A DNA stretch of 64,000 nt, from positions 1 to 64,000 of the forward strand of contig NZ_JAAUOE010000020.1 of assembly GCF_017114915.1 (NCBI RefSeq), written 5' to 3'. Positions 1 through 64,000 of the stretch are shown in pieces. The stretch's first letter is position 1, and each line of letters begins with the position of its first letter. Source of the stretch: Pseudomonas frederiksbergensis. GTDB taxonomy: Bacteria; Pseudomonadota; Gammaproteobacteria; Pseudomonadales; Pseudomonadaceae. A program made the position numbers and the translations under genes. Below the pieces are notes generated by a model. That model was given only the letters and a program-made list of their open reading frames with translations. It was not told the DNA's origin and did not search any database.

Positions 1-2313
1 TACGACGCCCACGGCCAGGTCGTCGAGATCATCGACGCCACCGATAAAAGCAAAAAGCTGCGCTGGAACCCGTTCGGCCAATTGATCGAACACATCGATT
101 GCTCGGGTTATCCGACGCGGTTCAGCTACGACAACCGGGGCTATCTGCAAACGATCACCGATGCCCTCGGCGAACGCACCCAATTCAGTTACGACGCCCA
201 GGGACGGTTGCTCAGCAGCCAATTGCCGGACGGCCGCACCGAGCAGTATCAGCGCGACGTCAGCGGCCAGTTGACCGGTTATACCGACCCGGCCGGGCAC
301 ACCACGCTGTATCAACACAACCGCCGCGGCCAGGTGCGTCAGCGTACCGACGCCCATGGCCGGCAGGTGCAGTTCGGGTACGACCGCTACGGGCGGCTGC
401 AAGCGCTGACCAATGAGAACGGTGAAAGTTATCGGTTCGCCTGGGATGCAGGGGATCGGCTGACCGAACAACAGGATCTGGATGGCAGTGCCAAGCGCTA
501 CAGCTATGACCTGCTGGATAACGTCGCGGCGGTCACGGCTGTTCCGGCGCCATACGGCAACGGCCTGGCCGTCGTCCCCGAGTCGCCCCCCGCTCCCATC
601 GTTCACCGACTGGAACGCGACGCCGTCGGCCGGCTGATCGCCAAAGTCACCGACGATGGCCGCACCGACTACTCCTACGACCCACTGGACCAACTCACCG
701 CCGTCACCTTCACCGACCACCAGGGCAACGCACAAACCCTGAGCTTCGCCTACGACGCCCTCGGCCAGTTGCTCGCCGAACACAGCGCCGCCGGCAGCCT
801 GCAACACCACTACGACGAACTCGGCAATCTGATCCAGACCCAACTGCCCGACGACCGCTGGCTCAATCGCCTGTACTACGGCAGCGGCCACCTGCACCAG
901 ATCAACCTCGACGGCCAAGTCATCAGCGACTTCGAACGCGACCGCCTGCACCGCGAAGTGCTGCGCACCCAGGGCCAGATCAGCACCCGAAGCGAATACG
1001 ACCGCAGCGGGCGCTTACGCTCACGCCAACGCCGACACAGCAGCCAGCCATCGCTGATGCCGGCAGCGGTGCAGAAACATTTCGAGTACGACCCCGCCGA
1101 TAACCTGATCGGCAAACTCGACCAGCAACCCGCCGCGCAACACCGCCAACTGCTGCACTACGACGCCACCGGCCGCATCATCGCCAGCCAGGACAGCCTG
1201 CACGGCCAGCGCGAAACCTTCGCCTACGACGCCGCCGCCAATCTGCTGGACGGCCCGCAACCCGGCGCCGGGCTGGTGGTGCACAACAAACTGCTGACCT
1301 ACCAGGACAAGCGTTACCGCTATGACGCGTTTGGTCGGATGATCGAAAAACGCAGCGCTCAACGGGGCCTGCAACGTTTCGCCTACGACGCCGAAAGCCG
1401 GTTGATTGAAGTGCGCAATGAAAACGGCAGCGTGGTCAGGATGACCTACGACCCACTGGGCCGGCGCATCGAAAAAACCGAGCACGACAGCAAGGGTTAT
1501 CCACTGGGAGAGACCCGCTTCACCTGGGACGGCCTGCGCCTGTTGCAGGAGCATCGCCATCAGCAGACCAGCCTCTACCTCTACGAAGACGAAGGTTACG
1601 CCCCTCTGGCCCGCGTCGACGGCACCGGCCCGCTGCAAAAAATCCGCTACTACCACAACGACCTCAACGGCCTGCCGGAACAGCTCACCGAGGCGGACGG
1701 CCACAACGTCTGGCAGGCGAGTTATCGGGTGTGGGGCAATACGTTAGAAGAGGTGCGCGAGCCGTATTACATTGAAGAGCAAAACCTGCGGTTTCAGGGG
1801 CAGTACCTGGACCGGGAGACCGGGCTGCATTTCAATACGTTCAGGTTTTATGATCCGGATGTGGGGCGGTTTACGACGCCGGATCCGATTGGGTTGATGG
1901 GGGGATTGAATACATACGCCTACTCACCCAATCCATTTATGTGGTCAGATCCACTTGGTCTGGCAGCCTGTTCAAAGAAAGTGGACGCCTTGCGTAATGG
2001 CCCTCAAAAAACAGTCGTGAAGGTGAAAACAAAAAAAGAAGCGAACGAATTATTGGCCGAGGCATTTCCTAAGGCCCAAAAAGTCAGAGGCATTGGGTCG
2101 CAAGATGCCACGGGCATCAGAAAGAAAAACAAAATGGATCAGTTTAAAAAGAGAGACGGAAAAGTCAGATACAGAAAAGACTACCCCATCAATAAAGAAA
2201 CAGGACGCGTTTATGGTCACGATGACCCGAAAGGTACGGGTCATGGCGAACTACCACACGTCAACATTAAGCGCGCCGACGGAACAATGGTCCGTATCGA
2301 CATCACAGGTTAG
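1..2313 (+). CDS. Rhs/YD-repeat polymorphic toxin, 3' part (5' end outside window)
   Basis: The reading frame is open from base 1, so the gene starts outside the window; 770 residues are visible. The bulk is tandem YD repeats (FSYDAQGRL, YSYDPLDQL, FAYDALGQL and similar), followed by the Rhs core signature near residues 590-645 (RFQGQYLDRETGLHFN, FRFYDPDVGRFTTPDPIGL, NTYAYSPNPFMWSDPLGL). In this family the core is an autoproteolysis site and everything after it is a variable toxin. The tip here is about 110 residues, lysine-rich, ending in GHGELPHVNIK and a hydrophobic tail. The DNA shifts from GC-rich to AT-rich at about position 1950, exactly at the core/tip junction, which indicates horizontal exchange of the tip. 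I cannot place the tip in a named toxin family; its size, charge and histidines would suit a nuclease, but that is inference. Delivery would normally be by a type VI system. Confidence 0.93.
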   Translation, partial: YDAHGQVVEIIDATDKSKKLRWNPFGQLIEHIDCSGYPTRFSYDNRGYLQTITDALGERTQFSYDAQGRLLSSQLPDGRTEQYQRDVSGQLTGYTDPAGHTTLYQHNRRGQVRQRTDAHGRQVQFGYDRYGRLQALTNENGESYRFAWDAGDRLTEQQDLDGSAKRYSYDLLDNVAAVTAVPAPYGNGLAVVPESPPAPIVHRLERDAVGRLIAKVTDDGRTDYSYDPLDQLTAVTFTDHQGNAQTLSFAYDALGQLLAEHSAAGSLQHHYDELGNLIQTQLPDDRWLNRLYYGSGHLHQINLDGQVISDFERDRLHREVLRTQGQISTRSEYDRSGRLRSRQRRHSSQPSLMPAAVQKHFEYDPADNLIGKLDQQPAAQHRQLLHYDATGRIIASQDSLHGQRETFAYDAAANLLDGPQPGAGLVVHNKLLTYQDKRYRYDAFGRMIEKRSAQRGLQRFAYDAESRLIEVRNENGSVVRMTYDPLGRRIEKTEHDSKGYPLGETRFTWDGLRLLQEHRHQQTSLYLYEDEGYAPLARVDGTGPLQKIRYYHNDLNGLPEQLTEADGHNVWQASYRVWGNTLEEVREPYYIEEQNLRFQGQYLDRETGLHFNTFRFYDPDVGRFTTPDPIGLMGGLNTYAYSPNPFMWSDPLGLAACSKKVDALRNGPQKTVVKVKTKKEANELLAEAFPKAQKVRGIGSQDATGIRKKNKMDQFKKRDGKVRYRKDYPINKETGRVYGHDDPKGTGHGELPHVNIKRADGTMVRIDITG

Positions 2314-2316
2314 AAA

Positions 2317-2604
2317 ATGAATAAACTCATAGATGCACTCAACACCGGTAAACGGCGAGGCTACGAGGAAAGTCGCTTGATCGATGGCGTTTCTTTTCTA
2401 TTCCAATACGCCATAAAAAAACAAAACAATATTTATTACACATATTATTTTTCAACCGACGAATCTCGTATGGACTTACTTGAAGATGATGAAAATGAAG
2501 AAATCAAAGAATTTTCAACTTTAGAAGCCGCATTGAACCATTTAAGAAATAAAGGTGCTGCGTTAGAAAAATTCGCAGCAATAAAAAACTCCTTGCCCTT
2601 CTAA
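2317..2604 (+). CDS. Probable immunity protein for the Rhs tip
   Basis: A 95-residue protein beginning three bases after the rhs stop codon, so it is almost certainly co-transcribed and possibly translationally coupled. It is AT-rich like the toxin tip and has an acidic centre (LLEDDENEEIKEF), suitable for neutralising a lysine-rich toxin. No signal peptide or membrane segment is visible, which agrees with a cytoplasmic immunity protein. I do not recognise a named immunity family. The assignment rests on position, size, composition and charge. Confidence 0.8.
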   Translation: MNKLIDALNTGKRRGYEESRLIDGVSFLFQYAIKKQNNIYYTYYFSTDESRMDLLEDDENEEIKEFSTLEAALNHLRNKGAALEKFAAIKNSLPF

Positions 2605-2707
2605 AAAAAAGATCAAAGGCTAGCTTGCGAAAGCCATGCGGGATGGGACTTGGTAAAAGTTATAAAAACCACCGGACAATGGTAAAGCAGGCTGTATAGG
2701 AGAAAAC

Positions 2708-3154
2708 ATGAGCGGGTTGACCGATTTTCACATTTTCTGGGGCGCTGCGATGGAGATCGCAGAAAAGCAATCCGCGTCGATGGAAGCCGAAGGTGCAGAA
2801 GATTTTGCAAGGGGTCTTTACAACGAATACGTCGAGCAAAGCGCCCCAAAAAATAAAAAGAAATGGCTAACAGAACGTCTAGAAAATGAGTTCCTGTGTT
2901 TGAATGAAAAACCTGTATGGGTGGGCGAACCAGCCTGGTTATATCATCAGGGCCTACCCATGGTCTTCCTACATCAATTTTTAGTCTCACACTCAGCACA
3001 GCATATAAAAGAAAAAATTTCACTTGGCGACACCCTATACGTGTTTGGCTCAAAACATATTCTTAAAAGATCATCAGAGGAAAGTTGGACGGTCATTTAT
3101 CGAACGGCCGTCCAAACCTTTGAAGGAGAGACTGCAGCGGAAATCCTAGAGTGA
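2708..3154 (+). CDS. Hypothetical protein in the Rhs tip region
   Basis: A 148-residue ORF with an AGGAGA ribosome-binding site a few bases before its ATG. It is AT-rich compared with the chromosome and lies just after the Rhs immunity gene. It has no signal peptide or membrane segment; a lysine-rich part (PKNKKKWLTERLENEF) is followed by an aromatic-rich section (VWVGEPAWLYHQGLPMVFLHQF). Family not recognised. Context suggests a second or orphan immunity protein left by an earlier toxin tip, which is inference only. Confidence 0.6.
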   Translation: MSGLTDFHIFWGAAMEIAEKQSASMEAEGAEDFARGLYNEYVEQSAPKNKKKWLTERLENEFLCLNEKPVWVGEPAWLYHQGLPMVFLHQFLVSHSAQHIKEKISLGDTLYVFGSKHILKRSSEESWTVIYRTAVQTFEGETAAEILE

Positions 3155-3275
3155 ACTGGAAGATTATTCACAGGCTTATAAATACTTTGACGATGCTTAT
3201 AGCTTCGGTAAGGCACGAGCCTTTCAAGAAAGACCAAAAAAATATCTGAAGTTCTATTTAGAGAAAAAAGCCTGA
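3150..3275 (+). pseudogene. C-terminal remnant of an AT-rich gene
   Basis: Immediately after the 148-residue ORF, another frame stays open for 41 codons and ends at TGA 3273-3275. It encodes a protein-like peptide (SELEDYSQAYKYFDDAYSF, ending KYLKFYLEKKA). It has no start codon and is preceded in frame by the stop TAG 3147-3149. The aromatic, helical, lysine-rich character is unlike random sequence. It may be the tail of a lost immunity gene, or the true end of the preceding ORF after a frameshift; I cannot tell which. Confidence 0.4.
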
Positions 3276-3300
3276 GCAAGGCCGAGGACTCTAGGGCCGT

Positions 3301-3425
3301 CAGGTGCTGCCGAACACAGTGCGGCCAGCAGCCTGCAGCACCATTACGACGAACTCGGCAACCTGATTCAGCCCCCCAATCCTGATCAAAAATGGTTTTC
3401 CAGTCGGTCCCACGCCAATGCCTGA
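3301..3425 (+). pseudogene. Degenerate fragment of Rhs core
   Basis: Translation from 3309 gives AEHSAASSLQHHYDELGNLI, nearly identical to the AEHSAAGSLQHHYDELGNLI segment of the upstream rhs gene (about 778-838). Similarity fades through PDQKWF (PDDRWL upstream) to a TGA at 3423. The start of the fragment has lost one base relative to the intact copy (CAG-GTG-CT-GCC against CAG-TTG-CTC-GCC). Such orphan core pieces downstream of an rhs gene are typical scars of tip displacement by recombination. Confidence 0.75.
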
Positions 3426-3446
3426 CAGTGCTTGTTTAAAAGCCTT

Positions 3447-3491
3447 GTAGGTAACGTCGTGAAAGCTACAACACCTTGCGTCGTTGCCTAC
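3447..3491 (+). repeat. Inverted repeat in the Rhs-DUF6124 intergenic region
   Basis: GTAGGTAACG at 3447-3456 can pair with CGTTGCCTAC at 3482-3491 (one G-U). An alternative hairpin uses TTGTAG (3445-3450) with CTACAA (3466-3471). No U-run follows, so it is not an ordinary terminator. Its role is unknown; it may be part of the structured leader that follows. Confidence 0.35.
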
Positions 3492-3551
3492 GGCTACGCC
3501 AGAATCCGCTGGCTTGTGCGCTTTGGGGCCGGTCGGTACCTTGATTCGTGT

Positions 3552-3774
3552 CACTGATCGTCAGTGGTCGGGTTTAGTCGCCCGCTGGTAATTGAAGTTG
3601 TACAAGCGTCCGTCAGACAGGTATTTCCTACCTGCATTTGATGGTAGCTGTGCGTAGGGCACCTTTGGGTGCGCCGGCTTCTTCAATTCCCCGGTCCGAC
3701 TAACCTGCGTACAGCTGCCTCCCCTTCGTTTAGTCGGCGAAGTGGTGTCAGCATCACTCAAGGAATTGAAGATC
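3552..3774 (+). ncRNA. Structured 5' leader (candidate RNA switch) of the DUF6124-type gene
   Basis: The leader contains hairpins CACTGA/TCAGTG (3552-3566), CAGGTA/TACCTG (3618-3634), and a 16-bp stem in which all positions pair (3643-3658 with 3704-3719, three G-U) enclosing GCACC/GGTGC (3659-3672) and GCCGG/CCGGT (3673-3695). CTTCG/CGAAG (3724-3742) and, sharing base 3742, GTGGTG/CATCAC (3742-3757) follow. The loop of the GCCGG hairpin contains CTTCAATTCC (3681-3690), an exact complement of GGAATTGAAG (3762-3771), which includes the GGA of the ribosome-binding site. The octamer AATTGAAG also occurs at 3590-3597, so the same loop could pair upstream instead. The pairings are read directly; the switching role is inference. 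Confidence 0.6.
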
Positions 3775-4170
3775 ATGTTCAAAGTTACACCTAACCCACC
3801 GGACACCGATCCGGTCTCCCCATACGAAAGCCCCGATTCAAAAAAACTCAACGACGCCGCCGAACGCGCCCTCGACCACCACTTCCCGCCAGCCGAACCA
3901 AAGCCACCGAAACGCAAAGGCCAGCTCTTCAGCGTCTGCCCGGGCATCAACACTGAAGCCCTCCTCGCCAATGCCTCGGAAGATATCTTGTCCATCAGCG
4001 CCATCGCCGCCGACCTCGCCGACGACGTGGACGGTTCACGCCGCTCCGTAGCCCTGGCGCTCAGCCGCATGGCCGACGGGGTGCATTTGTTGGTAGAGCG
4101 CGCGCTGGATCACCTGAATGAGCCGGAAATAGCAGCGATTCTCGCCAGGAAACAAAGCCGAGTCGGCTGA
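3775..4170 (+). CDS. DUF6124-type small protein
   Basis: 131 residues. The ATG at 3775 is chosen over an upstream in-frame GTG (3742) because it has AAGGA about ten bases before it and gives the MFKVTPNPP start that I recall as typical of this Pseudomonas family. The N-terminus is proline-rich (PNPPDTDPVSPYESPDSKKL), followed by AAERALDHHF, a basic proline patch (PKPPKRKG), then two helices (LANASEDILSISAIAADLADDV and the C-terminal stretch). No signal peptide or transmembrane segment. The function of the family is unknown. The long structured leader suggests post-transcriptional control. Confidence 0.75.
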   Translation: MFKVTPNPPDTDPVSPYESPDSKKLNDAAERALDHHFPPAEPKPPKRKGQLFSVCPGINTEALLANASEDILSISAIAADLADDVDGSRRSVALALSRMADGVHLLVERALDHLNEPEIAAILARKQSRVG

Positions 4171-4182
4171 TCCGCCAGACAG

Positions 4183-4222
4183 AAAAAATGGGCACCCAAC
4201 CTCGTTGGCGTGCCCATTTTTT
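4183..4222. terminator. Bidirectional rho-independent terminator
   Basis: AAAAATGGGCAC, a CAAC-CTC-GTTG top and GTGCCCATTTTT form a long hairpin with an A-run on one side and a U-run on the other. It lies between the convergent DUF6124-type gene and the HU gene and can serve both. Confidence 0.9.
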
Positions 4223-4258
4223 ATCCCGCTCGCCCGCTGCGCGGGAAGTCGGTGCGTG

Positions 4259-4534
4259 TTACGGATTAACGCTGTCTTTCAACGACTTGCCTGGCTTGAA
4301 CGCAACAGTGTTGCTGGCCTTGATTTTGACTGGCTCACCGGTTTGCGGGTTTTTGCCGGTGCGGGCACCGCGATGGCGTTGCAGGAAGGTGCCGAAGCCC
4401 ACCAGCGTGACGCTATCCTTGCGATGCAGAGCGCCGGTGATTTCTTCGAGAACGGCGTTGAGAACGCGATTGGCCTGTTCTTTGGTGAGGTCTGCTTTTT
4501 CCGCGATGGCAGCGGCGAGTTCTGGTTTACGCAT
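4259..4534 (-). CDS. hupA: HU-family histone-like DNA-binding protein
   Basis: 91 residues, the standard length for HU. The N-terminal helix pair (MRKPELAAAIAEKADLTKEQA) is followed by GFGTF and the DNA-binding arm RTGKNPQTGEPV, whose proline intercalates into bent DNA in this family. HU works as a dimer that compacts and bends the nucleoid. Its position next to the rubredoxin genes matches the hupA paralogue of other pseudomonads, which decides the symbol over hupB or hupN. It is transcribed alone, with the shared terminator just downstream. Confidence 0.93.
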   Translation of the reverse strand: MRKPELAAAIAEKADLTKEQANRVLNAVLEEITGALHRKDSVTLVGFGTFLQRHRGARTGKNPQTGEPVKIKASNTVAFKPGKSLKDSVNP

Positions 4535-4726
4535 GAGTGAAGCCCCTTTGACGGTTTTTTGTTGTTATGTCCGTGCTGTTCTCGTTGGAACAGCGCCCAA
4601 GGCGCCGCAGGTGCTCTACTCTGCGGCAGACGGGAGTGAGGATGGCACGCGCTTAAGAGCCGCGCCAGTCTCCCCGCGACCTTTGTAGAGACAAAAAGGG
4701 GGTGATTCCGACAGAACGACCGGTGT

Positions 4727-5875
4727 TTACGCCAACAGGGGCGGAAGCTCTTTGTTCAGGGCGAGTTTTTCCATCACCGCCGTGCCTGTCAGGGCATAGC
4801 CCAGCAATTTGCCGGCGCTGTCGCGGCACAACACCTTGATGTCCGCGCCCTGCCCTTCGACCGTCCAGACGCCCTCCGCGCCCCGTGGTGGCGGGGAAAC
4901 CACCAATGGGCAGACCGGGGTTTTCACGGTGATCGGCATCGGGCCATAACTCACAGCGGTGGGGTTTCCGGCGAGGGTCTGAGCCAGCGCTCTCGCACAG
5001 CTCATGAGGGGCATGACGTACAACAAATTCAGCCCATCGACCTCGGCGCAGTCGCCCAGAGCGTAGATGTTGGCGTGAGAAGTTTTCAGGTGACGGTCGA
5101 CCACTACGCCGCGATTGACCTGCACCCCGGCAGCAGCCGCCAGGTCGATGCGCGGACGCAGACCGATGGCCGACACCACCACATCGCAAGGGATGATCTG
5201 GCCGTCGGACAGATGTGCTTCCAGGCCGTCAGCCACTCGCTGCAAGCGATTGAGCACCGGCCCGAGGTGGAAGCGCGCGCCCAGGCTTTCCAGCCCGGCT
5301 TGGACCGCAGCGGCCGCCGCCGGGTGCAGCAAGGTCGGCATGACTTGTTCGCAGGGTGCAACCAGTTGCACTTCGTAGCCCCCGAGAATCAGGTCGTTGG
5401 CGAATTCGCAGCCGATCAGACCGGCGCCCAGCAGCAACACCCGATGCTTGCCGGCCGCCGCCGCGCGAAAGCGGGCGTAGTCTTCAAGGTCGTTGATCGG
5501 GAAAACGGCATCGGCCGCGTCGCCTTCGATCGGCACCCGCACGGTTTCCGCGCCCCAGGCCAGAATCAGGTCACGGTAGATCACCGCTTCTTCGCCGATC
5601 CACAGGCGCTTGTGGCCCGGATCGATACCGCTGATGCGCGTGTGGGTGCGCACTTCGGCCTTCAATTGCTCGGCCATGGCGCCCGGTTCGGCCATGCTCA
5701 GGCCATCGGCGTCTTTGTTCTTGCCAAAGCCGGTGGAGAGCATCGGCTTGGAGTAGGAGCGTCCGTCATCTGCGGTAATCAACAGCAGCGGGGTTTCGCC
5801 ATCGAGTTTGCGAAACTCCCGGGCCAGGTTGTAGCCAGCCAGCCCAGTGCCGACGATCACGACAGGTGCGTTCAT
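4727..5875 (-). CDS. rubB: Rubredoxin-NAD(+) reductase
   Basis: 382 residues of the FAD-dependent pyridine-nucleotide disulfide oxidoreductase fold. There is an N-terminal FAD site ([17 protein letters not shown]), an NADH site near residue 147 ([15 protein letters not shown]) and the FAD ribityl motif ALGDCAEV near residue 275. It passes electrons from NADH to rubredoxin, which feeds alkane hydroxylase or oxygen/ROS-reducing enzymes. I start at the ATG at 5875 (MNAPVVIVG); an upstream in-frame start would overlap the rubredoxin gene. It is 19 bases after rubA and probably co-transcribed. Confidence 0.92.
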
Positions 5876-5894
5876 TCCTTGCTCCTTGCTTGTT

Positions 5895-6062
5895 TTAGTT
5901 GATTTCAATCATTTCGAAATCCATTTTGCCCACGCCGCAGTCCGGGCACAGCCAGTCTTCCGGTACGTCCTGCCACGGTGTGCCCGCCGCAATACCGTCG
6001 TCCGGCCAGCCCTCGGCTTCGTTATAGATCAGGCCGCAGACCACACATTGCCACTTTTTCAT
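5895..6062 (-). CDS. rubA: Rubredoxin
   Basis: 55 residues ([20 protein letters not shown] to MDFEMIEIN). It has the two iron-binding knuckles CVVCG and CPDCG of the [Fe(SCys)4] centre, plus the conserved GWPDDGI and [10 protein letters not shown] segments. It is a soluble one-electron carrier reduced by the reductase encoded just downstream. The length is normal for a one-iron rubredoxin. Confidence 0.96.
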
Positions 6063-6261
6063 TCAGGTACTTCCTCAGATTCAGGCTTTTGCCGGCGCAA
6101 ACGGTCGATGGATGAAGCGCTGCCGTCCGGCTCTGGGCGTTTTGTACTGATCGGGCCCGGCAGATGCAAGCCTGTTCGGCGCAACGGCAGGCCGGATCAA
6201 TCAAACTCGCCGCCTGACATGGTAAGCTCGCCGCCTCATTTGCTGCCAATAATGACTCACT

Positions 6262-6825
6262 GTGCCGCACTCAAAAGCCCCCTCCACGATGCCGCTCTGG
6301 CTTTCTCAAAGCCAACTGACGCCCCTCCCCGATACGTCTACGCTCAATTGGCTGTTCGATGAAGGATCGCTGACCCGACGCCTGACCCGTTTGTCGAATG
6401 ACGGTTTCAGCGTCACGCCGCTGTTCGAAGGCTGGCAACCGCTGCGCGCCGACGAATGTGCCGCGCTGGAACTGGCCGAAGGCAGCGAAGGCTGGGTGCG
6501 CGAGGTGTATTTGCGCGGCCACGGTGAAGCCTGGGTGTTTGCCCGCAGCGTGGCGGCGCGTAGCGCGTTGCAGGGCGACGGATTGCACATGGACGAACTG
6601 GGCAGCCGTTCCCTGGGCGAGTTGCTGTTTTGCGACCAGGCCTTTCAGCGTCGGGCCATCGAGGTTTGTCATTATCCTCAAGCATGGTTGCCGGTGGAGG
6701 CTCAAGCACCTGAACTGTGGGGCCGCCGCTCGCGTTTCGACCGTGGTGCTCTGAGCGTGCTGGTGGCCGAGATTTTCCTGCCGACCCTGTGGAGCGCCGC
6801 CCGCGCGCATCCGGAGAATTGCTGA
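6262..6825 (+). CDS. ubiC: Chorismate pyruvate-lyase
   Basis: 187 residues. It converts chorismate to 4-hydroxybenzoate and pyruvate, the first committed step of ubiquinone synthesis. Family features are [12 protein letters not shown] near the N-terminus, the [20 protein letters not shown] core, the LGELLF segment and C-terminal WGRRSRF with an EIFLP ending. The start is a GTG; an internal ATG at 6289 is an alternative. Its TGA overlaps the ATG of ubiA, indicating translational coupling. Confidence 0.93.
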
Positions 6826-7715
6826 TGTATCAGACCCTGCTCAAGTCCCTGAACCGCTTCAATCCTCGGGCCTGGGATTTCATTCAGCTGACCCGCATGG
6901 ACAAGCCGATCGGCATTTATCTGCTGTTGTGGCCGACGCTGTGGGCACTGTGGATTGCCGGTGAAGGTTCGCCGTCACTGGCCAACATCGTGATTTTCGT
7001 GCTCGGCGTAGTGCTGACCCGTGCCGGCGGTTGCGTGATCAACGATTGGGCGGACCGCAAGGTCGATGGCCACGTCAAACGCACCGAACAGCGGCCGCTG
7101 GTGAGCGGCAAGATCAGCTCCAAAGAAGCCCTGGTGTTCTTCGCGGTGCTGATGGGCGTGAGCTTTTTGCTGGTGTTGTGCACCAACGCGGCGACTGTCT
7201 GGCTGTCGCTGGGCGGCTTGGCCCTGGCGTCCAGTTATCCATTCATGAAGCGCTACACCTATTACCCGCAAGTGGTGCTGGGCGCGGCGTTCTCCTGGGG
7301 CATGCCCATGGCGTTCACCGCCGAGACCGGTGAACTGCCGGCGACGGCCTGGTTACTGTGGATCGCCAACCTGCTGTGGACCGTAGGCTACGACACCTAT
7401 TACGCCATGACCGACCGTGACGACGACTTGAAGATCGGGGTGAAATCCACGGCGATTCTGTTTGGCGACGCCGACAGGGTGATCATTCTGACCCTGCAGG
7501 GCTTGGCGTTGGGGTGCTTGCTGCTGGCGGGTTCGAAATTCCAGCTCGGCGGCTGGTTCCACCTCGGGCTGCTGGCGGCGGCAGGCTGTTTTGCGTGGGA
7601 GTTCTGGTACACCCGCAGCAAGGAGCGGATGCGTTGCTTCCAGGCGTTTTTGCACAATCACTGGGCGGGGTTGGCGATTTTCGTCGGGATTGTGCTGGAT
7701 TACGCGTCGCGTTGA
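6825..7715 (+). CDS. ubiA: 4-hydroxybenzoate octaprenyltransferase
   Basis: 296 residues, an integral inner-membrane protein with about eight hydrophobic segments. It attaches the polyprenyl tail to 4-hydroxybenzoate, the step after UbiC. The two aspartate-rich magnesium/diphosphate motifs are visible: NDWADRKVD and [13 protein letters not shown]. The start ATG shares a base with the ubiC stop (TGATG). Confidence 0.96.
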
Positions 7716-7728
7716 CTGCGATTGATCT

Positions 7729-7771
7729 GTAGCAGCTGCCGCAGCCGAACGCAGGCTTCGCCAGCTGCTAC
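7729..7771. repeat. Intergenic inverted repeat
   Basis: GTAGCAGCTG (7729-7738) and CAGCTGCTAC (7762-7771) are perfect arms separated by 23 bases. It is a REP-like palindrome between the convergent ubiA and the small exported protein gene, probably acting as a 3' stem-loop. Confidence 0.7.
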
Positions 7772-7794
7772 GGGTGCAATCTTTTTGCAGTCAA

Positions 7795-8172
7795 TCAGTG
7801 CCGATACATGTGCCAGAAGCCGCCTTTACCGTCACCCGCGGTATCCCCGGGTTTCGTGTCCATTTTGTAGCCATACATTGGCTTGCCTTCATACGCCCAT
7901 TGCATCGTGCCGTCATCACGTTTGATCGGCATCCATTTCCCGGTGGGCTTGGCATCCATCGGCGCCATCAATGGCGGCCACATCATCGCACACTCACCCG
8001 TGCACATCGACTTGCCATCCTTGTCCTTGTCAAACGTGTACAAGGTCATACCCTTCTGGTCGACCATCATGCCGTCTTTCATCATGGCCGGATCGGCGGC
8101 AAAGGCCAGGGACGGCAGCGTTAGCGCAGCCGTGACCAGCAGGGCCTTCCAGGATTGAACAATGTGATTCAT
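7795..8172 (-). CDS. Exported COG4315-type repeat protein
   Basis: 125 residues with a clear signal peptide (hydrophobic LLVTAALTLPSLAFAADP). The mature part carries the Secreted_repeat pattern of this family: GMTLYTFDKDKDGKSMCTGEC, then a WPP motif, and MYGYKMD with aspartate-rich turns. Such proteins are periplasmic and of unknown function. It is transcribed divergently from phoB, and a Pho-box-like site on its strand (8295-8312) lies in the shared promoter region, so phosphate control is possible. Confidence 0.85.
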   Translation of the reverse strand: MNHIVQSWKALLVTAALTLPSLAFAADPAMMKDGMMVDQKGMTLYTFDKDKDGKSMCTGECAMMWPPLMAPMDAKPTGKWMPIKRDDGTMQWAYEGKPMYGYKMDTKPGDTAGDGKGGFWHMYRH

Positions 8173-8253
8173 GGAAACCTTCCTTTTGTGGTTGTCAGGA
8201 TTCGGACTTAGAGCTTAGTTCAGGATCGCGACAATCGCAGGGCGGCTAAAATA

Positions 8254-8271
8254 CTGTCACACGACTGCAAT
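8254..8271 (+). promoter_or_regulatory. Pho box upstream of phoB
   Basis: CTGTCAC-ACGA-CTGCAAT matches the 7-4-7 PhoB direct-repeat pattern (consensus CTGTCAT). A TATCTA -10-like element begins at 8280, a suitable distance downstream. This fits the known autoregulation of phoBR. Confidence 0.75.
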
Positions 8272-8294
8272 AATTCCGTTATCTAATGCGGCGC

Positions 8295-8312
8295 AAGACA
8301 GTTAAATGACAA
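8295..8312 (-). promoter_or_regulatory. Second Pho-box-like site, opposite orientation
   Basis: On the minus strand, TTGTCAT-TTAA-CTGTCTT has the 7-4-7 Pho-box layout. It lies 13-30 bases before the phoB ATG, downstream of the likely promoter. It could serve the divergent exported-protein gene or act as a repressing site within phoB transcription. Confidence 0.55.
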
Positions 8313-8324
8313 GAGGATTAAGGC

Positions 8325-9014
8325 ATGGTTGGCAGGAGCATTCTGATCGTCGACGACGAAGCGCCCATTCGCGAAATGATCGCCGTTGCGTTGGAAATGG
8401 CCGGCTATGACTGTCTGGAAGCGGAAAACTCCCAGCAGGCCCATGCCATTATCGTCGACCGCAAACCGGACCTGATCCTGCTCGACTGGATGCTGCCCGG
8501 CACCTCCGGCATCGAACTGGCCCGCCGCCTCAAGCGCGATGAACTGACCGGGGATATCCCGATCATCATGCTCACCGCCAAGGGCGAAGAGGACAACAAG
8601 ATCCAGGGCCTGGAAGTCGGCGCCGACGACTACATCACCAAACCGTTTTCCCCCCGTGAGCTGGTTGCGCGCCTCAAAGCCGTGCTGCGCCGCGCCGGTC
8701 CGACCGATGGCGAAGCGCCGATCGAAGTCGGCGGCCTGCTGCTGGACCCGATCAGCCACCGCGTGACCATCGACGGCAGACCCGCTGAGATGGGCCCGAC
8801 CGAATACCGTTTGCTGCAATTTTTCATGACCCACCAGGAACGTGCCTACACCCGCGGCCAGTTGCTGGATCAGGTCTGGGGCGGCAATGTCTACGTCGAA
8901 GAGCGCACCGTCGACGTACACATCCGTCGCCTGCGCAAAGCCCTCGGCGATGCCTACGAAAATCTGGTACAAACCGTGCGCGGCACCGGCTACCGGTTTT
9001 CCACCAAGGCCTGA
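8325..9014 (+). CDS. phoB: Phosphate regulon response regulator PhoB
   Basis: 229 residues. The receiver domain has acidic pocket VDDE, phosphoacceptor Asp54 (LLDWMLPG) and the conserved Lys of KPFSP. The OmpR-type winged helix occupies about residues 135-229 ([15 protein letters not shown] recognition helix, VRGTGYRF end). When phosphorylated by PhoR it activates genes carrying Pho boxes such as those upstream of pstS and pstC here. phoR follows after 39 bases in the same operon. Confidence 0.97.
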
Positions 9015-9053
9015 GCCGGCCGCCAGACTCGCTGACAAGGACGCATATTTTCC

Positions 9054-10376
9054 GTGAACCAAAACTGGCATGGCACCCTGATTCGCCACATGCTGTTGCT
9101 GGTCACCGCCTGCCTGGTGATCGGCCTGATTTCCGGCTACTACGGCTGGAGCCTCGCCGTGGGCCTGGGTGTTTACCTGGCCTGGACCCTCAAACAGCTA
9201 CTGCGCCTGCACGAATGGCTACGTCTGCACCAACCCGATGAAGCACCGCCCGACGGCTATGGCCTGTGGGGCGAAGTGTTTGACAGCATCTATCACCTGC
9301 AACGCCGCGATCAACGGGTGCGCGGGCGCCTGCAAGCGGTGATCGACCGGGTCCAGGAATCCACTGCCGCGCTGAAAGACGCGGTGATCATGCTCGACAG
9401 CGACGGCAACCTGGAATGGTGGAACCGCGCCGCCGAAACCCTGCTCGGCCTCAAGACCCCTCAAGACAGCGGCCAGCCCGTGACCAACCTGGTGCGCCAT
9501 CCGCGCTTCAAGGAATACTTCGAGCAGGACAACTACGCCGAGCCGTTGGAAATTCCGTCGCCGATCAATGATCGCCTGCGCATTCAGCTGTACATCACCC
9601 GCTACGGCAACAACGAGCACTTGATGCTGGTGCGCGACGTGACACGTATCCATCAGCTGGAGCAGATGCGCAAAGACTTCATCGCCAACGTGTCCCACGA
9701 GCTGCGTACGCCCCTGACGGTGATTTGCGGCTACCTGGAAACCCTGCTCGACAATGTCGAGGAAGTGAACCCGCGCTGGACCCGTGCCCTGCAGCAAATG
9801 CAGCAGCAAGGCGGGCGCATGCAGACCTTGCTCAACGATTTGCTACTGCTGGCCAAGCTGGAAGCCACCGATTACCCCTCGGACAACCAGCCGGTTTCCA
9901 TCGACAGCCTGCTGCAATCGATCAAGAGCGATGCTCAGCAGCTGTCGGGGCAGAAAAATCAGCACATCACCCTGGAAGCCGACCCGACGATTCTGCTCAA
10001 GGGCAGCGAAGCCGAATTGCGCAGCGCGTTTTCCAACCTGGTGTTCAACGCCGTGAAATACACCCCGGCCGAGGGCAAGATCCGCATTCGCTGGTGGGGC
10101 GACGATCAAGGCGCACACCTGAGCGTGCAGGATTCGGGGATCGGCATCGACAGCAAACACCTGCCGCGCCTGACCGAACGTTTCTATCGTGTCGACTCCA
10201 GCCGCAACTCCAACACCGGCGGCACCGGGCTCGGACTTGCCATCGTCAAACATGTGCTGCTGCGCCACCGGGCCCGCATGGAAATCAGCAGCGTGCCAGG
10301 GCATGGCAGCACGTTTACCTGCCATTTTGCGCCGGCCCAGGTCAGCAAATCCCGGGTCATCAGCGCCGCCGACTGA
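9054..10376 (+). CDS. phoR: Phosphate regulon sensor histidine kinase PhoR
   Basis: 440 residues beginning with GTG. Two N-terminal hydrophobic segments (about residues 13-50) anchor it in the membrane with almost no periplasmic domain, as in PhoR generally. A PAS domain (about 100-200) comes before HisKA, with the phosphorylated His215 in NVSHELRTPL. The HATPase domain shows NLVFNAVKYTP, DSGIGI and GGTGLGLAIVKH. In this family the PAS region receives the signal from the Pst transporter and PhoU. Confidence 0.96.
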   Translation: MNQNWHGTLIRHMLLLVTACLVIGLISGYYGWSLAVGLGVYLAWTLKQLLRLHEWLRLHQPDEAPPDGYGLWGEVFDSIYHLQRRDQRVRGRLQAVIDRVQESTAALKDAVIMLDSDGNLEWWNRAAETLLGLKTPQDSGQPVTNLVRHPRFKEYFEQDNYAEPLEIPSPINDRLRIQLYITRYGNNEHLMLVRDVTRIHQLEQMRKDFIANVSHELRTPLTVICGYLETLLDNVEEVNPRWTRALQQMQQQGGRMQTLLNDLLLLAKLEATDYPSDNQPVSIDSLLQSIKSDAQQLSGQKNQHITLEADPTILLKGSEAELRSAFSNLVFNAVKYTPAEGKIRIRWWGDDQGAHLSVQDSGIGIDSKHLPRLTERFYRVDSSRNSNTGGTGLGLAIVKHVLLRHRARMEISSVPGHGSTFTCHFAPAQVSKSRVISAAD

Positions 10377-10499
10377 TACCGGCCAGCACTCGCCACTAGG
10401 CAATCGCCCAGTCAGCCGCTACATTGGCTGACTTGTGCCTGCCCTTCAGGCACTGCATTTCCCCCTTTTTTGAATACACGGAACCCGCAAAACTCCATC

Positions 10500-11840
10500 A
10501 TGGACCCTTCCCCTGGCTTGACCCTCGCAACAATATTCGCCGACTTCGGCATGATTCTTTTTGCTCTGATTCTGGTTTTGCTCAACGGCTTTTTCGTTGC
10601 GGCGGAATTTGCCATGGTCAAATTGCGCTCGACCCGGGTCGAAGCCATCGCTGATAAACACGGCTGGCGCGGACACATCCTGCGCACCGTTCACAGTCAG
10701 CTCGATGCCTACCTGTCGGCTTGCCAATTGGGTATCACCCTCGCCTCCCTGGGCCTTGGCTGGGTCGGTGAACCGGCGTTCGCGCACCTTCTGGCGCCCG
10801 TACTGAGTGCCGTGGGCGTAGATTCCGCTGAAGTGGTCAAGGCGGTTTCGTTCTTCACGGCGTTCTTCATCATTTCGTACCTGCACATCGTGGTCGGTGA
10901 ACTGGCCCCGAAATCCTGGGCCATCCGCAAACCCGAATTGCTGTCGCTGTGGACGGCGGTGCCGCTGTACTTGTTCTACTGGGTCATGTACCCGGCCATC
11001 TACCTGCTCAACGCCAGCGCCAACCAGATCCTGCGCATCGCCGGCCAGGGTGAACCCGGCCCGCATCACGAACACCATTACAGCCGTGAAGAACTGAAAC
11101 TGATCCTGCACTCCAGCCGTGGCCAGGACCCGAGCGACCAAGGCATGCGCGTATTAGCCTCGGCGGTGGAAATGGGCGAGCTGGAAGTGGTCGACTGGGC
11201 CAACTCCCGGGAAGACCTGGTCACCCTCGAGTTCAATGCACCGCTCAAGGAAATCCTGGCGTTGTTCCGTCGCCACAAGTTCAGCCGCTACCCGGTGTAT
11301 GACAGCGAGCGCCAGGAGTTCGTCGGCCTGCTGCACATCAAGGATCTGCTGCTGGAACTGGCAGCCCTGGATCACATTCCCGAGTCGTTCAACCTCGCCG
11401 AACTGACCCGACCGCTGGAGCGCGTATCGCGGCACATGCCGCTGTCGCAGTTGCTGGAACAGTTCCGCAAGGGCGGCTCGCATTTCGCCCTGGTCGAGGA
11501 AGCCGACGGCAACATCATCGGCTATCTGACCATGGAAGACGTGCTGGAAGTGCTGGTAGGCGACATTCAGGACGAACACCGCAAGGCCGAACGCGGGATC
11601 CTCGCGTATCAGCCAGGCAAGCTGCTGGTGCGCGGCGATACGCCGCTGTTCAAGGTGGAACGCCTGCTGGGCATTGACCTGGACCACATTGAAGCGGAAA
11701 CCCTCGCCGGGCTGGTCTACGAAACCCTGAAACGGGTGCCGGAAGAGGAGGAAGTGCTGGAGGTCGAAGGTTTGCGGATCATCATCAAAAAGATGAAGGG
11801 GCCGAAGATCATATTGGCCAAGGTGTTGATGCTCGACTGA
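10500..11840 (+). CDS. CNNM/CorC-type hemolysin-family transporter
   Basis: 446 residues. It has an N-terminal CNNM membrane domain of about four helices (residues 10-190, with LNGFFVAAEFAMVKLR and VGELAPKSWAIRKPE), a pair of CBS domains (about 205-330) and a C-terminal CorC_HlyC domain (about 345-440). Relatives export magnesium or cobalt; the older hemolysin label is misleading. I start at the ATG at 10500; the in-frame TTG at 10470 has no supporting ribosome-binding site. The gene sits between phoR and the pst block as in other pseudomonads. Confidence 0.88.
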   Translation: MDPSPGLTLATIFADFGMILFALILVLLNGFFVAAEFAMVKLRSTRVEAIADKHGWRGHILRTVHSQLDAYLSACQLGITLASLGLGWVGEPAFAHLLAPVLSAVGVDSAEVVKAVSFFTAFFIISYLHIVVGELAPKSWAIRKPELLSLWTAVPLYLFYWVMYPAIYLLNASANQILRIAGQGEPGPHHEHHYSREELKLILHSSRGQDPSDQGMRVLASAVEMGELEVVDWANSREDLVTLEFNAPLKEILALFRRHKFSRYPVYDSERQEFVGLLHIKDLLLELAALDHIPESFNLAELTRPLERVSRHMPLSQLLEQFRKGGSHFALVEEADGNIIGYLTMEDVLEVLVGDIQDEHRKAERGILAYQPGKLLVRGDTPLFKVERLLGIDLDHIEAETLAGLVYETLKRVPEEEEVLEVEGLRIIIKKMKGPKIILAKVLMLD

Positions 11841-11853
11841 GCCATGCTCCTGC

Positions 11854-11936
11854 AGGAGCCGGCTTGCTGGCGATCAGGAGCGCCGCGGTGTCTCTGTTAC
11901 ACCGCGTTATCGTTCATCGCCAGCAAGCCGGCTCCT
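11854..11936. repeat. REP-type inverted repeat overlapping the 3' end of the M23 gene
   Basis: Perfect 21-base arms (AGGAGCCGGCTTGCTGGCGA... at 11854-11874 and its complement at 11916-11936). The right arm encodes the last residues of the adjacent M23 peptidase. Confidence 0.9.
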
Positions 11937-12827
11937 ACTGCCCAACGCAAAGTTGGGCAACGCCCCCACCGGTTGATTGAACTGGTACGGAATCGACACC
12001 AGCCCCAACCCCGTATTGCGCTGCACCACGAAATGCAGGTGCGGGCCGCTGCTGTTGCCGGTGTTGCCCGACAGCGCCAGCGCACTGCCCACCACCACTC
12101 GCTGACCTTCCCGTACGCAGACCGAGCCTTTCTTGAGGTGCAGGTATACGCCCATGGTCCCGTCATCGTGCAGCACTCGCACGAAATTGCCCGACGGGTC
12201 GTTGCCGCGCCCGGTCTGGCGATTCTCGGTTTTCACCACCACCCCGCCGCGCGCCGCGATGATCGGTGTGCCTTCGGGCATGGCGATGTCCATCGCATAA
12301 CGGTTCTTCGGCCCGTAGTGGCTGTATTGGCCATTGGCGCCCTGGCTCAACCGAAACGGCCCGCCACGCCAGGGCAGCGGATATCGATAGGCCATGGCAG
12401 CCCCTGAGGGATCGCCCAGGGAATATTCGAACCTTGGGGTATACACCAGCGGCCTTCCGGCCTTCGTCGCCTTGAGCAGTGCCAGACGAAGGTTACTGCG
12501 CGCCGGCATCACCCGACGGATCGGTCGGCTCGGCGCGCCGCTGACGTTCTGCAGCCCGTCGAAACTCAGCTCGATCTCGACCGGCGCATACAGGTCGTTG
12601 CGCACGAACACACTGTCCATGCCCTTCAGCTTCTTGATGTCGAGGTATACCTGCCGCTCAAGGCGCTCGACCATCCGGTCGCGAAAAACGAACACCTTCG
12701 CGCCTTTGGTGGGGCGGTCGCTGTAAGAGACTACGCCACTGGCGTCGGTGGACCTGTAGATCGTCATGGCCACAGCGGAGGCGGAGACCATTAAAAGACC
12801 ACAGAAAAACAGCAGGCGCGCGAACAT
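11907..12827 (-). CDS. Exported M23-family peptidase
   Basis: 306 residues from the ATG at 12827 (a TTG two codons earlier is possible). A signal peptide (ARLLFFCGLLMVSASAVA) is followed by a DUF4124-like segment (IYRSTDASGVVSYSDRP), a beta-rich middle and a C-terminal M23 LytM domain. The zinc/catalytic residues are seen in HYGPKNRYAMDIAMPEGTPI and GPHLHF. Members cut peptidoglycan cross-links or activate amidases in the periplasm. The last codons (RSRLAGDER) come from a REP-type repeat, so the original C-terminus may have been replaced. Confidence 0.9.
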   Translation of the reverse strand: MFARLLFFCGLLMVSASAVAMTIYRSTDASGVVSYSDRPTKGAKVFVFRDRMVERLERQVYLDIKKLKGMDSVFVRNDLYAPVEIELSFDGLQNVSGAPSRPIRRVMPARSNLRLALLKATKAGRPLVYTPRFEYSLGDPSGAAMAYRYPLPWRGGPFRLSQGANGQYSHYGPKNRYAMDIAMPEGTPIIAARGGVVVKTENRQTGRGNDPSGNFVRVLHDDGTMGVYLHLKKGSVCVREGQRVVVGSALALSGNTGNSSGPHLHFVVQRNTGLGLVSIPYQFNQPVGALPNFALGSRSRLAGDER

Positions 12828-12909
12828 GGGCAAAATTCTGTCGAGTAAGGCCTGGGAAGTAGCCTAGCAGCAGAAATGGACCCGTGTAGTCGGCAGATGT
12901 TTCAAATGA

Positions 12910-12938
12910 ATCGTTCCCACGCGCTGCGTGGGAACGAT
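12910..12938. repeat. Short palindrome, GTTCCCACGC family
   Basis: ATCGTTCCCACGC-GCT-GCGTGGGAACGAT, a 13-bp perfect stem with a three-base loop. The same element recurs at 56061-56089, so it is a dispersed repeat of this genome. Confidence 0.85.
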
Positions 12939-12950
12939 CCGCGGTACACG

Positions 12951-13871
12951 TTACGCACCCGGCACGAAATGCTTCTGCGCGGTGCCACGGGCGATCAGGC
13001 GGGAGATGTAGTCGAGCTTCTGCGCGTCCTGGTCGATAAAGCGGAAGGTCAGTTGCAGCCACTCGCTGTCAGGCTTCGGCTCGTGGGCGACGATGGCGTG
13101 CAGGTAGCCGTTGAGGCGGGCAATTTCGGCGTTGTCACCCTGCTCCAGGTCGAGTACGGCGTTGTCGAGGACTTGCGGCAAGGTGTCGGTGCGTTTCACC
13201 ACCAGCAGCGCTTCCTTGATGCTCAAGGCCTTGATCACGCATTGCTGAGTGCCGCTCGACAGGCGCAGTTGGCCTTGGCCACGACCGCCAGCGGAGGCGG
13301 AGGCGGAGGCAGCAGCAGGTGCCTTGACCGGCGGGCTGTTGAGCAGACCGCGAGACGGTGCGGCAGCCGGGGTCGGCGCAGCCGAGGGGGCGACCACCGC
13401 CGCTTTGCCGCCGGTCAACGCGCTCAAGGAATCGTTGCCGAACGCCGAGTTCATTTTGGTCGGCGCGCTGTTCATCAGGGTGTCGAGCTTGCCGATCTTG
13501 TTCAGCGCCTGCTTGACCTTGGTCAGCAACTGCTCGTTGGTGAACGGCTTGCTGACGTAGCCGGAAACCCCGGCCTGGATCGCCTGGACCACGTTCTCTT
13601 TGTCGCCACGGCTGGTCACCATGATGAACGGCATGGTTTTGAGGTTGTCCTGCTCGCGGCACCAGGTCAGCAGCTCCAGGCCAGACATTTCCGGCATTTC
13701 CCAGTCACACAGGACCAGGTCGAATGCTTCCTTGGCCAGCATGGCCTGGGCCTTTTTGCCGTTGACGGCATCTTCGGTCCGGATCCCCGGGAAGTAGTTG
13801 CGCAGGCACTTCTTTACCAGGTCACGAATGAACGACGCATCGTCCACGACCAACACACTGATCTTGCTCAT
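12951..13871 (-). CDS. CheY-like response regulator with PilZ-like C-terminal domain
   Basis: 306 residues; the ATG at 13871 gives the canonical MSKISVLVVDD receiver start. The receiver has a DD pocket, the phosphoacceptor Asp in LVLCDWEMPEMSG, and KPF. An Ala/Pro/Ser-rich linker (about 150-215) leads to a beta-rich C-terminal domain (QLRLSSGTQQCVIKALSIKEALLVV) that resembles PilZ in pattern but lacks a visible RxxxR c-di-GMP motif. There is no DNA-binding domain, so it probably acts through protein contacts. It lies next to phoU but after a strong terminator, so it is not in the pst operon. Confidence 0.85.
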   Translation of the reverse strand: MSKISVLVVDDASFIRDLVKKCLRNYFPGIRTEDAVNGKKAQAMLAKEAFDLVLCDWEMPEMSGLELLTWCREQDNLKTMPFIMVTSRGDKENVVQAIQAGVSGYVSKPFTNEQLLTKVKQALNKIGKLDTLMNSAPTKMNSAFGNDSLSALTGGKAAVVAPSAAPTPAAAPSRGLLNSPPVKAPAAASASASAGGRGQGQLRLSSGTQQCVIKALSIKEALLVVKRTDTLPQVLDNAVLDLEQGDNAEIARLNGYLHAIVAHEPKPDSEWLQLTFRFIDQDAQKLDYISRLIARGTAQKHFVPGA

Positions 13872-13990
13872 CCAACACCCCTTTAAAAATCCCGGCAAGC
13901 ATAACGCTGGCTGATGGCACTTTGCCAAAACTCTTCAGTCACGCCGGGACTTTTCGTTCGCGGGTGCTGCTTTTCGATTCGAAGGCCGCA

Positions 13991-14022
13991 AACAAAAACG
14001 CCCGGCCAAGGGGCCGGGCGCT
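13991..14022 (-). terminator. Rho-independent terminator of the pst-phoU operon
   Basis: On the minus strand, CGCCCGGCC-CCTT-GGCCGGGCG is followed by TTTTTG. It lies 15 bases after the phoU stop codon. Confidence 0.92.
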
Positions 14023-14036
14023 TTTCTTGGGCAACC

Positions 14037-14798
14037 TTACTTATCGTCAGCTTTATCCGGAACATTAGCGGTTTCGGCACTGGTGCCTTCCACTTCTTCC
14101 TTCATGCGCTTGAGGCCCAGGTGACGCACGTCGGTGCCGCGCACCAGGTAAATCACCAGCTCCGAGATGTTGCGCGCGTGGTCGCCGATCCGCTCCAGGG
14201 AACGCAGCACCCAGATAATGCTCAAGACCCGCGAAATAGAGCGCGGATCTTCCATCATGTAAGTGGCCAACTCACGCAAGGCGGTCTTGTATTCACGGTC
14301 GATGATCTTGTCGTACTGCGCCACCGACAACGCCAGGTCGGCGTCGAAGCGGGCAAACGCGTCCAGTGCATCGCGGACCATATTGCGCACCTGGTCGCCG
14401 ATGTGGCGAACCTCGACGTAACCGCGCGGCGCTTCGCCTTCTTCGCACAACTGAATGGCGCGACGGGCGATCTTGGTGGCTTCGTCGCCGATACGCTCAA
14501 GATCGATCACCGACTTGGAGATGCTGATGATCAGACGCAAGTCCGACGCCGCCGGCTGACGACGAGCCAGAATGCGCAGGCATTCTTCGTCGATGTTGCG
14601 TTCCATCTGGTTGATCTGGTCGTCGATTTCGCGCACTTGCTGGGCCAGGCCGGAATCGGCCTCGATCAGCGCGGTGACTGCGTCGTTGACCTGCTTTTCG
14701 ACCAGCCCGCCCATGGCCAGGAGGTGGCTGCGAACTTCCTCCAGCTCAGCGTTGAACTGCGCGGAGATGTGATGGGTAAGGCCTTCTTTACTAATCAT
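14037..14798 (-). CDS. phoU: Phosphate signalling protein PhoU
   Basis: 253 residues, all-helical, with two PhoU repeats. The first covers roughly residues 20-110 (LLAMGGLVEKQVNDAV, IGDEATKIARRAI) and the second 120-220 (HIGDQVRNMVRDALDAF, ERIGDHARNISE). PhoU links the Pst transporter to PhoR and prevents phosphate-starvation signalling when phosphate is high. It is the last gene of the minus-strand pst operon. The C-terminal tail after about residue 225 is charged and disordered, as in other Pseudomonas PhoU proteins. Confidence 0.97.
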   Translation of the reverse strand: MISKEGLTHHISAQFNAELEEVRSHLLAMGGLVEKQVNDAVTALIEADSGLAQQVREIDDQINQMERNIDEECLRILARRQPAASDLRLIISISKSVIDLERIGDEATKIARRAIQLCEEGEAPRGYVEVRHIGDQVRNMVRDALDAFARFDADLALSVAQYDKIIDREYKTALRELATYMMEDPRSISRVLSIIWVLRSLERIGDHARNISELVIYLVRGTDVRHLGLKRMKEEVEGTSAETANVPDKADDK

Positions 14799-14866
14799 GT
14801 TGGCGTCCTTGGAGCGTCCGGTAAGGTGCGGTGGACCGCAGCGTCAGTTCAGTGCAATACAGCTTC

Positions 14867-15700
14867 CTAGCCGTAACGACCGGTGATGTAGTCTTCGGTC
14901 TGCTTCTTCGCCGGATTGGTGAACAGGGTATCGGTGTCACCGAATTCCACCAGTTTGCCCATGTACATGAACGCCGTGTAGTCGGAAACCCGCGCGGCCT
15001 GTTGCATGTTGTGGGTCACGATCACAATGGTGAACTTGGATTTCAGTTCGTAGATCAGCTCTTCGACTTTCAGCGTGGAGATCGGGTCGAGTGCCGAGCA
15101 CGGCTCGTCGAGCAGCAGTACTTCCGGCTCCACGGCGATGGTGCGGGCAATCACCAGACGTTGCTGCTGACCACCGGACAGACCGAGTGCCGACTCATGC
15201 AGGCGATCCTTGACTTCATCCCACAGCGCCGCGCCTTTCAACGCCCACTCGACGGCTTCGTCGAGGACGCGCTTTTTGTTGATGCCCTGGATGCGCAAAC
15301 CGTAAACCACGTTTTCGTAGATGGTTTTCGGGAACGGGTTAGGCTTCTGGAACACCATGCCGACCCGGCGACGCAGCTCGGCCACGTCCTCGCCCTTGCG
15401 GTAGATGTTGTTGCCGTAGAGGTTGATTGCGCCGTCGACGCGGCAGCCATCCACCAGATCGTTCATGCGGTTGAAAGTGCGCAGCAGCGTGGACTTGCCG
15501 CAACCGGACGGGCCGATGAAGGCGGTCACGCGCTGTTTCGGGATGTTCATGCTGACATCGAACAGCGCTTGTTTCTCGCCGTAGTACAGGCTCAGGCCCG
15601 GCACTTCGATGGCCACGGTTTCCTGCTCGAGACTCAGGCTCTGTTTGTCGCGGCCCAGGGCCGACATGTTGATGCCGTGAGTGTGTGCTTCGTGTTGCAT
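14867..15700 (-). CDS. pstB: Phosphate ABC transporter ATP-binding protein
   Basis: 277 residues. Walker [11 protein letters not shown]-loop [11 protein letters not shown], signature LSGGQQQRL, Walker [14 protein letters not shown] and switch His in IVTHNM are all intact. It powers phosphate import with PstA and PstC. The operon order is pstS-pstC-pstA-pstB-phoU on the minus strand. A large inverted repeat lies between pstA and pstB. Confidence 0.97.
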
Positions 15701-15776
15701 GGGAGGCTCCCTGTGCTAACAAATTCGGTTCAGTGAGCCGCTGGCCTCACAAGCTGGGCCAGCGGTGCCGCCGTTC

Positions 15777-15844
15777 TGTAGGAGCCAGGCTTGCCGGCGA
15801 AGGCGTCCTTGAAATCGCCTTCGCCGGCAAGCCTGGCTCCTACA
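15777..15844. repeat. REP-type inverted repeat between pstA and pstB
   Basis: Perfect 29-base arms (15777-15805 and 15816-15844; core GGAGCCAGGCTTGCCGGCGA) with a 10-base loop. It is transcribed inside the pst operon and could change mRNA stability or read-through between pstA and pstB. Confidence 0.92.
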
Positions 15845-15858
15845 GGGAGTGGCGGTGA

Positions 15859-17529
15859 TTAACTATCCAGCGCCTTGTACTTCTCGCGCAGGTGGTTACG
15901 GATATAAACGGCCGACAGGTTCAACGTGGCGATCACCAGCACCAGCAGCAATGCGGTGGCGTACACCAGCGGTCGCGCGGCTTCGACGTTCGGGCTCTGG
16001 AAACCGACGTCATAAATGTGGAAGCCCAGGTGCATGATCTTCTGATCCAGGTGCAGGTACGGGTAGTTGCCATCCACCGGCAGCGACGGCGCCAGTTTCA
16101 CCACACCCACCAGCATCAGCGGCGCCACTTCACCGGCGGCGCGAGCCACGGCGAGGATCATGCCGGTCATCATGGCCGGGCTGGCCATCGGCAGCACGAT
16201 CTTCCACAAGGTTTCGGCCTTGGTCGCGCCGAGGGCCAACGAGCCTTCGCGCACGGTGCGAGGAATCCGCGCCAGGCCTTCTTCGGTGGCCACGATCACC
16301 ACTGGCACCGCCAGCAGCGCCAGGGTCAGCGACGCCCAGAGCAGGCCCGGCGTACCGAAGGTCGGCGCCGGTAGTGCTTCAGGGAAGAATAGCCGGTCGA
16401 GCGAGCCACCCAGCACATAGACGAAGAAGCCCAGGCCGAACACGCCGTAAACAATCGCCGGCACACCCGCCAGGTTGTTCACCGCGATGCGGATCAAGCG
16501 CGTCATGGTGTTCTGTCGCGCATATTCACGCAGGTAGACCGCCGCCAGCACGCCGAACGGCGTCACGATCATCGCCATGATCAGGGTCATCATCACGGTG
16601 CCGAAAATCGCCGGGAAGATCCCGCCTTCGGTGTTGGCTTCACGCGGGTCATCACTGAGGAATTCCCAGACCTTGCTGAAGTAGAAGCCGATCTTGGTGA
16701 ACGTGCCCATGCCATTGGGCTGGTAGGCGTGAACCACTTTGCCGATGCCGATTTCGACCTCTTTACCGTTGGCATCGCGGGCCGTCAGGCTATCGCGGTT
16801 GAACTGCGCATGCAGGTCGTTCAGACGCGCTTCGACTTCCTGGTAACGGGCGTTCAGCTCGGCGCGCTCGGACTCCAGGTCCGCTTGCGCGGCAGCGTCG
16901 AGACGGCCGTCCAGCTCCAGTTTGCGACCGTGCAGACGAATACGTTCGAGACCGGCGTTGATCGCACCGATATCGACCTTTTCCAGGGTCTTGAGCTGCG
17001 CGGCGAGCTGGTTGACGCGCTCGACACGGGCCTGCAACTCAGGCCATGCGGCCTCGCCTTCAGCGATGACCTTGCCGTCCTGCTTGACGTTGACCAGGTA
17101 GCCGTAGAAGTTGCCCCACTCGCGACGCTCGATGGCCATCAGCTCTGGCGGAGTCTTCTGATTGGTCAGCCACTCGCCGACAATCCAGGTGAAATCAGTG
17201 CCGTTCAGATCACGGTTGCCGACCTTGATCAGCTCGCGGGTCATGAACTCCGGGCCCTGATCGGGCACCGGCAGGCCAGCGCTTTTCAGGCGCGCGCGGG
17301 GCACTTCTTCCTTCTGCACCACTTCGCCGATGACCAGGTGATTGGCCTGGCCCGGTACGTCGTAACTGGCGTGGATCAGATCCGCCGGCCAGAAGTGACC
17401 CAGACCGCGCACGGCAATCACCGCCAGCAGGCCAATGGTCATGATGACCGCAATGGACACCGCGCCACCGCTGATCCAGACGCCGGGGGCGCCGCTCTTG
17501 AACCATCCATTCAGGGAGTTCTGTTTCAC
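15859..17529 (-). CDS. pstA: Phosphate ABC transporter permease PstA (long form)
   Basis: 556 residues, about twice the length of the E. coli protein. The N-terminal membrane anchor (about 20-45) is followed by a long extracytoplasmic insert with a coiled coil (RVNQLAAQLKTLEKVDIGAI, RLDAAAQADLESERAEL). The permease core with about six helices covers 305-550. The EAA-type coupling loop is visible (REGSLALGATKAETLWKIVLP). The extended N-terminal domain is usual in Pseudomonas PstA. It is 15 bases after pstC. Confidence 0.94.
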   Translation of the reverse strand: MKQNSLNGWFKSGAPGVWISGGAVSIAVIMTIGLLAVIAVRGLGHFWPADLIHASYDVPGQANHLVIGEVVQKEEVPRARLKSAGLPVPDQGPEFMTRELIKVGNRDLNGTDFTWIVGEWLTNQKTPPELMAIERREWGNFYGYLVNVKQDGKVIAEGEAAWPELQARVERVNQLAAQLKTLEKVDIGAINAGLERIRLHGRKLELDGRLDAAAQADLESERAELNARYQEVEARLNDLHAQFNRDSLTARDANGKEVEIGIGKVVHAYQPNGMGTFTKIGFYFSKVWEFLSDDPREANTEGGIFPAIFGTVMMTLIMAMIVTPFGVLAAVYLREYARQNTMTRLIRIAVNNLAGVPAIVYGVFGLGFFVYVLGGSLDRLFFPEALPAPTFGTPGLLWASLTLALLAVPVVIVATEEGLARIPRTVREGSLALGATKAETLWKIVLPMASPAMMTGMILAVARAAGEVAPLMLVGVVKLAPSLPVDGNYPYLHLDQKIMHLGFHIYDVGFQSPNVEAARPLVYATALLLVLVIATLNLSAVYIRNHLREKYKALDS

Positions 17530-17544
17530 AGACTTCTACCTTTG

Positions 17545-19827
17545 TTAAAGCGACGAGTATTTCTTGCGCAGACGCTGACGAATCAGTTCCGCGAGGGTGT
17601 TCATGATGAAGGTGAACAACAGCAGCACCAGCGCCGAGAGGAACAGCACGCGGTAGTGGCTGCCGCCGACTTCCGATTCGGGCATTTCCACCGCGACGTT
17701 GGCCGCCAACGTGCGCAGGCCTTCGAACAGGTTCATTTCCATAACCGGGGTGTTACCGGTGGCCATCAGCACGATCATGGTTTCACCGACCGCACGGCCC
17801 ATGCCGATCATCAGCGCCGAGAAAATGCCCGGGCTGGCGGTGAGGATCACCACGCGCGTCATGGTCTGCCACGGCGTGGCGCCAAGGGCCAGGGAACCGA
17901 GGGTCAGGCCACGGGGTACGCTGAACACGGCGTCTTCGGCGATGGAGTAGATGTTCGGAATGACCGCGAAGCCCATCGCCAGGCCGACCACCAGGGCGTT
18001 GCGTTGGTCATAGGTGATCCCCAAGTCGTGGGAGATCCACATGCGCATGTCGCCGCCGAAGAACCAGGTTTCCATGTACGGGCTCATGTACAGCGACAGC
18101 CAGCCCACAAACATGATCACCGGAATCAGGATCGCGCTTTCCCAGCCGTCCGGCACTTTCAGGCGGATGGACTCAGGCAGGCGACTGAAGGTGAAACCGG
18201 CGACCAGGATGCCAATCGGCATCAACAGCAGCAGACTGAAAATCCCCGGCAGGTGCCCTTCCACATACGGCGCCAGGAACAGGCCGGCGAAGAAGCCGAG
18301 GATCACCGTCGGCATCGCTTCCATCAGCTCGATCACCGGTTTGACCTTGCGACGCATGCCCGGGGCCATGAAGTACGCGGTGTAGATCGCCGCAGCGACG
18401 GCCAGCGGCGCGGCCAGCAGCATGGCGTAGAACGCGGCTTTCAGGGTACCGAAGGTCAGCGGCGAGAGGCTCAGCTTGGGTTCGAAGTCGGTGTTGGCGG
18501 CGGTCGATTGCCAGACGTATTTAGGCTCGTCGTAGTTCTCGTACCAGACCTTGCTCCACAACGCGCTCCACGAGACTTCCGGGTGCGGGTTGTCGAGCAG
18601 CAGCGGTTGCAGCTTGCCGCCCTGCTCCACGATCACGCGGTTGGCCCGTGGCGACAGGCCGAAAAGACCTTGGCCCTCGACCACCTGGTCCACCAGCAGA
18701 GTGCGGTGAGCGGTGCTGTGGAATACGCCGAGTTTGCCGGACGCGTCGAGGGCAACGAAGCCTTTGCGGCGCTCTTCGGCGGTAATCTCGATGATCGGCG
18801 AGGTGCCCATCTGGAAGGTACGGATCTGCTTGAGGCGTTGTTCGCCATCCTGATCGCGAGCCATGAACCACTGGGCCAGACCGCCCTTGGAATCACCGAC
18901 GATCAGCGAGATGCCGCCCAGCAACTGGGTACTGGCGGTCACTTCGGCATTGCCGTCTTCAAGCAATTTATAGCGACCGTTGAGGCTCTTGTCGCGCAGG
19001 CTGAAGACATCGGCCTGAGCACGACCGTTGACCACGTACAGCCACTGCTGACGCGGGTCGACGAAGATGTTCTTCACCGGCTCGGTCATTTGCGGCAGGT
19101 CGATGCGCTTCTGCTCGTTGGTGACTTCGCCGGTCATCATGTTTTCTTCGCTGGTCAGCGAGATGACATGCAGTTGCGCACCGCTGGAGCCGGCCAGCAG
19201 CAGGGTCGAATCGGTCGCGTTGAGGCTGACGTGCTCCAGCGCACCACCGGTCTCGTTCAGCGCGATTGGCGTTTCGCCGTATGGGTATTCAATGGCTGGC
19301 GAGATGGTTTTCTTGCCATCCGGGTAGCTGACTTTATAGGTGTGACGGAACACCAAAGCCTGACCGTTGGACAAGCCCACCGCGACCAGTGGCTGACCTG
19401 GCTGGTCTTCGCCGATAGCGGTTACGCTGCTGCCCGCCGGGATTGGCAGATCAACGCGGCGCAGTTCGGCGCCGGTGTCGATATCAAAGAACAGCGCCTG
19501 GCCCTTGTCGGAAACCCGCATGGCGACCTGGTTCTGTTCTTCGAGGGAGATCATCAGCGGCTTGCCGGCGTCTTGCATCCAGGCGGGCGTGATGGCGTCT
19601 TTGGCAGTCAGATCGGCGCCCTGGAACAGTGGCGCGACAACGTAACCGAGGAAGAAGAAGATCAGGGTGATCGCGCCGAGGACGGCGAGGCCGCCGACGA
19701 GGACGTACCAGCGGGTCAGGCGATCTTTCAGCGCACGAATACGGCGCTTGCGGTGCAGCTCAGGCGTATTGAAGTCAATTCGCTTGGGGGGATTTGTAGT
19801 CATGGTGGAGTTGGCCAGATCATTCAT
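17545..19827 (-). CDS. pstC: Phosphate ABC transporter permease PstC (long form)
   Basis: 760 residues. The ATG at 19827 is preferred over GTG 19833 because AGGG lies about eight bases before it. A transmembrane helix near residue 45 is followed by a roughly 400-residue periplasmic insert of repeated beta-strand units (WLYVVNGRAQADVF, GGLAQWFMARD; propeller-like) and then the six-helix permease core. The EAA loop is RGLTLGSLALGATPWQTMTRV. The insert is a known Pseudomonas trait of unknown purpose. It has its own perfect-looking Pho box upstream. Confidence 0.93.
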   Translation of the reverse strand: MNDLANSTMTTNPPKRIDFNTPELHRKRRIRALKDRLTRWYVLVGGLAVLGAITLIFFFLGYVVAPLFQGADLTAKDAITPAWMQDAGKPLMISLEEQNQVAMRVSDKGQALFFDIDTGAELRRVDLPIPAGSSVTAIGEDQPGQPLVAVGLSNGQALVFRHTYKVSYPDGKKTISPAIEYPYGETPIALNETGGALEHVSLNATDSTLLLAGSSGAQLHVISLTSEENMMTGEVTNEQKRIDLPQMTEPVKNIFVDPRQQWLYVVNGRAQADVFSLRDKSLNGRYKLLEDGNAEVTASTQLLGGISLIVGDSKGGLAQWFMARDQDGEQRLKQIRTFQMGTSPIIEITAEERRKGFVALDASGKLGVFHSTAHRTLLVDQVVEGQGLFGLSPRANRVIVEQGGKLQPLLLDNPHPEVSWSALWSKVWYENYDEPKYVWQSTAANTDFEPKLSLSPLTFGTLKAAFYAMLLAAPLAVAAAIYTAYFMAPGMRRKVKPVIELMEAMPTVILGFFAGLFLAPYVEGHLPGIFSLLLLMPIGILVAGFTFSRLPESIRLKVPDGWESAILIPVIMFVGWLSLYMSPYMETWFFGGDMRMWISHDLGITYDQRNALVVGLAMGFAVIPNIYSIAEDAVFSVPRGLTLGSLALGATPWQTMTRVVILTASPGIFSALMIGMGRAVGETMIVLMATGNTPVMEMNLFEGLRTLAANVAVEMPESEVGGSHYRVLFLSALVLLLFTFIMNTLAELIRQRLRKKYSSL

Positions 19828-19849
19828 TCGCACACCCTAGCGATCCTGT

Positions 19850-19867
19850 ATGACAGAAAGATGACAA
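19850..19867 (-). promoter_or_regulatory. Pho box upstream of pstC
   Basis: Minus strand TTGTCAT-CTTT-CTGTCAT, only one mismatch to the double CTGTCAT consensus, ending 23 bases before the pstC ATG. It implies that pstCAB-phoU has a PhoB-dependent promoter in addition to the one before pstS. Confidence 0.85.
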
Positions 19868-19927
19868 TGCAGTGACGCAACAAATCCGCCGCCTGTGGGA
19901 ACTGGCAGCGGAGCAAAAATTCGAGGT

Positions 19928-20019
19928 GTGTGGGAGCGGGCTTGCTCGCGAAAGCACTGGGTCAGTCAACTTGGATGTTGAATGTGATGACCCCTTCGCG
20001 AGCAAGCCCGCTCCCACAC
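19928..20019. repeat. REP/BIME inverted pair between pstS and pstC
   Basis: Perfect 25-base arms (GTGTGGGAGCGGGCTTGCTC... and complement) at 19928-19952 and 19995-20019. It falls just after the pstS stop codon. Such 3' stem-loops commonly protect the upstream cistron, consistent with the need for much more PstS than PstCAB. Confidence 0.9.
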
Positions 20020-20050
20020 TGGAATCCGGGATTACCCCGGATTCAGGGTT

Positions 20051-21049
20051 TTACTTTTTTGCGACGTTGCCGCCTTCTTGCAGACCCAGGTCAGCCAGTG
20101 CTTTGGCAGCAACCTTGGCTGGCAGTGGGATGTAGCCGTCTTTCACGACCACTTCCTGGCCCTGTTTGGACAGAACCAGTTTCACGAACTCGGCTTCCAG
20201 CGGGGCCAGAGGCTTGTTCGGGGCCTTGTTGACGTAAACGTAGAGGAAACGCGACAGCGGATACTTGCCGTTCAGGGCGTTTTCTTCGGTGTCTTCAACG
20301 AACTCGGTGCTGCCTTTCTTGGCCAGGGCCACGGTTTTCACGCTGGCGGTCTTGTAGCCGATGCCCGAGTAACCGACGCCGTTGAGCGAAGAGCTGATCG
20401 ACTGCACAACCGAAGCCGAACCTGGTTGTTCGTTGACGTTTGGCTTGAAGTCGCCTTTGCACAGGGCTTCTTCCTTGAAGTAGCCATAGGTGCCGGATAC
20501 CGAGTTACGACCGAACAGTTGCACTGGCTTGTTGGCCAGGTCGCCGGTCACACCCAGGTCGCCCCAGGTTTTCACGTCGGTTTTAGCGCCGCACAGACGC
20601 GTCGAAGAGAAGATCGCGTCGACCTGTTCCATGGTCAGGTGCTGGATCGGGTTGTCTTTGTGTACGAAGACAGCCAGGGCATCCACGGCAACCGGAATCG
20701 CGGTTGGCTTGTAGCCGTATTTGGTTTCGAAGGCTTGCAGCTCGTTATCCTTCATCTTGCGGCTCATCGGGCCCAGGTTAGCGGTGCCTTCAGTCAGCGC
20801 AGGTGGCGCGGTGGAAGAACCGGCGGCCTGAATCTGGATGTTTACGTTCGGGTATTCTTTTTTGTAGTTCTCAGCCCACAGGGTCATGAGGTTGGCCAGG
20901 GTATCGGAGCCGACGCTGGACAGGTTGCCCGACACACCAGTGGTCTTGGTGTAGCTCGGGATAGCAGGGTCAACAGCGGCAACCGCGTTGGCAGTCGCAA
21001 CGCCAGCAGCGACAAAAGTCATTGCCGCCATCAAACGCTTCAGTTTCAT
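20051..21049 (-). CDS. pstS: Periplasmic phosphate-binding protein
   Basis: 332 residues with a signal peptide ([27 protein letters not shown]). Phosphate-binding features of the long PstS subtype are seen: [11 protein letters not shown] near the mature start, [21 protein letters not shown], and [12 protein letters not shown]. It delivers phosphate to PstCAB. It is the first gene of the operon and has tandem Pho boxes upstream. Confidence 0.96.
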
Positions 21050-21115
21050 GCCTTACTCCTAGCAGATAGGTGTGTTAAGTCGGGGCCAAGTATCAGCAGG
21101 CCGTGTGAACACTCT

Positions 21116-21144
21116 ATGGCTGAAATATGACAATTGGATGAAAG
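21116..21144 (-). promoter_or_regulatory. Triple Pho-box repeat upstream of pstS
   Basis: Minus strand CTTTCAT-CCAA-TTGTCAT-ATTT-CAGCCAT: three seven-base units at 11-base spacing, matching CTGTCAT at 6, 6 and 5 positions. Located 67-95 bases before the pstS ATG. Two overlapping PhoB dimers could bind side by side. Confidence 0.78.
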
Positions 21145-21185
21145 GCCAGTATTTGGTTTTTTGAAGGAATACCGCGTTATCGTTC

Positions 21186-21260
21186 TTCGCGAGCAAGCCC
21201 GCTCCCACAGGGGATTTGCGATGAACACAAACCTATGTAGGAGCGGGCTTGCCCGCGAAG
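21186..21260. repeat. REP-type inverted pair
   Basis: TTCGCGAGCAAGCCCGCTCC (21186-21205) and GGAGCGGGCTTGCCCGCGAA (21241-21260) are imperfect inverted copies in the pstS-MFS intergenic region, beside the end of the MFS transporter gene. Confidence 0.85.
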
Positions 21261-21290
21261 GCGTCGGTCCAGACGATACGAAAAGCCCGC

Positions 21291-22589
21291 TTAGCGACCC
21301 TTCTTCCAGAGATACCCACCCACCAGAATCCCGACCCCACAAATGATCGCCACGTAATAGGCCGGCCCCATCGGGCTTTCCTTGAGCAGCAGGGTGACGA
21401 CCATCGGGGTCAGGCCGCCGAAAATGGCGTAGGCCAGGTTGTAGGAGAACGACAGCCCGCTGAAGCGCACCACAGCCGGGAAGGCCTTGACCATCACGTA
21501 GGGCACCGCACCGATGGTGCCGACCAGCAAACCGGTCAGGGCGTACATCGGGAACAGCCAGTCGGGGTGATTGAACAGGCTGTGATAGAAGATCCACGAG
21601 GTCAGCAGCAACAAAGCGCTACCGAACACGAACACCCGACCGGCGCCGAAGCGGTCAGCCAATGCGCCGGAGGCCACACAGCCCAGGCTCAGGAACACGA
21701 TGGCCAGGCTGTTGGCCTGCAACGCGGTGGTTGGCGGGAAGTGGTAGACGGTCTGCAGCACGGTCGGGGTCATGAGGATGACCACGATGATGCCGGCGGA
21801 CAGCAGCCAGGTCAGCAGCATGGAAGTCAGAATTGCACCGCGATGGTCACGCAACACAGCTCGCAGCGGCACTTCCTCGGCCAAGGCCTTGCGCAATTGC
21901 AGTTCGGCGAACACCGGGGTTTCGTGGAGCCAGCGGCGCAGGTAGACCGAGAACAGGCCAAATACACCGCCCAGCAGGAACGGGATCCGCCAGGCGTAAT
22001 CCGACACTTCCACCGGCGTATAGATGCTGTTGATCGCGGTGGCGACCAGCGAGCCCAACAGAATGCCGGCGGTCAGACCGCTGGTCAGCGTGCCGCAGGC
22101 ATAACCGATGTGCCGCTGCGGCACGTGTTCGGAAACGAATACCCACGCCCCCGGTACTTCACCACCAATCGCCGCCCCCTGGATCACCCGCATCAGCAGC
22201 AACAGGATCGGCGCCCACATACCTATCTGCGCATAAGTCGGCAGCAGGCCCATGATCAGGGTCGGCACCGCCATCATGAAAATGCTCAGGGTGAACATCT
22301 TCTTGCGTCCCAGCAGGTCACCGAAGTGCGCCATGACGATGCCGCCCAGCGGCCGCGCCAGATAGCCGGCGGCGAAGATGCCGAATGTCTGCATCAGGCG
22401 CAGCCACTCGGGCATGTCGGCGGGGAAGAACAGTTTGCCGACCACGGTGGCGAAGAACACAAAGATGATGAAGTCGTAAAACTCCAGCGCGCCGCCCAAG
22501 GCAGACAGCGACAAGGTCTTGTAGTCGTTACGGGTCAGCGGACGTGCGGGTTGGGCTGGCTGCGCGATGCTCGAGGGCGCTGTGGTCAT
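21291..22589 (-). CDS. MFS transporter, metabolite:H+ symporter type
   Basis: 432 residues from the ATG at 22589 (MTTAPSSIAQP). About twelve membrane segments. MHS-subfamily features include GALEFYDFIIFVFFATV near the start, GYLARPLGGIVMAHFGDLLGRKKMF, the loop motif RVIQGAAIGGEVPGAWVFVSEH and FVFGSALL. Relatives carry organic acids, osmolytes or dicarboxylates; the substrate here cannot be told from sequence. The position next to pstS is the same in other pseudomonads, but no Pho box is seen in front of it. Confidence 0.88.
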   Translation of the reverse strand: MTTAPSSIAQPAQPARPLTRNDYKTLSLSALGGALEFYDFIIFVFFATVVGKLFFPADMPEWLRLMQTFGIFAAGYLARPLGGIVMAHFGDLLGRKKMFTLSIFMMAVPTLIMGLLPTYAQIGMWAPILLLLMRVIQGAAIGGEVPGAWVFVSEHVPQRHIGYACGTLTSGLTAGILLGSLVATAINSIYTPVEVSDYAWRIPFLLGGVFGLFSVYLRRWLHETPVFAELQLRKALAEEVPLRAVLRDHRGAILTSMLLTWLLSAGIIVVILMTPTVLQTVYHFPPTTALQANSLAIVFLSLGCVASGALADRFGAGRVFVFGSALLLLTSWIFYHSLFNHPDWLFPMYALTGLLVGTIGAVPYVMVKAFPAVVRFSGLSFSYNLAYAIFGGLTPMVVTLLLKESPMGPAYYVAIICGVGILVGGYLWKKGR

Positions 22590-22953
22590 GGCAAGGGCTT
22601 CTCTTATAGTCGGATCTGCAACCTCAACAACGCTGGCGGAGGCTTGGGCAGGTTCGGCACGATAGCAAATTGTTCGAAAAAGCACATAGAGGCGCGTATT
22701 TGACGGTCGAAATGAGAACCGGGCGGTCGTCTCGGAGTCTACCGACCGATATACTCGCAATATTGCAACGGCTTGTAAGGGGTTGCTGTGCGAAACCGTC
22801 GTTGGCACCCGTCAGCCGATTTCGCAGAGTTTCCCTTTAGGCGCCTTACGAAAAACGTGACGAACGTAGTATGTTCGGGGATGAATCGTTTTTCCGAGAC
22901 GGCTATCCACCCGCTACACCTACGAAGAGTCACGGGTCAGAGGCACCCCCGGC
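22590..22953. other. Divergent intergenic region, 364 bases
   Basis: No gene found. It contains two small symmetric sites: GCAATATTGC (22757-22766), next to a GATATACT element, and CGAAC-N7-GTTCG (22861-22877). Both could be operators for the MFS gene or the thioesterase gene. No terminator or repeat is seen. Confidence 0.4.
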
Positions 22954-23358
22954 ATGATAGAGCTCGAACAAGAAGATCCAATCCCGCAAGGCGACCTGGC
23001 CCTGCAAATTACCGCGCTTCCGCGTGAAACCAATGGCTTTGGCGATATTTTCGGCGGTTGGCTGGTGTCGCAGATGGATTTGGCCGGCACCGCCATGGCC
23101 AGCAAGGTTGCCGGTGGGCGCGTGGCCACCGTGGCGATCGATCGCATGGCGTTTCTGGTGCCGGTGGCGGTGGGCGCTCAGCTCTCCTTCTATACCCAGG
23201 CCCTGGAAATCGGTCGCAGCTCGATCCAGATGATGGTCGAGGTCTGGAGCGACGATCCACTGTCCAGCGAGTGGCGCAAAGTGACCGAAGCCGTCTTTGT
23301 GTTCGTCGCCATCGACGGCAGCGGCCGCACTCGTTCGGTTCCGCCCAGAGCGCGTTAA
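22954..23358 (+). CDS. Acyl-CoA thioesterase, YciA-like hotdog
   Basis: 134 residues, one hotdog domain. The family helix motif NGFGDIFGGWLVSQMDLAGT is near residues 27-46, with the catalytic Asp following GGW. The later strands FLVPVAVGAQLSFY and VTEAVFVFVAIDG are typical. It hydrolyses acyl-CoA to free acid and CoA. A second paralogue of the same superfamily is at 59700-60182. Confidence 0.88.
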   Translation: MIELEQEDPIPQGDLALQITALPRETNGFGDIFGGWLVSQMDLAGTAMASKVAGGRVATVAIDRMAFLVPVAVGAQLSFYTQALEIGRSSIQMMVEVWSDDPLSSEWRKVTEAVFVFVAIDGSGRTRSVPPRAR

Positions 23359-23414
23359 ACCCGGCGACCATTTTGCGGTCCATTGCAGTCCTGTTCCTGA
23401 TTGAGAGTCGCCCC

Positions 23415-24314
23415 ATGAGCACGCCCAACGTTGAAGCCGTGAAACTGGATGAACTGAACTGCTGGCGCATCCGCCATGGTCAGGCCGAATTGCTGGTGGC
23501 CCAGCAAGGCGCGCACATCCTCAGTTATCAACTGACCGGCCAACCGCCGTTGATCTGGCTGAACGACGAGGCGGTGTTCAAGACCGACAAAGCTATTCGT
23601 GCCGGCGTGCCGGTGTGCTGGCCGTGGTTCGGCAATCTGTCGCGCAACCCGCAGAGTGTCCAGGCCATGCGCGTCAGCCAGGAGCCGCCGCCCGCTCACG
23701 GGCTGGTGCGGGCGATGGACTGGGAATTGGCTGGCATCGAAGTCGAGGGCGAAAGCCTGAAGGTTGAATTCGTCCTGCCCTACCTCGAAGGCGGCCTGCC
23801 GGGCTGGCCGCATCAGGTGGACTTGAAGCTGGGCATTCGTCTGGATGAGCAGCTGCACATCAACCTGACGAGCCAGAACAAGGGCGCCGAGCAAGTAACG
23901 ATCAGCCAGGCACTGCACAGCTATTTCGCGGTCAGCGATGTGCGCAACGTGCATGTCGAAGGGCTGGATGGCTTGAATTACATCGAGACGCTGGAGGACT
24001 GGAAAACCGTCACCCAGACCGGTGATCTGCGTTTTATCGGCGAAACCGACCGCATCTATCTGAATACTCCGCCAAAGCTGAGCATCGTTGACCCGCACTG
24101 GGAACGACGCATCGAACTGACCGCCAGCGGTTCACGTTCGGCGGTGATCTGGAACCCGTGGATCGACCGCGCCGCCGCGTTCAGCGACATGGCCGACGAT
24201 GGCTGGCAGCGCATGCTGTGCATTGAAACGGCGAATGTGATGGATGATGTGGTGACGCTGGCGCCGGGGGCGAGTCATACCCTGGGCGTGAGCATCGCCA
24301 GCAAGCCACTTTAA
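23415..24314 (+). CDS. D-hexose-6-phosphate mutarotase
   Basis: 299 residues, aldose-1-epimerase superfamily (YeaD/Ymr099c type). It interconverts alpha and beta anomers of glucose 6-phosphate. Signature parts: GAHILSY, IRAGVPVCWPWFG, PAHGLVRAMDWEL, the catalytic His in QALHSYFAVSD and the catalytic Glu in LCIETANV. The ATG at 23415 was chosen because the longer frame to the left overlaps the thioesterase gene. Confidence 0.92.
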   Translation: MSTPNVEAVKLDELNCWRIRHGQAELLVAQQGAHILSYQLTGQPPLIWLNDEAVFKTDKAIRAGVPVCWPWFGNLSRNPQSVQAMRVSQEPPPAHGLVRAMDWELAGIEVEGESLKVEFVLPYLEGGLPGWPHQVDLKLGIRLDEQLHINLTSQNKGAEQVTISQALHSYFAVSDVRNVHVEGLDGLNYIETLEDWKTVTQTGDLRFIGETDRIYLNTPPKLSIVDPHWERRIELTASGSRSAVIWNPWIDRAAAFSDMADDGWQRMLCIETANVMDDVVTLAPGASHTLGVSIASKPL

Positions 24315-24327
24315 GATCAAAAGATTG

Positions 24328-24384
24328 CAGCCTTCGGCAGCTCACCGATCTATGTAAGAGCTGCCGAAGGCTGGGAATTTTTTT
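24328..24384 (+). terminator. REP-like stem-loop acting as terminator
   Basis: CAGCCTTCGGCAGCTC (24328-24343) pairs perfectly with GAGCTGCCGAAGGCTG (24358-24373), followed by GGAATTTTTTT. It lies between the convergent mutarotase and DUF3299 genes. The same arm sequence recurs at 29904-29967, so this is a dispersed family. Confidence 0.8.
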
Positions 24385-24397
24385 ACGGTAACCGTGC

Positions 24398-24934
24398 TTA
24401 CAAATCCGACTCTTTAACCACCCGCACCTGCGCCGCATCCAGCGCATACGCCGCATCAGCCAAGTCATTGTTGACCTTCTCGATCTTCAACGTGCCGGTC
24501 ACCCACAGCGGCGTGTAGATGTCATTCAATTTCAAGCCTTTGGGATAACGCACCAGCACCAATTGGTTAGGCGGTGGTGGCGGCACGTGGATGCAGGCGC
24601 CCGGGTACGGCACGAGGAAGAACAACGTGCTGCGGCCCTTGGCGTCGGATTCCAGCGGCACCGGGTAACCGCCGATGCGGATGTGCTTGTCGTTCATCGA
24701 CGGCACGGTCTTGGTCGAATACATCACCGCCGGCAAGCCCTTGCTCTGCTTCATGCCACCCTTTTGGGTAAAGGTGCCGCTGGCTTCCGGGGAGTTGTGA
24801 TCGATTTCGGGCATGGCCTCGAGGGCTTTCTGGTCCGACTTGGGCATCAGTTCGAGCCAGTCGGTTTCCGGCAGTTCGCCGGCATGGGCCAAGCCACTGC
24901 CCAGGAAGAGAAGAGTCAACAGAAGACGGCGCAT
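24398..24934 (-). CDS. DUF3299 exported protein
   Basis: 178 residues from ATG 24934 (MRRLLLTLLFLGSGLAHAGE is a clean signal peptide). The mature protein shows the DUF3299 pattern: WLELMP, RIGGYPVPLE, FFLVPYPGACIHVPPPPPNQ and an oligonucleotide/oligosaccharide-binding-like C-terminal part (LWVTGTLKIEK). It is periplasmic; the biological role of the family is unknown. Single gene between convergent and same-strand neighbours. Confidence 0.85.
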   Translation of the reverse strand: MRRLLLTLLFLGSGLAHAGELPETDWLELMPKSDQKALEAMPEIDHNSPEASGTFTQKGGMKQSKGLPAVMYSTKTVPSMNDKHIRIGGYPVPLESDAKGRSTLFFLVPYPGACIHVPPPPPNQLVLVRYPKGLKLNDIYTPLWVTGTLKIEKVNNDLADAAYALDAAQVRVVKESDL

Positions 24935-25022
24935 GAAGGTGCTCGGCAAAGGAAAGGACGGTATGACGCCGGGCATTCTAGCCCTCTCCGGTGTTGGCGC
25001 AGAGCGGGCTTTGTCGCTTCAA

Positions 25023-25271
25023 TCAGTTCTTTTTTTTGATCAGGCCGTAGATCACCAGCAGGACGATGGCGCCCACTAGTGCACCTAAGAAATTCGCCGT
25101 TTGACCAGGCTCATAAATGTGTAATGCCTGACCGCCATAGGTGGCCGCCAGCGAACCGCCGATACCGAGCAGGATGGTCATGATCCAGCCCATGCTGTCA
25201 TCGCCCGGTTTCAGAAACCGGGCCAGCAGGCCGACGATCAAGCCGATAAAGATGGTTCCGATAATTCCCAT
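25023..25271 (-). CDS. GlsB/YeaQ/YmgE-family small membrane protein
   Basis: 82 residues with three hydrophobic, glycine-rich segments: MGIIGTIFIGLIVGLLARF, then MGWIMTILLGIGGSLAATYGG, and a C-terminal helix ending in lysines. This is the transglycosylase-associated (misnamed) stress-membrane-protein family, often induced by general stress. Inner membrane location. Confidence 0.88.
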   Translation of the reverse strand: MGIIGTIFIGLIVGLLARFLKPGDDSMGWIMTILLGIGGSLAATYGGQALHIYEPGQTANFLGALVGAIVLLVIYGLIKKKN

Positions 25272-25372
25272 GGCATTTCCCTCTGATTTAGTTGGCTATA
25301 GCCTAGACAGACTTTGGCATCCAGCCATCAGAGAACGGCGGCCACTGAAGGTTCCGCCGCTGCCACATGAAA

Positions 25373-26455
25373 CTATTCGGCGATGAGCGCTTCGACCTTG
25401 AGGATCTGCGCGGCCAACGTCTCACGGTCTGCACAACGCAGATTGGCGTGACCGACCTTGCGACCGACCTTGAAAGCCTTGCCGTAGTGGTGCAGGTGGC
25501 AGTCGGCAATCGCGATCACTTTCTCTACTGGCGGCACGACACCAATGAAGTTGAGCATTGCGCTTTCGCCGACCTTGGCCGTCGAACCCAGCGGCAGACC
25601 GGCGACAGCCCGCAGGTGGTTTTCGAACTGGCTGCACTCGGCGCCTTCGGTGGTCCAGTGCCCGGAGTTGTGCACGCGCGGGGCGATTTCGTTGGCTTTG
25701 AGGCCACCGTCGACTTCGAAGAACTCGAACGCCATCACGCCGACATACTCCAGCTGCTTGAGCACCCGGCTGGAATAATCTTCAGCCAACGCTTGCAGCG
25801 GGTGGTCGGTGCTGGCCACGGACAGTTTGAGGATGCCGCTGTCATGGGTGTTGTGCACCAGCGGATAGAACTTGGTTTCGCCATCGCGAGCACGCACGGC
25901 GATCAGCGAAACTTCGCCGGTGAACGGCACGAAGCCTTCCAGCAGGCAAGCGACACTACCCAGCTCGGCGAAGGTACCGGCCACATCTTCAGGCTTGCGC
26001 AGGACTTTCTGGCCCTTGCCGTCGTAACCCAGGGTGCGGGTTTTCAGCACGGCCGGCAAACCGATGGACGCCACGGCGGCCTCCAGATCGGCTTGGGACT
26101 GGATGTCGGCGAACGCGGGAGTCGGAATCCCCAGGTCCTTGAACAGGCTCTTCTCGAACCAGCGATCGCGAGCGATGCGCAGGGCTTCGGCACTCGGGTA
26201 CACCGGGACGAATTGCGACAGGAAGGCCACGGTTTCGGCCGGGACGCTTTCGAATTCGAAGGTCACCAGATCGACTTCATCGGCCAGCTGACGCAGGTGA
26301 TCCTGATCGCCGTAATCGGCCCGCAGATGTTCACCCAGCGCAGCGGCACAGGCGTCCGGCGCAGGGTCGAGGAAAGCGAAATTCATGCCCAGCGGAGTGC
26401 CCGCCAGCGCCAACATGCGACCCAACTGGCCGCCACCGATTACACCGATTTTCAT
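25373..26455 (-). CDS. purK: N5-carboxyaminoimidazole ribonucleotide synthase
   Basis: 360 residues. ATP-grasp enzyme that carboxylates AIR with bicarbonate and ATP in purine synthesis; PurE then rearranges the product. GGGQLGRMLALAG opens the pre-ATP domain; LKTRTLGYDGKGQ and VMAFEFFEVDGGLKANEIAPRVHNSGHWT are the ATP-grasp core. I start at the ATG at 26455 (MKIGVIGGG). It follows purE by 11 bases and is co-transcribed. Confidence 0.96.
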   Translation of the reverse strand: MKIGVIGGGQLGRMLALAGTPLGMNFAFLDPAPDACAAALGEHLRADYGDQDHLRQLADEVDLVTFEFESVPAETVAFLSQFVPVYPSAEALRIARDRWFEKSLFKDLGIPTPAFADIQSQADLEAAVASIGLPAVLKTRTLGYDGKGQKVLRKPEDVAGTFAELGSVACLLEGFVPFTGEVSLIAVRARDGETKFYPLVHNTHDSGILKLSVASTDHPLQALAEDYSSRVLKQLEYVGVMAFEFFEVDGGLKANEIAPRVHNSGHWTTEGAECSQFENHLRAVAGLPLGSTAKVGESAMLNFIGVVPPVEKVIAIADCHLHHYGKAFKVGRKVGHANLRCADRETLAAQILKVEALIAE

Positions 26456-26466
26456 CGTCAACAACC

Positions 26467-26958
<492 letters not shown>

Positions 26959-26996
26959 CGTCGTGCCTCTTCTCTCTGGGCGCCCGCAGGCGCGTC

Positions 26997-27030
26997 AAAA
27001 AACAACAAGCCACGCAAAATGCGTGGCTTG
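26997..27030 (-). terminator. Terminator hairpin in the purE leader
   Basis: Minus strand CAAGCCACGC-ATTTT-GCGTGGCTTG followed by TTGTTTTTT. It stands 38 bases before the purE start and about 200 bases after the upstream LysR gene stop. It may end the LysR transcript or attenuate purEK. A TATACT -10-like element occurs at 27073-27078 on the same strand, upstream of the hairpin. Confidence 0.8.
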
Positions 27031-27183
27031 ATTGTACGAATTATGGCCAGTCAAACCGGCCGAAGGCCGCGCAGTATACCTCAATGAAGCAGATAAACAG
27101 CCCCCTATACGACCATCTGTCATACGGCGCAAAGTGCCGGTTTTATTGACTTCAGGGTCAGCCAACGAACCACACAAAAACCT

Positions 27184-27209
27184 GTGGGAGTGGGCAAACC
27201 CGTTCCCAC
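27184..27209. repeat. Short REP-like palindrome
   Basis: GTGGGAGTGGGCAAACCCGT with TCCCAC closing the stem, just after the LysR gene stop codon. Same GGGAG/CTCCC theme as the longer REP elements. Confidence 0.55.
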
Positions 27210-27226
27210 AAGGTTCTTCATTGGAT

Positions 27227-28144
27227 TCAGGATCCGGTTGTGCCTTGGGCTGCGCCGCCTTCCAGTTTGCGCCAGAGCAACCGCACATTCGCCTTGCGCA
27301 CCAGCGCGCAGCGATACAGACGAATTTCCAGCGGCACATGCCATTGCGGGCCGCCGCAAATCACCAGTTCGCCCCGGGCAAGCTCGGCACGCACGCTCAA
27401 CTGCGGCACCCAGGCGATGCCGAGACCTTCAAGAGCCATGCTTTTCAGGCTGTCGGCCATGGCGGTTTCGTAGATCGTGGTGAAACGCAAGGCACGCTGA
27501 CGCAGCAAACCATTCACCGACCGCCCGAGAAATGCCCCGGCGCTGTAGGCCAGCAAAGGCACGCTGGTCTCGCCTTCCAGGTCGAACAACGGCTTGCCGT
27601 CAGCGTCCGCGGCGCAGACCGGGAGCATTTCGGTGTCCCCCAGATGCAGTGACGGGAAAATCTCCGGATCCATTTGCATCGCCGAGTCCGGATCATAGAA
27701 CGCCAGCATCAGATCGCAGCCGCCTTCACGCAGCGCATGCACCGCATCGCCAACGTTAGTGGCCACCAGCCGCGTGGCGATGTTCAGTCCTTCGTTGCGC
27801 AATTGTGCGATCCAGCGCGGAAAAAAGCCCAGCGCCAGGGAGTGGGCGGCGGCGACTTGTATTACTTCGCCCTGCCCGCCTTCCAGGTGATGAAGGTGGC
27901 GCAGCACTTCACCCAGCTGTTCGACCACGGTCCGTGCGGTGACGAGAAACAGCTGCCCCGCCGCCGTCAACTCGACCGGTGTGCGAGAACGGTTGACCAG
28001 GGTCAGCCCCAGCGCGGCTTCAAGGCTGCGGATCCGCCGGCTGAAGGCAGGCTGGGTCACGAAGCGTCTTTCGGCCGCTTGGGAGAAGCTGCGGGTGGCG
28101 GCCAGAGCACTAAAGTCCTCAAGCCATTTGCTTTCCAGATTCAT
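27227..28144 (-). CDS. LysR-family regulator divergent from aspA
   Basis: 305 residues from ATG 28144, preceded by GGGAGGG. Winged-helix N-terminus (WLEDFSALAATRSFSQAAERR, TQPAFSRRIRSLEAALG) and a substrate-binding-protein-like effector domain after about residue 90. It is divergent from aspA with 180 bases between starts, the usual layout for a LysR regulator and its target. The effector is unknown; an aspartate-related signal is a reasonable guess. Confidence 0.87.
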   Translation of the reverse strand: MNLESKWLEDFSALAATRSFSQAAERRFVTQPAFSRRIRSLEAALGLTLVNRSRTPVELTAAGQLFLVTARTVVEQLGEVLRHLHHLEGGQGEVIQVAAAHSLALGFFPRWIAQLRNEGLNIATRLVATNVGDAVHALREGGCDLMLAFYDPDSAMQMDPEIFPSLHLGDTEMLPVCAADADGKPLFDLEGETSVPLLAYSAGAFLGRSVNGLLRQRALRFTTIYETAMADSLKSMALEGLGIAWVPQLSVRAELARGELVICGGPQWHVPLEIRLYRCALVRKANVRLLWRKLEGGAAQGTTGS

Positions 28145-28324
28145 CACGCCCTCCCGGACATGCACCAATTTAGGTCACACGTTCGCCGCGCACGCGGCGT
28201 CACACGGGCATTATGCCGAATATGCATAGGCCAGTGTTTAACAGCATTGGCCCAAAATTCTTCACAAGCCTAGCATTTGCAGTGTTCCGGCACAGACCGG
28301 GTCCCTATCGAGATGATTTCTATC

Positions 28325-29749
28325 ATGTCCTCCGCTGCATCTTTCCGCACAGAAAAAGACCTGCTTGGCGTACTCGAAGTACCTGCTCAAGCGTATTACG
28401 GCATCCAGACCCTGCGAGCGGTGAATAACTTCCGTCTCTCCGGCGTTCCGATTTCGCATTACCCGAAACTGGTTGTTGGCCTGGCGATGGTCAAACAGGC
28501 CGCCGCTGACGCCAACCGCGAGCTGGGTCACCTGAGCGAAGCCAAGCACGCTGCCATCAGCGAAGCCTGTGCCCGATTGATCCGCGGCGATTTCCACGAA
28601 GAGTTCGTGGTGGACATGATTCAAGGCGGCGCTGGCACTTCGACCAACATGAATGCCAACGAAGTCATCGCCAACATCGCGCTGGAGGCCATGGGCCACA
28701 GCAAGGGCGAATACCAGTACCTGCACCCGAACAACGACGTGAACATGGCGCAGTCGACCAACGACGCCTATCCAACCGCGATCCGTCTGGGTCTGCTGCT
28801 GGGTCACGACGCGTTGCTGGCCAGCCTCGACAGCCTGATCCAGTCGTTCTCCGCCAAAGGTGAAGAATTCAGCCACGTTCTGAAGATGGGTCGTACCCAG
28901 CTGCAAGACGCCGTGCCGATGACCCTGGGGCAAGAATTCCGCGCCTTCGCCACCACCCTGAGCGAAGACCTGGCGCGTCTGAAATCCCTGGCACCCGAGT
29001 TGCTGACTGAAGTGAACCTGGGCGGCACCGCGATCGGCACCGGCATCAACGCCGACCCGCGCTACCAAGCCCTGGCCGTTCAGCGTCTGGCCCTGATCAG
29101 CGGTCAACCGCTGGTCCCAGCCGCCGACCTGATCGAAGCCACCTCCGACATGGGCGCCTTCGTGCTGTTCTCCGGCATGCTCAAGCGCACCGCGGTCAAA
29201 CTGTCGAAGATCTGCAACGACCTGCGCCTGCTGTCCAGCGGCCCACGTACCGGCATCAACGAAATCAACCTGCCAGCGCGTCAGCCAGGCAGCTCGATCA
29301 TGCCAGGCAAGGTCAACCCGGTTATCCCTGAAGCCGTGAACCAGGTGGCATTCCAGATCATCGGCAACGACTTGGCCCTGACCATCGCGGCCGAAGGCGG
29401 CCAACTGCAACTGAACGTGATGGAGCCGCTGATCGCCTTCAAGATCTTCGACTCGATCCGCCTGCTGCAACGCGCCATGGACATGCTGCGCGAGCACTGC
29501 ATCGTCGGCATCACCGCCAACGAAGAGCGCTGCCGTGAGCTGGTCGAACACTCGATCGGCCTGGTCACCGCGCTGAACCCGTACATCGGCTATGAAAACG
29601 CCACCCGCATAGCCCGTGTCGCCCTTGAAAGCGGCCGCGGCGTGCTGGAACTGGTGCGCGAAGAACGCTTGCTCGACGAAGAAATGCTCGCCGACATCCT
29701 GCGCCCGGAAAACATGATTGCTCCGCGTCTGGTGCCTTTGAAGGCTTAA
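28325..29749 (+). CDS. aspA: Aspartate ammonia-lyase
   Basis: 474 residues. It converts L-aspartate to fumarate and ammonia. Class II fumarase/aspartase signature GSSIMPGKVNP near residue 320, TNMNANEVIAN, and GRTQLQDAVPMTLGQEF. The ATG at 28325 (MSSAASFRTEKDLLG) is chosen because it matches the usual N-terminus; an upstream in-frame start has no support. It is followed by a strong terminator. Confidence 0.96.
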   Translation: MSSAASFRTEKDLLGVLEVPAQAYYGIQTLRAVNNFRLSGVPISHYPKLVVGLAMVKQAAADANRELGHLSEAKHAAISEACARLIRGDFHEEFVVDMIQGGAGTSTNMNANEVIANIALEAMGHSKGEYQYLHPNNDVNMAQSTNDAYPTAIRLGLLLGHDALLASLDSLIQSFSAKGEEFSHVLKMGRTQLQDAVPMTLGQEFRAFATTLSEDLARLKSLAPELLTEVNLGGTAIGTGINADPRYQALAVQRLALISGQPLVPAADLIEATSDMGAFVLFSGMLKRTAVKLSKICNDLRLLSSGPRTGINEINLPARQPGSSIMPGKVNPVIPEAVNQVAFQIIGNDLALTIAAEGGQLQLNVMEPLIAFKIFDSIRLLQRAMDMLREHCIVGITANEERCRELVEHSIGLVTALNPYIGYENATRIARVALESGRGVLELVREERLLDEEMLADILRPENMIAPRLVPLKA

Positions 29750-29816
29750 CCAAACGCTGGCTCTTTTGAAGAGCACGCTCACCAGGTCGAGGGACTAGAC
29801 ACCTCTCACCTTTTGA

Positions 29817-29852
29817 GGGCTTGGGGATTTGTTCCCTCAAGCCCTTTTTTTT
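29817..29852 (+). terminator. Terminator after aspA
   Basis: GGGCTTGGGGA ... TCCCTCAAGCCC with one bulge, followed by eight T. Confidence 0.92.
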
Positions 29853-29903
29853 AACCCTTTTGCGGATTTTCCGAACATGTTGAATGTTTTCAGTGCCGCC
29901 AAG

Positions 29904-29967
29904 ATCGCAGCCTTCGGCAGCTCCTACCGGGTTTGATGTACCTGTAGAAGCTTTCGAAGGCTGCGAT
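29904..29967. repeat. Dispersed inverted repeat, GCAGCCTTCGGCAGCTC family
   Basis: Arms at 29904-29927 and 29944-29967 (ATCGCAGCCTTCGGCAGCTC... and its imperfect complement), followed by seven T on the plus strand. Relative of the stem-loop at 24328-24384. Confidence 0.75.
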
Positions 29968-30235
29968 TTTTTTGATCTTGCAGCTACCTCGTTTCGTCGC
30001 TTGCACCACAACCGTGCAGACGGACGGCGCGCTCCTATGTATAGTGCCGGCCCTCTTCGCGTGAGCGGTCGTCGATAACGAGACCCAAACCCATGCGAAA
30101 CCCGAACTAATAACAACCCGCGAAATGGAACAGGGACGCCCCTTCGACCCACCTGTTGTGCAACGCACAACCCGGTGTAACGCGATGTGTCGACCACCCA
30201 GTATTCGCACCACAAAAAATAGCGAGGAATAATCC
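29968..30235 (+). promoter_or_regulatory. Leader/promoter region of the alanine symporter gene
   Basis: No gene is seen between aspA and the symporter gene. The region contains a TATAGT element near 30038 and a perfect small palindrome GTTGTGC-AAC-GCACAAC (30155-30171), 65 bases before the start codon, suited to a dimeric repressor or a short hairpin. Confidence 0.4.
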
Positions 30236-31687
30236 ATGCTCGAAGTCATCAACGACTTCCTCTCAGGGAAAGTACTGATCGTGCTCATTGTCGGGCTCGG
30301 TAGCTACTTCACGATCCGCTCGCGTTTCGTTCAGTTCCGTCATTTCTTTCACATGTTCGCGGTGTTCCGTGACAGCCTCAAAAGCAGCGCCGGCCAGCTC
30401 AGTTCCTTCCAGGCCCTGATGCTCAGCCTCGCCGGTCGCGTCGGTGCGGGCAACATCGCCGGTGTCGGCATCGCCGTGACCCTCGGTGGCCCCGGTGCCG
30501 TGTTCTGGATGTGGGTGACCGCGCTGGTCGGCATGTCCAGCAGCTTCTTCGAATGCTCCCTCGGCCAGCTCTACAAGCGCTGCGACTCCGAAGGCCAGTT
30601 CCGTGGCGGCCCATCCTTCTACATTCAGCACGGCCTGCAGAAACGCTGGCTGGGCATGATCATGGCGTTCCTGCTGCTGATCACTTTCGGCTTCGCCTTC
30701 AACGGCCTGCAAGCCCACGCCGTGACCCACTCGCTGAACAACGCTTTCGGCCTCGACACCACATACACCGGCCTGGCCCTGGCGGTACTGCTGGGCCTGG
30801 TGTTCATCGGCGGTATCAAGCGGATCGCCAAGGTCGCTGACCTGCTGGTGCCGGTGAAAACCCTGGTGTACATCGGCGTAACCATCTATGTGATCGTGCT
30901 GCAGTTCGATCACGTTCCGGGCATGTTGATGACCATCGTCAAAAGCGCCTTCGGTCTGGATCAGGCGTTCGGCGGCCTGATCGGCAGCGCCATCGTCATG
31001 GGCGTGAAGCGCGGCGTGTTCGCCAACGAAGCGGGCCTGGGCAGTGCGCCGAACGTGGCCGCTGTGGCCTCGGTCGAGCACCCGGTTTCGCAAGGCGTGG
31101 TTCAGGCGTTCAGCGTGTTCCTCGATACCTTCGTGATCTGCACCTGCACCGCGTTGCTGATCCTGCTGTCGGGCTTCTACACCCCGGGCTTCGAAGGCGA
31201 CGGCATTGCCCTGACCCAGAACTCCCTGGCTGCCGTGGTCGGTGACTGGGGCCGGATGTTCATCTCCGTGGCCTTGGCGTTGTTCGTGTTCACCTCGATC
31301 CTCTACAACTACTACCTGGGCGAGAACAACCTGCGTTTCCTGGTTGGTGAAAACCGCAAGGCGCTGATCGGCTATCGCACGCTGGTACTGGTACTGATCT
31401 TCTGGGGCGCCATCGAGAACCTGAGCACGGTGTTCGCATTCGCCGACATCACCATGACCCTGCTGGCATTCGTGAACCTGATCGCCCTGTTCCTGCTGTT
31501 CAAGGTCGGCATGCGCATCCTGCGTGACTACGATGACCAGCGTGCCGCCGGCATCAAGACCCCGGTGTTCGATTCGAGCAAATTCCCGGATCTGGACCTG
31601 GACCTGAAAGCCTGGCCGGCCAATCCGCCAGCTGCTGCGCCTCAGACACAGCGTCAGCCGGAAGGCGTTACCGCAGCGCAACGCTGA
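30236..31687 (+). CDS. Alanine/glycine:cation symporter (AGCS family)
   Basis: 483 residues, about ten membrane helices. The family signature SLAGRVGAGNIAGVGIAVTL is near residue 65, with WMWVTALVGMSSSFFECSLGQLYK and the segment GVFANEAGLGSAPNVAA. It imports alanine or glycine with sodium or protons into the cytoplasm. The C-terminal 40 residues are hydrophilic and proline-rich. It sits downstream of aspA and upstream of an asparaginase gene, forming an amino-acid use block. Confidence 0.93.
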   Translation: MLEVINDFLSGKVLIVLIVGLGSYFTIRSRFVQFRHFFHMFAVFRDSLKSSAGQLSSFQALMLSLAGRVGAGNIAGVGIAVTLGGPGAVFWMWVTALVGMSSSFFECSLGQLYKRCDSEGQFRGGPSFYIQHGLQKRWLGMIMAFLLLITFGFAFNGLQAHAVTHSLNNAFGLDTTYTGLALAVLLGLVFIGGIKRIAKVADLLVPVKTLVYIGVTIYVIVLQFDHVPGMLMTIVKSAFGLDQAFGGLIGSAIVMGVKRGVFANEAGLGSAPNVAAVASVEHPVSQGVVQAFSVFLDTFVICTCTALLILLSGFYTPGFEGDGIALTQNSLAAVVGDWGRMFISVALALFVFTSILYNYYLGENNLRFLVGENRKALIGYRTLVLVLIFWGAIENLSTVFAFADITMTLLAFVNLIALFLLFKVGMRILRDYDDQRAAGIKTPVFDSSKFPDLDLDLKAWPANPPAAAPQTQRQPEGVTAAQR

Positions 31688-31790
31688 TCGGTAAAAAACC
31701 GGGCGCATCCCCTGCACCCGGCGTGACACAGCGTATGACCGGCGTCATGCTCGGTTGTACGTTGTTTCGGTGTCGAGCCTGAAGTCCAAT

Positions 31791-31813
31791 CGCGAGCAGG
31801 CTCGCTCCCACAA
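31791..31813 (+). repeat. Single REP unit
   Basis: CGCGAGCAGGCTCGCTCCCA, one arm of the GCGAGCAAGCCCGCTCCCA-type element, in the leader of the asparaginase gene. Confidence 0.6.
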
Positions 31814-31836
31814 GTCATCGTTTTCGGAGAGTCTCC

Positions 31837-32841
31837 ATGAATGCCTCGACCTATCCTGCCGCCCAACACGTCATGGTGCTCTACACCGGTGGCACCATCG
31901 GTATGCAAGCCAGCGCCCATGGCCTGGCCCCGGCGTCCGGTTTCGAAGCGCGGATGCGCGATTACCTGCACAGCCAACCCGAGCTGGTGGTGCCGCAGTG
32001 GCGCTTTCGCGAGATGGCGCCGCTGATCGACAGCGCCAACATGACCCCCGCGTACTGGCAGCAACTGCGTGAAGCGGTGGTCGATGCCGTCGACGTTCAA
32101 GGCTGCGACAGCGTGCTGATCCTGCACGGCACCGACACCCTGGCCTACAGCGCCGCGGCCATGAGCTTCCAGTTGCTCGGCCTGAACGCCCACGTATGTT
32201 TCACCGGCTCCATGCTGCCGGCCGGCGTGACCGACAGCGATGCCTGGGAAAACATCAGCGGCGCACTGGGTGCCCTTGGCCAAGGCCTGGCACCGGGCGT
32301 GCATCTGTACTTCCACGGTGAACTGCTGGACCCGACCCGCTGCGCCAAGGTTCGCAGCTTCGGTCGTCATCCGTTCAAGCGGCTGGAGCGTCAGGGCGGC
32401 GGCGTGAAAGCGTCCTCGATACCTGCGCAACTGAACTACAACCAGCCTAAACAGCTGGCGAAGGTCGCGGTACTGCCGCTGTTCCCCGGCATCGGCGCCG
32501 AGCAACTGGACGGCCTGCTCGACAGCGGCATTCAGGGTCTGGTGCTGGAGTGCTACGGTAGCGGCACCGGACCCAGCGACAACCCCGGGTTTCTCGCCAG
32601 CCTGGAACGGGCGCGGGACAACGGTGTGGTGGTGGTCGCGGTCACGCAATGTCATGAAGGTGGCGTGAAGCTCGACGTGTACGAGGCGGGGAGCCGCTTG
32701 CGTGACGCCGGTCTGTTGTCCGGTGGCGGCATGACTCGCGAGGCGGCGTTCGGCAAGTTGCATGGACTGCTGGGTGCAGGCCTTGAAACCGCTGAAGTTC
32801 GGCGACTGGTCGAACTCGACCTGTGTGGCGAACTCATCTGA
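31837..32841 (+). CDS. L-asparaginase, type I-like
   Basis: 334 residues, no signal peptide, so cytoplasmic. It hydrolyses asparagine to aspartate and ammonia. The two catalytic threonine motifs are visible: VLYTGGTIGMQ near residue 15 and ILHGTDTLAYSAAA near residue 95. FTGSMLPAG is also typical. With aspA upstream it completes a path asparagine to aspartate to fumarate. Confidence 0.92.
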   Translation: MNASTYPAAQHVMVLYTGGTIGMQASAHGLAPASGFEARMRDYLHSQPELVVPQWRFREMAPLIDSANMTPAYWQQLREAVVDAVDVQGCDSVLILHGTDTLAYSAAAMSFQLLGLNAHVCFTGSMLPAGVTDSDAWENISGALGALGQGLAPGVHLYFHGELLDPTRCAKVRSFGRHPFKRLERQGGGVKASSIPAQLNYNQPKQLAKVAVLPLFPGIGAEQLDGLLDSGIQGLVLECYGSGTGPSDNPGFLASLERARDNGVVVVAVTQCHEGGVKLDVYEAGSRLRDAGLLSGGGMTREAAFGKLHGLLGAGLETAEVRRLVELDLCGELI

Positions 32842-32853
32842 CACAAAAAAAAC

Positions 32854-32927
32854 CTGTAGGAGCAGGCTTGCCTGCGAAGGCGTCCTCAAATACGCCAAAA
32901 GCTTCGCAGGCAAGCCTGCTCCTACAG
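32854..32927. repeat. REP-type inverted pair
   Basis: Perfect 25-base arms (CTGTAGGAGCAGGCTTGCCT... and complement) at 32854-32878 and 32903-32927, after the asparaginase gene. Confidence 0.92.
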
Positions 32928-32982
32928 AGTCATTGGGCATACAAATTGCTCCTGTTCCAGCATCCCAACGCCGGAACACTTC

Positions 32983-33975
32983 ATGCTCCACTCCCACCTC
33001 ACCACCCTCAACGCCGTCTCCCTGGTGCTTAACACCTTCAAGGCCGAAGGCCTGTCCAGCGAGGCGTTATTGGCCGGCAGCGGCATCAGCGCGGCGGATC
33101 TGAGCCGGGCGGACACGCGCATTACCACCAATCAAGAGATGCTGGTGTGCGCCAACGCTGTCGCGCTACGCCGCGATATCGGCCTGGAGTTGGGCCGGCG
33201 GATGCACGTTTCTTCCTACGGCATGCTCGGGTACGCCTTACTCACCAGCGCCACTTTAGGTGACGCCTTGCAACTGGCGCTGCACTATCCGGCGCTATTG
33301 GGAACACTGTTCGAGTTGAGCCTGGAAGAAGATGGCGAGCGCATCTGGCTCACGGCGGGCGACTATCGGGAAAACCCCGCGCTGGCACCGTTCAATGTCG
33401 AGTTTTGCCTGGTCTCGATGAAAGTCACCTGCGAAGACCTGCTCGGCCACCCTCTGCCTCTGCTCGGCGCTCGCTTCGAACACCCGGCGCCGGACTATCA
33501 AGCGCGCTACAGCGAGCGTTTTGACTGTCCCTTGCAGTTCGATGCGGCATCCAACGCCTTTGCCTTCGACAAGCGCTGGCTCGAACAACCCCTGCCTCTG
33601 GCCGACGCCATCACCCACCAGGCCATGGCCGAGCGCTGTCGCAAGCAAAACACCGAGTTCACCGGGCGCCAGGCCTGGCTGGGGCGCATCCGCCAACTGC
33701 TCGCCGCGCAACTGAGCGCGGCGCCGGGGCTGGACGGGCTGGCCGAACAGCTGAACTGCTCGTCGCGCACTTTGCGGCGACATTTGAAAGACCTGGGATG
33801 CAGCTATCAGGAACTGCTCGATGAACTGCGCTTCGAGCAGGCCAAGCGAATGCTTTGCGAGGATCAATTGCCGATCTATCAAATCGCCGAAGCGCTGGGA
33901 TTCAGCGAAACCGCGAGCTTCCGGCATGCGTTTGTGCGCTGGAGTGGCGTGGCGCCGAGTCATTTTCGCCCATAA
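32983..33975 (+). CDS. AraC-family transcriptional regulator
   Basis: 330 residues. The N-terminal half is the Arabinose_bd (PF12625-like) sensor domain found in OruR/VirF-like Pseudomonas regulators; the C-terminus is the AraC double helix-turn-helix (LAEQLNCSSRTLRRHLKDLG and IAEALGFSETASFRHAFVRW). It is 182 bases upstream of the acetylpolyamine amidohydrolase gene on the same strand, so it may regulate it. The effector is unknown. Confidence 0.88.
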   Translation: MLHSHLTTLNAVSLVLNTFKAEGLSSEALLAGSGISAADLSRADTRITTNQEMLVCANAVALRRDIGLELGRRMHVSSYGMLGYALLTSATLGDALQLALHYPALLGTLFELSLEEDGERIWLTAGDYRENPALAPFNVEFCLVSMKVTCEDLLGHPLPLLGARFEHPAPDYQARYSERFDCPLQFDAASNAFAFDKRWLEQPLPLADAITHQAMAERCRKQNTEFTGRQAWLGRIRQLLAAQLSAAPGLDGLAEQLNCSSRTLRRHLKDLGCSYQELLDELRFEQAKRMLCEDQLPIYQIAEALGFSETASFRHAFVRWSGVAPSHFRP

Positions 33976-34033
33976 CAACCCGATCCCGTAGGAGCGAGGC
34001 ATGCGCCCAACGCTGGGGCACCGTCGCGCCAAT

Positions 34034-34078
34034 AAGGGGCGAATTTCGGTCAAATATTTTGGCCCTATCGATCCCCTT
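34034..34078 (+). promoter_or_regulatory. Nested palindrome upstream of the acetylpolyamine amidohydrolase gene
   Basis: AAGGGG (34034-34039) with CCCCTT (34073-34078) and GGTCAAA (34048-34054) with TTTGGCC (34058-34064) share one dyad axis at 34056. It lies 80-124 bases before the aphA start. Likely an operator for a multimeric regulator; which one is unknown. Confidence 0.5.
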
Positions 34079-34157
34079 TTGGCCTTTCCTGCCATTCTCC
34101 CGAACGCCGCCCGCCGCAAGACTGTGAGCAACCGAATCAGCCCTGCGGAGAACAAGA

Positions 34158-35189
34158 ATGCTGACGATCTACTCGGACGATCACCACCTGCACCACGGCC
34201 GTTGTGAATTGATGGACGGGCAGCTGATGCCCTGCTTCGAAATGCCCTCGCGCGCCGATCACGTATTGCAACGGGTCAAGGACCAGAACCTCGGCCCGGT
34301 CGAAGCGCCGAAAGACTTCGGCCTTGATCCAATCGCGCGCATCCACAGCCGCGACTACCTCGACTTCTTCCAAGGCGCCTGGGCGCGCTGGACCGAATTC
34401 AATACCGACGGCGACTTGCTGCCTTACACCTGGCCGGCCCGCACCCTGCGCCGGGTCATGCCCACCAGCCTGCACGGCCAGCTCGGCTATTACAGCTTCG
34501 ACGGCGGCGCACCGATTACCGCCGGCACCTGGCAAGCGGCGTATAGCGCGGCGCAAGTGGCGTTGACCGCTCAAGCGGTGATCCAGCGCGGTGCCCGCAG
34601 TGCCTTCGCCCTGTGCCGTCCACCGGGACACCATGCCGCCAGCGATTTGATGGGGGGTTATTGCTACCTCAACAACGCCGCCATCGCCGCTCAGGCCTTC
34701 CTCGATCAGGGCCACAAAAAGGTCGCGATCCTCGACGTCGATTACCACCACGGCAACGGCACCCAATCGATTTTCTACGAGCGCAGCGACGTACTGTTCG
34801 CCTCGATCCATGGCCATCCGGAAGCCGAGTTTCCGTTCTTCCTCGGCTACGAAGACGAACACGGTGAAGGCGCAGGCGAAGGGTTCAACTTCAACTACCC
34901 TTTGCCCGCCGGTTCAGGCTGGGACCGTTGGAGCGCGGCGCTGGAGCAGGCCTGCAAAGAGATCGAAAAGTACGGTGCCGACATCATCGTCGTGTCCTTG
35001 GGCGTCGATACGTTCAAGGACGACCCGATCTCCCAATTCAAACTCGACAGCCCGGATTACCTGGCGATGGGCACGCGCATCGCGGGCCTCGGCAAGCCGA
35101 CGCTGTTCGTGATGGAAGGCGGTTACGCGGTGGAAGAAATCGGCATCAATGCCGTGAACGTTCTCGAAGGTTTTGAAAGCGCCCAATGA
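34158..35189 (+). CDS. aphA: Acetylpolyamine amidohydrolase, histone-deacetylase family
   Basis: 343 residues. Zinc hydrolase that removes acetyl groups from acetylputrescine and similar polyamines. Catalytic residues are visible: RPPGHHAASDLMGG (His-His pair), LDVDYHHGNGTQ (zinc Asp and His), SLGVDTFKDDP (second zinc Asp) and EGGYAVEEIG (transition-state Tyr). The length and N-terminus fit the bacterial polyamine class rather than acetoin AcuC. The stop overlaps a codon before the binding-protein gene, so the two are coupled. Confidence 0.92.
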   Translation: MLTIYSDDHHLHHGRCELMDGQLMPCFEMPSRADHVLQRVKDQNLGPVEAPKDFGLDPIARIHSRDYLDFFQGAWARWTEFNTDGDLLPYTWPARTLRRVMPTSLHGQLGYYSFDGGAPITAGTWQAAYSAAQVALTAQAVIQRGARSAFALCRPPGHHAASDLMGGYCYLNNAAIAAQAFLDQGHKKVAILDVDYHHGNGTQSIFYERSDVLFASIHGHPEAEFPFFLGYEDEHGEGAGEGFNFNYPLPAGSGWDRWSAALEQACKEIEKYGADIIVVSLGVDTFKDDPISQFKLDSPDYLAMGTRIAGLGKPTLFVMEGGYAVEEIGINAVNVLEGFESAQ

Positions 35190-35200
35190 GGAATCAGACG

Positions 35201-36301
35201 ATGAACCGACTCAAGCGTCTTATCGCTCCAGCGCTATGCGCCACGCTGCTCAGTGGCGCCGTTCACGCTGAAGAGCGCACGTTGCGGGTGTACAACTGGT
35301 TCGACTACATCACTCCCAAAGCACTGGAAGATTTCAAGGCTCAGAACACCCAGACCCAACTGGTCTATGACATTTTCGACACCAACGAAGCACTGGAAGC
35401 CAAGCTGCTGACCGGCAATTCCGGCTACGACGTGGTGGTGCCGTCCAATGTGTTCCTGGCCAAGCAGATCGAAGCCGGGGTGTTCCAGCCGCTGGACCGC
35501 AGCAAACTGGCGAACTGGAATCACCTCGATCCCAAGCTGATGAAGCTGATCGAAGCCAACGACCCGGGCAACAAATTCGCCGTGCCGTACATGTACGGCA
35601 CCATCCTGATCGGCTTCAACCCGGCCAAGGTCAAGACCGCTTTGGGCGATAACGCGCCGGTGGACAGCTGGGACCTGATCTTCAAGGAAGAGAACATCAG
35701 CAAACTCAAGCAGTGCGGCGTGGCCCTGCTCGATTCACCGTCGGAGATCCTGCCACTGGCCCTGCAACACCTGGGCCTGGACCCCAACAGCAAGCAGCCG
35801 GCGGACTACGCCAAGGCTGAAGCGCTGCTGATGAAGATCCGTCCGTACATCACCTACTTCCACTCGTCCAAGTACATGGCCGACATCGCCAACGGTGACA
35901 TCTGCGTCGCGGTCGGTTACTCCGGCAGCTTCTCCCAGGCCGCCAACCGCGCCAAGGAAGCCAAGAATGGCGTGATCGTCGACATGCGCCTGCCCAAGGA
36001 AGGCGCGCCAATCTGGTTCGACATGCTCGCGATCCCCAAAGGCGCGAAAAACCCGGAAGACGCCTACACCTTCATCAACTACCTGCTGCAACCGCAGGTG
36101 ATCGCGCCGGTCAGCGACTTCGTCGGCTACCCGAACCCGAACAAGGACGCCACGGAAATGGTCGACCCGGCGATCCGCAACAACCCGAACCTGTACCCGA
36201 CCGAAACGGCGATGAGCACGCTTTACACCCTGCAACCCTTGCCTCGCGATGCCGAACGGGCGCGGACCCGAGCCTGGACCAAGATCAAGTCGGGTACTTG
36301 A
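35201..36301 (+). CDS. Polyamine ABC transporter substrate-binding protein (PotF/SpuD-like)
   Basis: 366 residues from ATG 35201, preceded by GAGGA. Signal peptide (LKRLIAPALCATLLSGAVHAE). Mature start LRVYNWFDYITPKALEDF is the classic PotF/SpuD pattern; GYDVVVPSNVFLAKQI and SGSFSQAANRAKEAK line the binding cleft. It would deliver a polyamine, perhaps acetylated, to an importer encoded elsewhere. Co-transcribed with aphA (11-base gap). Confidence 0.92.
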   Translation: MNRLKRLIAPALCATLLSGAVHAEERTLRVYNWFDYITPKALEDFKAQNTQTQLVYDIFDTNEALEAKLLTGNSGYDVVVPSNVFLAKQIEAGVFQPLDRSKLANWNHLDPKLMKLIEANDPGNKFAVPYMYGTILIGFNPAKVKTALGDNAPVDSWDLIFKEENISKLKQCGVALLDSPSEILPLALQHLGLDPNSKQPADYAKAEALLMKIRPYITYFHSSKYMADIANGDICVAVGYSGSFSQAANRAKEAKNGVIVDMRLPKEGAPIWFDMLAIPKGAKNPEDAYTFINYLLQPQVIAPVSDFVGYPNPNKDATEMVDPAIRNNPNLYPTETAMSTLYTLQPLPRDAERARTRAWTKIKSGT

Positions 36302-36319
36302 ATATAAGGTCTGGCGGGC

Positions 36320-37870
36320 TCACCCACGCCAGACCTGCCGCAACCGGGCCAGCGCCGATTCAATGGCCGGCTCTGGCACCGCAGCAAAACCCAACACCAA
36401 CCCGGCTCGCTGATCCAGCGGGGTCTGCGAGTCGGGCAACCAATAATTGCTCAAGCCATTGATCTCGATGCCCACGCTTTGCGCCTGGGCAACCAACTCG
36501 CGCTCGCGCTCGATGCTGTTCACCGATACCGTCACATGCAGGCCAGCCGCCACACCGGGCATAGCGCCAACGCCTTCGATGTGCTCCGGCCAATGGGCCA
36601 ACAGACAATTGCGCCGATTCAGAGCAGCGCGACGCATGCGGCGGATATGGCGCTGGAAATGCCCGGCGGCCATGAACTCGGCCATGACCGCTTGAGTACT
36701 CACCTCGGAGTGCCGCACGTCCACCGCACGACGTTGCGCAAATGCTTCCACCAGCCCCGGCGGCAACACCAGATAACCCAGACGCAACGCCGGAAAAGCG
36801 ACCTTGCCGAAGGTGCCGACGTACAGCACCCGCCCATGCCGATCGAGTGCCGCCAACGGCGCCAGCGGTGCGCCGCTGTAACGGTACTCGCCATCGTAGT
36901 CGTCCTCGATGATCCAGCCCTGGTTGCGCTCGGCCCAGCCGAGCAGTTCCAGACGCCGGGCCAGGCTCATGACCACACCGGTCGGGTACTGATGGGAAGG
37001 CGTGACATAAGCCAGCCGACAATCGTTCAATTGCGCCAGCGTGCTGCAATCGATCCCCTCCTCGTCCACCGGCACCCCGTGCAACCGGGCACCGGCGACT
37101 GCAAAGGCATGACCGGCGGCGCGATACCCCGGATTTTCGATCCCCACCCCATCGCCAGGCCCCACCAGCAACTGTGCACAAAGGCTGATCCCCTGCTGCG
37201 CACCACTGGTGATCACAATTTGCTCAGCGGTGCACTGCATCCCCCGCGAACTGCGCAAATACGCAGCAATCAGCCCACGCAATCGCGCATCGCCCGCAGG
37301 GTCGCCATAACACAGTTGCTGTAAATCCGGTTTACGCCAGAAAGCCGCATTCAGCTTGGCCCAAACCTCGAAAGGAAACAGATCGAACGCCGGAACCCCG
37401 ACCCTGAAGGCGCGAGGTGGACCGCTGGGAGGCAAGGGCAAATGGTTCTGTTCAACGCGCCCCAAAGCGCCGCTGTGGATAACTTTACTGGATGAAACCC
37501 CAGGCAAATCCAGCCGATTTGTGGATAAGGTTGTGGATAAGCCTGTTGAAAACCCTGTGGATACTTTTGTGGATAATTTTTTCGCCGGCCATGCGGTTTG
37601 AGGCAATTGCGCGACGTAAGTGCCGTCGCCGACACGTCCCTCGATGAAGCCTTCAGCGTAAAGCTGATCATAGGCACGGACCACGCTGTTACGGGAAATC
37701 GACAGCGCCGCCGCCAGATCGCGACTGGCCGGCAGGCGTGTGCCGCTGGCCAATCGTCCGTCGAGCACTCGCACCCGCAGCGCTTGATAGAGCTGACGGC
37801 TCAGGCCCTGACGACGGTCGAGCTCAATACCTGCCGGGTTGAATGACGAAGGAAGCGGCGTATTCGACAT
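36320..37870 (-). CDS. MocR/PdxR-family regulator (GntR HTH fused to aminotransferase fold)
   Basis: 516 residues. GntR winged helix at about 18-85 (LSRQLYQALRVRVLDGRLAS, SRDLAAALSISRNSVVRAYDQL), then an unusual linker, then a fold-type I aminotransferase-like domain with the PLP lysine in VGTFGKVAFPALRLGY. MocR proteins sense PLP or amino acids and act as dimers. The linker has a tandem x-x-S-T repeat (KLSTKVSTGFSTGLSTTLST) whose DNA is an array of TTATCCACA units. Divergent from the PaiB-like gene with an inverted repeat between them. The ATG at 37870 is chosen over a GTG one codon earlier. Confidence 0.93.
   Translation of the reverse strand: MSNTPLPSSFNPAGIELDRRQGLSRQLYQALRVRVLDGRLASGTRLPASRDLAAALSISRNSVVRAYDQLYAEGFIEGRVGDGTYVAQLPQTAWPAKKLSTKVSTGFSTGLSTTLSTNRLDLPGVSSSKVIHSGALGRVEQNHLPLPPSGPPRAFRVGVPAFDLFPFEVWAKLNAAFWRKPDLQQLCYGDPAGDARLRGLIAAYLRSSRGMQCTAEQIVITSGAQQGISLCAQLLVGPGDGVGIENPGYRAAGHAFAVAGARLHGVPVDEEGIDCSTLAQLNDCRLAYVTPSHQYPTGVVMSLARRLELLGWAERNQGWIIEDDYDGEYRYSGAPLAPLAALDRHGRVLYVGTFGKVAFPALRLGYLVLPPGLVEAFAQRRAVDVRHSEVSTQAVMAEFMAAGHFQRHIRRMRRAALNRRNCLLAHWPEHIEGVGAMPGVAAGLHVTVSVNSIERERELVAQAQSVGIEINGLSNYWLPDSQTPLDQRAGLVLGFAAVPEPAIESALARLRQVWRG
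37474..37576 (-). repeat. Cluster of DnaA-box nonamers inside the MocR gene
   Basis: TTATCCACA occurs exactly at 37568-37576, 37532-37540, 37520-37528 and 37474-37482 (minus strand), with GTATCCACA at 37556-37564. Four of these five, plus a TTTTCAACA unit, sit in a 12-base tandem repeat; the copy at 37474 is in another reading frame. Confidence 0.85.
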
Positions 37871-37887
37871 CACAATGGACCCACAAA

Positions 37888-37920
37888 ATTGGTCATTAAT
37901 GGCTCTTACAACAGACCAAT
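37888..37920. promoter_or_regulatory. Inverted repeat between the MocR and PaiB-like genes
   Basis: ATTGGTC (37888-37894) and GACCAAT (37914-37920) are perfect arms 19 bases apart in the 90-base divergent promoter. The spacing is suitable for a dimeric MocR regulator controlling both directions. Confidence 0.55.
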
Positions 37921-37960
37921 AGCCTGCCTAGGATGCAGGCATTCGCCAAGGAATATTTCC

Positions 37961-38584
37961 ATGTATACGCCCAACGCCTTCGCCATCAATGACTTGAATG
38001 AACTGCACCAGCAGATCCTCGGCACTCGCCTTGCGATCCTGGTCACTCACGGTGAGCAAGGCCTGCAAGCCAGCCATCTGCCGCTCCTGCTGAATGTAAA
38101 TGACGGCCCGCATGGCACCCTCTATGGCCACCTCGCCTGGGCCAATCCGCAGTGGAAGGAACTGCAGAACGGCGCCCAGGCGTTGGTGATTTTTGCCGGG
38201 GCCGACGCGTATGTCAGCCCGGGGTTTTACCCGAGCAAAACCGAACACGGCAAAGTCGTGCCGACCTGGAACTACGTCGCTGTGCATGCCTACGGCACCG
38301 CCGAAGTGTTCAGTGATGCCGACCGTCTACGCGATCTGGTCAGCGCCCTCACCGATCGTCATGAGTCGGGCCGCGCCAGCCCGTGGAAAGTTGCCGACGC
38401 CCCCGCCGACTACATTGACGGCATGCTCAAGGCCATCGTCGGTTTTGCCTTGCCGATCCAGCGCCTGGAAGGCAAACGCAAGCTCAGCCAGAACCGCAAT
38501 GCTGCAGACATCGCCGGTGTGCGCGAGGGGCTGGCCGCCAGCCCTGATGCGCATGACCAGGCCCTCGCCCACTTGATGCGTTAA
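37961..38584 (+). CDS. PaiB-like FMN-binding regulatory protein
   Basis: 207 residues from ATG 37961. FMN-binding split-barrel fold: LHQQILGTRLAILVTHGEQGLQASHLPLLL, GTLYGHLAWANPQW, the signature PGFYPSKTEHGKVVPTWNYVAVHAYG, and a C-terminal WKVADAPADYIDGMLKAIVGF. In Bacillus, paiB accompanies paiA, a polyamine acetyltransferase; here a GNAT gene follows after nine bases. Confidence 0.9.
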   Translation: MYTPNAFAINDLNELHQQILGTRLAILVTHGEQGLQASHLPLLLNVNDGPHGTLYGHLAWANPQWKELQNGAQALVIFAGADAYVSPGFYPSKTEHGKVVPTWNYVAVHAYGTAEVFSDADRLRDLVSALTDRHESGRASPWKVADAPADYIDGMLKAIVGFALPIQRLEGKRKLSQNRNAADIAGVREGLAASPDAHDQALAHLMR

Positions 38585-38593
38585 GGAAAACCC

Positions 38594-39040
38594 ATGAGCC
38601 CGATCCAGATTCGCCCCGTCACCGCCGACGACCACGCCGCCTGGCGACCATTGTGGCAAGCCTACCTGCGCTTCTACGACACCGAACTGCCGGACACTGT
38701 TTATCGGAGCACCTGGCAACGTTTGCTCGACCCGAACGAACCGACCAACGGCGCCCTTGCCTGGCTCGATGGCAAGGCAGTGGGCCTGGTGCACTTCATC
38801 TACCAGCGCTCCAACTGGAGCATTGAAAACGCCTGCTATCTGCAAGACTTGCTGGTGACGCCCGAAACCCGCGGCACCGGTGTCGGCCGGCAGCTCATCG
38901 AGTTTGTCTACAGCGCCGCCAAGGCGGACGGTTGCTGCGATGTCCATTGGCTGACCCACGAAACCAACGCCACGGCCATCCAGCTCTATGAGCGCATCGC
39001 CGAACGCCCGGGTTTCATCCAGTTTCGCAAAGACCTTTAA
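38594..39040 (+). CDS. GNAT-family acetyltransferase, possible PaiA equivalent
   Basis: 148 residues, single GNAT domain. Acetyl-CoA-binding motif A is DLLVTPETRGTGVGRQLIEFV near residues 96-116, with the downstream WLTHETNATAIQLYERIAE typical of amine acetyltransferases. It follows the PaiB-like gene in an apparent operon, and a deacetylase for acetylpolyamines lies nearby. A polyamine or amino-acid amine substrate is inferred, not shown. Confidence 0.88.
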   Translation: MSPIQIRPVTADDHAAWRPLWQAYLRFYDTELPDTVYRSTWQRLLDPNEPTNGALAWLDGKAVGLVHFIYQRSNWSIENACYLQDLLVTPETRGTGVGRQLIEFVYSAAKADGCCDVHWLTHETNATAIQLYERIAERPGFIQFRKDL

Positions 39041-39057
39041 GGTTCGAGGAGAACAGC

Positions 39058-39729
39058 ATGTCGACTTCACTCGCGCACTGGAAAGGCGTTCCTCCGCCCT
39101 CGGTCCAACTGATCGAAGGACGTTTCATTCGCTTGGAAAAACTTGACCCGGCGCGTCACGCCGACGGTTTGTGGAAAGCCCTGGAAGGCCCGGGCGCGGA
39201 TCCGAAGCTCTGGGATTATTTGCCCTACGGTCCTTTCCCGGAGCGCAGCGCGTTCAACGACTGGCTGAACAACCACGCGGCCAACAGCGATCCGTATTTT
39301 TTCTGCGTGATCGATCGCGCCAGCGGCGAGGTGCAAGGCCTGCTCAGCTTGATGTCGATTGTCCCGACCCAGGGTCGCATCGAGATCGGCCATGTGACCT
39401 TCGGCGCACCGATGCAGCGCTCGCCGAAAAGTACCGAGGCGGTTTACCTGCTGGCCAGGGAGTCCTTCGCACTGGGTTACCGGCGCCTGGAGTGGAAGTG
39501 CAACAACGACAATGCTCGCTCCAAGTACGCGGCCGAGCGGCTGGGGTTCAGTTTTGAGGGAGTGTTTCGCCAACACATGGTGGTCAAGGGTCAGAACCGT
39601 GACACGGCGTGGTATTCGATTCTGGATTCGGAATGGCCGGCGATTGGCGCGGGGTTCGAGCGGTGGCTGTCCGATGAGAACCAGACGGAATCGGGGCAGG
39701 TGAAAACGTTGGTGGAGTGCCGCCAGTAA
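39058..39729 (+). CDS. GNAT-family acetyltransferase, RimJ/RimL type
   Basis: 223 residues. Acetyl_transf_3-type domain: LIEGRFIRLEKLDPARHADG at the start, EIGHVTFGAPMQRSPKSTEAVYLL in the middle and WKCNNDNARSKYAAERLGFSFEG at motif B. Members acetylate protein N-termini, amino acids or small amines. It starts 18 bases after the previous GNAT gene, so three genes form one operon. Substrate unknown. Confidence 0.9.
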   Translation: MSTSLAHWKGVPPPSVQLIEGRFIRLEKLDPARHADGLWKALEGPGADPKLWDYLPYGPFPERSAFNDWLNNHAANSDPYFFCVIDRASGEVQGLLSLMSIVPTQGRIEIGHVTFGAPMQRSPKSTEAVYLLARESFALGYRRLEWKCNNDNARSKYAAERLGFSFEGVFRQHMVVKGQNRDTAWYSILDSEWPAIGAGFERWLSDENQTESGQVKTLVECRQ

Positions 39730-39752
39730 TCTTCGGCGTCAGGCAGGACGCC

Positions 39753-39844
39753 TTCGCGGGCAAGCCTCGCTCCTACAGGGGTTCTGTGTCGATCACCATT
39801 TTATGGTCAACCGAAAACCTGTAGGAGCGAGGCTTGCCCGCGAA
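39753..39844. repeat. REP-type inverted pair
   Basis: Perfect 27-base arms (TTCGCGGGCAAGCCTCGCTC... and complement) at 39753-39779 and 39818-39844. Between the convergent acetyltransferase and homocysteine methyltransferase genes; the loop itself contains an ACCAT-TTT-ATGGT hairpin. Confidence 0.93.
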
Positions 39845-39849
39845 TGGCA

Positions 39850-40761
39850 TCACGCTAATTTCTGGGCCAACACCGCAATATGCTCCGGCCCAATCCCGCA
39901 GCACCCACCCAAATGGCTGGCTCCCCGCTTGTGCCAGTCAGCCGCCCAAACCAGATAACCCGGCGGGTCGAGATCGTCGCGCAACGGGTCCAGACCGTCG
40001 TTGGCCGTGGCCTCTTTCGGTTGCGGCGGGAAGGCATTGGCATACGCGCCGATGTGAATCTTCACCCCCAAGCGCTCGAAGGTTTCCCGCGCCGCATCGA
40101 TCGCCGCGCCGATCACTTCCGGCTGGCTGCAATTGAACAGCAAGGTCTCGACGCCCAACTCAGCCGCCACCGCGGCGGCCTCAGCTACCGGCTCACCGGA
40201 ACGCAATCGCGGCACTTCGTCGGTGTCTTCATCCTTCAAGGTAAACGACAGCCAGAACGGCTTGCCGTCCTTCGGCAGACCGGCATGGATCGCCCGCGCC
40301 TCGACGATCGAGCTCTGGGTTTCGGCCAGCCACAGGTCGACATGCGGCGCCAGGCCTTTGACCAGAGGCGTCAGCAGTTCAGTCGCCCGGGCAGCATCGA
40401 ACAAATCCGGACGGTAGGAGCCAAATAACGGCGGCAATGAACCGGCCACGCGCACCGGTTGGCCCGAAGCCTCGACCGCACGCCGCGCCAGCTCACCGGC
40501 CAATGCCGCGAGGGCCTGGCCTTCAGCGGCAAAACGTTCTTCGCCAATGTGGAACGGCACCACCGCGTAACTGTTGCTGGTGATCACGTTGGCACCGCTT
40601 GCGATATAAGCCGCATGCACGGCCTCCACGGCTTGCGGCGCTTCGCTCAAGGCCAGCGCCGACCACTCGGGCTGCCTGAACGGTGCCCCTCGGCGTTGCA
40701 GCTCACGACCCATGCCGCCATCCAGAATTACCGTGCTTGCGCCCATATGCTTTTCACTCAT
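39850..40761 (-). CDS. Homocysteine S-methyltransferase family protein
   Basis: 303 residues from ATG 40761 (ATG 40746 is an alternative). TIM-barrel with zinc cysteines in FNCSQPEV and GGCCGIGPEHI, and the N-terminal ILDGGMGRELQRRG. Relatives (MmuM, BhmT) transfer methyl from S-methylmethionine or betaine to homocysteine. The donor here cannot be fixed from sequence. Single gene, divergent from an ABC importer. Confidence 0.9.
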   Translation of the reverse strand: MSEKHMGASTVILDGGMGRELQRRGAPFRQPEWSALALSEAPQAVEAVHAAYIASGANVITSNSYAVVPFHIGEERFAAEGQALAALAGELARRAVEASGQPVRVAGSLPPLFGSYRPDLFDAARATELLTPLVKGLAPHVDLWLAETQSSIVEARAIHAGLPKDGKPFWLSFTLKDEDTDEVPRLRSGEPVAEAAAVAAELGVETLLFNCSQPEVIGAAIDAARETFERLGVKIHIGAYANAFPPQPKEATANDGLDPLRDDLDPPGYLVWAADWHKRGASHLGGCCGIGPEHIAVLAQKLA

Positions 40762-40857
40762 AAGCTTATGAAAATAACTCACTATCAGAGTCGTTCTTAT
40801 AACTATTTAATACGCACCACCCGGTTAATAACAACCTCTTTTTTCAGGGATCCAACT

Positions 40858-41679
40858 GTGAAACTTCAACCGCTGCTGGCCCTGGGCCTGACGATTTTGG
40901 CTGCCTCCTCCCAAGCCTTTGCGGGTGCCACCCTGGATCGCATCGAGCAAAAGAAAGAACTGGTCGGCGTGCTGATGGAAAGCTATCCACCCTTCTCGTT
41001 CCTCAACGATCAGAACCAGCTCGATGGTTTCGACGTCGACGTGGCCAAGGCCGTGGCGGACAAACTGGGCGTCAAGCTGCGCCTCGAAACGCCGTCCTGG
41101 GATGTGATCGCCGCCGGCCGCTGGAGCGGGCGTTACGACATCTGCATCTGCTCCATGACCCCGAGCAAGGCCCGCGCCGAAGTCTTCGACTTCCCGGTGG
41201 AGTACTACGCCTCCCCAGCCGTGATCGTGGTCAATGCCAAAGACGACAGCATCCACAGCGCCAAGGACCTGAGCGGTAAAAAAGTCGGTCTCACCAGCGC
41301 CTCCAGCTATGAAAGCTACCTGAACAAAAACCTGGTGATCGAAGGCGCCGAAGACACCCAATTGCAATATCCATTCGAGAACGTGCAGATCGCCCCGTAC
41401 GACACCGACAACGTCGCGTTCCAGGATCTGGGCCTGGGCGCTGGCGTGCGTCTGGACGCGATCCTCACCAACCTGGTGACCGCGCAACCACGCCTGAACG
41501 AAGACAAACGCTTCAAGCTCGCTGGCGAGCCGCTGTACTCGGAGCCAAACTCGGTGGCCATCGAAAAAGGCGACGCCCAGTGGGACGCCAAAGTACGTGA
41601 TGTGTTTGCCCAATTGAAACAGGACGGCACCTTGAGCAAGCTGTCGCAAAAATGGATCGGCGCCGACATCAGCCAATGA
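40858..41679 (+). CDS. Amino-acid ABC transporter substrate-binding protein
   Basis: 273 residues starting at GTG 40858 with AGGGA just upstream. Signal peptide (LQPLLALGLTILAASSQAFAG). SBP family 3 pattern: LVGVLMESYPPFSFLNDQNQ, GFDVDVAKAVADKLGVK, DICICSMTPSKARAEVFDF and KDLSGKKVGLTSASSYE. A polar amino acid is the likely ligand. Its TGA overlaps the ATG of the permease gene. Confidence 0.92.
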   Translation: MKLQPLLALGLTILAASSQAFAGATLDRIEQKKELVGVLMESYPPFSFLNDQNQLDGFDVDVAKAVADKLGVKLRLETPSWDVIAAGRWSGRYDICICSMTPSKARAEVFDFPVEYYASPAVIVVNAKDDSIHSAKDLSGKKVGLTSASSYESYLNKNLVIEGAEDTQLQYPFENVQIAPYDTDNVAFQDLGLGAGVRLDAILTNLVTAQPRLNEDKRFKLAGEPLYSEPNSVAIEKGDAQWDAKVRDVFAQLKQDGTLSKLSQKWIGADISQ

Positions 41680-42536
41680 CTTCTTTCCCCAAACCACCTC
41701 AGCCGCCGCAACCAGTGGCGGAGTCATTACTGCAACGGGTCTTCGGCTTCCGTACTCGGCTGTATCTGACCTGGGCGGCGATGTTCGGCTTGTTCGCGAG
41801 TTTCTTCCTCAGCTTCGACCTGAAGTTCTCGATCATCCTCGACAAACTGCCGAACCTGATCGGCCTGCATCTGGCGCCCAACGGCTTTCTGCAGGGCGCG
41901 GCGCTGACGCTGTTCTTGTGTCTGTGCTCGATTGTGGCTTCGTCGCTGCTGGGCTTCATCACCGCTCTGGCTCGGTTGTCGAAAAGCGCCGTGGCGTTCG
42001 GCATCGCGAGTTTCTATGCCTCGTTCTTTCGCGGCACGCCGCTGCTGATCCAGATATTGCTGATCTACCTCGGCCTGCCACAACTCGGCATCGTGCCCGG
42101 CGCCATCGCCGCCGGCATCATCGCCCTGTCGCTGAACTACGGCGCCTACCTGAGCGAAATCTTCCGCGCCGGCATCCTCGGCGTCCCCCATGGCCAACGC
42201 GAAGCATCGCTGGCCCTGGGCATGCGCGAAACCGTGATCTTCTGGCGCGTCACCCTGCCCCAGGCCATGCGCACCATCATCCCGCCTACCACCAACCAGT
42301 TCATCTCCATGCTCAAGGACTCGTCACTGATCTCGGTGATGGGCGTTTGGGAAGTGATGTTCCTGGCGCAATCGTATGGACGCTCGAGCTATCGCTATAT
42401 CGAAATGCTGACGACGGCGGCGGTCATTTACTGGCTGATGTCGATTGGACTGGAGCTGATTCAGGCGCGGATGGAGCGGCATTATGGGAAGGCGTATTTG
42501 AGCTTGTCAGAAAAAGCGTCGAGCTCGGGCAGGTAA
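41676..42536 (+). CDS. Amino-acid ABC transporter permease
   Basis: 286 residues from ATG 41676, which overlaps the previous stop (ATGA). After a proline-rich cytoplasmic start there are about five to six membrane helices. The His/Glu/Gln-type permease region is FFRGTPLLIQILLIYLGLP and the coupling EAA motif is REASLALGMRETVIFWRVTLPQA. No ATPase gene follows, so the pair must use an ATP-binding protein encoded elsewhere. Confidence 0.92.
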   Translation: MTSFPKPPQPPQPVAESLLQRVFGFRTRLYLTWAAMFGLFASFFLSFDLKFSIILDKLPNLIGLHLAPNGFLQGAALTLFLCLCSIVASSLLGFITALARLSKSAVAFGIASFYASFFRGTPLLIQILLIYLGLPQLGIVPGAIAAGIIALSLNYGAYLSEIFRAGILGVPHGQREASLALGMRETVIFWRVTLPQAMRTIIPPTTNQFISMLKDSSLISVMGVWEVMFLAQSYGRSSYRYIEMLTTAAVIYWLMSIGLELIQARMERHYGKAYLSLSEKASSSGR

Positions 42537-42674
42537 AAACAGCCATCCTCAAGCGGCTGGCAATTTTCGCCACAACCTGCTGACACCCCCCGCAAGCTCG
42601 CCGGAAGCAGCTGACATCGGCACCTATAGCCTCCCTCTTAGAGTTTGGCCTCCTGTCAAAAGAGGCCGTACTCG

Positions 42675-44873
42675 ATGCCCGTTCAACACAAATACAAACC
42701 CCACTACCTTGTCCTGGCCATTGCGATTGCAGTGGGTTGTGCAGAGTTCTCCCTGGCCCAGCAACTGGAACCTCAAGTCGAGGCCGACGCAAAACCCGCC
42801 AAAACCCGAAAAAAAAACGCCAAAAAACCTGTAGCCCCCACTGGCATTGTGTTTGAAGACATCGAGCCCATCGGCCCACTTGAATTCACAGCCCGACCAT
42901 CTGCCCCACCGAGCGAAGTTCAGACAACTCTGCCGACCGCGACAAAACCTGTCAGCGCTGCAATCGAGTTCGACGATGCCTTCTACGAAGCCCTTGTGTT
43001 CCCCGAGTCCTCCGCAACAGAACAAGCAGTCGTTGCAGCCCAAGAGAACCCTTTCGACGACGTCCAGAATGCTCAGCACACCATCCTTTCAAAGCCCCTC
43101 GAAAACATCGATGGTGTTTCCTTGCAGTTGGATGAGGCCGACGACCTGCTCGCGATCAACAACGGCACCCGATGGGACGGCCGCATAGACGGGGGGGCAG
43201 GGAAAAACGCCCTGCTGCTGAACGCCACCGAAGGCGGTGAGATTGGTGAAACAAGTAACTTTGAAGATGTACGCGTAGCCCGAGGCGTCTGGACGCTAAG
43301 CCATGACTTCAACGGCACCGCCGAGGTCAAGGCCGGGGCGGCCCTCTTGAACAACGGCTCGATAAAGGGTGATGCCTATGTCGACCAAAGTGCAACCTAT
43401 GGTGGTAAGGGCGACGTCGCAAATTTGTTCGTGGGCGGCAGGCTGCTTGTCAGAAAAGCTAGCGCCCCCATCATCAGGGGCAACCTGGAGTTATCCGAAG
43501 ACGCGGCTATCGACTACATCGTGTCGGCCACCGAAGGCGCTTCAGCACTTTCGGTCGAAGGTACGGCCATACTAAGCAACGCAGGTTTGAACGTTATTGG
43601 TCTTCCCGGTAACTACGCCCAAAGCACCGTCCACACCGTACTGAATGCCGGAATGATTGAAGGTGAGTTCGGACAAGTCACCAGCAGCCTGGCATTCATG
43701 ACACCGAAGGTTTCCTACAGTGACACTCAGGTGGTCCTGACCTATACGCGCAACGACGTGCCACTCGAGACGGTTGCCACCTCTGCCAGCGGGCAGGCTC
43801 TGGCCCGCAGTGTGGACACCCCCAAAACCGTGATCGCCAACGCCGCCATCGGCGCTTTGCTGGCCAGCAACAAGGCCAATGCCTCCGTCGCCATTGAACA
43901 ATTGGCCGCCAGCAGCAACGCCAACCTCGCAAAAGCGACCTTAAGCAGCGTCAGCCCCGTCAACGCCAGCATGCTCTCAGCCATGCGCCAGTTGGATAAC
44001 GGCACGGGCACTGTCTCCGACAAAGCTCCACGCCTTGCCGCCGGTAATGAAAACAGCAGTCGCGTCTGGCTTCAGGCATTGGGCAATGGCGGCAAAGCCG
44101 AGAGCGATTTCCACGGGACTCTGAAACATTCCACCCAAGGCCTGGTTCTGGGCGCCGACTGGCGGCTCGACGAGCAATGGCATGTCGGGGTGATGGGTGG
44201 CAAGTCTCAGACGAAACTCGATGCCCGGCAATTCGACGGCGATCTCGACAGTTGGCACCTGGGTGCTTATGCGGTGCGCCAGGACGGCCCATTGGCACTG
44301 CGTCTCGGTGCTACCTACGCCAACCATGAAGGCAGCAGTAAACGTCGGGTAGCGTTCAACGGATTCAGCGACCGCCTCAAAGGCAGTTACGACGCCAACA
44401 CCCAACAAGCCTTCGCCGAAGCGGGCTTCAACCTGGGACGCAACAATGTGACCATCGAGCCATTCGCAAGCCTCGGCTATCAACGCTACCAGCGTGACAG
44501 CCACACCGAAAAAGGTGGGGATGCAGCGTTGAAAGTCTATGGGCAAACCCAGGACAACTTCAGCACCACCTTCGGCCTGCGCGCGGCGAAGCTGAACACA
44601 CTGGACAACGGCATGCGCCTGACACCGCGACTCAGCGCCGGTTGGAAACATACTTACGGCGAGCTCGACAGCGAAACGCGCCAACAGTTGGTCAAGGGCG
44701 GGAAACGCTTCGACATCGCCGGCGCAGCGTTGGATCGCGACAGCCTGGCGCTCGATGCCGGGCTCGACCTGGGGCTCTCGGCCAACCACACCCTGGGTGT
44801 GAGCGTCACTGGGGAGATCGGCAGTGACAGTCGCAATCATGGCGTGATGGGGCAGTGGCAGATGGCGTTTTGA
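42675..44873 (+). CDS. Autotransporter outer-membrane protein, short passenger
   Basis: 732 residues from ATG 42675 (AAGAGG upstream). Signal-like N-terminus (YLVLAIAIAVGCAEFSLAQQ), then a basic and proline-rich section (KPAKTRKKNAKKP), a modest beta-helical passenger (about 140-370; SNFEDVRVARGVWTLSHDFN, GKGDVANLFVGGRLLVRK) and a pertactin-like end. The barrel covers about 460-732 (VWLQALGNGGKAESDF to the terminal WQMAF with the outer-membrane Phe). No protease or lipase catalytic motif is visible, so adhesion or surface structure is more likely. Passenger not recognised. Confidence 0.88.
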   Translation: MPVQHKYKPHYLVLAIAIAVGCAEFSLAQQLEPQVEADAKPAKTRKKNAKKPVAPTGIVFEDIEPIGPLEFTARPSAPPSEVQTTLPTATKPVSAAIEFDDAFYEALVFPESSATEQAVVAAQENPFDDVQNAQHTILSKPLENIDGVSLQLDEADDLLAINNGTRWDGRIDGGAGKNALLLNATEGGEIGETSNFEDVRVARGVWTLSHDFNGTAEVKAGAALLNNGSIKGDAYVDQSATYGGKGDVANLFVGGRLLVRKASAPIIRGNLELSEDAAIDYIVSATEGASALSVEGTAILSNAGLNVIGLPGNYAQSTVHTVLNAGMIEGEFGQVTSSLAFMTPKVSYSDTQVVLTYTRNDVPLETVATSASGQALARSVDTPKTVIANAAIGALLASNKANASVAIEQLAASSNANLAKATLSSVSPVNASMLSAMRQLDNGTGTVSDKAPRLAAGNENSSRVWLQALGNGGKAESDFHGTLKHSTQGLVLGADWRLDEQWHVGVMGGKSQTKLDARQFDGDLDSWHLGAYAVRQDGPLALRLGATYANHEGSSKRRVAFNGFSDRLKGSYDANTQQAFAEAGFNLGRNNVTIEPFASLGYQRYQRDSHTEKGGDAALKVYGQTQDNFSTTFGLRAAKLNTLDNGMRLTPRLSAGWKHTYGELDSETRQQLVKGGKRFDIAGAALDRDSLALDAGLDLGLSANHTLGVSVTGEIGSDSRNHGVMGQWQMAF

Positions 44874-44901
44874 TCCAGTCACCTCAGCCTCGCTGAGTAC
44901 G

Positions 44902-44925
44902 TGTGGGAGCAAGCCTGCTCCCACA
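44902..44925. repeat. Short REP palindrome
   Basis: TGTGGGAGCA-AGCC-TGCTCCCACA, a perfect 10-bp stem with four-base loop, after the autotransporter gene; it may act as its 3' stem. Confidence 0.8.
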
Positions 44926-44953
44926 TGCATTTCTGGTGACCTCCCGAATCTCG

Positions 44954-44985
44954 CGCAAAAAAAAAGGGGAGCACATGCCCCCCCG
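44954..44985 (-). terminator. Terminator after the pyruvate carboxylase operon
   Basis: On the minus strand a G-run, GCATGTGC loop and CCCC close a short stem followed by a run of nine T. Located 32-63 bases past the oadA stop. Confidence 0.75.
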
Positions 44986-45016
44986 AGGTTTAAAGCGGTA
45001 TATCGAGGCTGTTAAC

Positions 45017-46825
45017 TCAGCCTTCGATCTCGATCAGTACCTCGCCCGGATTCACCCGATCGCCCTTGGCCACATGGATGGCGGCGACTTTGCCGGCGAT
45101 GGCTGCCTGGACTTCGGTTTCCATCTTCATCGCCTCGGTGATCAGCACGGCCTGGCCGGCTTTCACGGTGTCGCCTTCCTTGACCAGCACGTCGACGATG
45201 TTGCCCGGCATGGTGGTGCTGACGTGGCCTGGTGCCGAAGCTTGCTTGCGCTTGCTGCTGCCGCCGCTGACGAATTCGTTGAGCGGTTCGAACACCACTT
45301 CTTCCGGCATGCCGTCGATGGACAGGTAGAAGTGGCGCTTGCCTTCGGCCTTGACGCCGACACCCGTGATGTCGACGCGGTAGGTTTCGCCGTGAACGTC
45401 GATGACGAACTCGGTCGGTACGCCTTCGCCGCCTGCCGAAGCCACACCGCCTGCTTCCGGAATCGGCAGCAGCACTTCTGGGGTCAGGGTGCCGGCTGCG
45501 CGTTCTTCGAGGAACTTGCGGCCGATGTCCGGGAACATGGCGTAGGTCAGCACGTCTTCTTCAGACTTGGCCACGGCGCCGATTTCGGCACGCAGCTTGG
45601 TCATTTCCGGCTTGAGCAGATCGGCCGGACGCACGTCGATCACCTCTTCGCTGCCGATGGCCTGGCGACGCAGTTCTTCGTTCACCGTGCCCGGCGCCTT
45701 GCCGTAGCCGCCTTGCAGGTAGAGCTTCACTTCGTTGGTGATGGTTTTGTAGCGCTCGCCGGCCAGCACGTTGAAGAACGCCTGGGTGCCGACGATCTGC
45801 GAGGTCGGGGTCACCAGCGGCGGGAAGCCGAGGTCTTCGCGAACGCGCGGGATCTCCGCCAGTACTTCGCTCATGCGGTTCAGGGCGCCCTGCTCTTTCA
45901 ACTGGTTGGCCAGGTTGGAAATCATCCCGCCCGGAACCTGGTTGACCTGCACACGGGTGTCGACGGCGGTGAATTCGCTTTCGAACTGGTGGTACTTCTT
46001 GCGTACGGCGTAGAAGTACAGGCCGATTTCTTGCAGCAGCTCCAGGTTCAGACCGGTGTCGAACTCGCTGCCTTTAAGGGCGGCGACCATCGATTCGGTG
46101 CCCGGGTGGCTGGTGCCCCAGGCGAAGCTGGAGATCGCGGTGTCGATATGGTCGGCGCCGTTTTCGATGGCCTTGAGTTGGCACATCGCAGCCAGGCCGG
46201 CGGTGTCGTGGGAGTGGATGAACACCGGCAGCGATTGCTCGGCCTTCAGTGCCTTGACCAGTTCACCCGTGGCGTACGGAGTCAGCAGGCCAGCCATGTC
46301 CTTGATCGCCACCGAGTCGCAGCCCATGGCTTCCATTTGCTTGGCTTGCGCCACGAAGGCCTCGATGGTGTGCACCGGGCTGGTGGTGTAGGCGATGGTG
46401 CCCTGGGCGTGTTTGCCAGCAGCTTTCACCGCTTCGATGGCCACGCGCAGGTTACGCACGTCATTCATCGCGTCGAAGATGCGGAACACGTCGATGCCGT
46501 TTACCGCGGCTTTGGCGACGAAGGCTTTGACCACGTCGTCACTGTAATGGCGGTAGCCCAGCAGGTTCTGGCCACGCAGGAGCATTTGCAGACGGGTGTT
46601 AGGCAACGCCGCGCGCAGTTGGCGCAGGCGCTCCCATGGGTCTTCTTTCAGGAAGCGTACGCAGGCGTCGAAAGTCGCGCCGCCCCAGCACTCCAGCGAC
46701 CAGTAGCCCACTTTGTCGAGCTTGTCGCAGATCGGCAGCATGTCTTCGGTGCGCATGCGGGTGGCGAGCAGCGATTGGTGGGCGTCGCGCAGGATTGTGT
46801 CGGTAACGTGGATTTGTTTGCTCAT
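45017..46825 (-). CDS. oadA: Pyruvate carboxylase subunit B (OadA-like carboxyltransferase with biotinyl domain)
   Basis: 602 residues from ATG 46825. HMGL-like TIM barrel (VTDTILRDAHQSLLATRM, ECWGGATFDACVRFL), PYC_OADA domain, and C-terminal biotinyl domain with the lysine in ITEAMKMETEV. Together with the 471-residue biotin carboxylase upstream it converts pyruvate to oxaloacetate in the cytoplasm, the two-subunit type of pseudomonads. An oxaloacetate decarboxylase role is unlikely because no membrane subunits are present. Confidence 0.95.
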   Translation of the reverse strand: MSKQIHVTDTILRDAHQSLLATRMRTEDMLPICDKLDKVGYWSLECWGGATFDACVRFLKEDPWERLRQLRAALPNTRLQMLLRGQNLLGYRHYSDDVVKAFVAKAAVNGIDVFRIFDAMNDVRNLRVAIEAVKAAGKHAQGTIAYTTSPVHTIEAFVAQAKQMEAMGCDSVAIKDMAGLLTPYATGELVKALKAEQSLPVFIHSHDTAGLAAMCQLKAIENGADHIDTAISSFAWGTSHPGTESMVAALKGSEFDTGLNLELLQEIGLYFYAVRKKYHQFESEFTAVDTRVQVNQVPGGMISNLANQLKEQGALNRMSEVLAEIPRVREDLGFPPLVTPTSQIVGTQAFFNVLAGERYKTITNEVKLYLQGGYGKAPGTVNEELRRQAIGSEEVIDVRPADLLKPEMTKLRAEIGAVAKSEEDVLTYAMFPDIGRKFLEERAAGTLTPEVLLPIPEAGGVASAGGEGVPTEFVIDVHGETYRVDITGVGVKAEGKRHFYLSIDGMPEEVVFEPLNEFVSGGSSKRKQASAPGHVSTTMPGNIVDVLVKEGDTVKAGQAVLITEAMKMETEVQAAIAGKVAAIHVAKGDRVNPGEVLIEIEG

Positions 46826-46836
46826 TGTTCTATTCC

Positions 46837-48252
46837 TCACAGGCCTGCGTGGGCGGCGATGGCGGCGGCGATGGCCAGGGCCAGCTCTTCGGGTTTGCGC
46901 TTGATCGAGTAGTTGGTCAGTTCAGGGTGGCTTTCAACGAAGCTGGTGTTGAACTGGCCGCTACGGAATTCCGGGTTACGCAGGATTTCCTGGTAATACG
47001 CGGCGGTGGTCTTGACCCCTTGCACGCGCATGTCGTCCAGCGCTCGCAAGCCACGGTCCATCGCCTCTTCCCAGGTCAGCGCCCAGACCACCAGTTTCAG
47101 GCACATGGAATCGTAGAACGGCGGAATGGTGTAGCCGGTATAGATCGCCGTATCGGTGCGCACGCCGGGACCGCCGGGCGCGTAGTAACGGGTGATCTTG
47201 CCGAAGCTGGGCAGGAAGTTGTTTTTCGGGTCTTCGGCGTTAATCCGGAACTGCAGCGCGAAACCGCGGTGCACGATGTCTTCCTGTTTCACCGAGAGCG
47301 GCAGGCCGGAGGCAATGCGGATCTGCTCGCGAACAATGTCGATGCCGGTGATTTCTTCGGTGATGGTGTGTTCCACCTGCACCCGGGTGTTCATCTCCAT
47401 GAAGTACACCTCGCCCTCGGCGAGCAGGAACTCTACGGTGCCGGCGTTCTCGTAACCCACGGCCTTGGCTGCACGCACCGACAGATCGCCGATGTAGGCG
47501 CGCTGTTCCGGGGTCAGTTGCGGGCTCGGAGCGATCTCGATCAGCTTCTGGTTACGGCGCTGGATCGAGCAGTCGCGCTCGAACAGGTGCACCACGTTGC
47601 CGAAACTGTCGCCGAGAATTTGCGCTTCAATGTGTTTCGGGTTGACGATGCATTTTTCCAGGAACACTTCCGCCGAACCGAACGCCTTGGTGGCTTCGGA
47701 AATCACTCGCGGAAAAGCCTGTTCGAGTTCTTCGCGGCTGTTGCAACGACGAATGCCGCGGCCGCCGCCACCGGACGTGGCCTTGAGCATCACCGGGTAA
47801 CCGATGCGGTCGCCTTCGCTCAGGGCTTCTTCGATGCCCGACACGTTGCCTTCGGTGCCCGGGGTGACCGGTACGCCCGCCTTGATCATGCTGCGGCGCG
47901 CTTCGGTCTTGTCGCCCATGCGGCGAATCACTTCAGCCGATGGGCCAATGAATTTGATCCCGCGTTCAGCGCAGATGTCTGCCAGCTCGGCATTTTCCGA
48001 AAGGAAGCCGTAGCCAGGGTGCAACGCATCGCAACCGGTTTCCACCGCCAGGTTCACCAGCTTGCGCGGGTTCAGGTAGCCGGCCAGTGGCTCGGCACCG
48101 ATGCTGTGGGCCTCGTCCGCACGCTTTACATGCAAGGCATGACGGTCGGCGTCGGAATAGATCGCGACCGAGCGAATGCCCATCTCAGCGCAGGCGCGCA
48201 CGATTCGTACGGCAATCTCACCACGGTTGGCGATCAGGATCTTTTTTATCAC
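46837..48252 (-). CDS. pycA: Pyruvate carboxylase subunit A (biotin carboxylase)
   Basis: 471 residues. Biotin carboxylase / ATP-grasp: KKILIANRGEIAVRIVRACAE start, ATP loop KATSGGGGRGIRRC, and catalytic EMNTRVQVEHTITEEITGID. It carboxylates biotin on the partner subunit. The partner gene starts 11 bases downstream. A LysR-type regulator is divergent. Confidence 0.95.
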   Translation of the reverse strand: MIKKILIANRGEIAVRIVRACAEMGIRSVAIYSDADRHALHVKRADEAHSIGAEPLAGYLNPRKLVNLAVETGCDALHPGYGFLSENAELADICAERGIKFIGPSAEVIRRMGDKTEARRSMIKAGVPVTPGTEGNVSGIEEALSEGDRIGYPVMLKATSGGGGRGIRRCNSREELEQAFPRVISEATKAFGSAEVFLEKCIVNPKHIEAQILGDSFGNVVHLFERDCSIQRRNQKLIEIAPSPQLTPEQRAYIGDLSVRAAKAVGYENAGTVEFLLAEGEVYFMEMNTRVQVEHTITEEITGIDIVREQIRIASGLPLSVKQEDIVHRGFALQFRINAEDPKNNFLPSFGKITRYYAPGGPGVRTDTAIYTGYTIPPFYDSMCLKLVVWALTWEEAMDRGLRALDDMRVQGVKTTAAYYQEILRNPEFRSGQFNTSFVESHPELTNYSIKRKPEELALAIAAAIAAHAGL

Positions 48253-48389
48253 TTGGAGGTTCCCTTGAGCCGGTGGTACCCACGACCTGTTAAACCAGGT
48301 CGACGCGTGACTAAATGTTTCAATTCAGTCGCAGCTCCACACTAGCGCTCGCAAGGGATTAACAAAAATGAATAATAATTGGGTCACGC

Positions 48390-48405
48390 ATAAGCAAAGA
48401 CTTAT
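48390..48405. promoter_or_regulatory. Candidate LysR operator between pycA and pycR
   Basis: ATAAG-CAAAGA-CTTAT, a symmetric 16-base site 38 bases before the pycR start, in the divergent intergenic region where a LysR protein would bind. Confidence 0.4.
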
Positions 48406-48442
48406 AGTTGAGTCATCGGCCTTCGCTCGGGATGTATAGAAA

Positions 48443-49405
48443 ATGCGTAAGTCATTGATGCGTATGACATTGCGTCAATTGCAGATCTTCAATGAGGTGT
48501 GCGATCTCAGGTCCTACAGCCGTGCTGCCGACGAAATGTCTCTCACACAACCTGCCGTGAGCCTACAGATTCGTCAACTCGAAGAGCTGATCGGTCAGCC
48601 CTTGTTCGATTATGTCGGCAAAAAGCTCTACATGACCGAGGCAGCCGAAGCCCTGCAGCGCGCCAGCCGGGACATTTTCGGGCGCCTGGAAAACCTCGAT
48701 ATGCAGCTGTCGGACATGCAAGGCTCATTGCAGGGCCAACTGAAGCTGGCGGTGGAATCCAGCGCCAAATATTTCGTGCCGCACTTGTTTGCCGCGTTCA
48801 AACGCCAGCATCCCGAAGTGAACCTGCACCTGACGGTGGTCAACCGTGGCCAGGTCATCCGGCGTCTGTCGGATAACCGTGATGATCTGGTGATCATGTC
48901 GATGGTCCCCCAAGACATGGGGCTGGAGTTTCTGCCGTTCCTCAACAACCCGATTGTCGCCGTGGCGCCACCGGATCATCCGCTGTGCCACATGGGCCCG
49001 CTGCGCTTGCAGGATTTGGAGCCCTACACGCTGCTGTTGCGCGAACCCGGTTCCGGCACGCGACTGGCCTGCGAAGAGTATTTCAAAGAGAAGCGCGTGC
49101 ACTTCACGCAGACCCAGGAGGTCGCCTCGGCGGAAGCTCAGCGTGAATGCGTGCTGGCGGGTCTGGGCCTGGCGCTGTTAACGCGCCATGCCCTGAACCT
49201 TGAGTTGGCGACCGGCGCCCTTATCGAACTGCCGGTCGAAGAGCTGCCGCTGCTGCGTAGCTGGTGCCTGGTGCAGGCCAAAGCCAAACGGCTATCGCCA
49301 GTGGCCCACGCATTCCTTGCGTTTATCCGCAGCGAACGGGCGCAGATCAGCGCGCTGGTTGAGCGTTTCGACGGGAAGTTGCCGGCGCTGCCTGCCAGTA
49401 GTTGA
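48443..49405 (+). CDS. pycR: LysR-family regulator of pyruvate carboxylase
   Basis: 320 residues; start may be the ATG at 48443 or one of the next two Met codons. HTH MTLRQLQIFNEVCDLRSYSRAADEMSLTQPAVSLQIRQLEELIG; effector domain of CbbR/CysB type. Divergent from the pyruvate carboxylase genes, as for P. aeruginosa PycR, which controls them. Confidence 0.9.
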   Translation: MRKSLMRMTLRQLQIFNEVCDLRSYSRAADEMSLTQPAVSLQIRQLEELIGQPLFDYVGKKLYMTEAAEALQRASRDIFGRLENLDMQLSDMQGSLQGQLKLAVESSAKYFVPHLFAAFKRQHPEVNLHLTVVNRGQVIRRLSDNRDDLVIMSMVPQDMGLEFLPFLNNPIVAVAPPDHPLCHMGPLRLQDLEPYTLLLREPGSGTRLACEEYFKEKRVHFTQTQEVASAEAQRECVLAGLGLALLTRHALNLELATGALIELPVEELPLLRSWCLVQAKAKRLSPVAHAFLAFIRSERAQISALVERFDGKLPALPASS

Positions 49406-49559
49406 GTTCGAGGCCGTCAGGAAATTCGCCAATTTCGGCCAGAAGCTGGCGGCGTTCGCAGCGATCTTCGATAGCGCGGCGAAATTCCATGCGGCGCTGG
49501 TCTTCTTGCTGACGACGGGTTTTGACGGCGCTGTTGCGTTCTTCGTAGGGCTGGGCCAT
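49347..49559 (-). CDS. Small conserved-looking charged protein
   Basis: 70 residues, highly charged and probably helical (MAQPYEERNSAVKTRRQQED, RRMEFRRAIEDRCERRQLLAE). It overlaps the 3' end of pycR on the other strand by 59 bases. Composition and clean start suggest a real gene; no function is recognised. Confidence 0.5.
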   Translation of the reverse strand: MAQPYEERNSAVKTRRQQEDQRRMEFRRAIEDRCERRQLLAEIGEFPDGLELNYWQAAPATSRRNAQPAR

Positions 49560-49675
49560 TTCGAGTCTCCCAAGGCGAGTACGGGAGTTTCACGATAGGC
49601 GCGAGGGATGACGGTTTGGCGGCGGGAGGGTTACAGGGAGATGAAAAATGTCATTTGATGTGATGAATTTGATGA

Positions 49676-49703
49676 CGCCTTCGCGGGCAAGCATCGCTCC
49701 TAC
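49676..49703 (+). repeat. Single REP unit
   Basis: CCTTCGCGGGCAAGCATCGC followed by TCCTACA, one arm of the REP family, after the RpiR gene end. Confidence 0.65.
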
Positions 49704-49734
49704 AACGAAGGGCGTCATCAAGACAAACGACGAA

Positions 49735-50601
49735 TCAATCGTCCAGCGCTTTTACTGACTTGGGCGACAACCGCAAGCTGCGAAGACTGCGTTTGACGCT
49801 TTTCAGGTGATTGACCAGGCTCGGACCGCGAGCCATGGCCACGCCCATCGCCAGCACATCGATCACCACCAGGTGGGCGATACGCGACGTCAACGGCGTA
49901 TAGATTTCGGTGTCTTCGTGCACGTCGATCGCCAGGTTGACGGTCGACAGCTCGGCCAATGGTGTCTGACTCGGGCACAAGGTGATAAGCGAGGCGCCGC
50001 TTTCGCGCACCAGGTTGGCGGTGATCAACAGGTCTTTCGAACGCCCGGACTGGGAAATGCAGATCGCCACATCGGTCGGCTTCAACGTCACCGCCGACAT
50101 CGCCTGCATGTGCGGGTCGGAATACGCCGCTGCGGTCAGCAGCAAACGGAAGAACTTGTGCTGGGCATCCGCCGCCACCGCACCGGAGGCGCCGAAACCG
50201 TAGAACTCGACACGCTGGGCCTGGGACATCGCGGTCACGGCTTTCTGCAACGCCACCGGATCGAGCTTTTCGCGAACCTCCATCAGGGTGTGCAGGGTGG
50301 TGTCGAAGATTTTCAGGCTGTAGTCGGCAACCGAATCATCTTCATGGATCGCGAATTGCCCGAAGCTCGCACCGGCTGCCAGGCTCTGCGCCAGCTTCAG
50401 TTTCAAGTCCTGAAACCCGGAACACCCGATGGCGCGGCAAAACCGCACGATGGTCGGCTCGCTGATGCCCACGCTGTGGGCCAGGTCGGCCATGGAACTG
50501 TGCATCACCGCCGCAGGATCAAGCAGCACGTGGTCGGCGACCTTGAGCTCCGACTTACGTAACAGGTGGCGTGACTGGGCGATGTGTTGCAGCAGATTCA
50601 A
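49735..50601 (-). CDS. RpiR/HexR-family transcriptional regulator
   Basis: 288 residues with a TTG start. N-terminal HTH_6 domain (LRKSELKVADHVLLDPAAVM, SVGISEPTIVRFCRAIGCSGFQDLK) and a C-terminal SIS sugar-phosphate domain (VEFYGFGASGAVAADAQHKFFRL, ISQSGRSKDLLITANLVRESGA). SIS ligands in this family are phosphosugars such as KDPG. It differs from the HexR that sits beside zwf-edd in pseudomonads and looks like a paralogue. A palindrome of HexR-operator type is 47 bases upstream. Confidence 0.9.
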   Translation of the reverse strand: MNLLQHIAQSRHLLRKSELKVADHVLLDPAAVMHSSMADLAHSVGISEPTIVRFCRAIGCSGFQDLKLKLAQSLAAGASFGQFAIHEDDSVADYSLKIFDTTLHTLMEVREKLDPVALQKAVTAMSQAQRVEFYGFGASGAVAADAQHKFFRLLLTAAAYSDPHMQAMSAVTLKPTDVAICISQSGRSKDLLITANLVRESGASLITLCPSQTPLAELSTVNLAIDVHEDTEIYTPLTSRIAHLVVIDVLAMGVAMARGPSLVNHLKSVKRSLRSLRLSPKSVKALDD

Positions 50602-50647
50602 GGGGCAGGACTCTTTGTTATTGGCAGGCGCCGGGATGTAGCACGCT

Positions 50648-50662
50648 TGTAGTTATACTACA
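50648..50662. promoter_or_regulatory. HexR-like operator upstream of the RpiR gene
   Basis: TGTAGTTATACTACA: perfect TGTAGT/ACTACA arms with TAT centre, matching the TGTAnTT...TACA form known for HexR. Likely autoregulation. Confidence 0.65.
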
Positions 50663-50735
50663 TGAATCGGCTTTTTGCCTGCTCAATGCGTAACTCAATG
50701 TCCCCGTATCACGCGACATATGCTCCATGTAGCAC

Positions 50736-53609
50736 CTACGAGGTTTTTGCGTCCGCGCGCAACAGCTCGGCCAAGTCAGCAGCCTCAACCGGACGGCTGA
50801 TCCAATAACCCTGCACTTCATCACAACGCTCAACCCTCAGAAACTCCAGCTGCTCCGGTCGTTCGACGCCTTCAGCCACCACTTTCAACGACAACCCGTG
50901 GGCCATGGCAATGATCGCCCGGGTGATCGCCGTGTCCTCGCTGCTCTCCCCCAACCCGCGGATAAATGCCTGATCGATTTTCACGTAATCCACCGGAATC
51001 CGTTTCAGATAACTCAGAGACGAATAACCGGTACCAAAATCGTCGATCGCCAGCTTCACCCCCAGATCACGCAATTGCTGGAAGGTCGCGATGATGTGCT
51101 CGACGCTGTCCAGCAATTGGCTTTCAGTGAGTTCCAGTTCGAGGTAGTGCGGCGCCAGGCCGGTTTCTTCCAGCAACTGGCGCACCAGGCTGACGAGTTT
51201 CCCCTGACGCAGTTGATGCACCGACAGGTTGACCGACACTCGAATTGGCTCAAGCCCCTGCCGCTGCCACTCGCAGGCTTGCCAACAGGCCTGACGCAAT
51301 ACGAACTCGTCGATAGCGCCGATCAGCCCGGTTTCCTCGGCCAGACCGATGAAATCCCCCGGCGGTACCTGGCCCAGGGTCGGGTGATTCCAGCGCACCA
51401 GCGCCTCGGCGGCATTCAGCCGGCCGGTGGCGAGGCAGAGCTTCGGTTGGTAGAACACCCTCAGTTGCTTTTCTTCGATGGCTTTGCGCAGCTGGTTCTC
51501 AAGCTGCAAACGCTCGAGGGTGCTGGCTTGCAGGCTGTCGGTGTAAAACTGGAAGTTGTTGCCGCCCAAGTGTTTGGCATGTTGCATGGCCATGTTCGAC
51601 TGGCTGACCAACGCGGAAATCTCTCGCGCGGTGTCCGGCAACAGGCTGATGCCCATGGACGCGCTCACCACCAGTTCATGCCCCTCGACGGTGATCGGTA
51701 AACGCAGTTTGGCCGACAATCGGGTCGCCACGCGCGCCAGGCTCGACAGGTTGCCGTAGGTATCGAACAGCACCGCAAATTCATCGCCGGACAAGCGGGC
51801 GATGGTGTCCGCTTCGGGCAACGCATTGACCAACCGCCGGGCGATTTTCTGTAACAGTTGATCGGCAATTTCGTGACCGAGGCTGTCGTTGAGCAGCTTG
51901 AAACGATCCAGATTGATGTGCAGCAACGCCAGGCTGCGCCGCCCGCCCTGGCGCACCCGCTGATGAGCCTCGCTCAGTCGCTCACGGAACAACGAACGGT
52001 TGGCCAGCCCAGTGAGTTCGTCGTAATGGGTGAGGTAGCGCATACGCTCTTCGGATTCACGCCGAGCGGACAGATCGGCGAAAAAGCCGACAATATGACT
52101 CACGTTTCCCCGGGGATCGCGCACGGCGTTCAGTTGCAGCCATTGCGGATACAACTCGCCATTCTTGCGCGTTTCGACCAGCTCGCCCTGCCAGCTACCG
52201 TGCTGTTCCAGCGCCTGACGAATCGCCGCGTAATGCCGGCGGGCGTCGCGACTGCAGGGCAAATCGACCACATTGCGTCCGAGCATGTCGTCGATGCCAT
52301 AGCCAGTCACCTGGCTGAAGGCTTGATTGACGGCGATCAGCGCGTAATTCGGGTCGAAAATCACGATACCTTCACTGGCCGCCTCGAACACTGTCGCCGC
52401 CAGTTGACGCTGCTCTTCCAGGTGCTTGCTGGCGCTGATATCGCGGCGGGTGCCGACCATGCGGATCACCCGGCCGTTTTCGCTGCGCTCCACTGCTCGA
52501 CCACGGTCCTCGATCCAGACCCAATGGCCATCGCCATGCCGCACCCGGTACTCGATCTGATAATCCTCGGTGCGGCCCTTCAAATGCTCGACCAGCGCCC
52601 GCTTCAGCGCTGGCAAGTCGTCGGGGTGCAGCCTCGGCTTGAGGTGACGCAGCATCGCCGTCACGTATTCCGGCTCCAGCCCGAACAACTCCTGAAGCTG
52701 GGTGTGATGGACTTCGTCGGTTTGCAGGTTCCAGTCCCACAAACCGAGCTCACTCGCCTTCAACGCCAGCGCCAACCGCGCTTCGCTCTTGCTCAAAGCC
52801 TGATTGGCCGCGTCCAGCTCCAGACTGCGTTGGGCGACCCGGTGTTCGAGGTCGACCTGGGTTTGGCGCAATTCTTCTTCGGCGCGGCGGCGCTGGTCGA
52901 TTTCCTTGGCCAGTTCATGATTGAGCTGGTCGCTGCGACTTTGCGCTTGCTGCAAGTGCTCGATCAGCGCCTGATTCTGAAAGCGCCGCAGCAACCCCTG
53001 GTCGATCAGCCGATTGACTTGCCAGGCGACCACGCTCAATGCCCCCAGCAAAATCAGCCCGAACCAGCCCCAGCCCTGCTCCTGCTCGTCGCCACCCCAG
53101 AACAGGTAGCCGATGGCCGGTAACAGACAGGGCAAGGTAAAGGATAGAAAGGCCGGCAGGCTGACCGCATACGCGACACTCGCCGAGAGGGTAGCGGCAC
53201 CAATCAGACCGAACACCCAGGCTTGCTGCATGAAATTGTCAGCGGGCACCAGCGCGATGCCGGCACCGGCCAGGGTCAGACCAGTCATGGCCGAGCCGAG
53301 CAGAAACATGCGACGCCAGATCGGATGGGCCTGACGGTGGGGGATCGCCGAATCGAAGGCCGCGACCTGAATCACTCGCAACGCCACCAGCGACAACAAC
53401 CAGATCAGCCAGACGCTGACCACGAAGTATCGCTGCGGGCTCCAGAGCAACCCGGCGCACACCAGACCGTTGATCAGCATGAACAGCGTCGGCAGCAGTG
53501 AACCCTGATACAGCAGACGCGTGCGTTCGACCGCCATCTCCATGGCGTACTGTTTGCGGATAACCCGAGGCTCCACAGAGGGGCCCGACAGGTCGGAACT
53601 GAGGGTCAT
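50736..53609 (-). CDS. Membrane PAS-GGDEF-EAL cyclic-di-GMP protein
   Basis: 957 residues from ATG 53609 (MTLSSDLSGP). About five to six N-terminal membrane helices (45-205), a coiled coil, two PAS domains (about 280-410 and 420-540), GGDEF (about 545-700) and EAL (about 715-957). The diguanylate cyclase motif is SGDEF (RLSGDEFAVLF) with no RxxD inhibitory site nearby. The EAL motifs look complete: AAEALVRWNHP, DDFGTGYSSLSYLKRIPVDY and VAEGVERPEQL. So phosphodiesterase activity is likely; cyclase activity is uncertain. It lies between the RpiR gene and uvrD. Confidence 0.93.
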   Translation of the reverse strand: MTLSSDLSGPSVEPRVIRKQYAMEMAVERTRLLYQGSLLPTLFMLINGLVCAGLLWSPQRYFVVSVWLIWLLSLVALRVIQVAAFDSAIPHRQAHPIWRRMFLLGSAMTGLTLAGAGIALVPADNFMQQAWVFGLIGAATLSASVAYAVSLPAFLSFTLPCLLPAIGYLFWGGDEQEQGWGWFGLILLGALSVVAWQVNRLIDQGLLRRFQNQALIEHLQQAQSRSDQLNHELAKEIDQRRRAEEELRQTQVDLEHRVAQRSLELDAANQALSKSEARLALALKASELGLWDWNLQTDEVHHTQLQELFGLEPEYVTAMLRHLKPRLHPDDLPALKRALVEHLKGRTEDYQIEYRVRHGDGHWVWIEDRGRAVERSENGRVIRMVGTRRDISASKHLEEQRQLAATVFEAASEGIVIFDPNYALIAVNQAFSQVTGYGIDDMLGRNVVDLPCSRDARRHYAAIRQALEQHGSWQGELVETRKNGELYPQWLQLNAVRDPRGNVSHIVGFFADLSARRESEERMRYLTHYDELTGLANRSLFRERLSEAHQRVRQGGRRSLALLHINLDRFKLLNDSLGHEIADQLLQKIARRLVNALPEADTIARLSGDEFAVLFDTYGNLSSLARVATRLSAKLRLPITVEGHELVVSASMGISLLPDTAREISALVSQSNMAMQHAKHLGGNNFQFYTDSLQASTLERLQLENQLRKAIEEKQLRVFYQPKLCLATGRLNAAEALVRWNHPTLGQVPPGDFIGLAEETGLIGAIDEFVLRQACWQACEWQRQGLEPIRVSVNLSVHQLRQGKLVSLVRQLLEETGLAPHYLELELTESQLLDSVEHIIATFQQLRDLGVKLAIDDFGTGYSSLSYLKRIPVDYVKIDQAFIRGLGESSEDTAITRAIIAMAHGLSLKVVAEGVERPEQLEFLRVERCDEVQGYWISRPVEAADLAELLRADAKTS

Positions 53610-53868
53610 AGGCAATGTTCTTGTTCTTATAGTTGAGCATGCGAGCCCGAATTGTGAACGGAGCATACACAAGCAAATGCCCGGACCAAACTGCCTCAGG
53701 TCAAAAAATAGACAAAAATATCGGCCACCCGCATCGACGCCAAAAGCAGCCAGACGGGCCCCGCCTCCGCTTGCAGCCAGTGACCGACCGGTCGTCATCA
53801 GTGCTTCTTTCATCGGCTAATGCAAAGCTCGGTTTGCCCGGTGTGACGGCGCACCCTAGAATGCCCCG

Positions 53869-56052
53869 ATGCGCGATGATCTCTCCCTTCTGCTGAACTC
53901 CCTCAACGATGCCCAACGCCAGGCCGTAGCGGCCTCCGTGGGTCGTCAGTTGGTCCTGGCCGGTGCTGGCTCCGGTAAAACCCGAGTGCTGGTGCACCGT
54001 ATCGCCTGGTTGATCCAGGTCGAAAACGCCTCGCCCCACTCCATTCTGTCGGTGACCTTCACCAATAAGGCTGCTGCCGAGATGCGTCATCGCATCGAAC
54101 AGCTGATGGGTATCAACCCGGCCGGTATGTGGGTCGGTACCTTCCACGGCCTGGCGCACCGCTTGTTGCGGGCGCACTGGCAGGAGGCAGGGCTGAGCCA
54201 GACCTTCCAGATTCTCGACAGCGACGACCAGCAACGGCTGGTCAAGCGGGTGATCCGCGAGCTGGGCCTGGACGAACAACGTTGGCCGGCCCGGCAGGCC
54301 CAGTGGTTCATCAACGGGCAGAAGGACGAAGGTCTGCGCCCGCAACATATTCAAGCCAGCGGCGATCTGTTCCTGGCGACCATGCGCAGCATTTATGAAG
54401 CCTACGAGGCCGCGTGCCTGCGCGCCGGCGTCATCGACTTTTCCGAACTGCTGCTGCGCGCCCTCGACCTGTGGCGCGACCATCCCGGCCTGCTCGCCCA
54501 TTATCAGAAACGCTTCCGGCACATTCTGGTGGACGAGTTCCAGGACACCAACGCCGTGCAGTACGCCTGGTTGCGTCTGTTGGCCAAGGGCGGCGATAGC
54601 CTGATGGTGGTTGGCGACGACGATCAGTCGATCTACGGCTGGCGTGGCGCAAAAATCGAGAACATTTATCAGTATTCCGACGACTTCCCGGATGCCGAGA
54701 TCATTCGTCTGGAGCAGAACTACCGCTCCACCGCCGGGATCCTCAAGGCGGCCAACGCCCTGATCGCCAACAATACCGGGCGCATGGGCAAAGAGCTGTG
54801 GACCGATGGCGGCGAAGGCGAAGCGATCAATCTGTACGCCGCGTTCAACGAACACGATGAAGCACGCTACGTGGTTGAAACCATTGAAAGTGCGCTGAAA
54901 ACCGGCTTGGCTCGCAGTGATATCGCGATTTTGTACCGCTCCAACGCCCAATCCCGCGTTTTGGAAGAAGCCTTGCTCCGTGAGCGCATTCCGTACCGCA
55001 TTTATGGCGGCCAGCGCTTCTTCGAACGGGCAGAAATCAAGAACGCCATGGCGTACATGCGTTTGCTGGAAGGCCGTGGCAACGATGCGGCCCTGGAGCG
55101 GGTGATCAACGTTCCGGCCCGTGGCATTGGCGAAAAAACCGTCGAAGCCATCCGCGATCATGCGCGCCATAGCGATGTGTCGATGTGGGAAGCCATGCGT
55201 CAATTGGTGGCCAACAAGGGCCTGACCGGTCGTGCCGCCAGCGCCCTTGGGGCGTTTATGGAGCTGATCGAGAACCTCGCCGCCAAATGCCTGGAAATGC
55301 CGCTGCATCTGATGACCCAGACCGTCATCGAGCAATCGGGGCTGATCGCCTATCACCAGGCGGAAAAAGGCGAAAAAGGCCAGGCCCGGGTAGAAAACCT
55401 TGAGGAACTGGTCAGCGCCGCGCGTAACTTCGAAAACAGCGAAGAAGACGAAGAGCTGTCGCCATTGGCGGCGTTCCTCGGTCACGCCTCACTGGAGGCC
55501 GGAGACACCCAAGCCGACGAACACGAAGACAGCATTCAGTTGATGACCTTGCACAGCGCCAAGGGTCTGGAATTCCCTTACGTGTTCCTGGTGGGCATGG
55601 AAGAAGGTCTGTTTCCGCACAAGATGAGCCTGGAAGAACCCGGGCGCCTTGAAGAAGAGCGGCGTCTGGCCTACGTCGGCATCACCCGGGCAATGCAGAA
55701 CCTGGTGCTGACGTATGCGGAAACACGGCGCCTGTACGGCAGCGAGACCTACAACAAGGTGTCGCGGTTCGTACGTGAAGTGCCCAAAGGCCTGGTCCAG
55801 GAAGTGCGGCTGTCCAACAGCGTCAGCCGCCCATTCGGTGGTGGCCAGCAGCAGAGTTCCAGCAGCCTGTTCGGCGGCAGCGAGATCCCGCAAACCGGGT
55901 TCAGCCTAGGCCAGACTGTGCGGCATTCGGTGTTTGGCGATGGTGTGATCCTGAATTTCGAAGGGGCCGGTGCTCAGGCTCGGGTGCAGGTGAACTTCAG
56001 CGAAGGCAGCAAGTGGTTGATGCTGGGCTATGCCAAGCTGGAAGCCATTTAG
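53869..56052 (+). CDS. uvrD: DNA helicase II
   Basis: 727 residues, the normal length. SF1A helicase: Q-motif LNDAQRQAV, Walker A GAGSGKT, motif Ia SVTFTNKAAAEMR, DEFQDTN (motif II), VVGDDDQSIYGWRGA (III), LEQNYRST (IV), LMTLHSAKGLEFPYVF (V) and EERRLAYVGITRAM (VI). The C-terminal tudor-like RNA polymerase-binding part (LGQTVRHSVFGDGVILNFEG) is present. Acts in nucleotide excision and mismatch repair. Confidence 0.97.
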   Translation: MRDDLSLLLNSLNDAQRQAVAASVGRQLVLAGAGSGKTRVLVHRIAWLIQVENASPHSILSVTFTNKAAAEMRHRIEQLMGINPAGMWVGTFHGLAHRLLRAHWQEAGLSQTFQILDSDDQQRLVKRVIRELGLDEQRWPARQAQWFINGQKDEGLRPQHIQASGDLFLATMRSIYEAYEAACLRAGVIDFSELLLRALDLWRDHPGLLAHYQKRFRHILVDEFQDTNAVQYAWLRLLAKGGDSLMVVGDDDQSIYGWRGAKIENIYQYSDDFPDAEIIRLEQNYRSTAGILKAANALIANNTGRMGKELWTDGGEGEAINLYAAFNEHDEARYVVETIESALKTGLARSDIAILYRSNAQSRVLEEALLRERIPYRIYGGQRFFERAEIKNAMAYMRLLEGRGNDAALERVINVPARGIGEKTVEAIRDHARHSDVSMWEAMRQLVANKGLTGRAASALGAFMELIENLAAKCLEMPLHLMTQTVIEQSGLIAYHQAEKGEKGQARVENLEELVSAARNFENSEEDEELSPLAAFLGHASLEAGDTQADEHEDSIQLMTLHSAKGLEFPYVFLVGMEEGLFPHKMSLEEPGRLEEERRLAYVGITRAMQNLVLTYAETRRLYGSETYNKVSRFVREVPKGLVQEVRLSNSVSRPFGGGQQQSSSSLFGGSEIPQTGFSLGQTVRHSVFGDGVILNFEGAGAQARVQVNFSEGSKWLMLGYAKLEAI

Positions 56053-56060
56053 TACGACCT

Positions 56061-56089
56061 GATCGTTCCCACGCTACGTGGGAACGATC
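56061..56089. repeat. Short palindrome, GTTCCCACGC family
   Basis: GATCGTTCCCACG-CTA-CGTGGGAACGATC just after the uvrD stop. Second copy of the element at 12910-12938. No U-run follows, so it is not a classical terminator. Confidence 0.85.
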
Positions 56090-56288
56090 TATCTGCGCTG
56101 CGCCCGCTGCGGGCATTCCTACAGAACTTATCCACTCATCCTACAGACCAACGTTAATAAGCCTGATTGCGCTGATTGAAGCTGAACAGAACCTGTCAGG
56201 CAAAAGCCCGAAACACTCTGCCGCTAGCCAGCAACACTTCAGCTGTGCAACATGGCGCGCGTGCCATCCACAAATGGGAATTCCCTTT

Positions 56289-57164
56289 ATGAAACGTTTT
56301 CTTAGCATCGCCATGGCGTTGTGCATCGGCCTGACGATGAGCCTCGACGCCAATGCGGCCAAGCGCTTTGGTGGCGGCAAAAGCTCCGGCGCTGCGCCGA
56401 CTCACCAGACCAGCCAAATGGCTCCTTCTTCTCCGGGCGTGGGCGGTGCTGCCGCCACTGCCGGCGCGGCCGGTGCCGCTGGCGCTGCCGCCAAGGCCGG
56501 CGGTGCTTCGCGCTGGCTCGGCCCTCTGGCCGGTATCGCGGCCGGTGGCCTGCTGGCCTCCATGTTCATGGGCGACGGCTTCCAGGGCATGCAGATCTTC
56601 GACATCCTGATTATGGCGGTCATCGCCTTCCTGGTCTTCCGCTTCATTGCCGCTCGTCGTCGCAAGCAGCAGGAGCACCTGGCTCCGGCCGGCGCGCCGA
56701 TGCAACGTGAAGCTTTCGAGCAGAAGCCTGCCATGGGTTCGATCTTCGGCGGTTCGGCTGCACCTGCTGCCGCTCGTCCGGTGATCAACGCTCCGGCCTG
56801 GTTCAACGAAGAGCGCTTCGTCGAAGCCGCCCGCAACCATTTCCAGTCCTTGCAACAGCACTGGGACGCCAACGAAATGGACAAGATCGCCGAGTTCGTG
56901 ACGCCACAACTGCTGGAGTTCCTCAAGCGCGAACGTGCCGACCTGGGCGACGGCTTCCAGTCGACCTATATCGACAACCTCCAGGTACAACTGGACGGCG
57001 TCGATGATCGTGCGGACAAGACCATCGCCACCCTGACCTTCAGCGGCGTGTCGAAGAACTCGCGTTTCGACCAGGGCGAAGTGTTCAGCGAAAGCTGGAA
57101 CATGGAACGTGCACAGGGCGAAAACCAGCCTTGGCTGGTAGCGGGTATCCGCCAGAACGGCTGA
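56289..57164 (+). CDS. Tim44-domain membrane protein
   Basis: 291 residues from ATG 56289. Signal peptide (FLSIAMALCIGLTMSLDANA), an Ala/Gly-rich stretch, a glycine-rich hydrophobic segment (LAGIAAGGLLASMFMG) and a transmembrane helix (IFDILIMAVIAFLVFRFIAARRRK), then a Tim44-like domain (NEERFVEAARNHFQSLQQHWDANEMDKIAEFV). Probably anchored in the inner membrane with the Tim44 part in the cytoplasm; role in bacteria unclear. Confidence 0.88.
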   Translation: MKRFLSIAMALCIGLTMSLDANAAKRFGGGKSSGAAPTHQTSQMAPSSPGVGGAAATAGAAGAAGAAAKAGGASRWLGPLAGIAAGGLLASMFMGDGFQGMQIFDILIMAVIAFLVFRFIAARRRKQQEHLAPAGAPMQREAFEQKPAMGSIFGGSAAPAAARPVINAPAWFNEERFVEAARNHFQSLQQHWDANEMDKIAEFVTPQLLEFLKRERADLGDGFQSTYIDNLQVQLDGVDDRADKTIATLTFSGVSKNSRFDQGEVFSESWNMERAQGENQPWLVAGIRQNG

Positions 57165-57192
57165 GCACCTTCCGCGCTTCATCTGCTGTAAT

Positions 57193-57219
57193 AAAACCCC
57201 AGCCTCGGCTGGGGTTTTC
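57193..57219. terminator. Bidirectional-looking terminator
   Basis: AAAACCCCAGCC-TCG-GCTGGGGTTTT, 29 bases after the Tim44-type gene stop. Confidence 0.9.
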
Positions 57220-57300
57220 TATTTCACGGTTGCATCTATAGCGAGCTACTGTATAAACCGCCCCAACTAAACCGCGCCATCAAGCAAGAGGATCCCGGAC

Positions 57301-57708
57301 GTGGAAGAAATCATCGAACAACTGCGTGAAGCCAACGAACCGGTACCGGTCCCCTTGGAGTTGCCCGACGAAGATCTGCTGGTAGAAATCGAAGAACAGC
57401 TGTTCATCGACATTCCATTCGTATTCAAAGAGTTCCTGCTGACCGTCAGCGATGTGGTTTATGGCAGCCTGGAGCCGGTGACCGTCACCGACCCGCAGTC
57501 CCACACCTACCTGCCGGACGTTGCCGCCAACGCCTGGGACGCTGGCGTTGATCGCAGCCTGATCCCGATCTGCCAGGACGGCGACAACTACTACTGTGTC
57601 GAAGAGGACGGCACCGTGGTGCTGTGGCTGGCCGAGGAAGAGTTGCTCGCCGAAGAAACCTGGGAGTCGGTCTGGCACTGGGCGCGGGACGTCTGGCTGG
57701 AAAGCTGA
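57301..57708 (+). CDS. SMI1/KNR4 (SUKH) family protein
   Basis: 135 residues from GTG 57301, with AGAGGA upstream. Very acidic. SUKH pattern: LPDEDLLVEIEEQLFIDIPF at the start, FKEFLLTVSDVVYG, then LIPICQDGDNYYCVEEDGTV and a tryptophan-rich end. SUKH proteins are often immunity proteins of toxin systems, but this one stands alone next to housekeeping genes, and no toxin gene is adjacent. Confidence 0.82.
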   Translation: MEEIIEQLREANEPVPVPLELPDEDLLVEIEEQLFIDIPFVFKEFLLTVSDVVYGSLEPVTVTDPQSHTYLPDVAANAWDAGVDRSLIPICQDGDNYYCVEEDGTVVLWLAEEELLAEETWESVWHWARDVWLES

Positions 57709-57731
57709 TCCGCCCCTGTTGCGCCGCGTGG

Positions 57732-59495
57732 TCAATGCCCGGACGACTCCTTGTGGTTATCCAGGGTTTCCAGCAAGGCCACCTGCATCCGCGTATGCAC
57801 CCGGATGAACCAGCGCCAGAGCAGCGCCGCCACCGCGGCCGCGACCACAACAATTAGCACCAGCAACTTGTTGGTCGGCAGAATACTGGCCGACAAGGCC
57901 GCCAGCAGCAGGAAAATCACCAGCAGCGAGAGGATCGGGATCACTTCGGCGATCACCCGACGCACTCGCTGTGTGTGGCGGCCAGCCATCTCCGGCTTCA
58001 CACCCATTTCTGCCAGCAACATCGACAATGCCTTGAGCTTGCGATAAGCAGCGATCAGGAACGGCAGCGACAGCAGCAATGCCCCGCCCCAGATCAACGC
58101 TTTCTGCCAGCTCGGGTTGCTGATCCAGCCCTGAAGGTAAATGGATATGCGCTCGGCGAAGAAGGCGCCCGACAAAAAGATCGCAATCACCAGCGCCAGA
58201 TTGACCCCCACCTGCAACAGAATCCGCCGAATCATTGATGCCAACAGCGCGCCCTCGCCCTGCGGCTGGATGCTGCGCAGCCATTCGGCATACATCCCCA
58301 GCACACGGGCCAGACGCTGCGGCATCACCGCGGCAAGCTTGATCGACAACGGATCGGCCGCGCGGATCAGATACGGCGTCAACAGTGTGGTGATCACCGA
58401 GACAGCCACCGCCACCGGATAGAGAAAGTTGCTGGTGACCTGCAGTGTCATGCCCAACGCCGCGATGATGAAGGAGAATTCGCCAATCTGCGAAAGCCCC
58501 ATCCCCACGCGCAGTGAGGTGCGTCCGTCATTGCCGGCGATAAAGGCGCCGAGGCCGCAGGACAGCATCTTGCCCAGCACCACCGCCACGGTGATCACCG
58601 CGATCGGCCAGGCGTATTGCAGCAGGATCATAGGGTCGAGCATCAGGCCGATGGCGACGAAGAAGATGGCACTGAACAGGTCGCGAACCGGCTCGATCAA
58701 CTGCTCGATCTTCAGCAACTGGCGCGACTCGGCCATGATCGCGCCGATCAGGAACGCACCGAGGACCATGCTGTATTCAAGTTTGACCACCAGCAAACAA
58801 AAGCCGAAACACAGGCCCAGCACGGTGATCAGCAGCATCTCGTTGCTGTCGAATCTGGCCACGTAAGCCAGCAGTCGCGGCACCAGCAGAATGCCGATGA
58901 CCAGTGCGACAATCATGAACAGTGAAAGCTTGCCGACTGTGGAAAAGACCTCGCCGGAGCTGACCGTGCCGCTGACCGCAATGCTCGATAGCAAGGCGAT
59001 GATGCCAATACCTAGGATGTCTTCGACGATCAGTACGCCGAAGATCAACTGCGCAAAACGCTCGTTCTTCATCTTCAGGTCATTGAGCGCCTTGACGATG
59101 ATGGTGGTCGAGGAAATCGCCAGGATCGCGCCGAGGAATAGCGAGTCCATGGTATTCCAGTCGAACCAGCGGCCGATTTCGTAGCCGATCCAGATCATCA
59201 GGACGATTTCCAGGAAGGCCGCGATGAACGCCGTGGCGCCGACCTTGAACAGCTTGCGCAGGCTGAATTCCAGGCCCAGGCAGAACATCAGGAAAATCAC
59301 CCCGAGTTCGGCGAGGGTCTTGATGGTCTCTTCGTCGTGGATCAGGCCGAACGGCGGCGTGTGCGGGCCAATGATGAAACCGGCGACGATGTAGCCGAGC
59401 ACCACCGGCTGTTTGAGACGATGAAAGAGCACGGTCACCACACCCGCGATCAACATGATCACTGCCAGATCCTGAATGAAACTGATGGCATGCAT
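57732..59495 (-). CDS. Kef/CPA2-type cation:proton antiporter
   Basis: 587 residues from ATG 59495 with AAGGAG about nine bases upstream. About 12 helices of Na_H_Exchanger (PF00999) type: LGYIVAGFIIGPHTPPFG, LGVIFLMFCLGLEFSLRKL, LFGVLIVEDILGIGIIAL and GMGLSQIGEFSFIIAALG. After residue about 400 there are further membrane segments (435-560) but no TrkA-N nucleotide domain, which classical KefB/C have. Likely potassium or sodium efflux; the ion is not fixed by sequence. Confidence 0.9.
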   Translation of the reverse strand: MHAISFIQDLAVIMLIAGVVTVLFHRLKQPVVLGYIVAGFIIGPHTPPFGLIHDEETIKTLAELGVIFLMFCLGLEFSLRKLFKVGATAFIAAFLEIVLMIWIGYEIGRWFDWNTMDSLFLGAILAISSTTIIVKALNDLKMKNERFAQLIFGVLIVEDILGIGIIALLSSIAVSGTVSSGEVFSTVGKLSLFMIVALVIGILLVPRLLAYVARFDSNEMLLITVLGLCFGFCLLVVKLEYSMVLGAFLIGAIMAESRQLLKIEQLIEPVRDLFSAIFFVAIGLMLDPMILLQYAWPIAVITVAVVLGKMLSCGLGAFIAGNDGRTSLRVGMGLSQIGEFSFIIAALGMTLQVTSNFLYPVAVAVSVITTLLTPYLIRAADPLSIKLAAVMPQRLARVLGMYAEWLRSIQPQGEGALLASMIRRILLQVGVNLALVIAIFLSGAFFAERISIYLQGWISNPSWQKALIWGGALLLSLPFLIAAYRKLKALSMLLAEMGVKPEMAGRHTQRVRRVIAEVIPILSLLVIFLLLAALSASILPTNKLLVLIVVVAAAVAALLWRWFIRVHTRMQVALLETLDNHKESSGH

Positions 59496-59699
59496 GGTGT
59501 GTGGCTCCTTGGAGACGGGCTTTTGAAGGGTAACACCGCGACTTCCAGCGGGAGGACGGTGCAATATATGGAAACAGATCGATCCGGGCGTGACGGCAGC
59601 CCCCCGCCCGGCGTCCCGATAACTGTTGGTTTGAAAAACACCGACAAGCACCCACAGAGGTGCAACCCCGAAACGCTGCCTTGAACCCGTGAGTACGTT

Positions 59700-60182
59700 A
59701 TGGAACCCGGAAACGCCCAGCTGTCGATGACGGTATTGATGACCCCCGACATGGCCAACTTCTCTGGCAATGTCCACGGCGGCACCCTGCTCAAATACCT
59801 CGATGAAGTGGCCTACGCCTGCGCCAGCCGCTATGCCGGTCGCTACGTGGTGACCCTGTCGGTGGATCAGGTGATCTTCCGCGAGCCGATTCATGTCGGC
59901 GAACTGGTGACCTTTCTGGCCTCGGTCAACTACACCGGCAATACCTCGATGGAGGTGGGCATCAAGGTCGTGACCGAGAACATCCGCGAGCGCTCGGTGC
60001 GTCACACCAACAGCTGCTTCTTCACCATGGTCGCAGTGGATGACCAGCGCAAACCGGCTGCGGTCCCGCCGCTGCAACCGCAGAACAGTGAAGACAAGCG
60101 ACGCTACATGCAGGCCCAGCAGCGTCGGCAGATTCGTCAGGAACTGGAAAAGCGTTATCAGGACATCAAGGGCGACGCCTGA
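59700..60182 (+). CDS. Acyl-CoA thioesterase, hotdog domain
   Basis: 160 residues. NFSGNVHGGTLLKYLDEVAYACASRYAG is the catalytic helix region with Asp; VTLSVDQVIFREPIHVGELV and MVAVDDQRKPAAVPPL follow. The C-terminus is an arginine/glutamine-rich helix. Acts on acyl-CoA in the cytoplasm. Divergent from the antiporter gene. Confidence 0.88.
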   Translation: MEPGNAQLSMTVLMTPDMANFSGNVHGGTLLKYLDEVAYACASRYAGRYVVTLSVDQVIFREPIHVGELVTFLASVNYTGNTSMEVGIKVVTENIRERSVRHTNSCFFTMVAVDDQRKPAAVPPLQPQNSEDKRRYMQAQQRRQIRQELEKRYQDIKGDA

Positions 60183-60204
60183 CGTGTTCGGTCTTTAGGT
60201 CGCT

Positions 60205-60238
60205 TTCGCGGGCAAGTCGGATCCGACTTGCCCGCGAA
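60205..60238. repeat. Perfect REP palindrome
   Basis: TTCGCGGGCAAGTCGG, AT, and the exact complement: 34 bases. Between the convergent thioesterase and pdxY genes, where it can end both transcripts. Confidence 0.9.
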
Positions 60239-60242
60239 GCTT

Positions 60243-61115
60243 TTAAAGGCTGATCGCGATCGCCTCGAACCGCACCCGGGGATGGGCGATTCGGTCCTGT
60301 GCCCGCACCAGTTCCAGCTCATAGCTGGCACATGCCTGGGTTTCCAGCAAAACCTCATGCACCGCCGCCGCGGTGAATTCGAAGGCGCTCACCAGACTGT
60401 CACCCAGCAGCACCCGCGCCAGGAACAGCCCGGCAGTCAGGTCGCCAACGCCCACCGGTTGGCGCGCAAATGCCAGCAGCGGCCGACGCAGGTGCCAACT
60501 GCCTTCAGCGGTCACCAGCAACATCTCGAAGCCATCCGCCAGTTTGCCGGGATAGTCGAGATGCTTGACCAGCACCGCCTTCGGACCGCGTGCCAGCAGC
60601 GCCCGCGCCATGGCCAGGCAATCGAACAACGACTGCGCCTTACGCCCCGCGAAGCTGTTCAGCTCCAGCTGGTTCGGACACATGAAGTCCGCTACCGCCG
60701 CCGCCTCTTCCAGCAGGAAATCGCTGACTTCGGCCGGCACGCTGCAGCCCTTCTCCGGATGGCCCATCACCGGGTCGCACAGGTATAAGGCTTTGGGATT
60801 GATCGATTTGATTCGCTCCACTCCCGCGAGAATCGCCCGGCCCTGGGCCGCGCTGCCGAGGTAGCCGGACAAGATGGCATCGCAATTACCCAGCTCGCCA
60901 ATTGCCGCGATCCCTTCCACCAATTCCGGAATCTGATGCGGGGACAGCACTTCCCCGGCCCACTGGCCATATTGCGTGTGGTTGGAGAACTGCACGGTAT
61001 TGAGCGGCCAGACGTTCACCCCGACCCGCTGCATCGGGAAAACCGCGGCGCTGTTGCCAGCATGGCCGAACACCACGTGGGACTGGATGGCGAGCAGATG
61101 AGGCGTACGTTTCAT
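60243..61115 (-). CDS. pdxY: Pyridoxal kinase
   Basis: 290 residues, ribokinase-like fold. Start [26 protein letters not shown] is the typical PdxY N-terminus; [24 protein letters not shown] and the anion-hole region [24 protein letters not shown] follow. It phosphorylates pyridoxal in vitamin B6 salvage. The usual GTGD is GVGDLT here, a conservative change also seen in relatives. Confidence 0.94.
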
Positions 61116-61234
61116 GCGGTGAGTTTTCCGTAACCGATTGAAATTCGAGCCACGCAGTATGCGACTAAACGCAGCCTGTACGACAGACCAGAGACGCAGT
61201 TAAGCTGACGCTATCTTGTTGGAGCACCCTGTTG

Positions 61235-61648
61235 ATGCTGACCCTCGGAAATATCTTCGTGCTGATGCTGCTCGCCACTGGTGGCGCGTGGTTGTGGCAC
61301 AACCACGGCTTGCGCGAACGCGCACTGGAGCGGGTTCAGCAGCATTGCGCCAAGCTGCGGATCGAGCTGCTGGACGGCAACGTAGCCTTGAAAAAGATCG
61401 CTTTCATTAAAGACGCCAACGGCCGTCGGCGCCTGGCCCGTGTGTACAACTTCGAATTCACCGTGACCGGCGAAACCCGCCACACCGGCACCATCACCCA
61501 GTTCGGCGCCCATAGCGCACAGATAGAGCTCGCGCCCTACCCGATGCCATTCGACGACACACCTCCGGTGGTCGATGTCGCGAAGCCCGGCGCCCAGGTG
61601 ATCGAGTTGAGCCAGTGGCGGCAAGAACACACCAAGTGGCGTCCATAA
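61235..61648 (+). CDS. DUF3301 membrane protein
   Basis: 137 residues. One N-terminal transmembrane helix (LTLGNIFVLMLLATGGAWLW) followed by HGLRERALERVQQHCAKLRIELLDGNVAL and a basic RRRLARVYNFEFTVTG section, the DUF3301 pattern. Function unknown. A TTG one codon upstream is an alternative start. Confidence 0.82.
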   Translation: MLTLGNIFVLMLLATGGAWLWHNHGLRERALERVQQHCAKLRIELLDGNVALKKIAFIKDANGRRRLARVYNFEFTVTGETRHTGTITQFGAHSAQIELAPYPMPFDDTPPVVDVAKPGAQVIELSQWRQEHTKWRP

Positions 61649-61710
61649 ATCAAAAGATCGCACCTGGAACTGCCGCAGGCTCGGGCCGCGTTCAACCGAT
61701 TTTTTGATAT

Positions 61711-62676
61711 TCAACCCAACCGGCAATCAGCCAGACCTCTTTGCAGCGACTCAACATCCTGCACCTCACTGAAAATCAATTCGATGCGCGAATCCCGTCG
61801 CCATTCGCTGGGTTGCCAATCCAGTAACGAGTTATCCAGCCCATTGGCCGACACCCACCCCTCGACGCTGTGGATAACCAGTTTCGCCCGCCGCCATTCG
61901 AGGCCCTCGAGCCATTTTCCGATCAACACGGCATCGAATGTCTGACTCGGATGCCAGCGCCAGCCGACGCTCCAGCCCCCCTCTTGCGCCTGACTCAAGC
62001 AAATCGGCAGCGTGGGATCGCTCCAGATCGCCGGCATCTGCGCCAATCCCTTGGGCATGATGAAGTTATCCACACCCGCGACAGCCTGAGCCTCGAGACC
62101 CGGTAACTCGCTCAGCGGCAAGACAGCCTGCTGCGTCCAGTACAAAGGACGTGGCGGCAATTGTGCGACGATTCGCTGGCGATCACTGTCATCGAGGTTT
62201 TCCGCCTTGTTCAGCAACAGCAACCCGGCACTGTCCAGGGCTTGCTGTTGCGCTGCAGGCAGCGGTTTTCCGGCCGCGAGCGCCTGGGCGTCCAGCACCA
62301 GCACGCAAGGCTGCACCGTCAGGACGCCTTGCCACGGCGCCTCGCTCAATTGCCTGAGCAACTGCGCCGGATGCCCCAGCCCGGAGGGCTCGATAAACAG
62401 TCGATCCGGTTGTGCCTTGCGCAACAACCGCCCGAGGCCGATCTGAAACGGCGCACCATTGACGCAACACAAACAGCCCCCGGCCACTTCCCCCAGTGCG
62501 ATACCATCGGCGTCCCGGGTCAACAGCGCAGCATCCAGGCCGATCTGGCCAAATTCGTTGATCAGCACCGCCCAGCGCTCACCGGCCGGCCGCTGCGCCA
62601 GCAGGTGCTTGATCAGGCTGGTCTTGCCAGCACCCAGCGGACCGGCAATGACGTGGGTGGGAATGTTCTGCAACAT
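61711..62676 (-). CDS. COG0523 metal-chaperone GTPase (CobW/YjiA type)
   Basis: 321 residues. P-loop GPLGAGKTSLIKHLL, EFGQIGLD, the metal-binding CxCC motif in EVAGGCLCCVNGAPF, EPSGLGHPAQLL (Walker B region) and LNKAE (guanine specificity). The CobW C-terminal domain is shorter than usual. In P. aeruginosa a homologue in the same position belongs to the zinc-starvation response; no Zur site is visible here. Two TTATCCACA nonamers lie within this gene. Confidence 0.9.
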   Translation of the reverse strand: MLQNIPTHVIAGPLGAGKTSLIKHLLAQRPAGERWAVLINEFGQIGLDAALLTRDADGIALGEVAGGCLCCVNGAPFQIGLGRLLRKAQPDRLFIEPSGLGHPAQLLRQLSEAPWQGVLTVQPCVLVLDAQALAAGKPLPAAQQQALDSAGLLLLNKAENLDDSDRQRIVAQLPPRPLYWTQQAVLPLSELPGLEAQAVAGVDNFIMPKGLAQMPAIWSDPTLPICLSQAQEGGWSVGWRWHPSQTFDAVLIGKWLEGLEWRRAKLVIHSVEGWVSANGLDNSLLDWQPSEWRRDSRIELIFSEVQDVESLQRGLADCRLG

Positions 62677-62703
62677 GGTCGAGGTTTTCTGAGGAGGTAA
62701 GGG

Positions 62704-63060
62704 ATGCGGTTGATGGGATGGTCGTTACTTCTGGTACTTACGTCGAGCGAAGCGCTGGCCCAGGCCTGCGTGGTGCACAGCACGGCTGAGCGGCTCGACG
62801 TGAAGGTCTGCCAGCAGAACCGCAACATCCCGGAAAAACTGTTCGCCGACGGTTTCTGCCAGCCGAATCTGGCCGGGCAGAAAGTCGAGGTGCAGTACGT
62901 CGACCAATGCCCCGCCGGCGCGTTCGGGGTGTGCAGCAACGCACAAGTCGCCAATATGCCCTACCGGCAGGATATTCACTATTACGGCGTGGCCACCGAT
63001 GCGGCGTATTTGAAGCCGTTTTGCGAAGCCCAGAGCCAGGGAACCTGGCTCAAACCTTGA
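62704..63060 (+). CDS. Small exported cysteine-rich protein
   Basis: 118 residues with a signal peptide (LMGWSLLLVLTSSEALAQAC). The mature part has six or seven cysteines (CVVHS, CQQN, FCQPN, QCPAG, VCSNA, FCEAQ) that could form disulfides in the periplasm. Family not recognised. It is divergent from the GTPase gene and points toward the DUF1826 gene. Confidence 0.7.
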   Translation: MRLMGWSLLLVLTSSEALAQACVVHSTAERLDVKVCQQNRNIPEKLFADGFCQPNLAGQKVEVQYVDQCPAGAFGVCSNAQVANMPYRQDIHYYGVATDAAYLKPFCEAQSQGTWLKP

Positions 63061-63064
63061 GCCG

Positions 63065-63715
63065 CTAGCTCAGCCAATCGAGGGTCAGGATCAAACGACG
63101 CTCCCCCGGTGCCGGCTGCGGCGAGCGGTGGATCAGGCCGAAGCCTTCGTTGCCGCGCCACTTCTCTCCTTTGAGCAACGCCACTTCACCGCTGGTCATT
63201 TGCTGGATCAGCGAATCGTCCTGCGGTTCAGCTTCGGGTTTGCCTAACTGCCGACGATCCATCGCCCCTTCTTTCAGCCATTGGCTGCCGATCCCTGCGT
63301 AGGTGGTGATCAACCGCACCGGCACATGATCGACGTGAAAACGCGGGCACATGGCTTTATCCAGAACCCGCAGGCGCAGGCCGATGCGCTGAGCGCCCAA
63401 CAAACAGGCGAAGGCACTGACCAGCCAGGAAACGTCGGCGATAAAGCCTTCGTAGCCTTCCAGGTCACTGAAGCCTGAGGCTAAACCGTGGAGATTGGGT
63501 TCGGCGTCATCGTCGGCCATTTCCAGGGACAGCGACTCGGCCAGCGGCTCGTTCAAGGACAACAGCAAGCGACCGAAATCGGCAATGTGCGCCGGGAGTT
63601 GACGTTGCCAGAGGGCGAGATTTACGCCGTCGTCCAGAATCCCAGTCAACACTTTTGGCGTATCACCTCGAACCTGACCAATGACCGGTCGCAACTTCAG
63701 ATTGGGCGCCAACAT
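63065..63715 (-). CDS. DUF1826 protein
   Basis: 216 residues from ATG 63715, which shares a base with the stop of the preceding GTPase gene (TGATG). DUF1826 features: RFHVDHVPVRLITTYAGIGSQWL in the centre, LKGEKWRGNEGFGLIHRSP and a C-terminal LILTLDW. The His-rich core may bind a metal. Translational coupling to a COG0523 GTPase suggests a joint role in metal handling; this is inference. Confidence 0.88.
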   Translation of the reverse strand: MLAPNLKLRPVIGQVRGDTPKVLTGILDDGVNLALWQRQLPAHIADFGRLLLSLNEPLAESLSLEMADDDAEPNLHGLASGFSDLEGYEGFIADVSWLVSAFACLLGAQRIGLRLRVLDKAMCPRFHVDHVPVRLITTYAGIGSQWLKEGAMDRRQLGKPEAEPQDDSLIQQMTSGEVALLKGEKWRGNEGFGLIHRSPQPAPGERRLILTLDWLS

Positions 63716-64000
63716 CAGGCGGCCGCCTCTTCGTGCCAAGGGCCGAACGGATCGGGCAACAACCGCCATTCCTCCACGCCCATAGCCATTTCAGCATCTG
63801 TCAGCAGGCAGTTATCGAGTTCGGCGGTGAGTTGCGCGAAGTCGATGTTCTGGCCGATAAACACCAGTTCCTGGCGGCAATCGCCGGTAGCGGCCGTCCA
63901 ATTTTCCATGATCCCGGCGGTGCTTTCTTCGTCCTGAGGCCACTGATTTTTCGGCACGAAACGCCACCAGCGCCCAGCAAACCCATGACGCATCAAGCCG
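63715..64000 (-). CDS. COG0523 metal-chaperone GTPase, C-terminal part only
   Basis: The frame is open to the right edge, so the gene begins outside the window. What is seen is the CobW C-terminal domain: MRHGFAGRWWRFVPKNQW (the RxKGFFWLA-type element), WRQEL-like CRQELVFIGQNIDFAQLTAEL and a terminal WHEEAAA. It is translationally coupled to the DUF1826 gene. The GTPase half and metal motif cannot be examined here. Confidence 0.85.
   Translation of the reverse strand, partial: GLMRHGFAGRWWRFVPKNQWPQDEESTAGIMENWTAATGDCRQELVFIGQNIDFAQLTAELDNCLLTDAEMAMGVEEWRLLPDPFGPWHEEAAA

Follow-up and report, generated by a model that had tools for sequence, protein, structure and literature searches.

The element at positions 3637-3725 (plus strand) of the window, by which we mean the whole stretch of 64,000 nt from Pseudomonas frederiksbergensis that was analysed, is by its sequence a C4 antisense RNA and a member of the known Rfam family RF01695. 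The Rfam scan gave 69.6 bits (E 1.8e-11) against a gathering score of 45 bits, with model positions 1-87 complete. The element belongs to a system in which each chromosome carries tens of C4 modules, mostly matched to an uncharacterised gene of their own. This system would be a new arrangement; no published description of Pseudomonas C4-DUF6124 modules was found in the open-access literature, supplementary files aside. We give a probability of about 0.85 to a model in which C4 would be processed by RNase P and would block translation of the DUF6124 gene in trans, with the upstream a1b1 region holding the uncut C4; of this model, the fold, the matched sites and their maintenance are supported by comparison. 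The sequence-only reading had proposed a candidate RNA switch whose trigger was left unnamed, and has to be revised in this respect, as the element belongs to a known family for which action by a processed trans-acting RNA has been described.

The fold itself had been recognised correctly. Positions 3643-3658 and 3704-3719 are paired at 16 of 16 positions, three of these being G-U, and this long stem encloses two hairpins. Of the flanking hairpins, read before as at least four, two are of the a1b1 type. With -44.4 kcal/mol (z -5.7) the 89-nt element has a folding energy reached by none of 200 shuffles. The pairing sites, all on the plus strand, are named a1, b1, a', b', a2 and b2 following phage P1 usage. 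The b' segment CTTCAATTCC (3681-3690) makes up the second hairpin's loop and was rightly said to be exactly complementary to GGAATTGAAG at 3762-3771; the full b2 site GGAATTGAAGA (3762-3772) is an 11-nt exact complement of b', lies over the ribosome-binding site and ends two bases before the ATG of the DUF6124 gene. The octamer AATTGAAG, noticed earlier as recurring upstream at 3590-3597, is indeed present and represents the b1 site, an 8-nt exact complement of b'. Of the pairing plan, the b set had thus been seen, but the a set had been missed. Its a' segment (about 3697-3703) forms the junction that links the second hairpin to the long stem's 3' strand, and has an exact 7-nt complement in the a1 site TTAGTCG (3574-3580) and an exact 8-nt complement in the a2 site TTAGTCGG (3730-3737); the motif TTAGTCG, found at 3574-3580 and 3730-3736, is complementary to GACTAA at 3698-3703 within this junction, 3' of the second hairpin. 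The a1 site is located in the loop of the second hairpin of a c4-a1b1-like double hairpin (3550-3584), for which the gathering score of RF03163 was not reached (18.7 vs 46.7 bits); it was reached at seven of the 20 own-genome loci scanned. A match to RF01394 (isrK) at 3550-3626 also stayed below its gathering score (17.1 vs 50 bits). By analogy with P1 (PMC5320573), RNase P would probably cut at the GG that opens the long stem on its 5' side (3643), a position that would fit processing to about 77 nt. When a sigma-70 consensus promoter was looked for at 3400-4260, none was found.

The presumed target at 3775-4170 (plus strand) encodes a protein of 131 aa, and its PF19619 score of 85 bits (cut-off 27) bears out the DUF6124-type gene that had been read downstream of the leader. 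An inverted repeat with 13-nt perfect arms (4183-4222, plus strand), a probable shared terminator, lies between this gene and an HU-like gene; a similar repeat was also seen by eye 5' of the HU-like gene in two further loci (L067 and L072). On the 5' side of the window, an Rhs/YD-repeat-like gene (82-2313) is followed by two small genes (2317-2604 and 2708-3154), neither of which gave a Pfam match over the cut-off or an NCBIfam match, and a short Rhs core remnant was recognised by eye at about 3308-3370, just 5' of the C4 module.

Phage P1, according to its record (AF234172), carries a1, b1, C4, a2, b2, icd and ant in this order, with a1 and a2 (TTGACAG) and b2 (GTTAGTGA) being exact complements of C4, and b1 being complementary except for its last annotated base. 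As a positive control, P1 gave 68.8 bits for C4 (RF01695) and 51.0 bits for a1b1. The C4 of P1/P7 (RF01695 with c4-a1b1, RF03163) and the window element therefore agree in fold, in the order a1-b1-C4-a2-b2 and in a b2 site close 5' of the start codon, whereas the P1/P7 C4 targets icd/ant and the window C4 is chromosomal, occurs in many largely distinct copies and faces a DUF6124 gene; the window target is not icd/ant, its match being PF19619 instead. The Rfam scan thus led to a known RNA with a related plan, hence not to an unrelated element. A ligand-binding riboswitch or a thermosensor, as the title of the sequence-only reading suggests, might be suspected from a long stable fold ahead of a ribosome site, and is hardly credible here. 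In Rfam, the element falls to C4 over its full length; at gathering scores C4 alone was matched within the window and no riboswitch model, and at E up to 1 the region 3400-3900 gave C4, c4-a1b1 and isrK only and no riboswitch family. Moreover, the target-pairing loop is the most variable part of C4, unlike a conserved ligand pocket. From the C4 identity and the P1 site plan, a ligand riboswitch was therefore discarded.

The window pairings were compared with chance by dinucleotide shuffling. The 11-nt exact complement of the hairpin loop downstream was equalled in none of 2000 shuffles and the 8-nt complement upstream in four of 2000, and the a set is weaker taken alone (8/2000 downstream, 126/2000 upstream) but recurrent across the family. 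Folding of the whole uncut leader led to a predicted minimum that is not the 16-bp stem but a rearranged structure, in which b1 pairs with b' (pair probabilities of 0.85-0.97), a1 pairs with a' and the C4 stem is broken. Enforcing the 16-bp stem costs only 0.6 kcal/mol. The either/or pairing of the loop suggested before is indeed predicted for the uncut leader, with the upstream pairing winning. This agrees with a reading of the leader as mainly a cis switch, alternating between a1b1-captured C4 with an open ribosome site and the C4 fold, with no free processed RNA, for which Salmonella IsrK would be a precedent, a similar leader described in excerpts of PMC4825925 as having two exclusive folds that set translation. 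However, the pairing of b' with b2 inside the same uncut RNA has a predicted probability of 0.01, the predicted uncut folds of eight of 24 own-genome leaders keep the C4 stem, because of which the a1b1 holding fold is not general, and in P1 it is the processed C4 that acts on the target mRNA, according to parts of PMC5320573 and PMC12197685. We therefore regard a mainly cis-acting leader as somewhat unlikely; it is not wholly exclusive with the model of a processed C4.

Covariation of the stem, a check suggested along with the sequence-only reading, was found. When 23 own-genome C4s (24 hits minus one below threshold) were aligned, 14 of the 26 stem pairs showed changes on both sides and 98.2% of the cells were paired. 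None of five covariation measures was reached in 500 shuffles, and slid structures dropped to 29-44% paired. At the level of sequence, the long stem and the two hairpins are thus kept by compensating changes.

Of the 24 C4 hits in the own genome, 23 exceed the gathering score, and three relatives hold 41, 42 and 35 hits, of which 39, 41 and 35 exceed it (full counts). Among 149 sampled Pseudomonas genomes, including the own one, C4 was found in 137 and DUF6124 in 118; per-genome C4 counts from this sample are lower bounds from the best 27 candidates scored. A class-wide sample of 274 genomes, again including the own one and with Acinetobacter not picked by name, contained C4 in 18, and only the own genome had more than six C4s among the best 15 candidates scored per genome. 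Judged from both samples, the expansion of C4 is therefore strong in Pseudomonas. Control genomes gave C4 matches at E up to 10 in five of 14 cases and over the cut-off in none. Of the 22 DUF6124 matches in the own genome, 11 lack a C4 hit within a distance of 500 nt; some of the 11 are cut by contig ends.

We were able to compare cognate and non-cognate pairing in 137 modules from four genomes, namely 24 from the own genome (G000, where contig ends cut four targets), 41 from G005, 42 from G019 and 30 from G010; these are all but five of the 142 hits, and the five left out are all from G010. An exact run of at least 7 nt between a' and a2 is present in 128/137 modules, compared with 5.9% of the non-cognate pairs formed within a genome, and between a' and a1 in 123/137 (9.1% of non-cognate pairs); for b' the corresponding values are only 92/137 with b2 (3.0%) and 63/137 with b1 (8.0%). 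The cognate mean of the pairing runs was reached in none of 10000 permutations. Runs of at least 7 nt at both a2 and b2 were detected in 89/137 cognate combinations, 8/4784 non-cognate combinations within a genome and 41/13848 across genomes. Pairing of loop and target, for which covariation had also been proposed as a check, is therefore retained across very different sequences. The window C4 matches no second target of its genome by at least 7 nt at each of the two sites, nor is the window target matched in this way by a second own-genome C4. A stricter rule excludes any other target that combines an a run of 7 with a b run coming within 1 nt of the cognate length; under this rule, 22/24 modules in G000, 28/41 in G005, 32/42 in G019 and 21/30 in G010 have a unique own target. 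The separation of modules is therefore strong, yet incomplete, and several C4s could reach the target of a paralogue. Since the a and b sets within a genome are mostly distinct, the main effect of each C4 should fall on the gene of its own module.

An a1-like match of at least 6 nt was located upstream in 135/137 modules; a few of these are plainly misplaced, and most of the others lie within a c4-a1b1-type hairpin as judged by eye. Terminator-like hairpins with T-runs between b1 and C4 were found in 25 of 126 modules (4.2 expected from shuffles; 11 of the 137 were left out as they had no usable a1 position), and a subset of modules may be attenuated ahead of C4 by such hairpins. As a general attenuator, a terminator at this place was rejected, as the 25 are a minority and the window locus is not among them. 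Orphan DUF6124 genes of the own genome were also considered as trans targets of other C4s, and among ten examined no sound case emerged: C105:3781 and C33:118122 match one C4 by 7 nt at both sites but have cut or uncertain starts, and C53:62234 and C83:147161, with a1b1-like leaders, showed runs of only 5 and 6 nt.

Clustering of 123 of the 137 targets, those of at least 80 aa, gave 90 DUF6124 genes, 15 of an unnamed family, ten DUF3077, four Bro-N and four singles, with family names resting on scans of one to two members per cluster and, for Bro-N, of one. By the criterion applied, C4 is not followed by an open frame in one module of the 137 (G005 15590). Bro-N is a domain of the type met in phage antirepressors, and Bro-N targets would link these modules with phages, the setting from which C4 is known. 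A relationship between DUF6124 and DUF3077 is probable from an hhalign probability of 81% (E 1.2e-5). The unnamed family gave 15% with DUF3077 and 0.5% with DUF6124, and Bro-N about 0.1%; kinship of these two families is therefore not supported by hhalign. One target, G005 3201382 (L124), appears as a DUF6124-like start joined to a body of the Bro-N cluster. Among named records, the nearest DUF6124 proteins are those of P. migulae and P. mandelii. The structure model of DUF6124 is a long helical hairpin (mean pLDDT 76.7, pTM 0.46). Of the 216 PDB matches that a fold search with this model gave at E up to 10, none reached an E of 0.001 or below, and therefore no function was read from the structure. 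A small helical protein with many paralogues, the probable antisense control and the existence of broken modules would also fit a type I toxin-antitoxin-like pair, with the DUF6124 protein being harmful and C4 the antitoxin. C4 and the gene seem to be co-transcribed, so that the classical plan of stable toxin and unstable antitoxin is not evident, and we consider such a pair unlikely; it bears on the role of the protein and is compatible with the antisense mechanism of C4.

Immediately 5' of the DUF6124 gene, C4 was found at 70 of 80 genome loci examined (of 397 found) and was lacking at ten. On viral contigs it was present upstream in 54 of 55 DUF6124 loci, immediately 5' in 46 and some 520-640 nt away in eight, and in the sole locus without C4 the gene starts at base 10 of the locus. 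The neighbours on one such contig (L284) resemble Mu-type head and tail genes, as read from the sequence. Eight DUF6124 loci without C4 (L220, L221, L237, L246, L250, L255, L260 and L264) seem by eye to have kept an a1-type hairpin directly 5' of the ribosome site, and C53:62234 and C83:147161 of the own genome resemble them. A search for DUF6124 among plasmids gave no match, as did a search for DUF3077, with one protein, among phage records; DUF6124 gave one match among phage records, Pseudomonas phage DVM-2008, where a DUF6124-like gene (EU982300.1, 52-405) adjoins the prtR end of the record. Among the viral-contig C4s tabled, nine of 21 have a target that is matched by at least 7 nt at both sites by a chromosomal C4 of the four genomes; such matches would also arise from related modules, the across-genome rate given above serving as reference. 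A Group II intron match (RF02001) was noted just 3' of the module in L195 (3095-3180).

The a/b set of the window is common to 13 of 21 modules compared, the window included, and its HU-side flank to eleven of 21. In the relative L198, which shares this flank, b1, b' and b2 have all changed together and still match, giving a b set unlike that of the window. In the relatives, a search of about 1.5 kb on both sides of the HU-like gene, where the contig allowed, led to a C4 at one of 22 loci (L076), located before a gene resembling the unnamed family. Between genomes, 26 module pairs share a flank, three of them both flanks. In 19 of 20 such pairs compared, similarity is lower in the second-hairpin loop than in the stems, which are 64-100% alike with gaps left out; one flank-sharing pair (C36 and G005 2521054) is unchanged. 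As the proteins are only 29-49% alike in five of the 20 pairs, these may not be orthologues.

When the DUF6124 gene of the window was compared with each of six relatives, synonymous codon differences exceeded non-synonymous ones (raw counts, not normalised). A decayed remnant of prophage immunity without present function, as might be supposed from C4 being known from phages and from the loss of the a'-a2 match (run below 6) in G000 C50, G005 2815861 and G005 6154195, is difficult to reconcile with this synonymous excess and with an a'-a2 pairing kept in nearly all modules despite sequence change; we regard it as very unlikely. All three modules are below the gathering score, and the fourth hit below it (G019 2963687) has retained its a'-a2 match.

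For the processed C4, the following sequence of events is proposed. A transcript starting upstream of 3550 would run through a1b1, C4 and the DUF6124 gene. As long as it is uncut, a1 and b1 are predicted to capture a' and b' and to hold C4 inactive. C4 would then be excised, by RNase P as in P1, and would fold into the long stem with two hairpins, as comparison supports. Acting in trans, C4 could use its b' loop to pair with b2, which covers the ribosome site, and its a' junction to pair with a2; by analogy with P1 these pairings would block DUF6124 translation. With its ribosome site blocked, the gene would therefore stay largely silent in cells that have accumulated its own C4, and would be open in cells that the module has newly entered or that lack C4.

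To our knowledge, the sar RNA of phage P22 is not of the C4 fold. It is similar to the C4 system as an antisense RNA to ant mRNA that blocks the antirepressor, as described in part of PMC12197685. IsrK of prophage Gifsy-1 (RF01394), the leader of an antirepressor operon with two exclusive folds, differs in that its short leader RNA activates translation, unlike the block proposed for C4 (PMC4825925, excerpts). An isrK hit was listed immediately 5' of a C4 hit in Burkholderia (sections of PMC4603805), and C4 and isrK hits adjoin in Xylella (sections of PMC12189769). From the two-fold leader of IsrK and these neighbours, a1b1 as a catcher of C4 is therefore plausible. The presence of C4 motifs in Pseudomonadales was already known, Weinberg 2010 being cited for it in the excerpted text of PMC5320573. 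The same text describes 21 similar C4-like sRNAs (Group 1) in the genome of Acinetobacter baumannii AB5075, with a variable a' loop and apparent processing at GGW; their targets are left open there, whereas here most C4s precede and match their own gene.

As to the purpose of so many copies, one could tentatively imagine a diversifying set, with tens of self-silencing C4 modules per Pseudomonas chromosome, also borne by prophage-like contigs and each with its own code, sensing newcomers through DUF6124/DUF3077 effectors, an idea that we ourselves find rather doubtful. If true, the code would mark a resident module, and an incoming one would be read only in cells lacking that code; codes would shift at the same locus so that modules avoid silencing each other, and the DUF6124/DUF3077 proteins would be effectors of zygotic induction. 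Irrespective of this, DUF6124 and DUF3077 gain a likely regulator, and the C4s of Pseudomonas come with clear candidate targets. Tens of largely separate antisense pairs share one cell, with recognition segments that change jointly at two or three sites; the modules thus offer a test bed for the evolution of RNA specificity and might supply orthogonal translational controllers.
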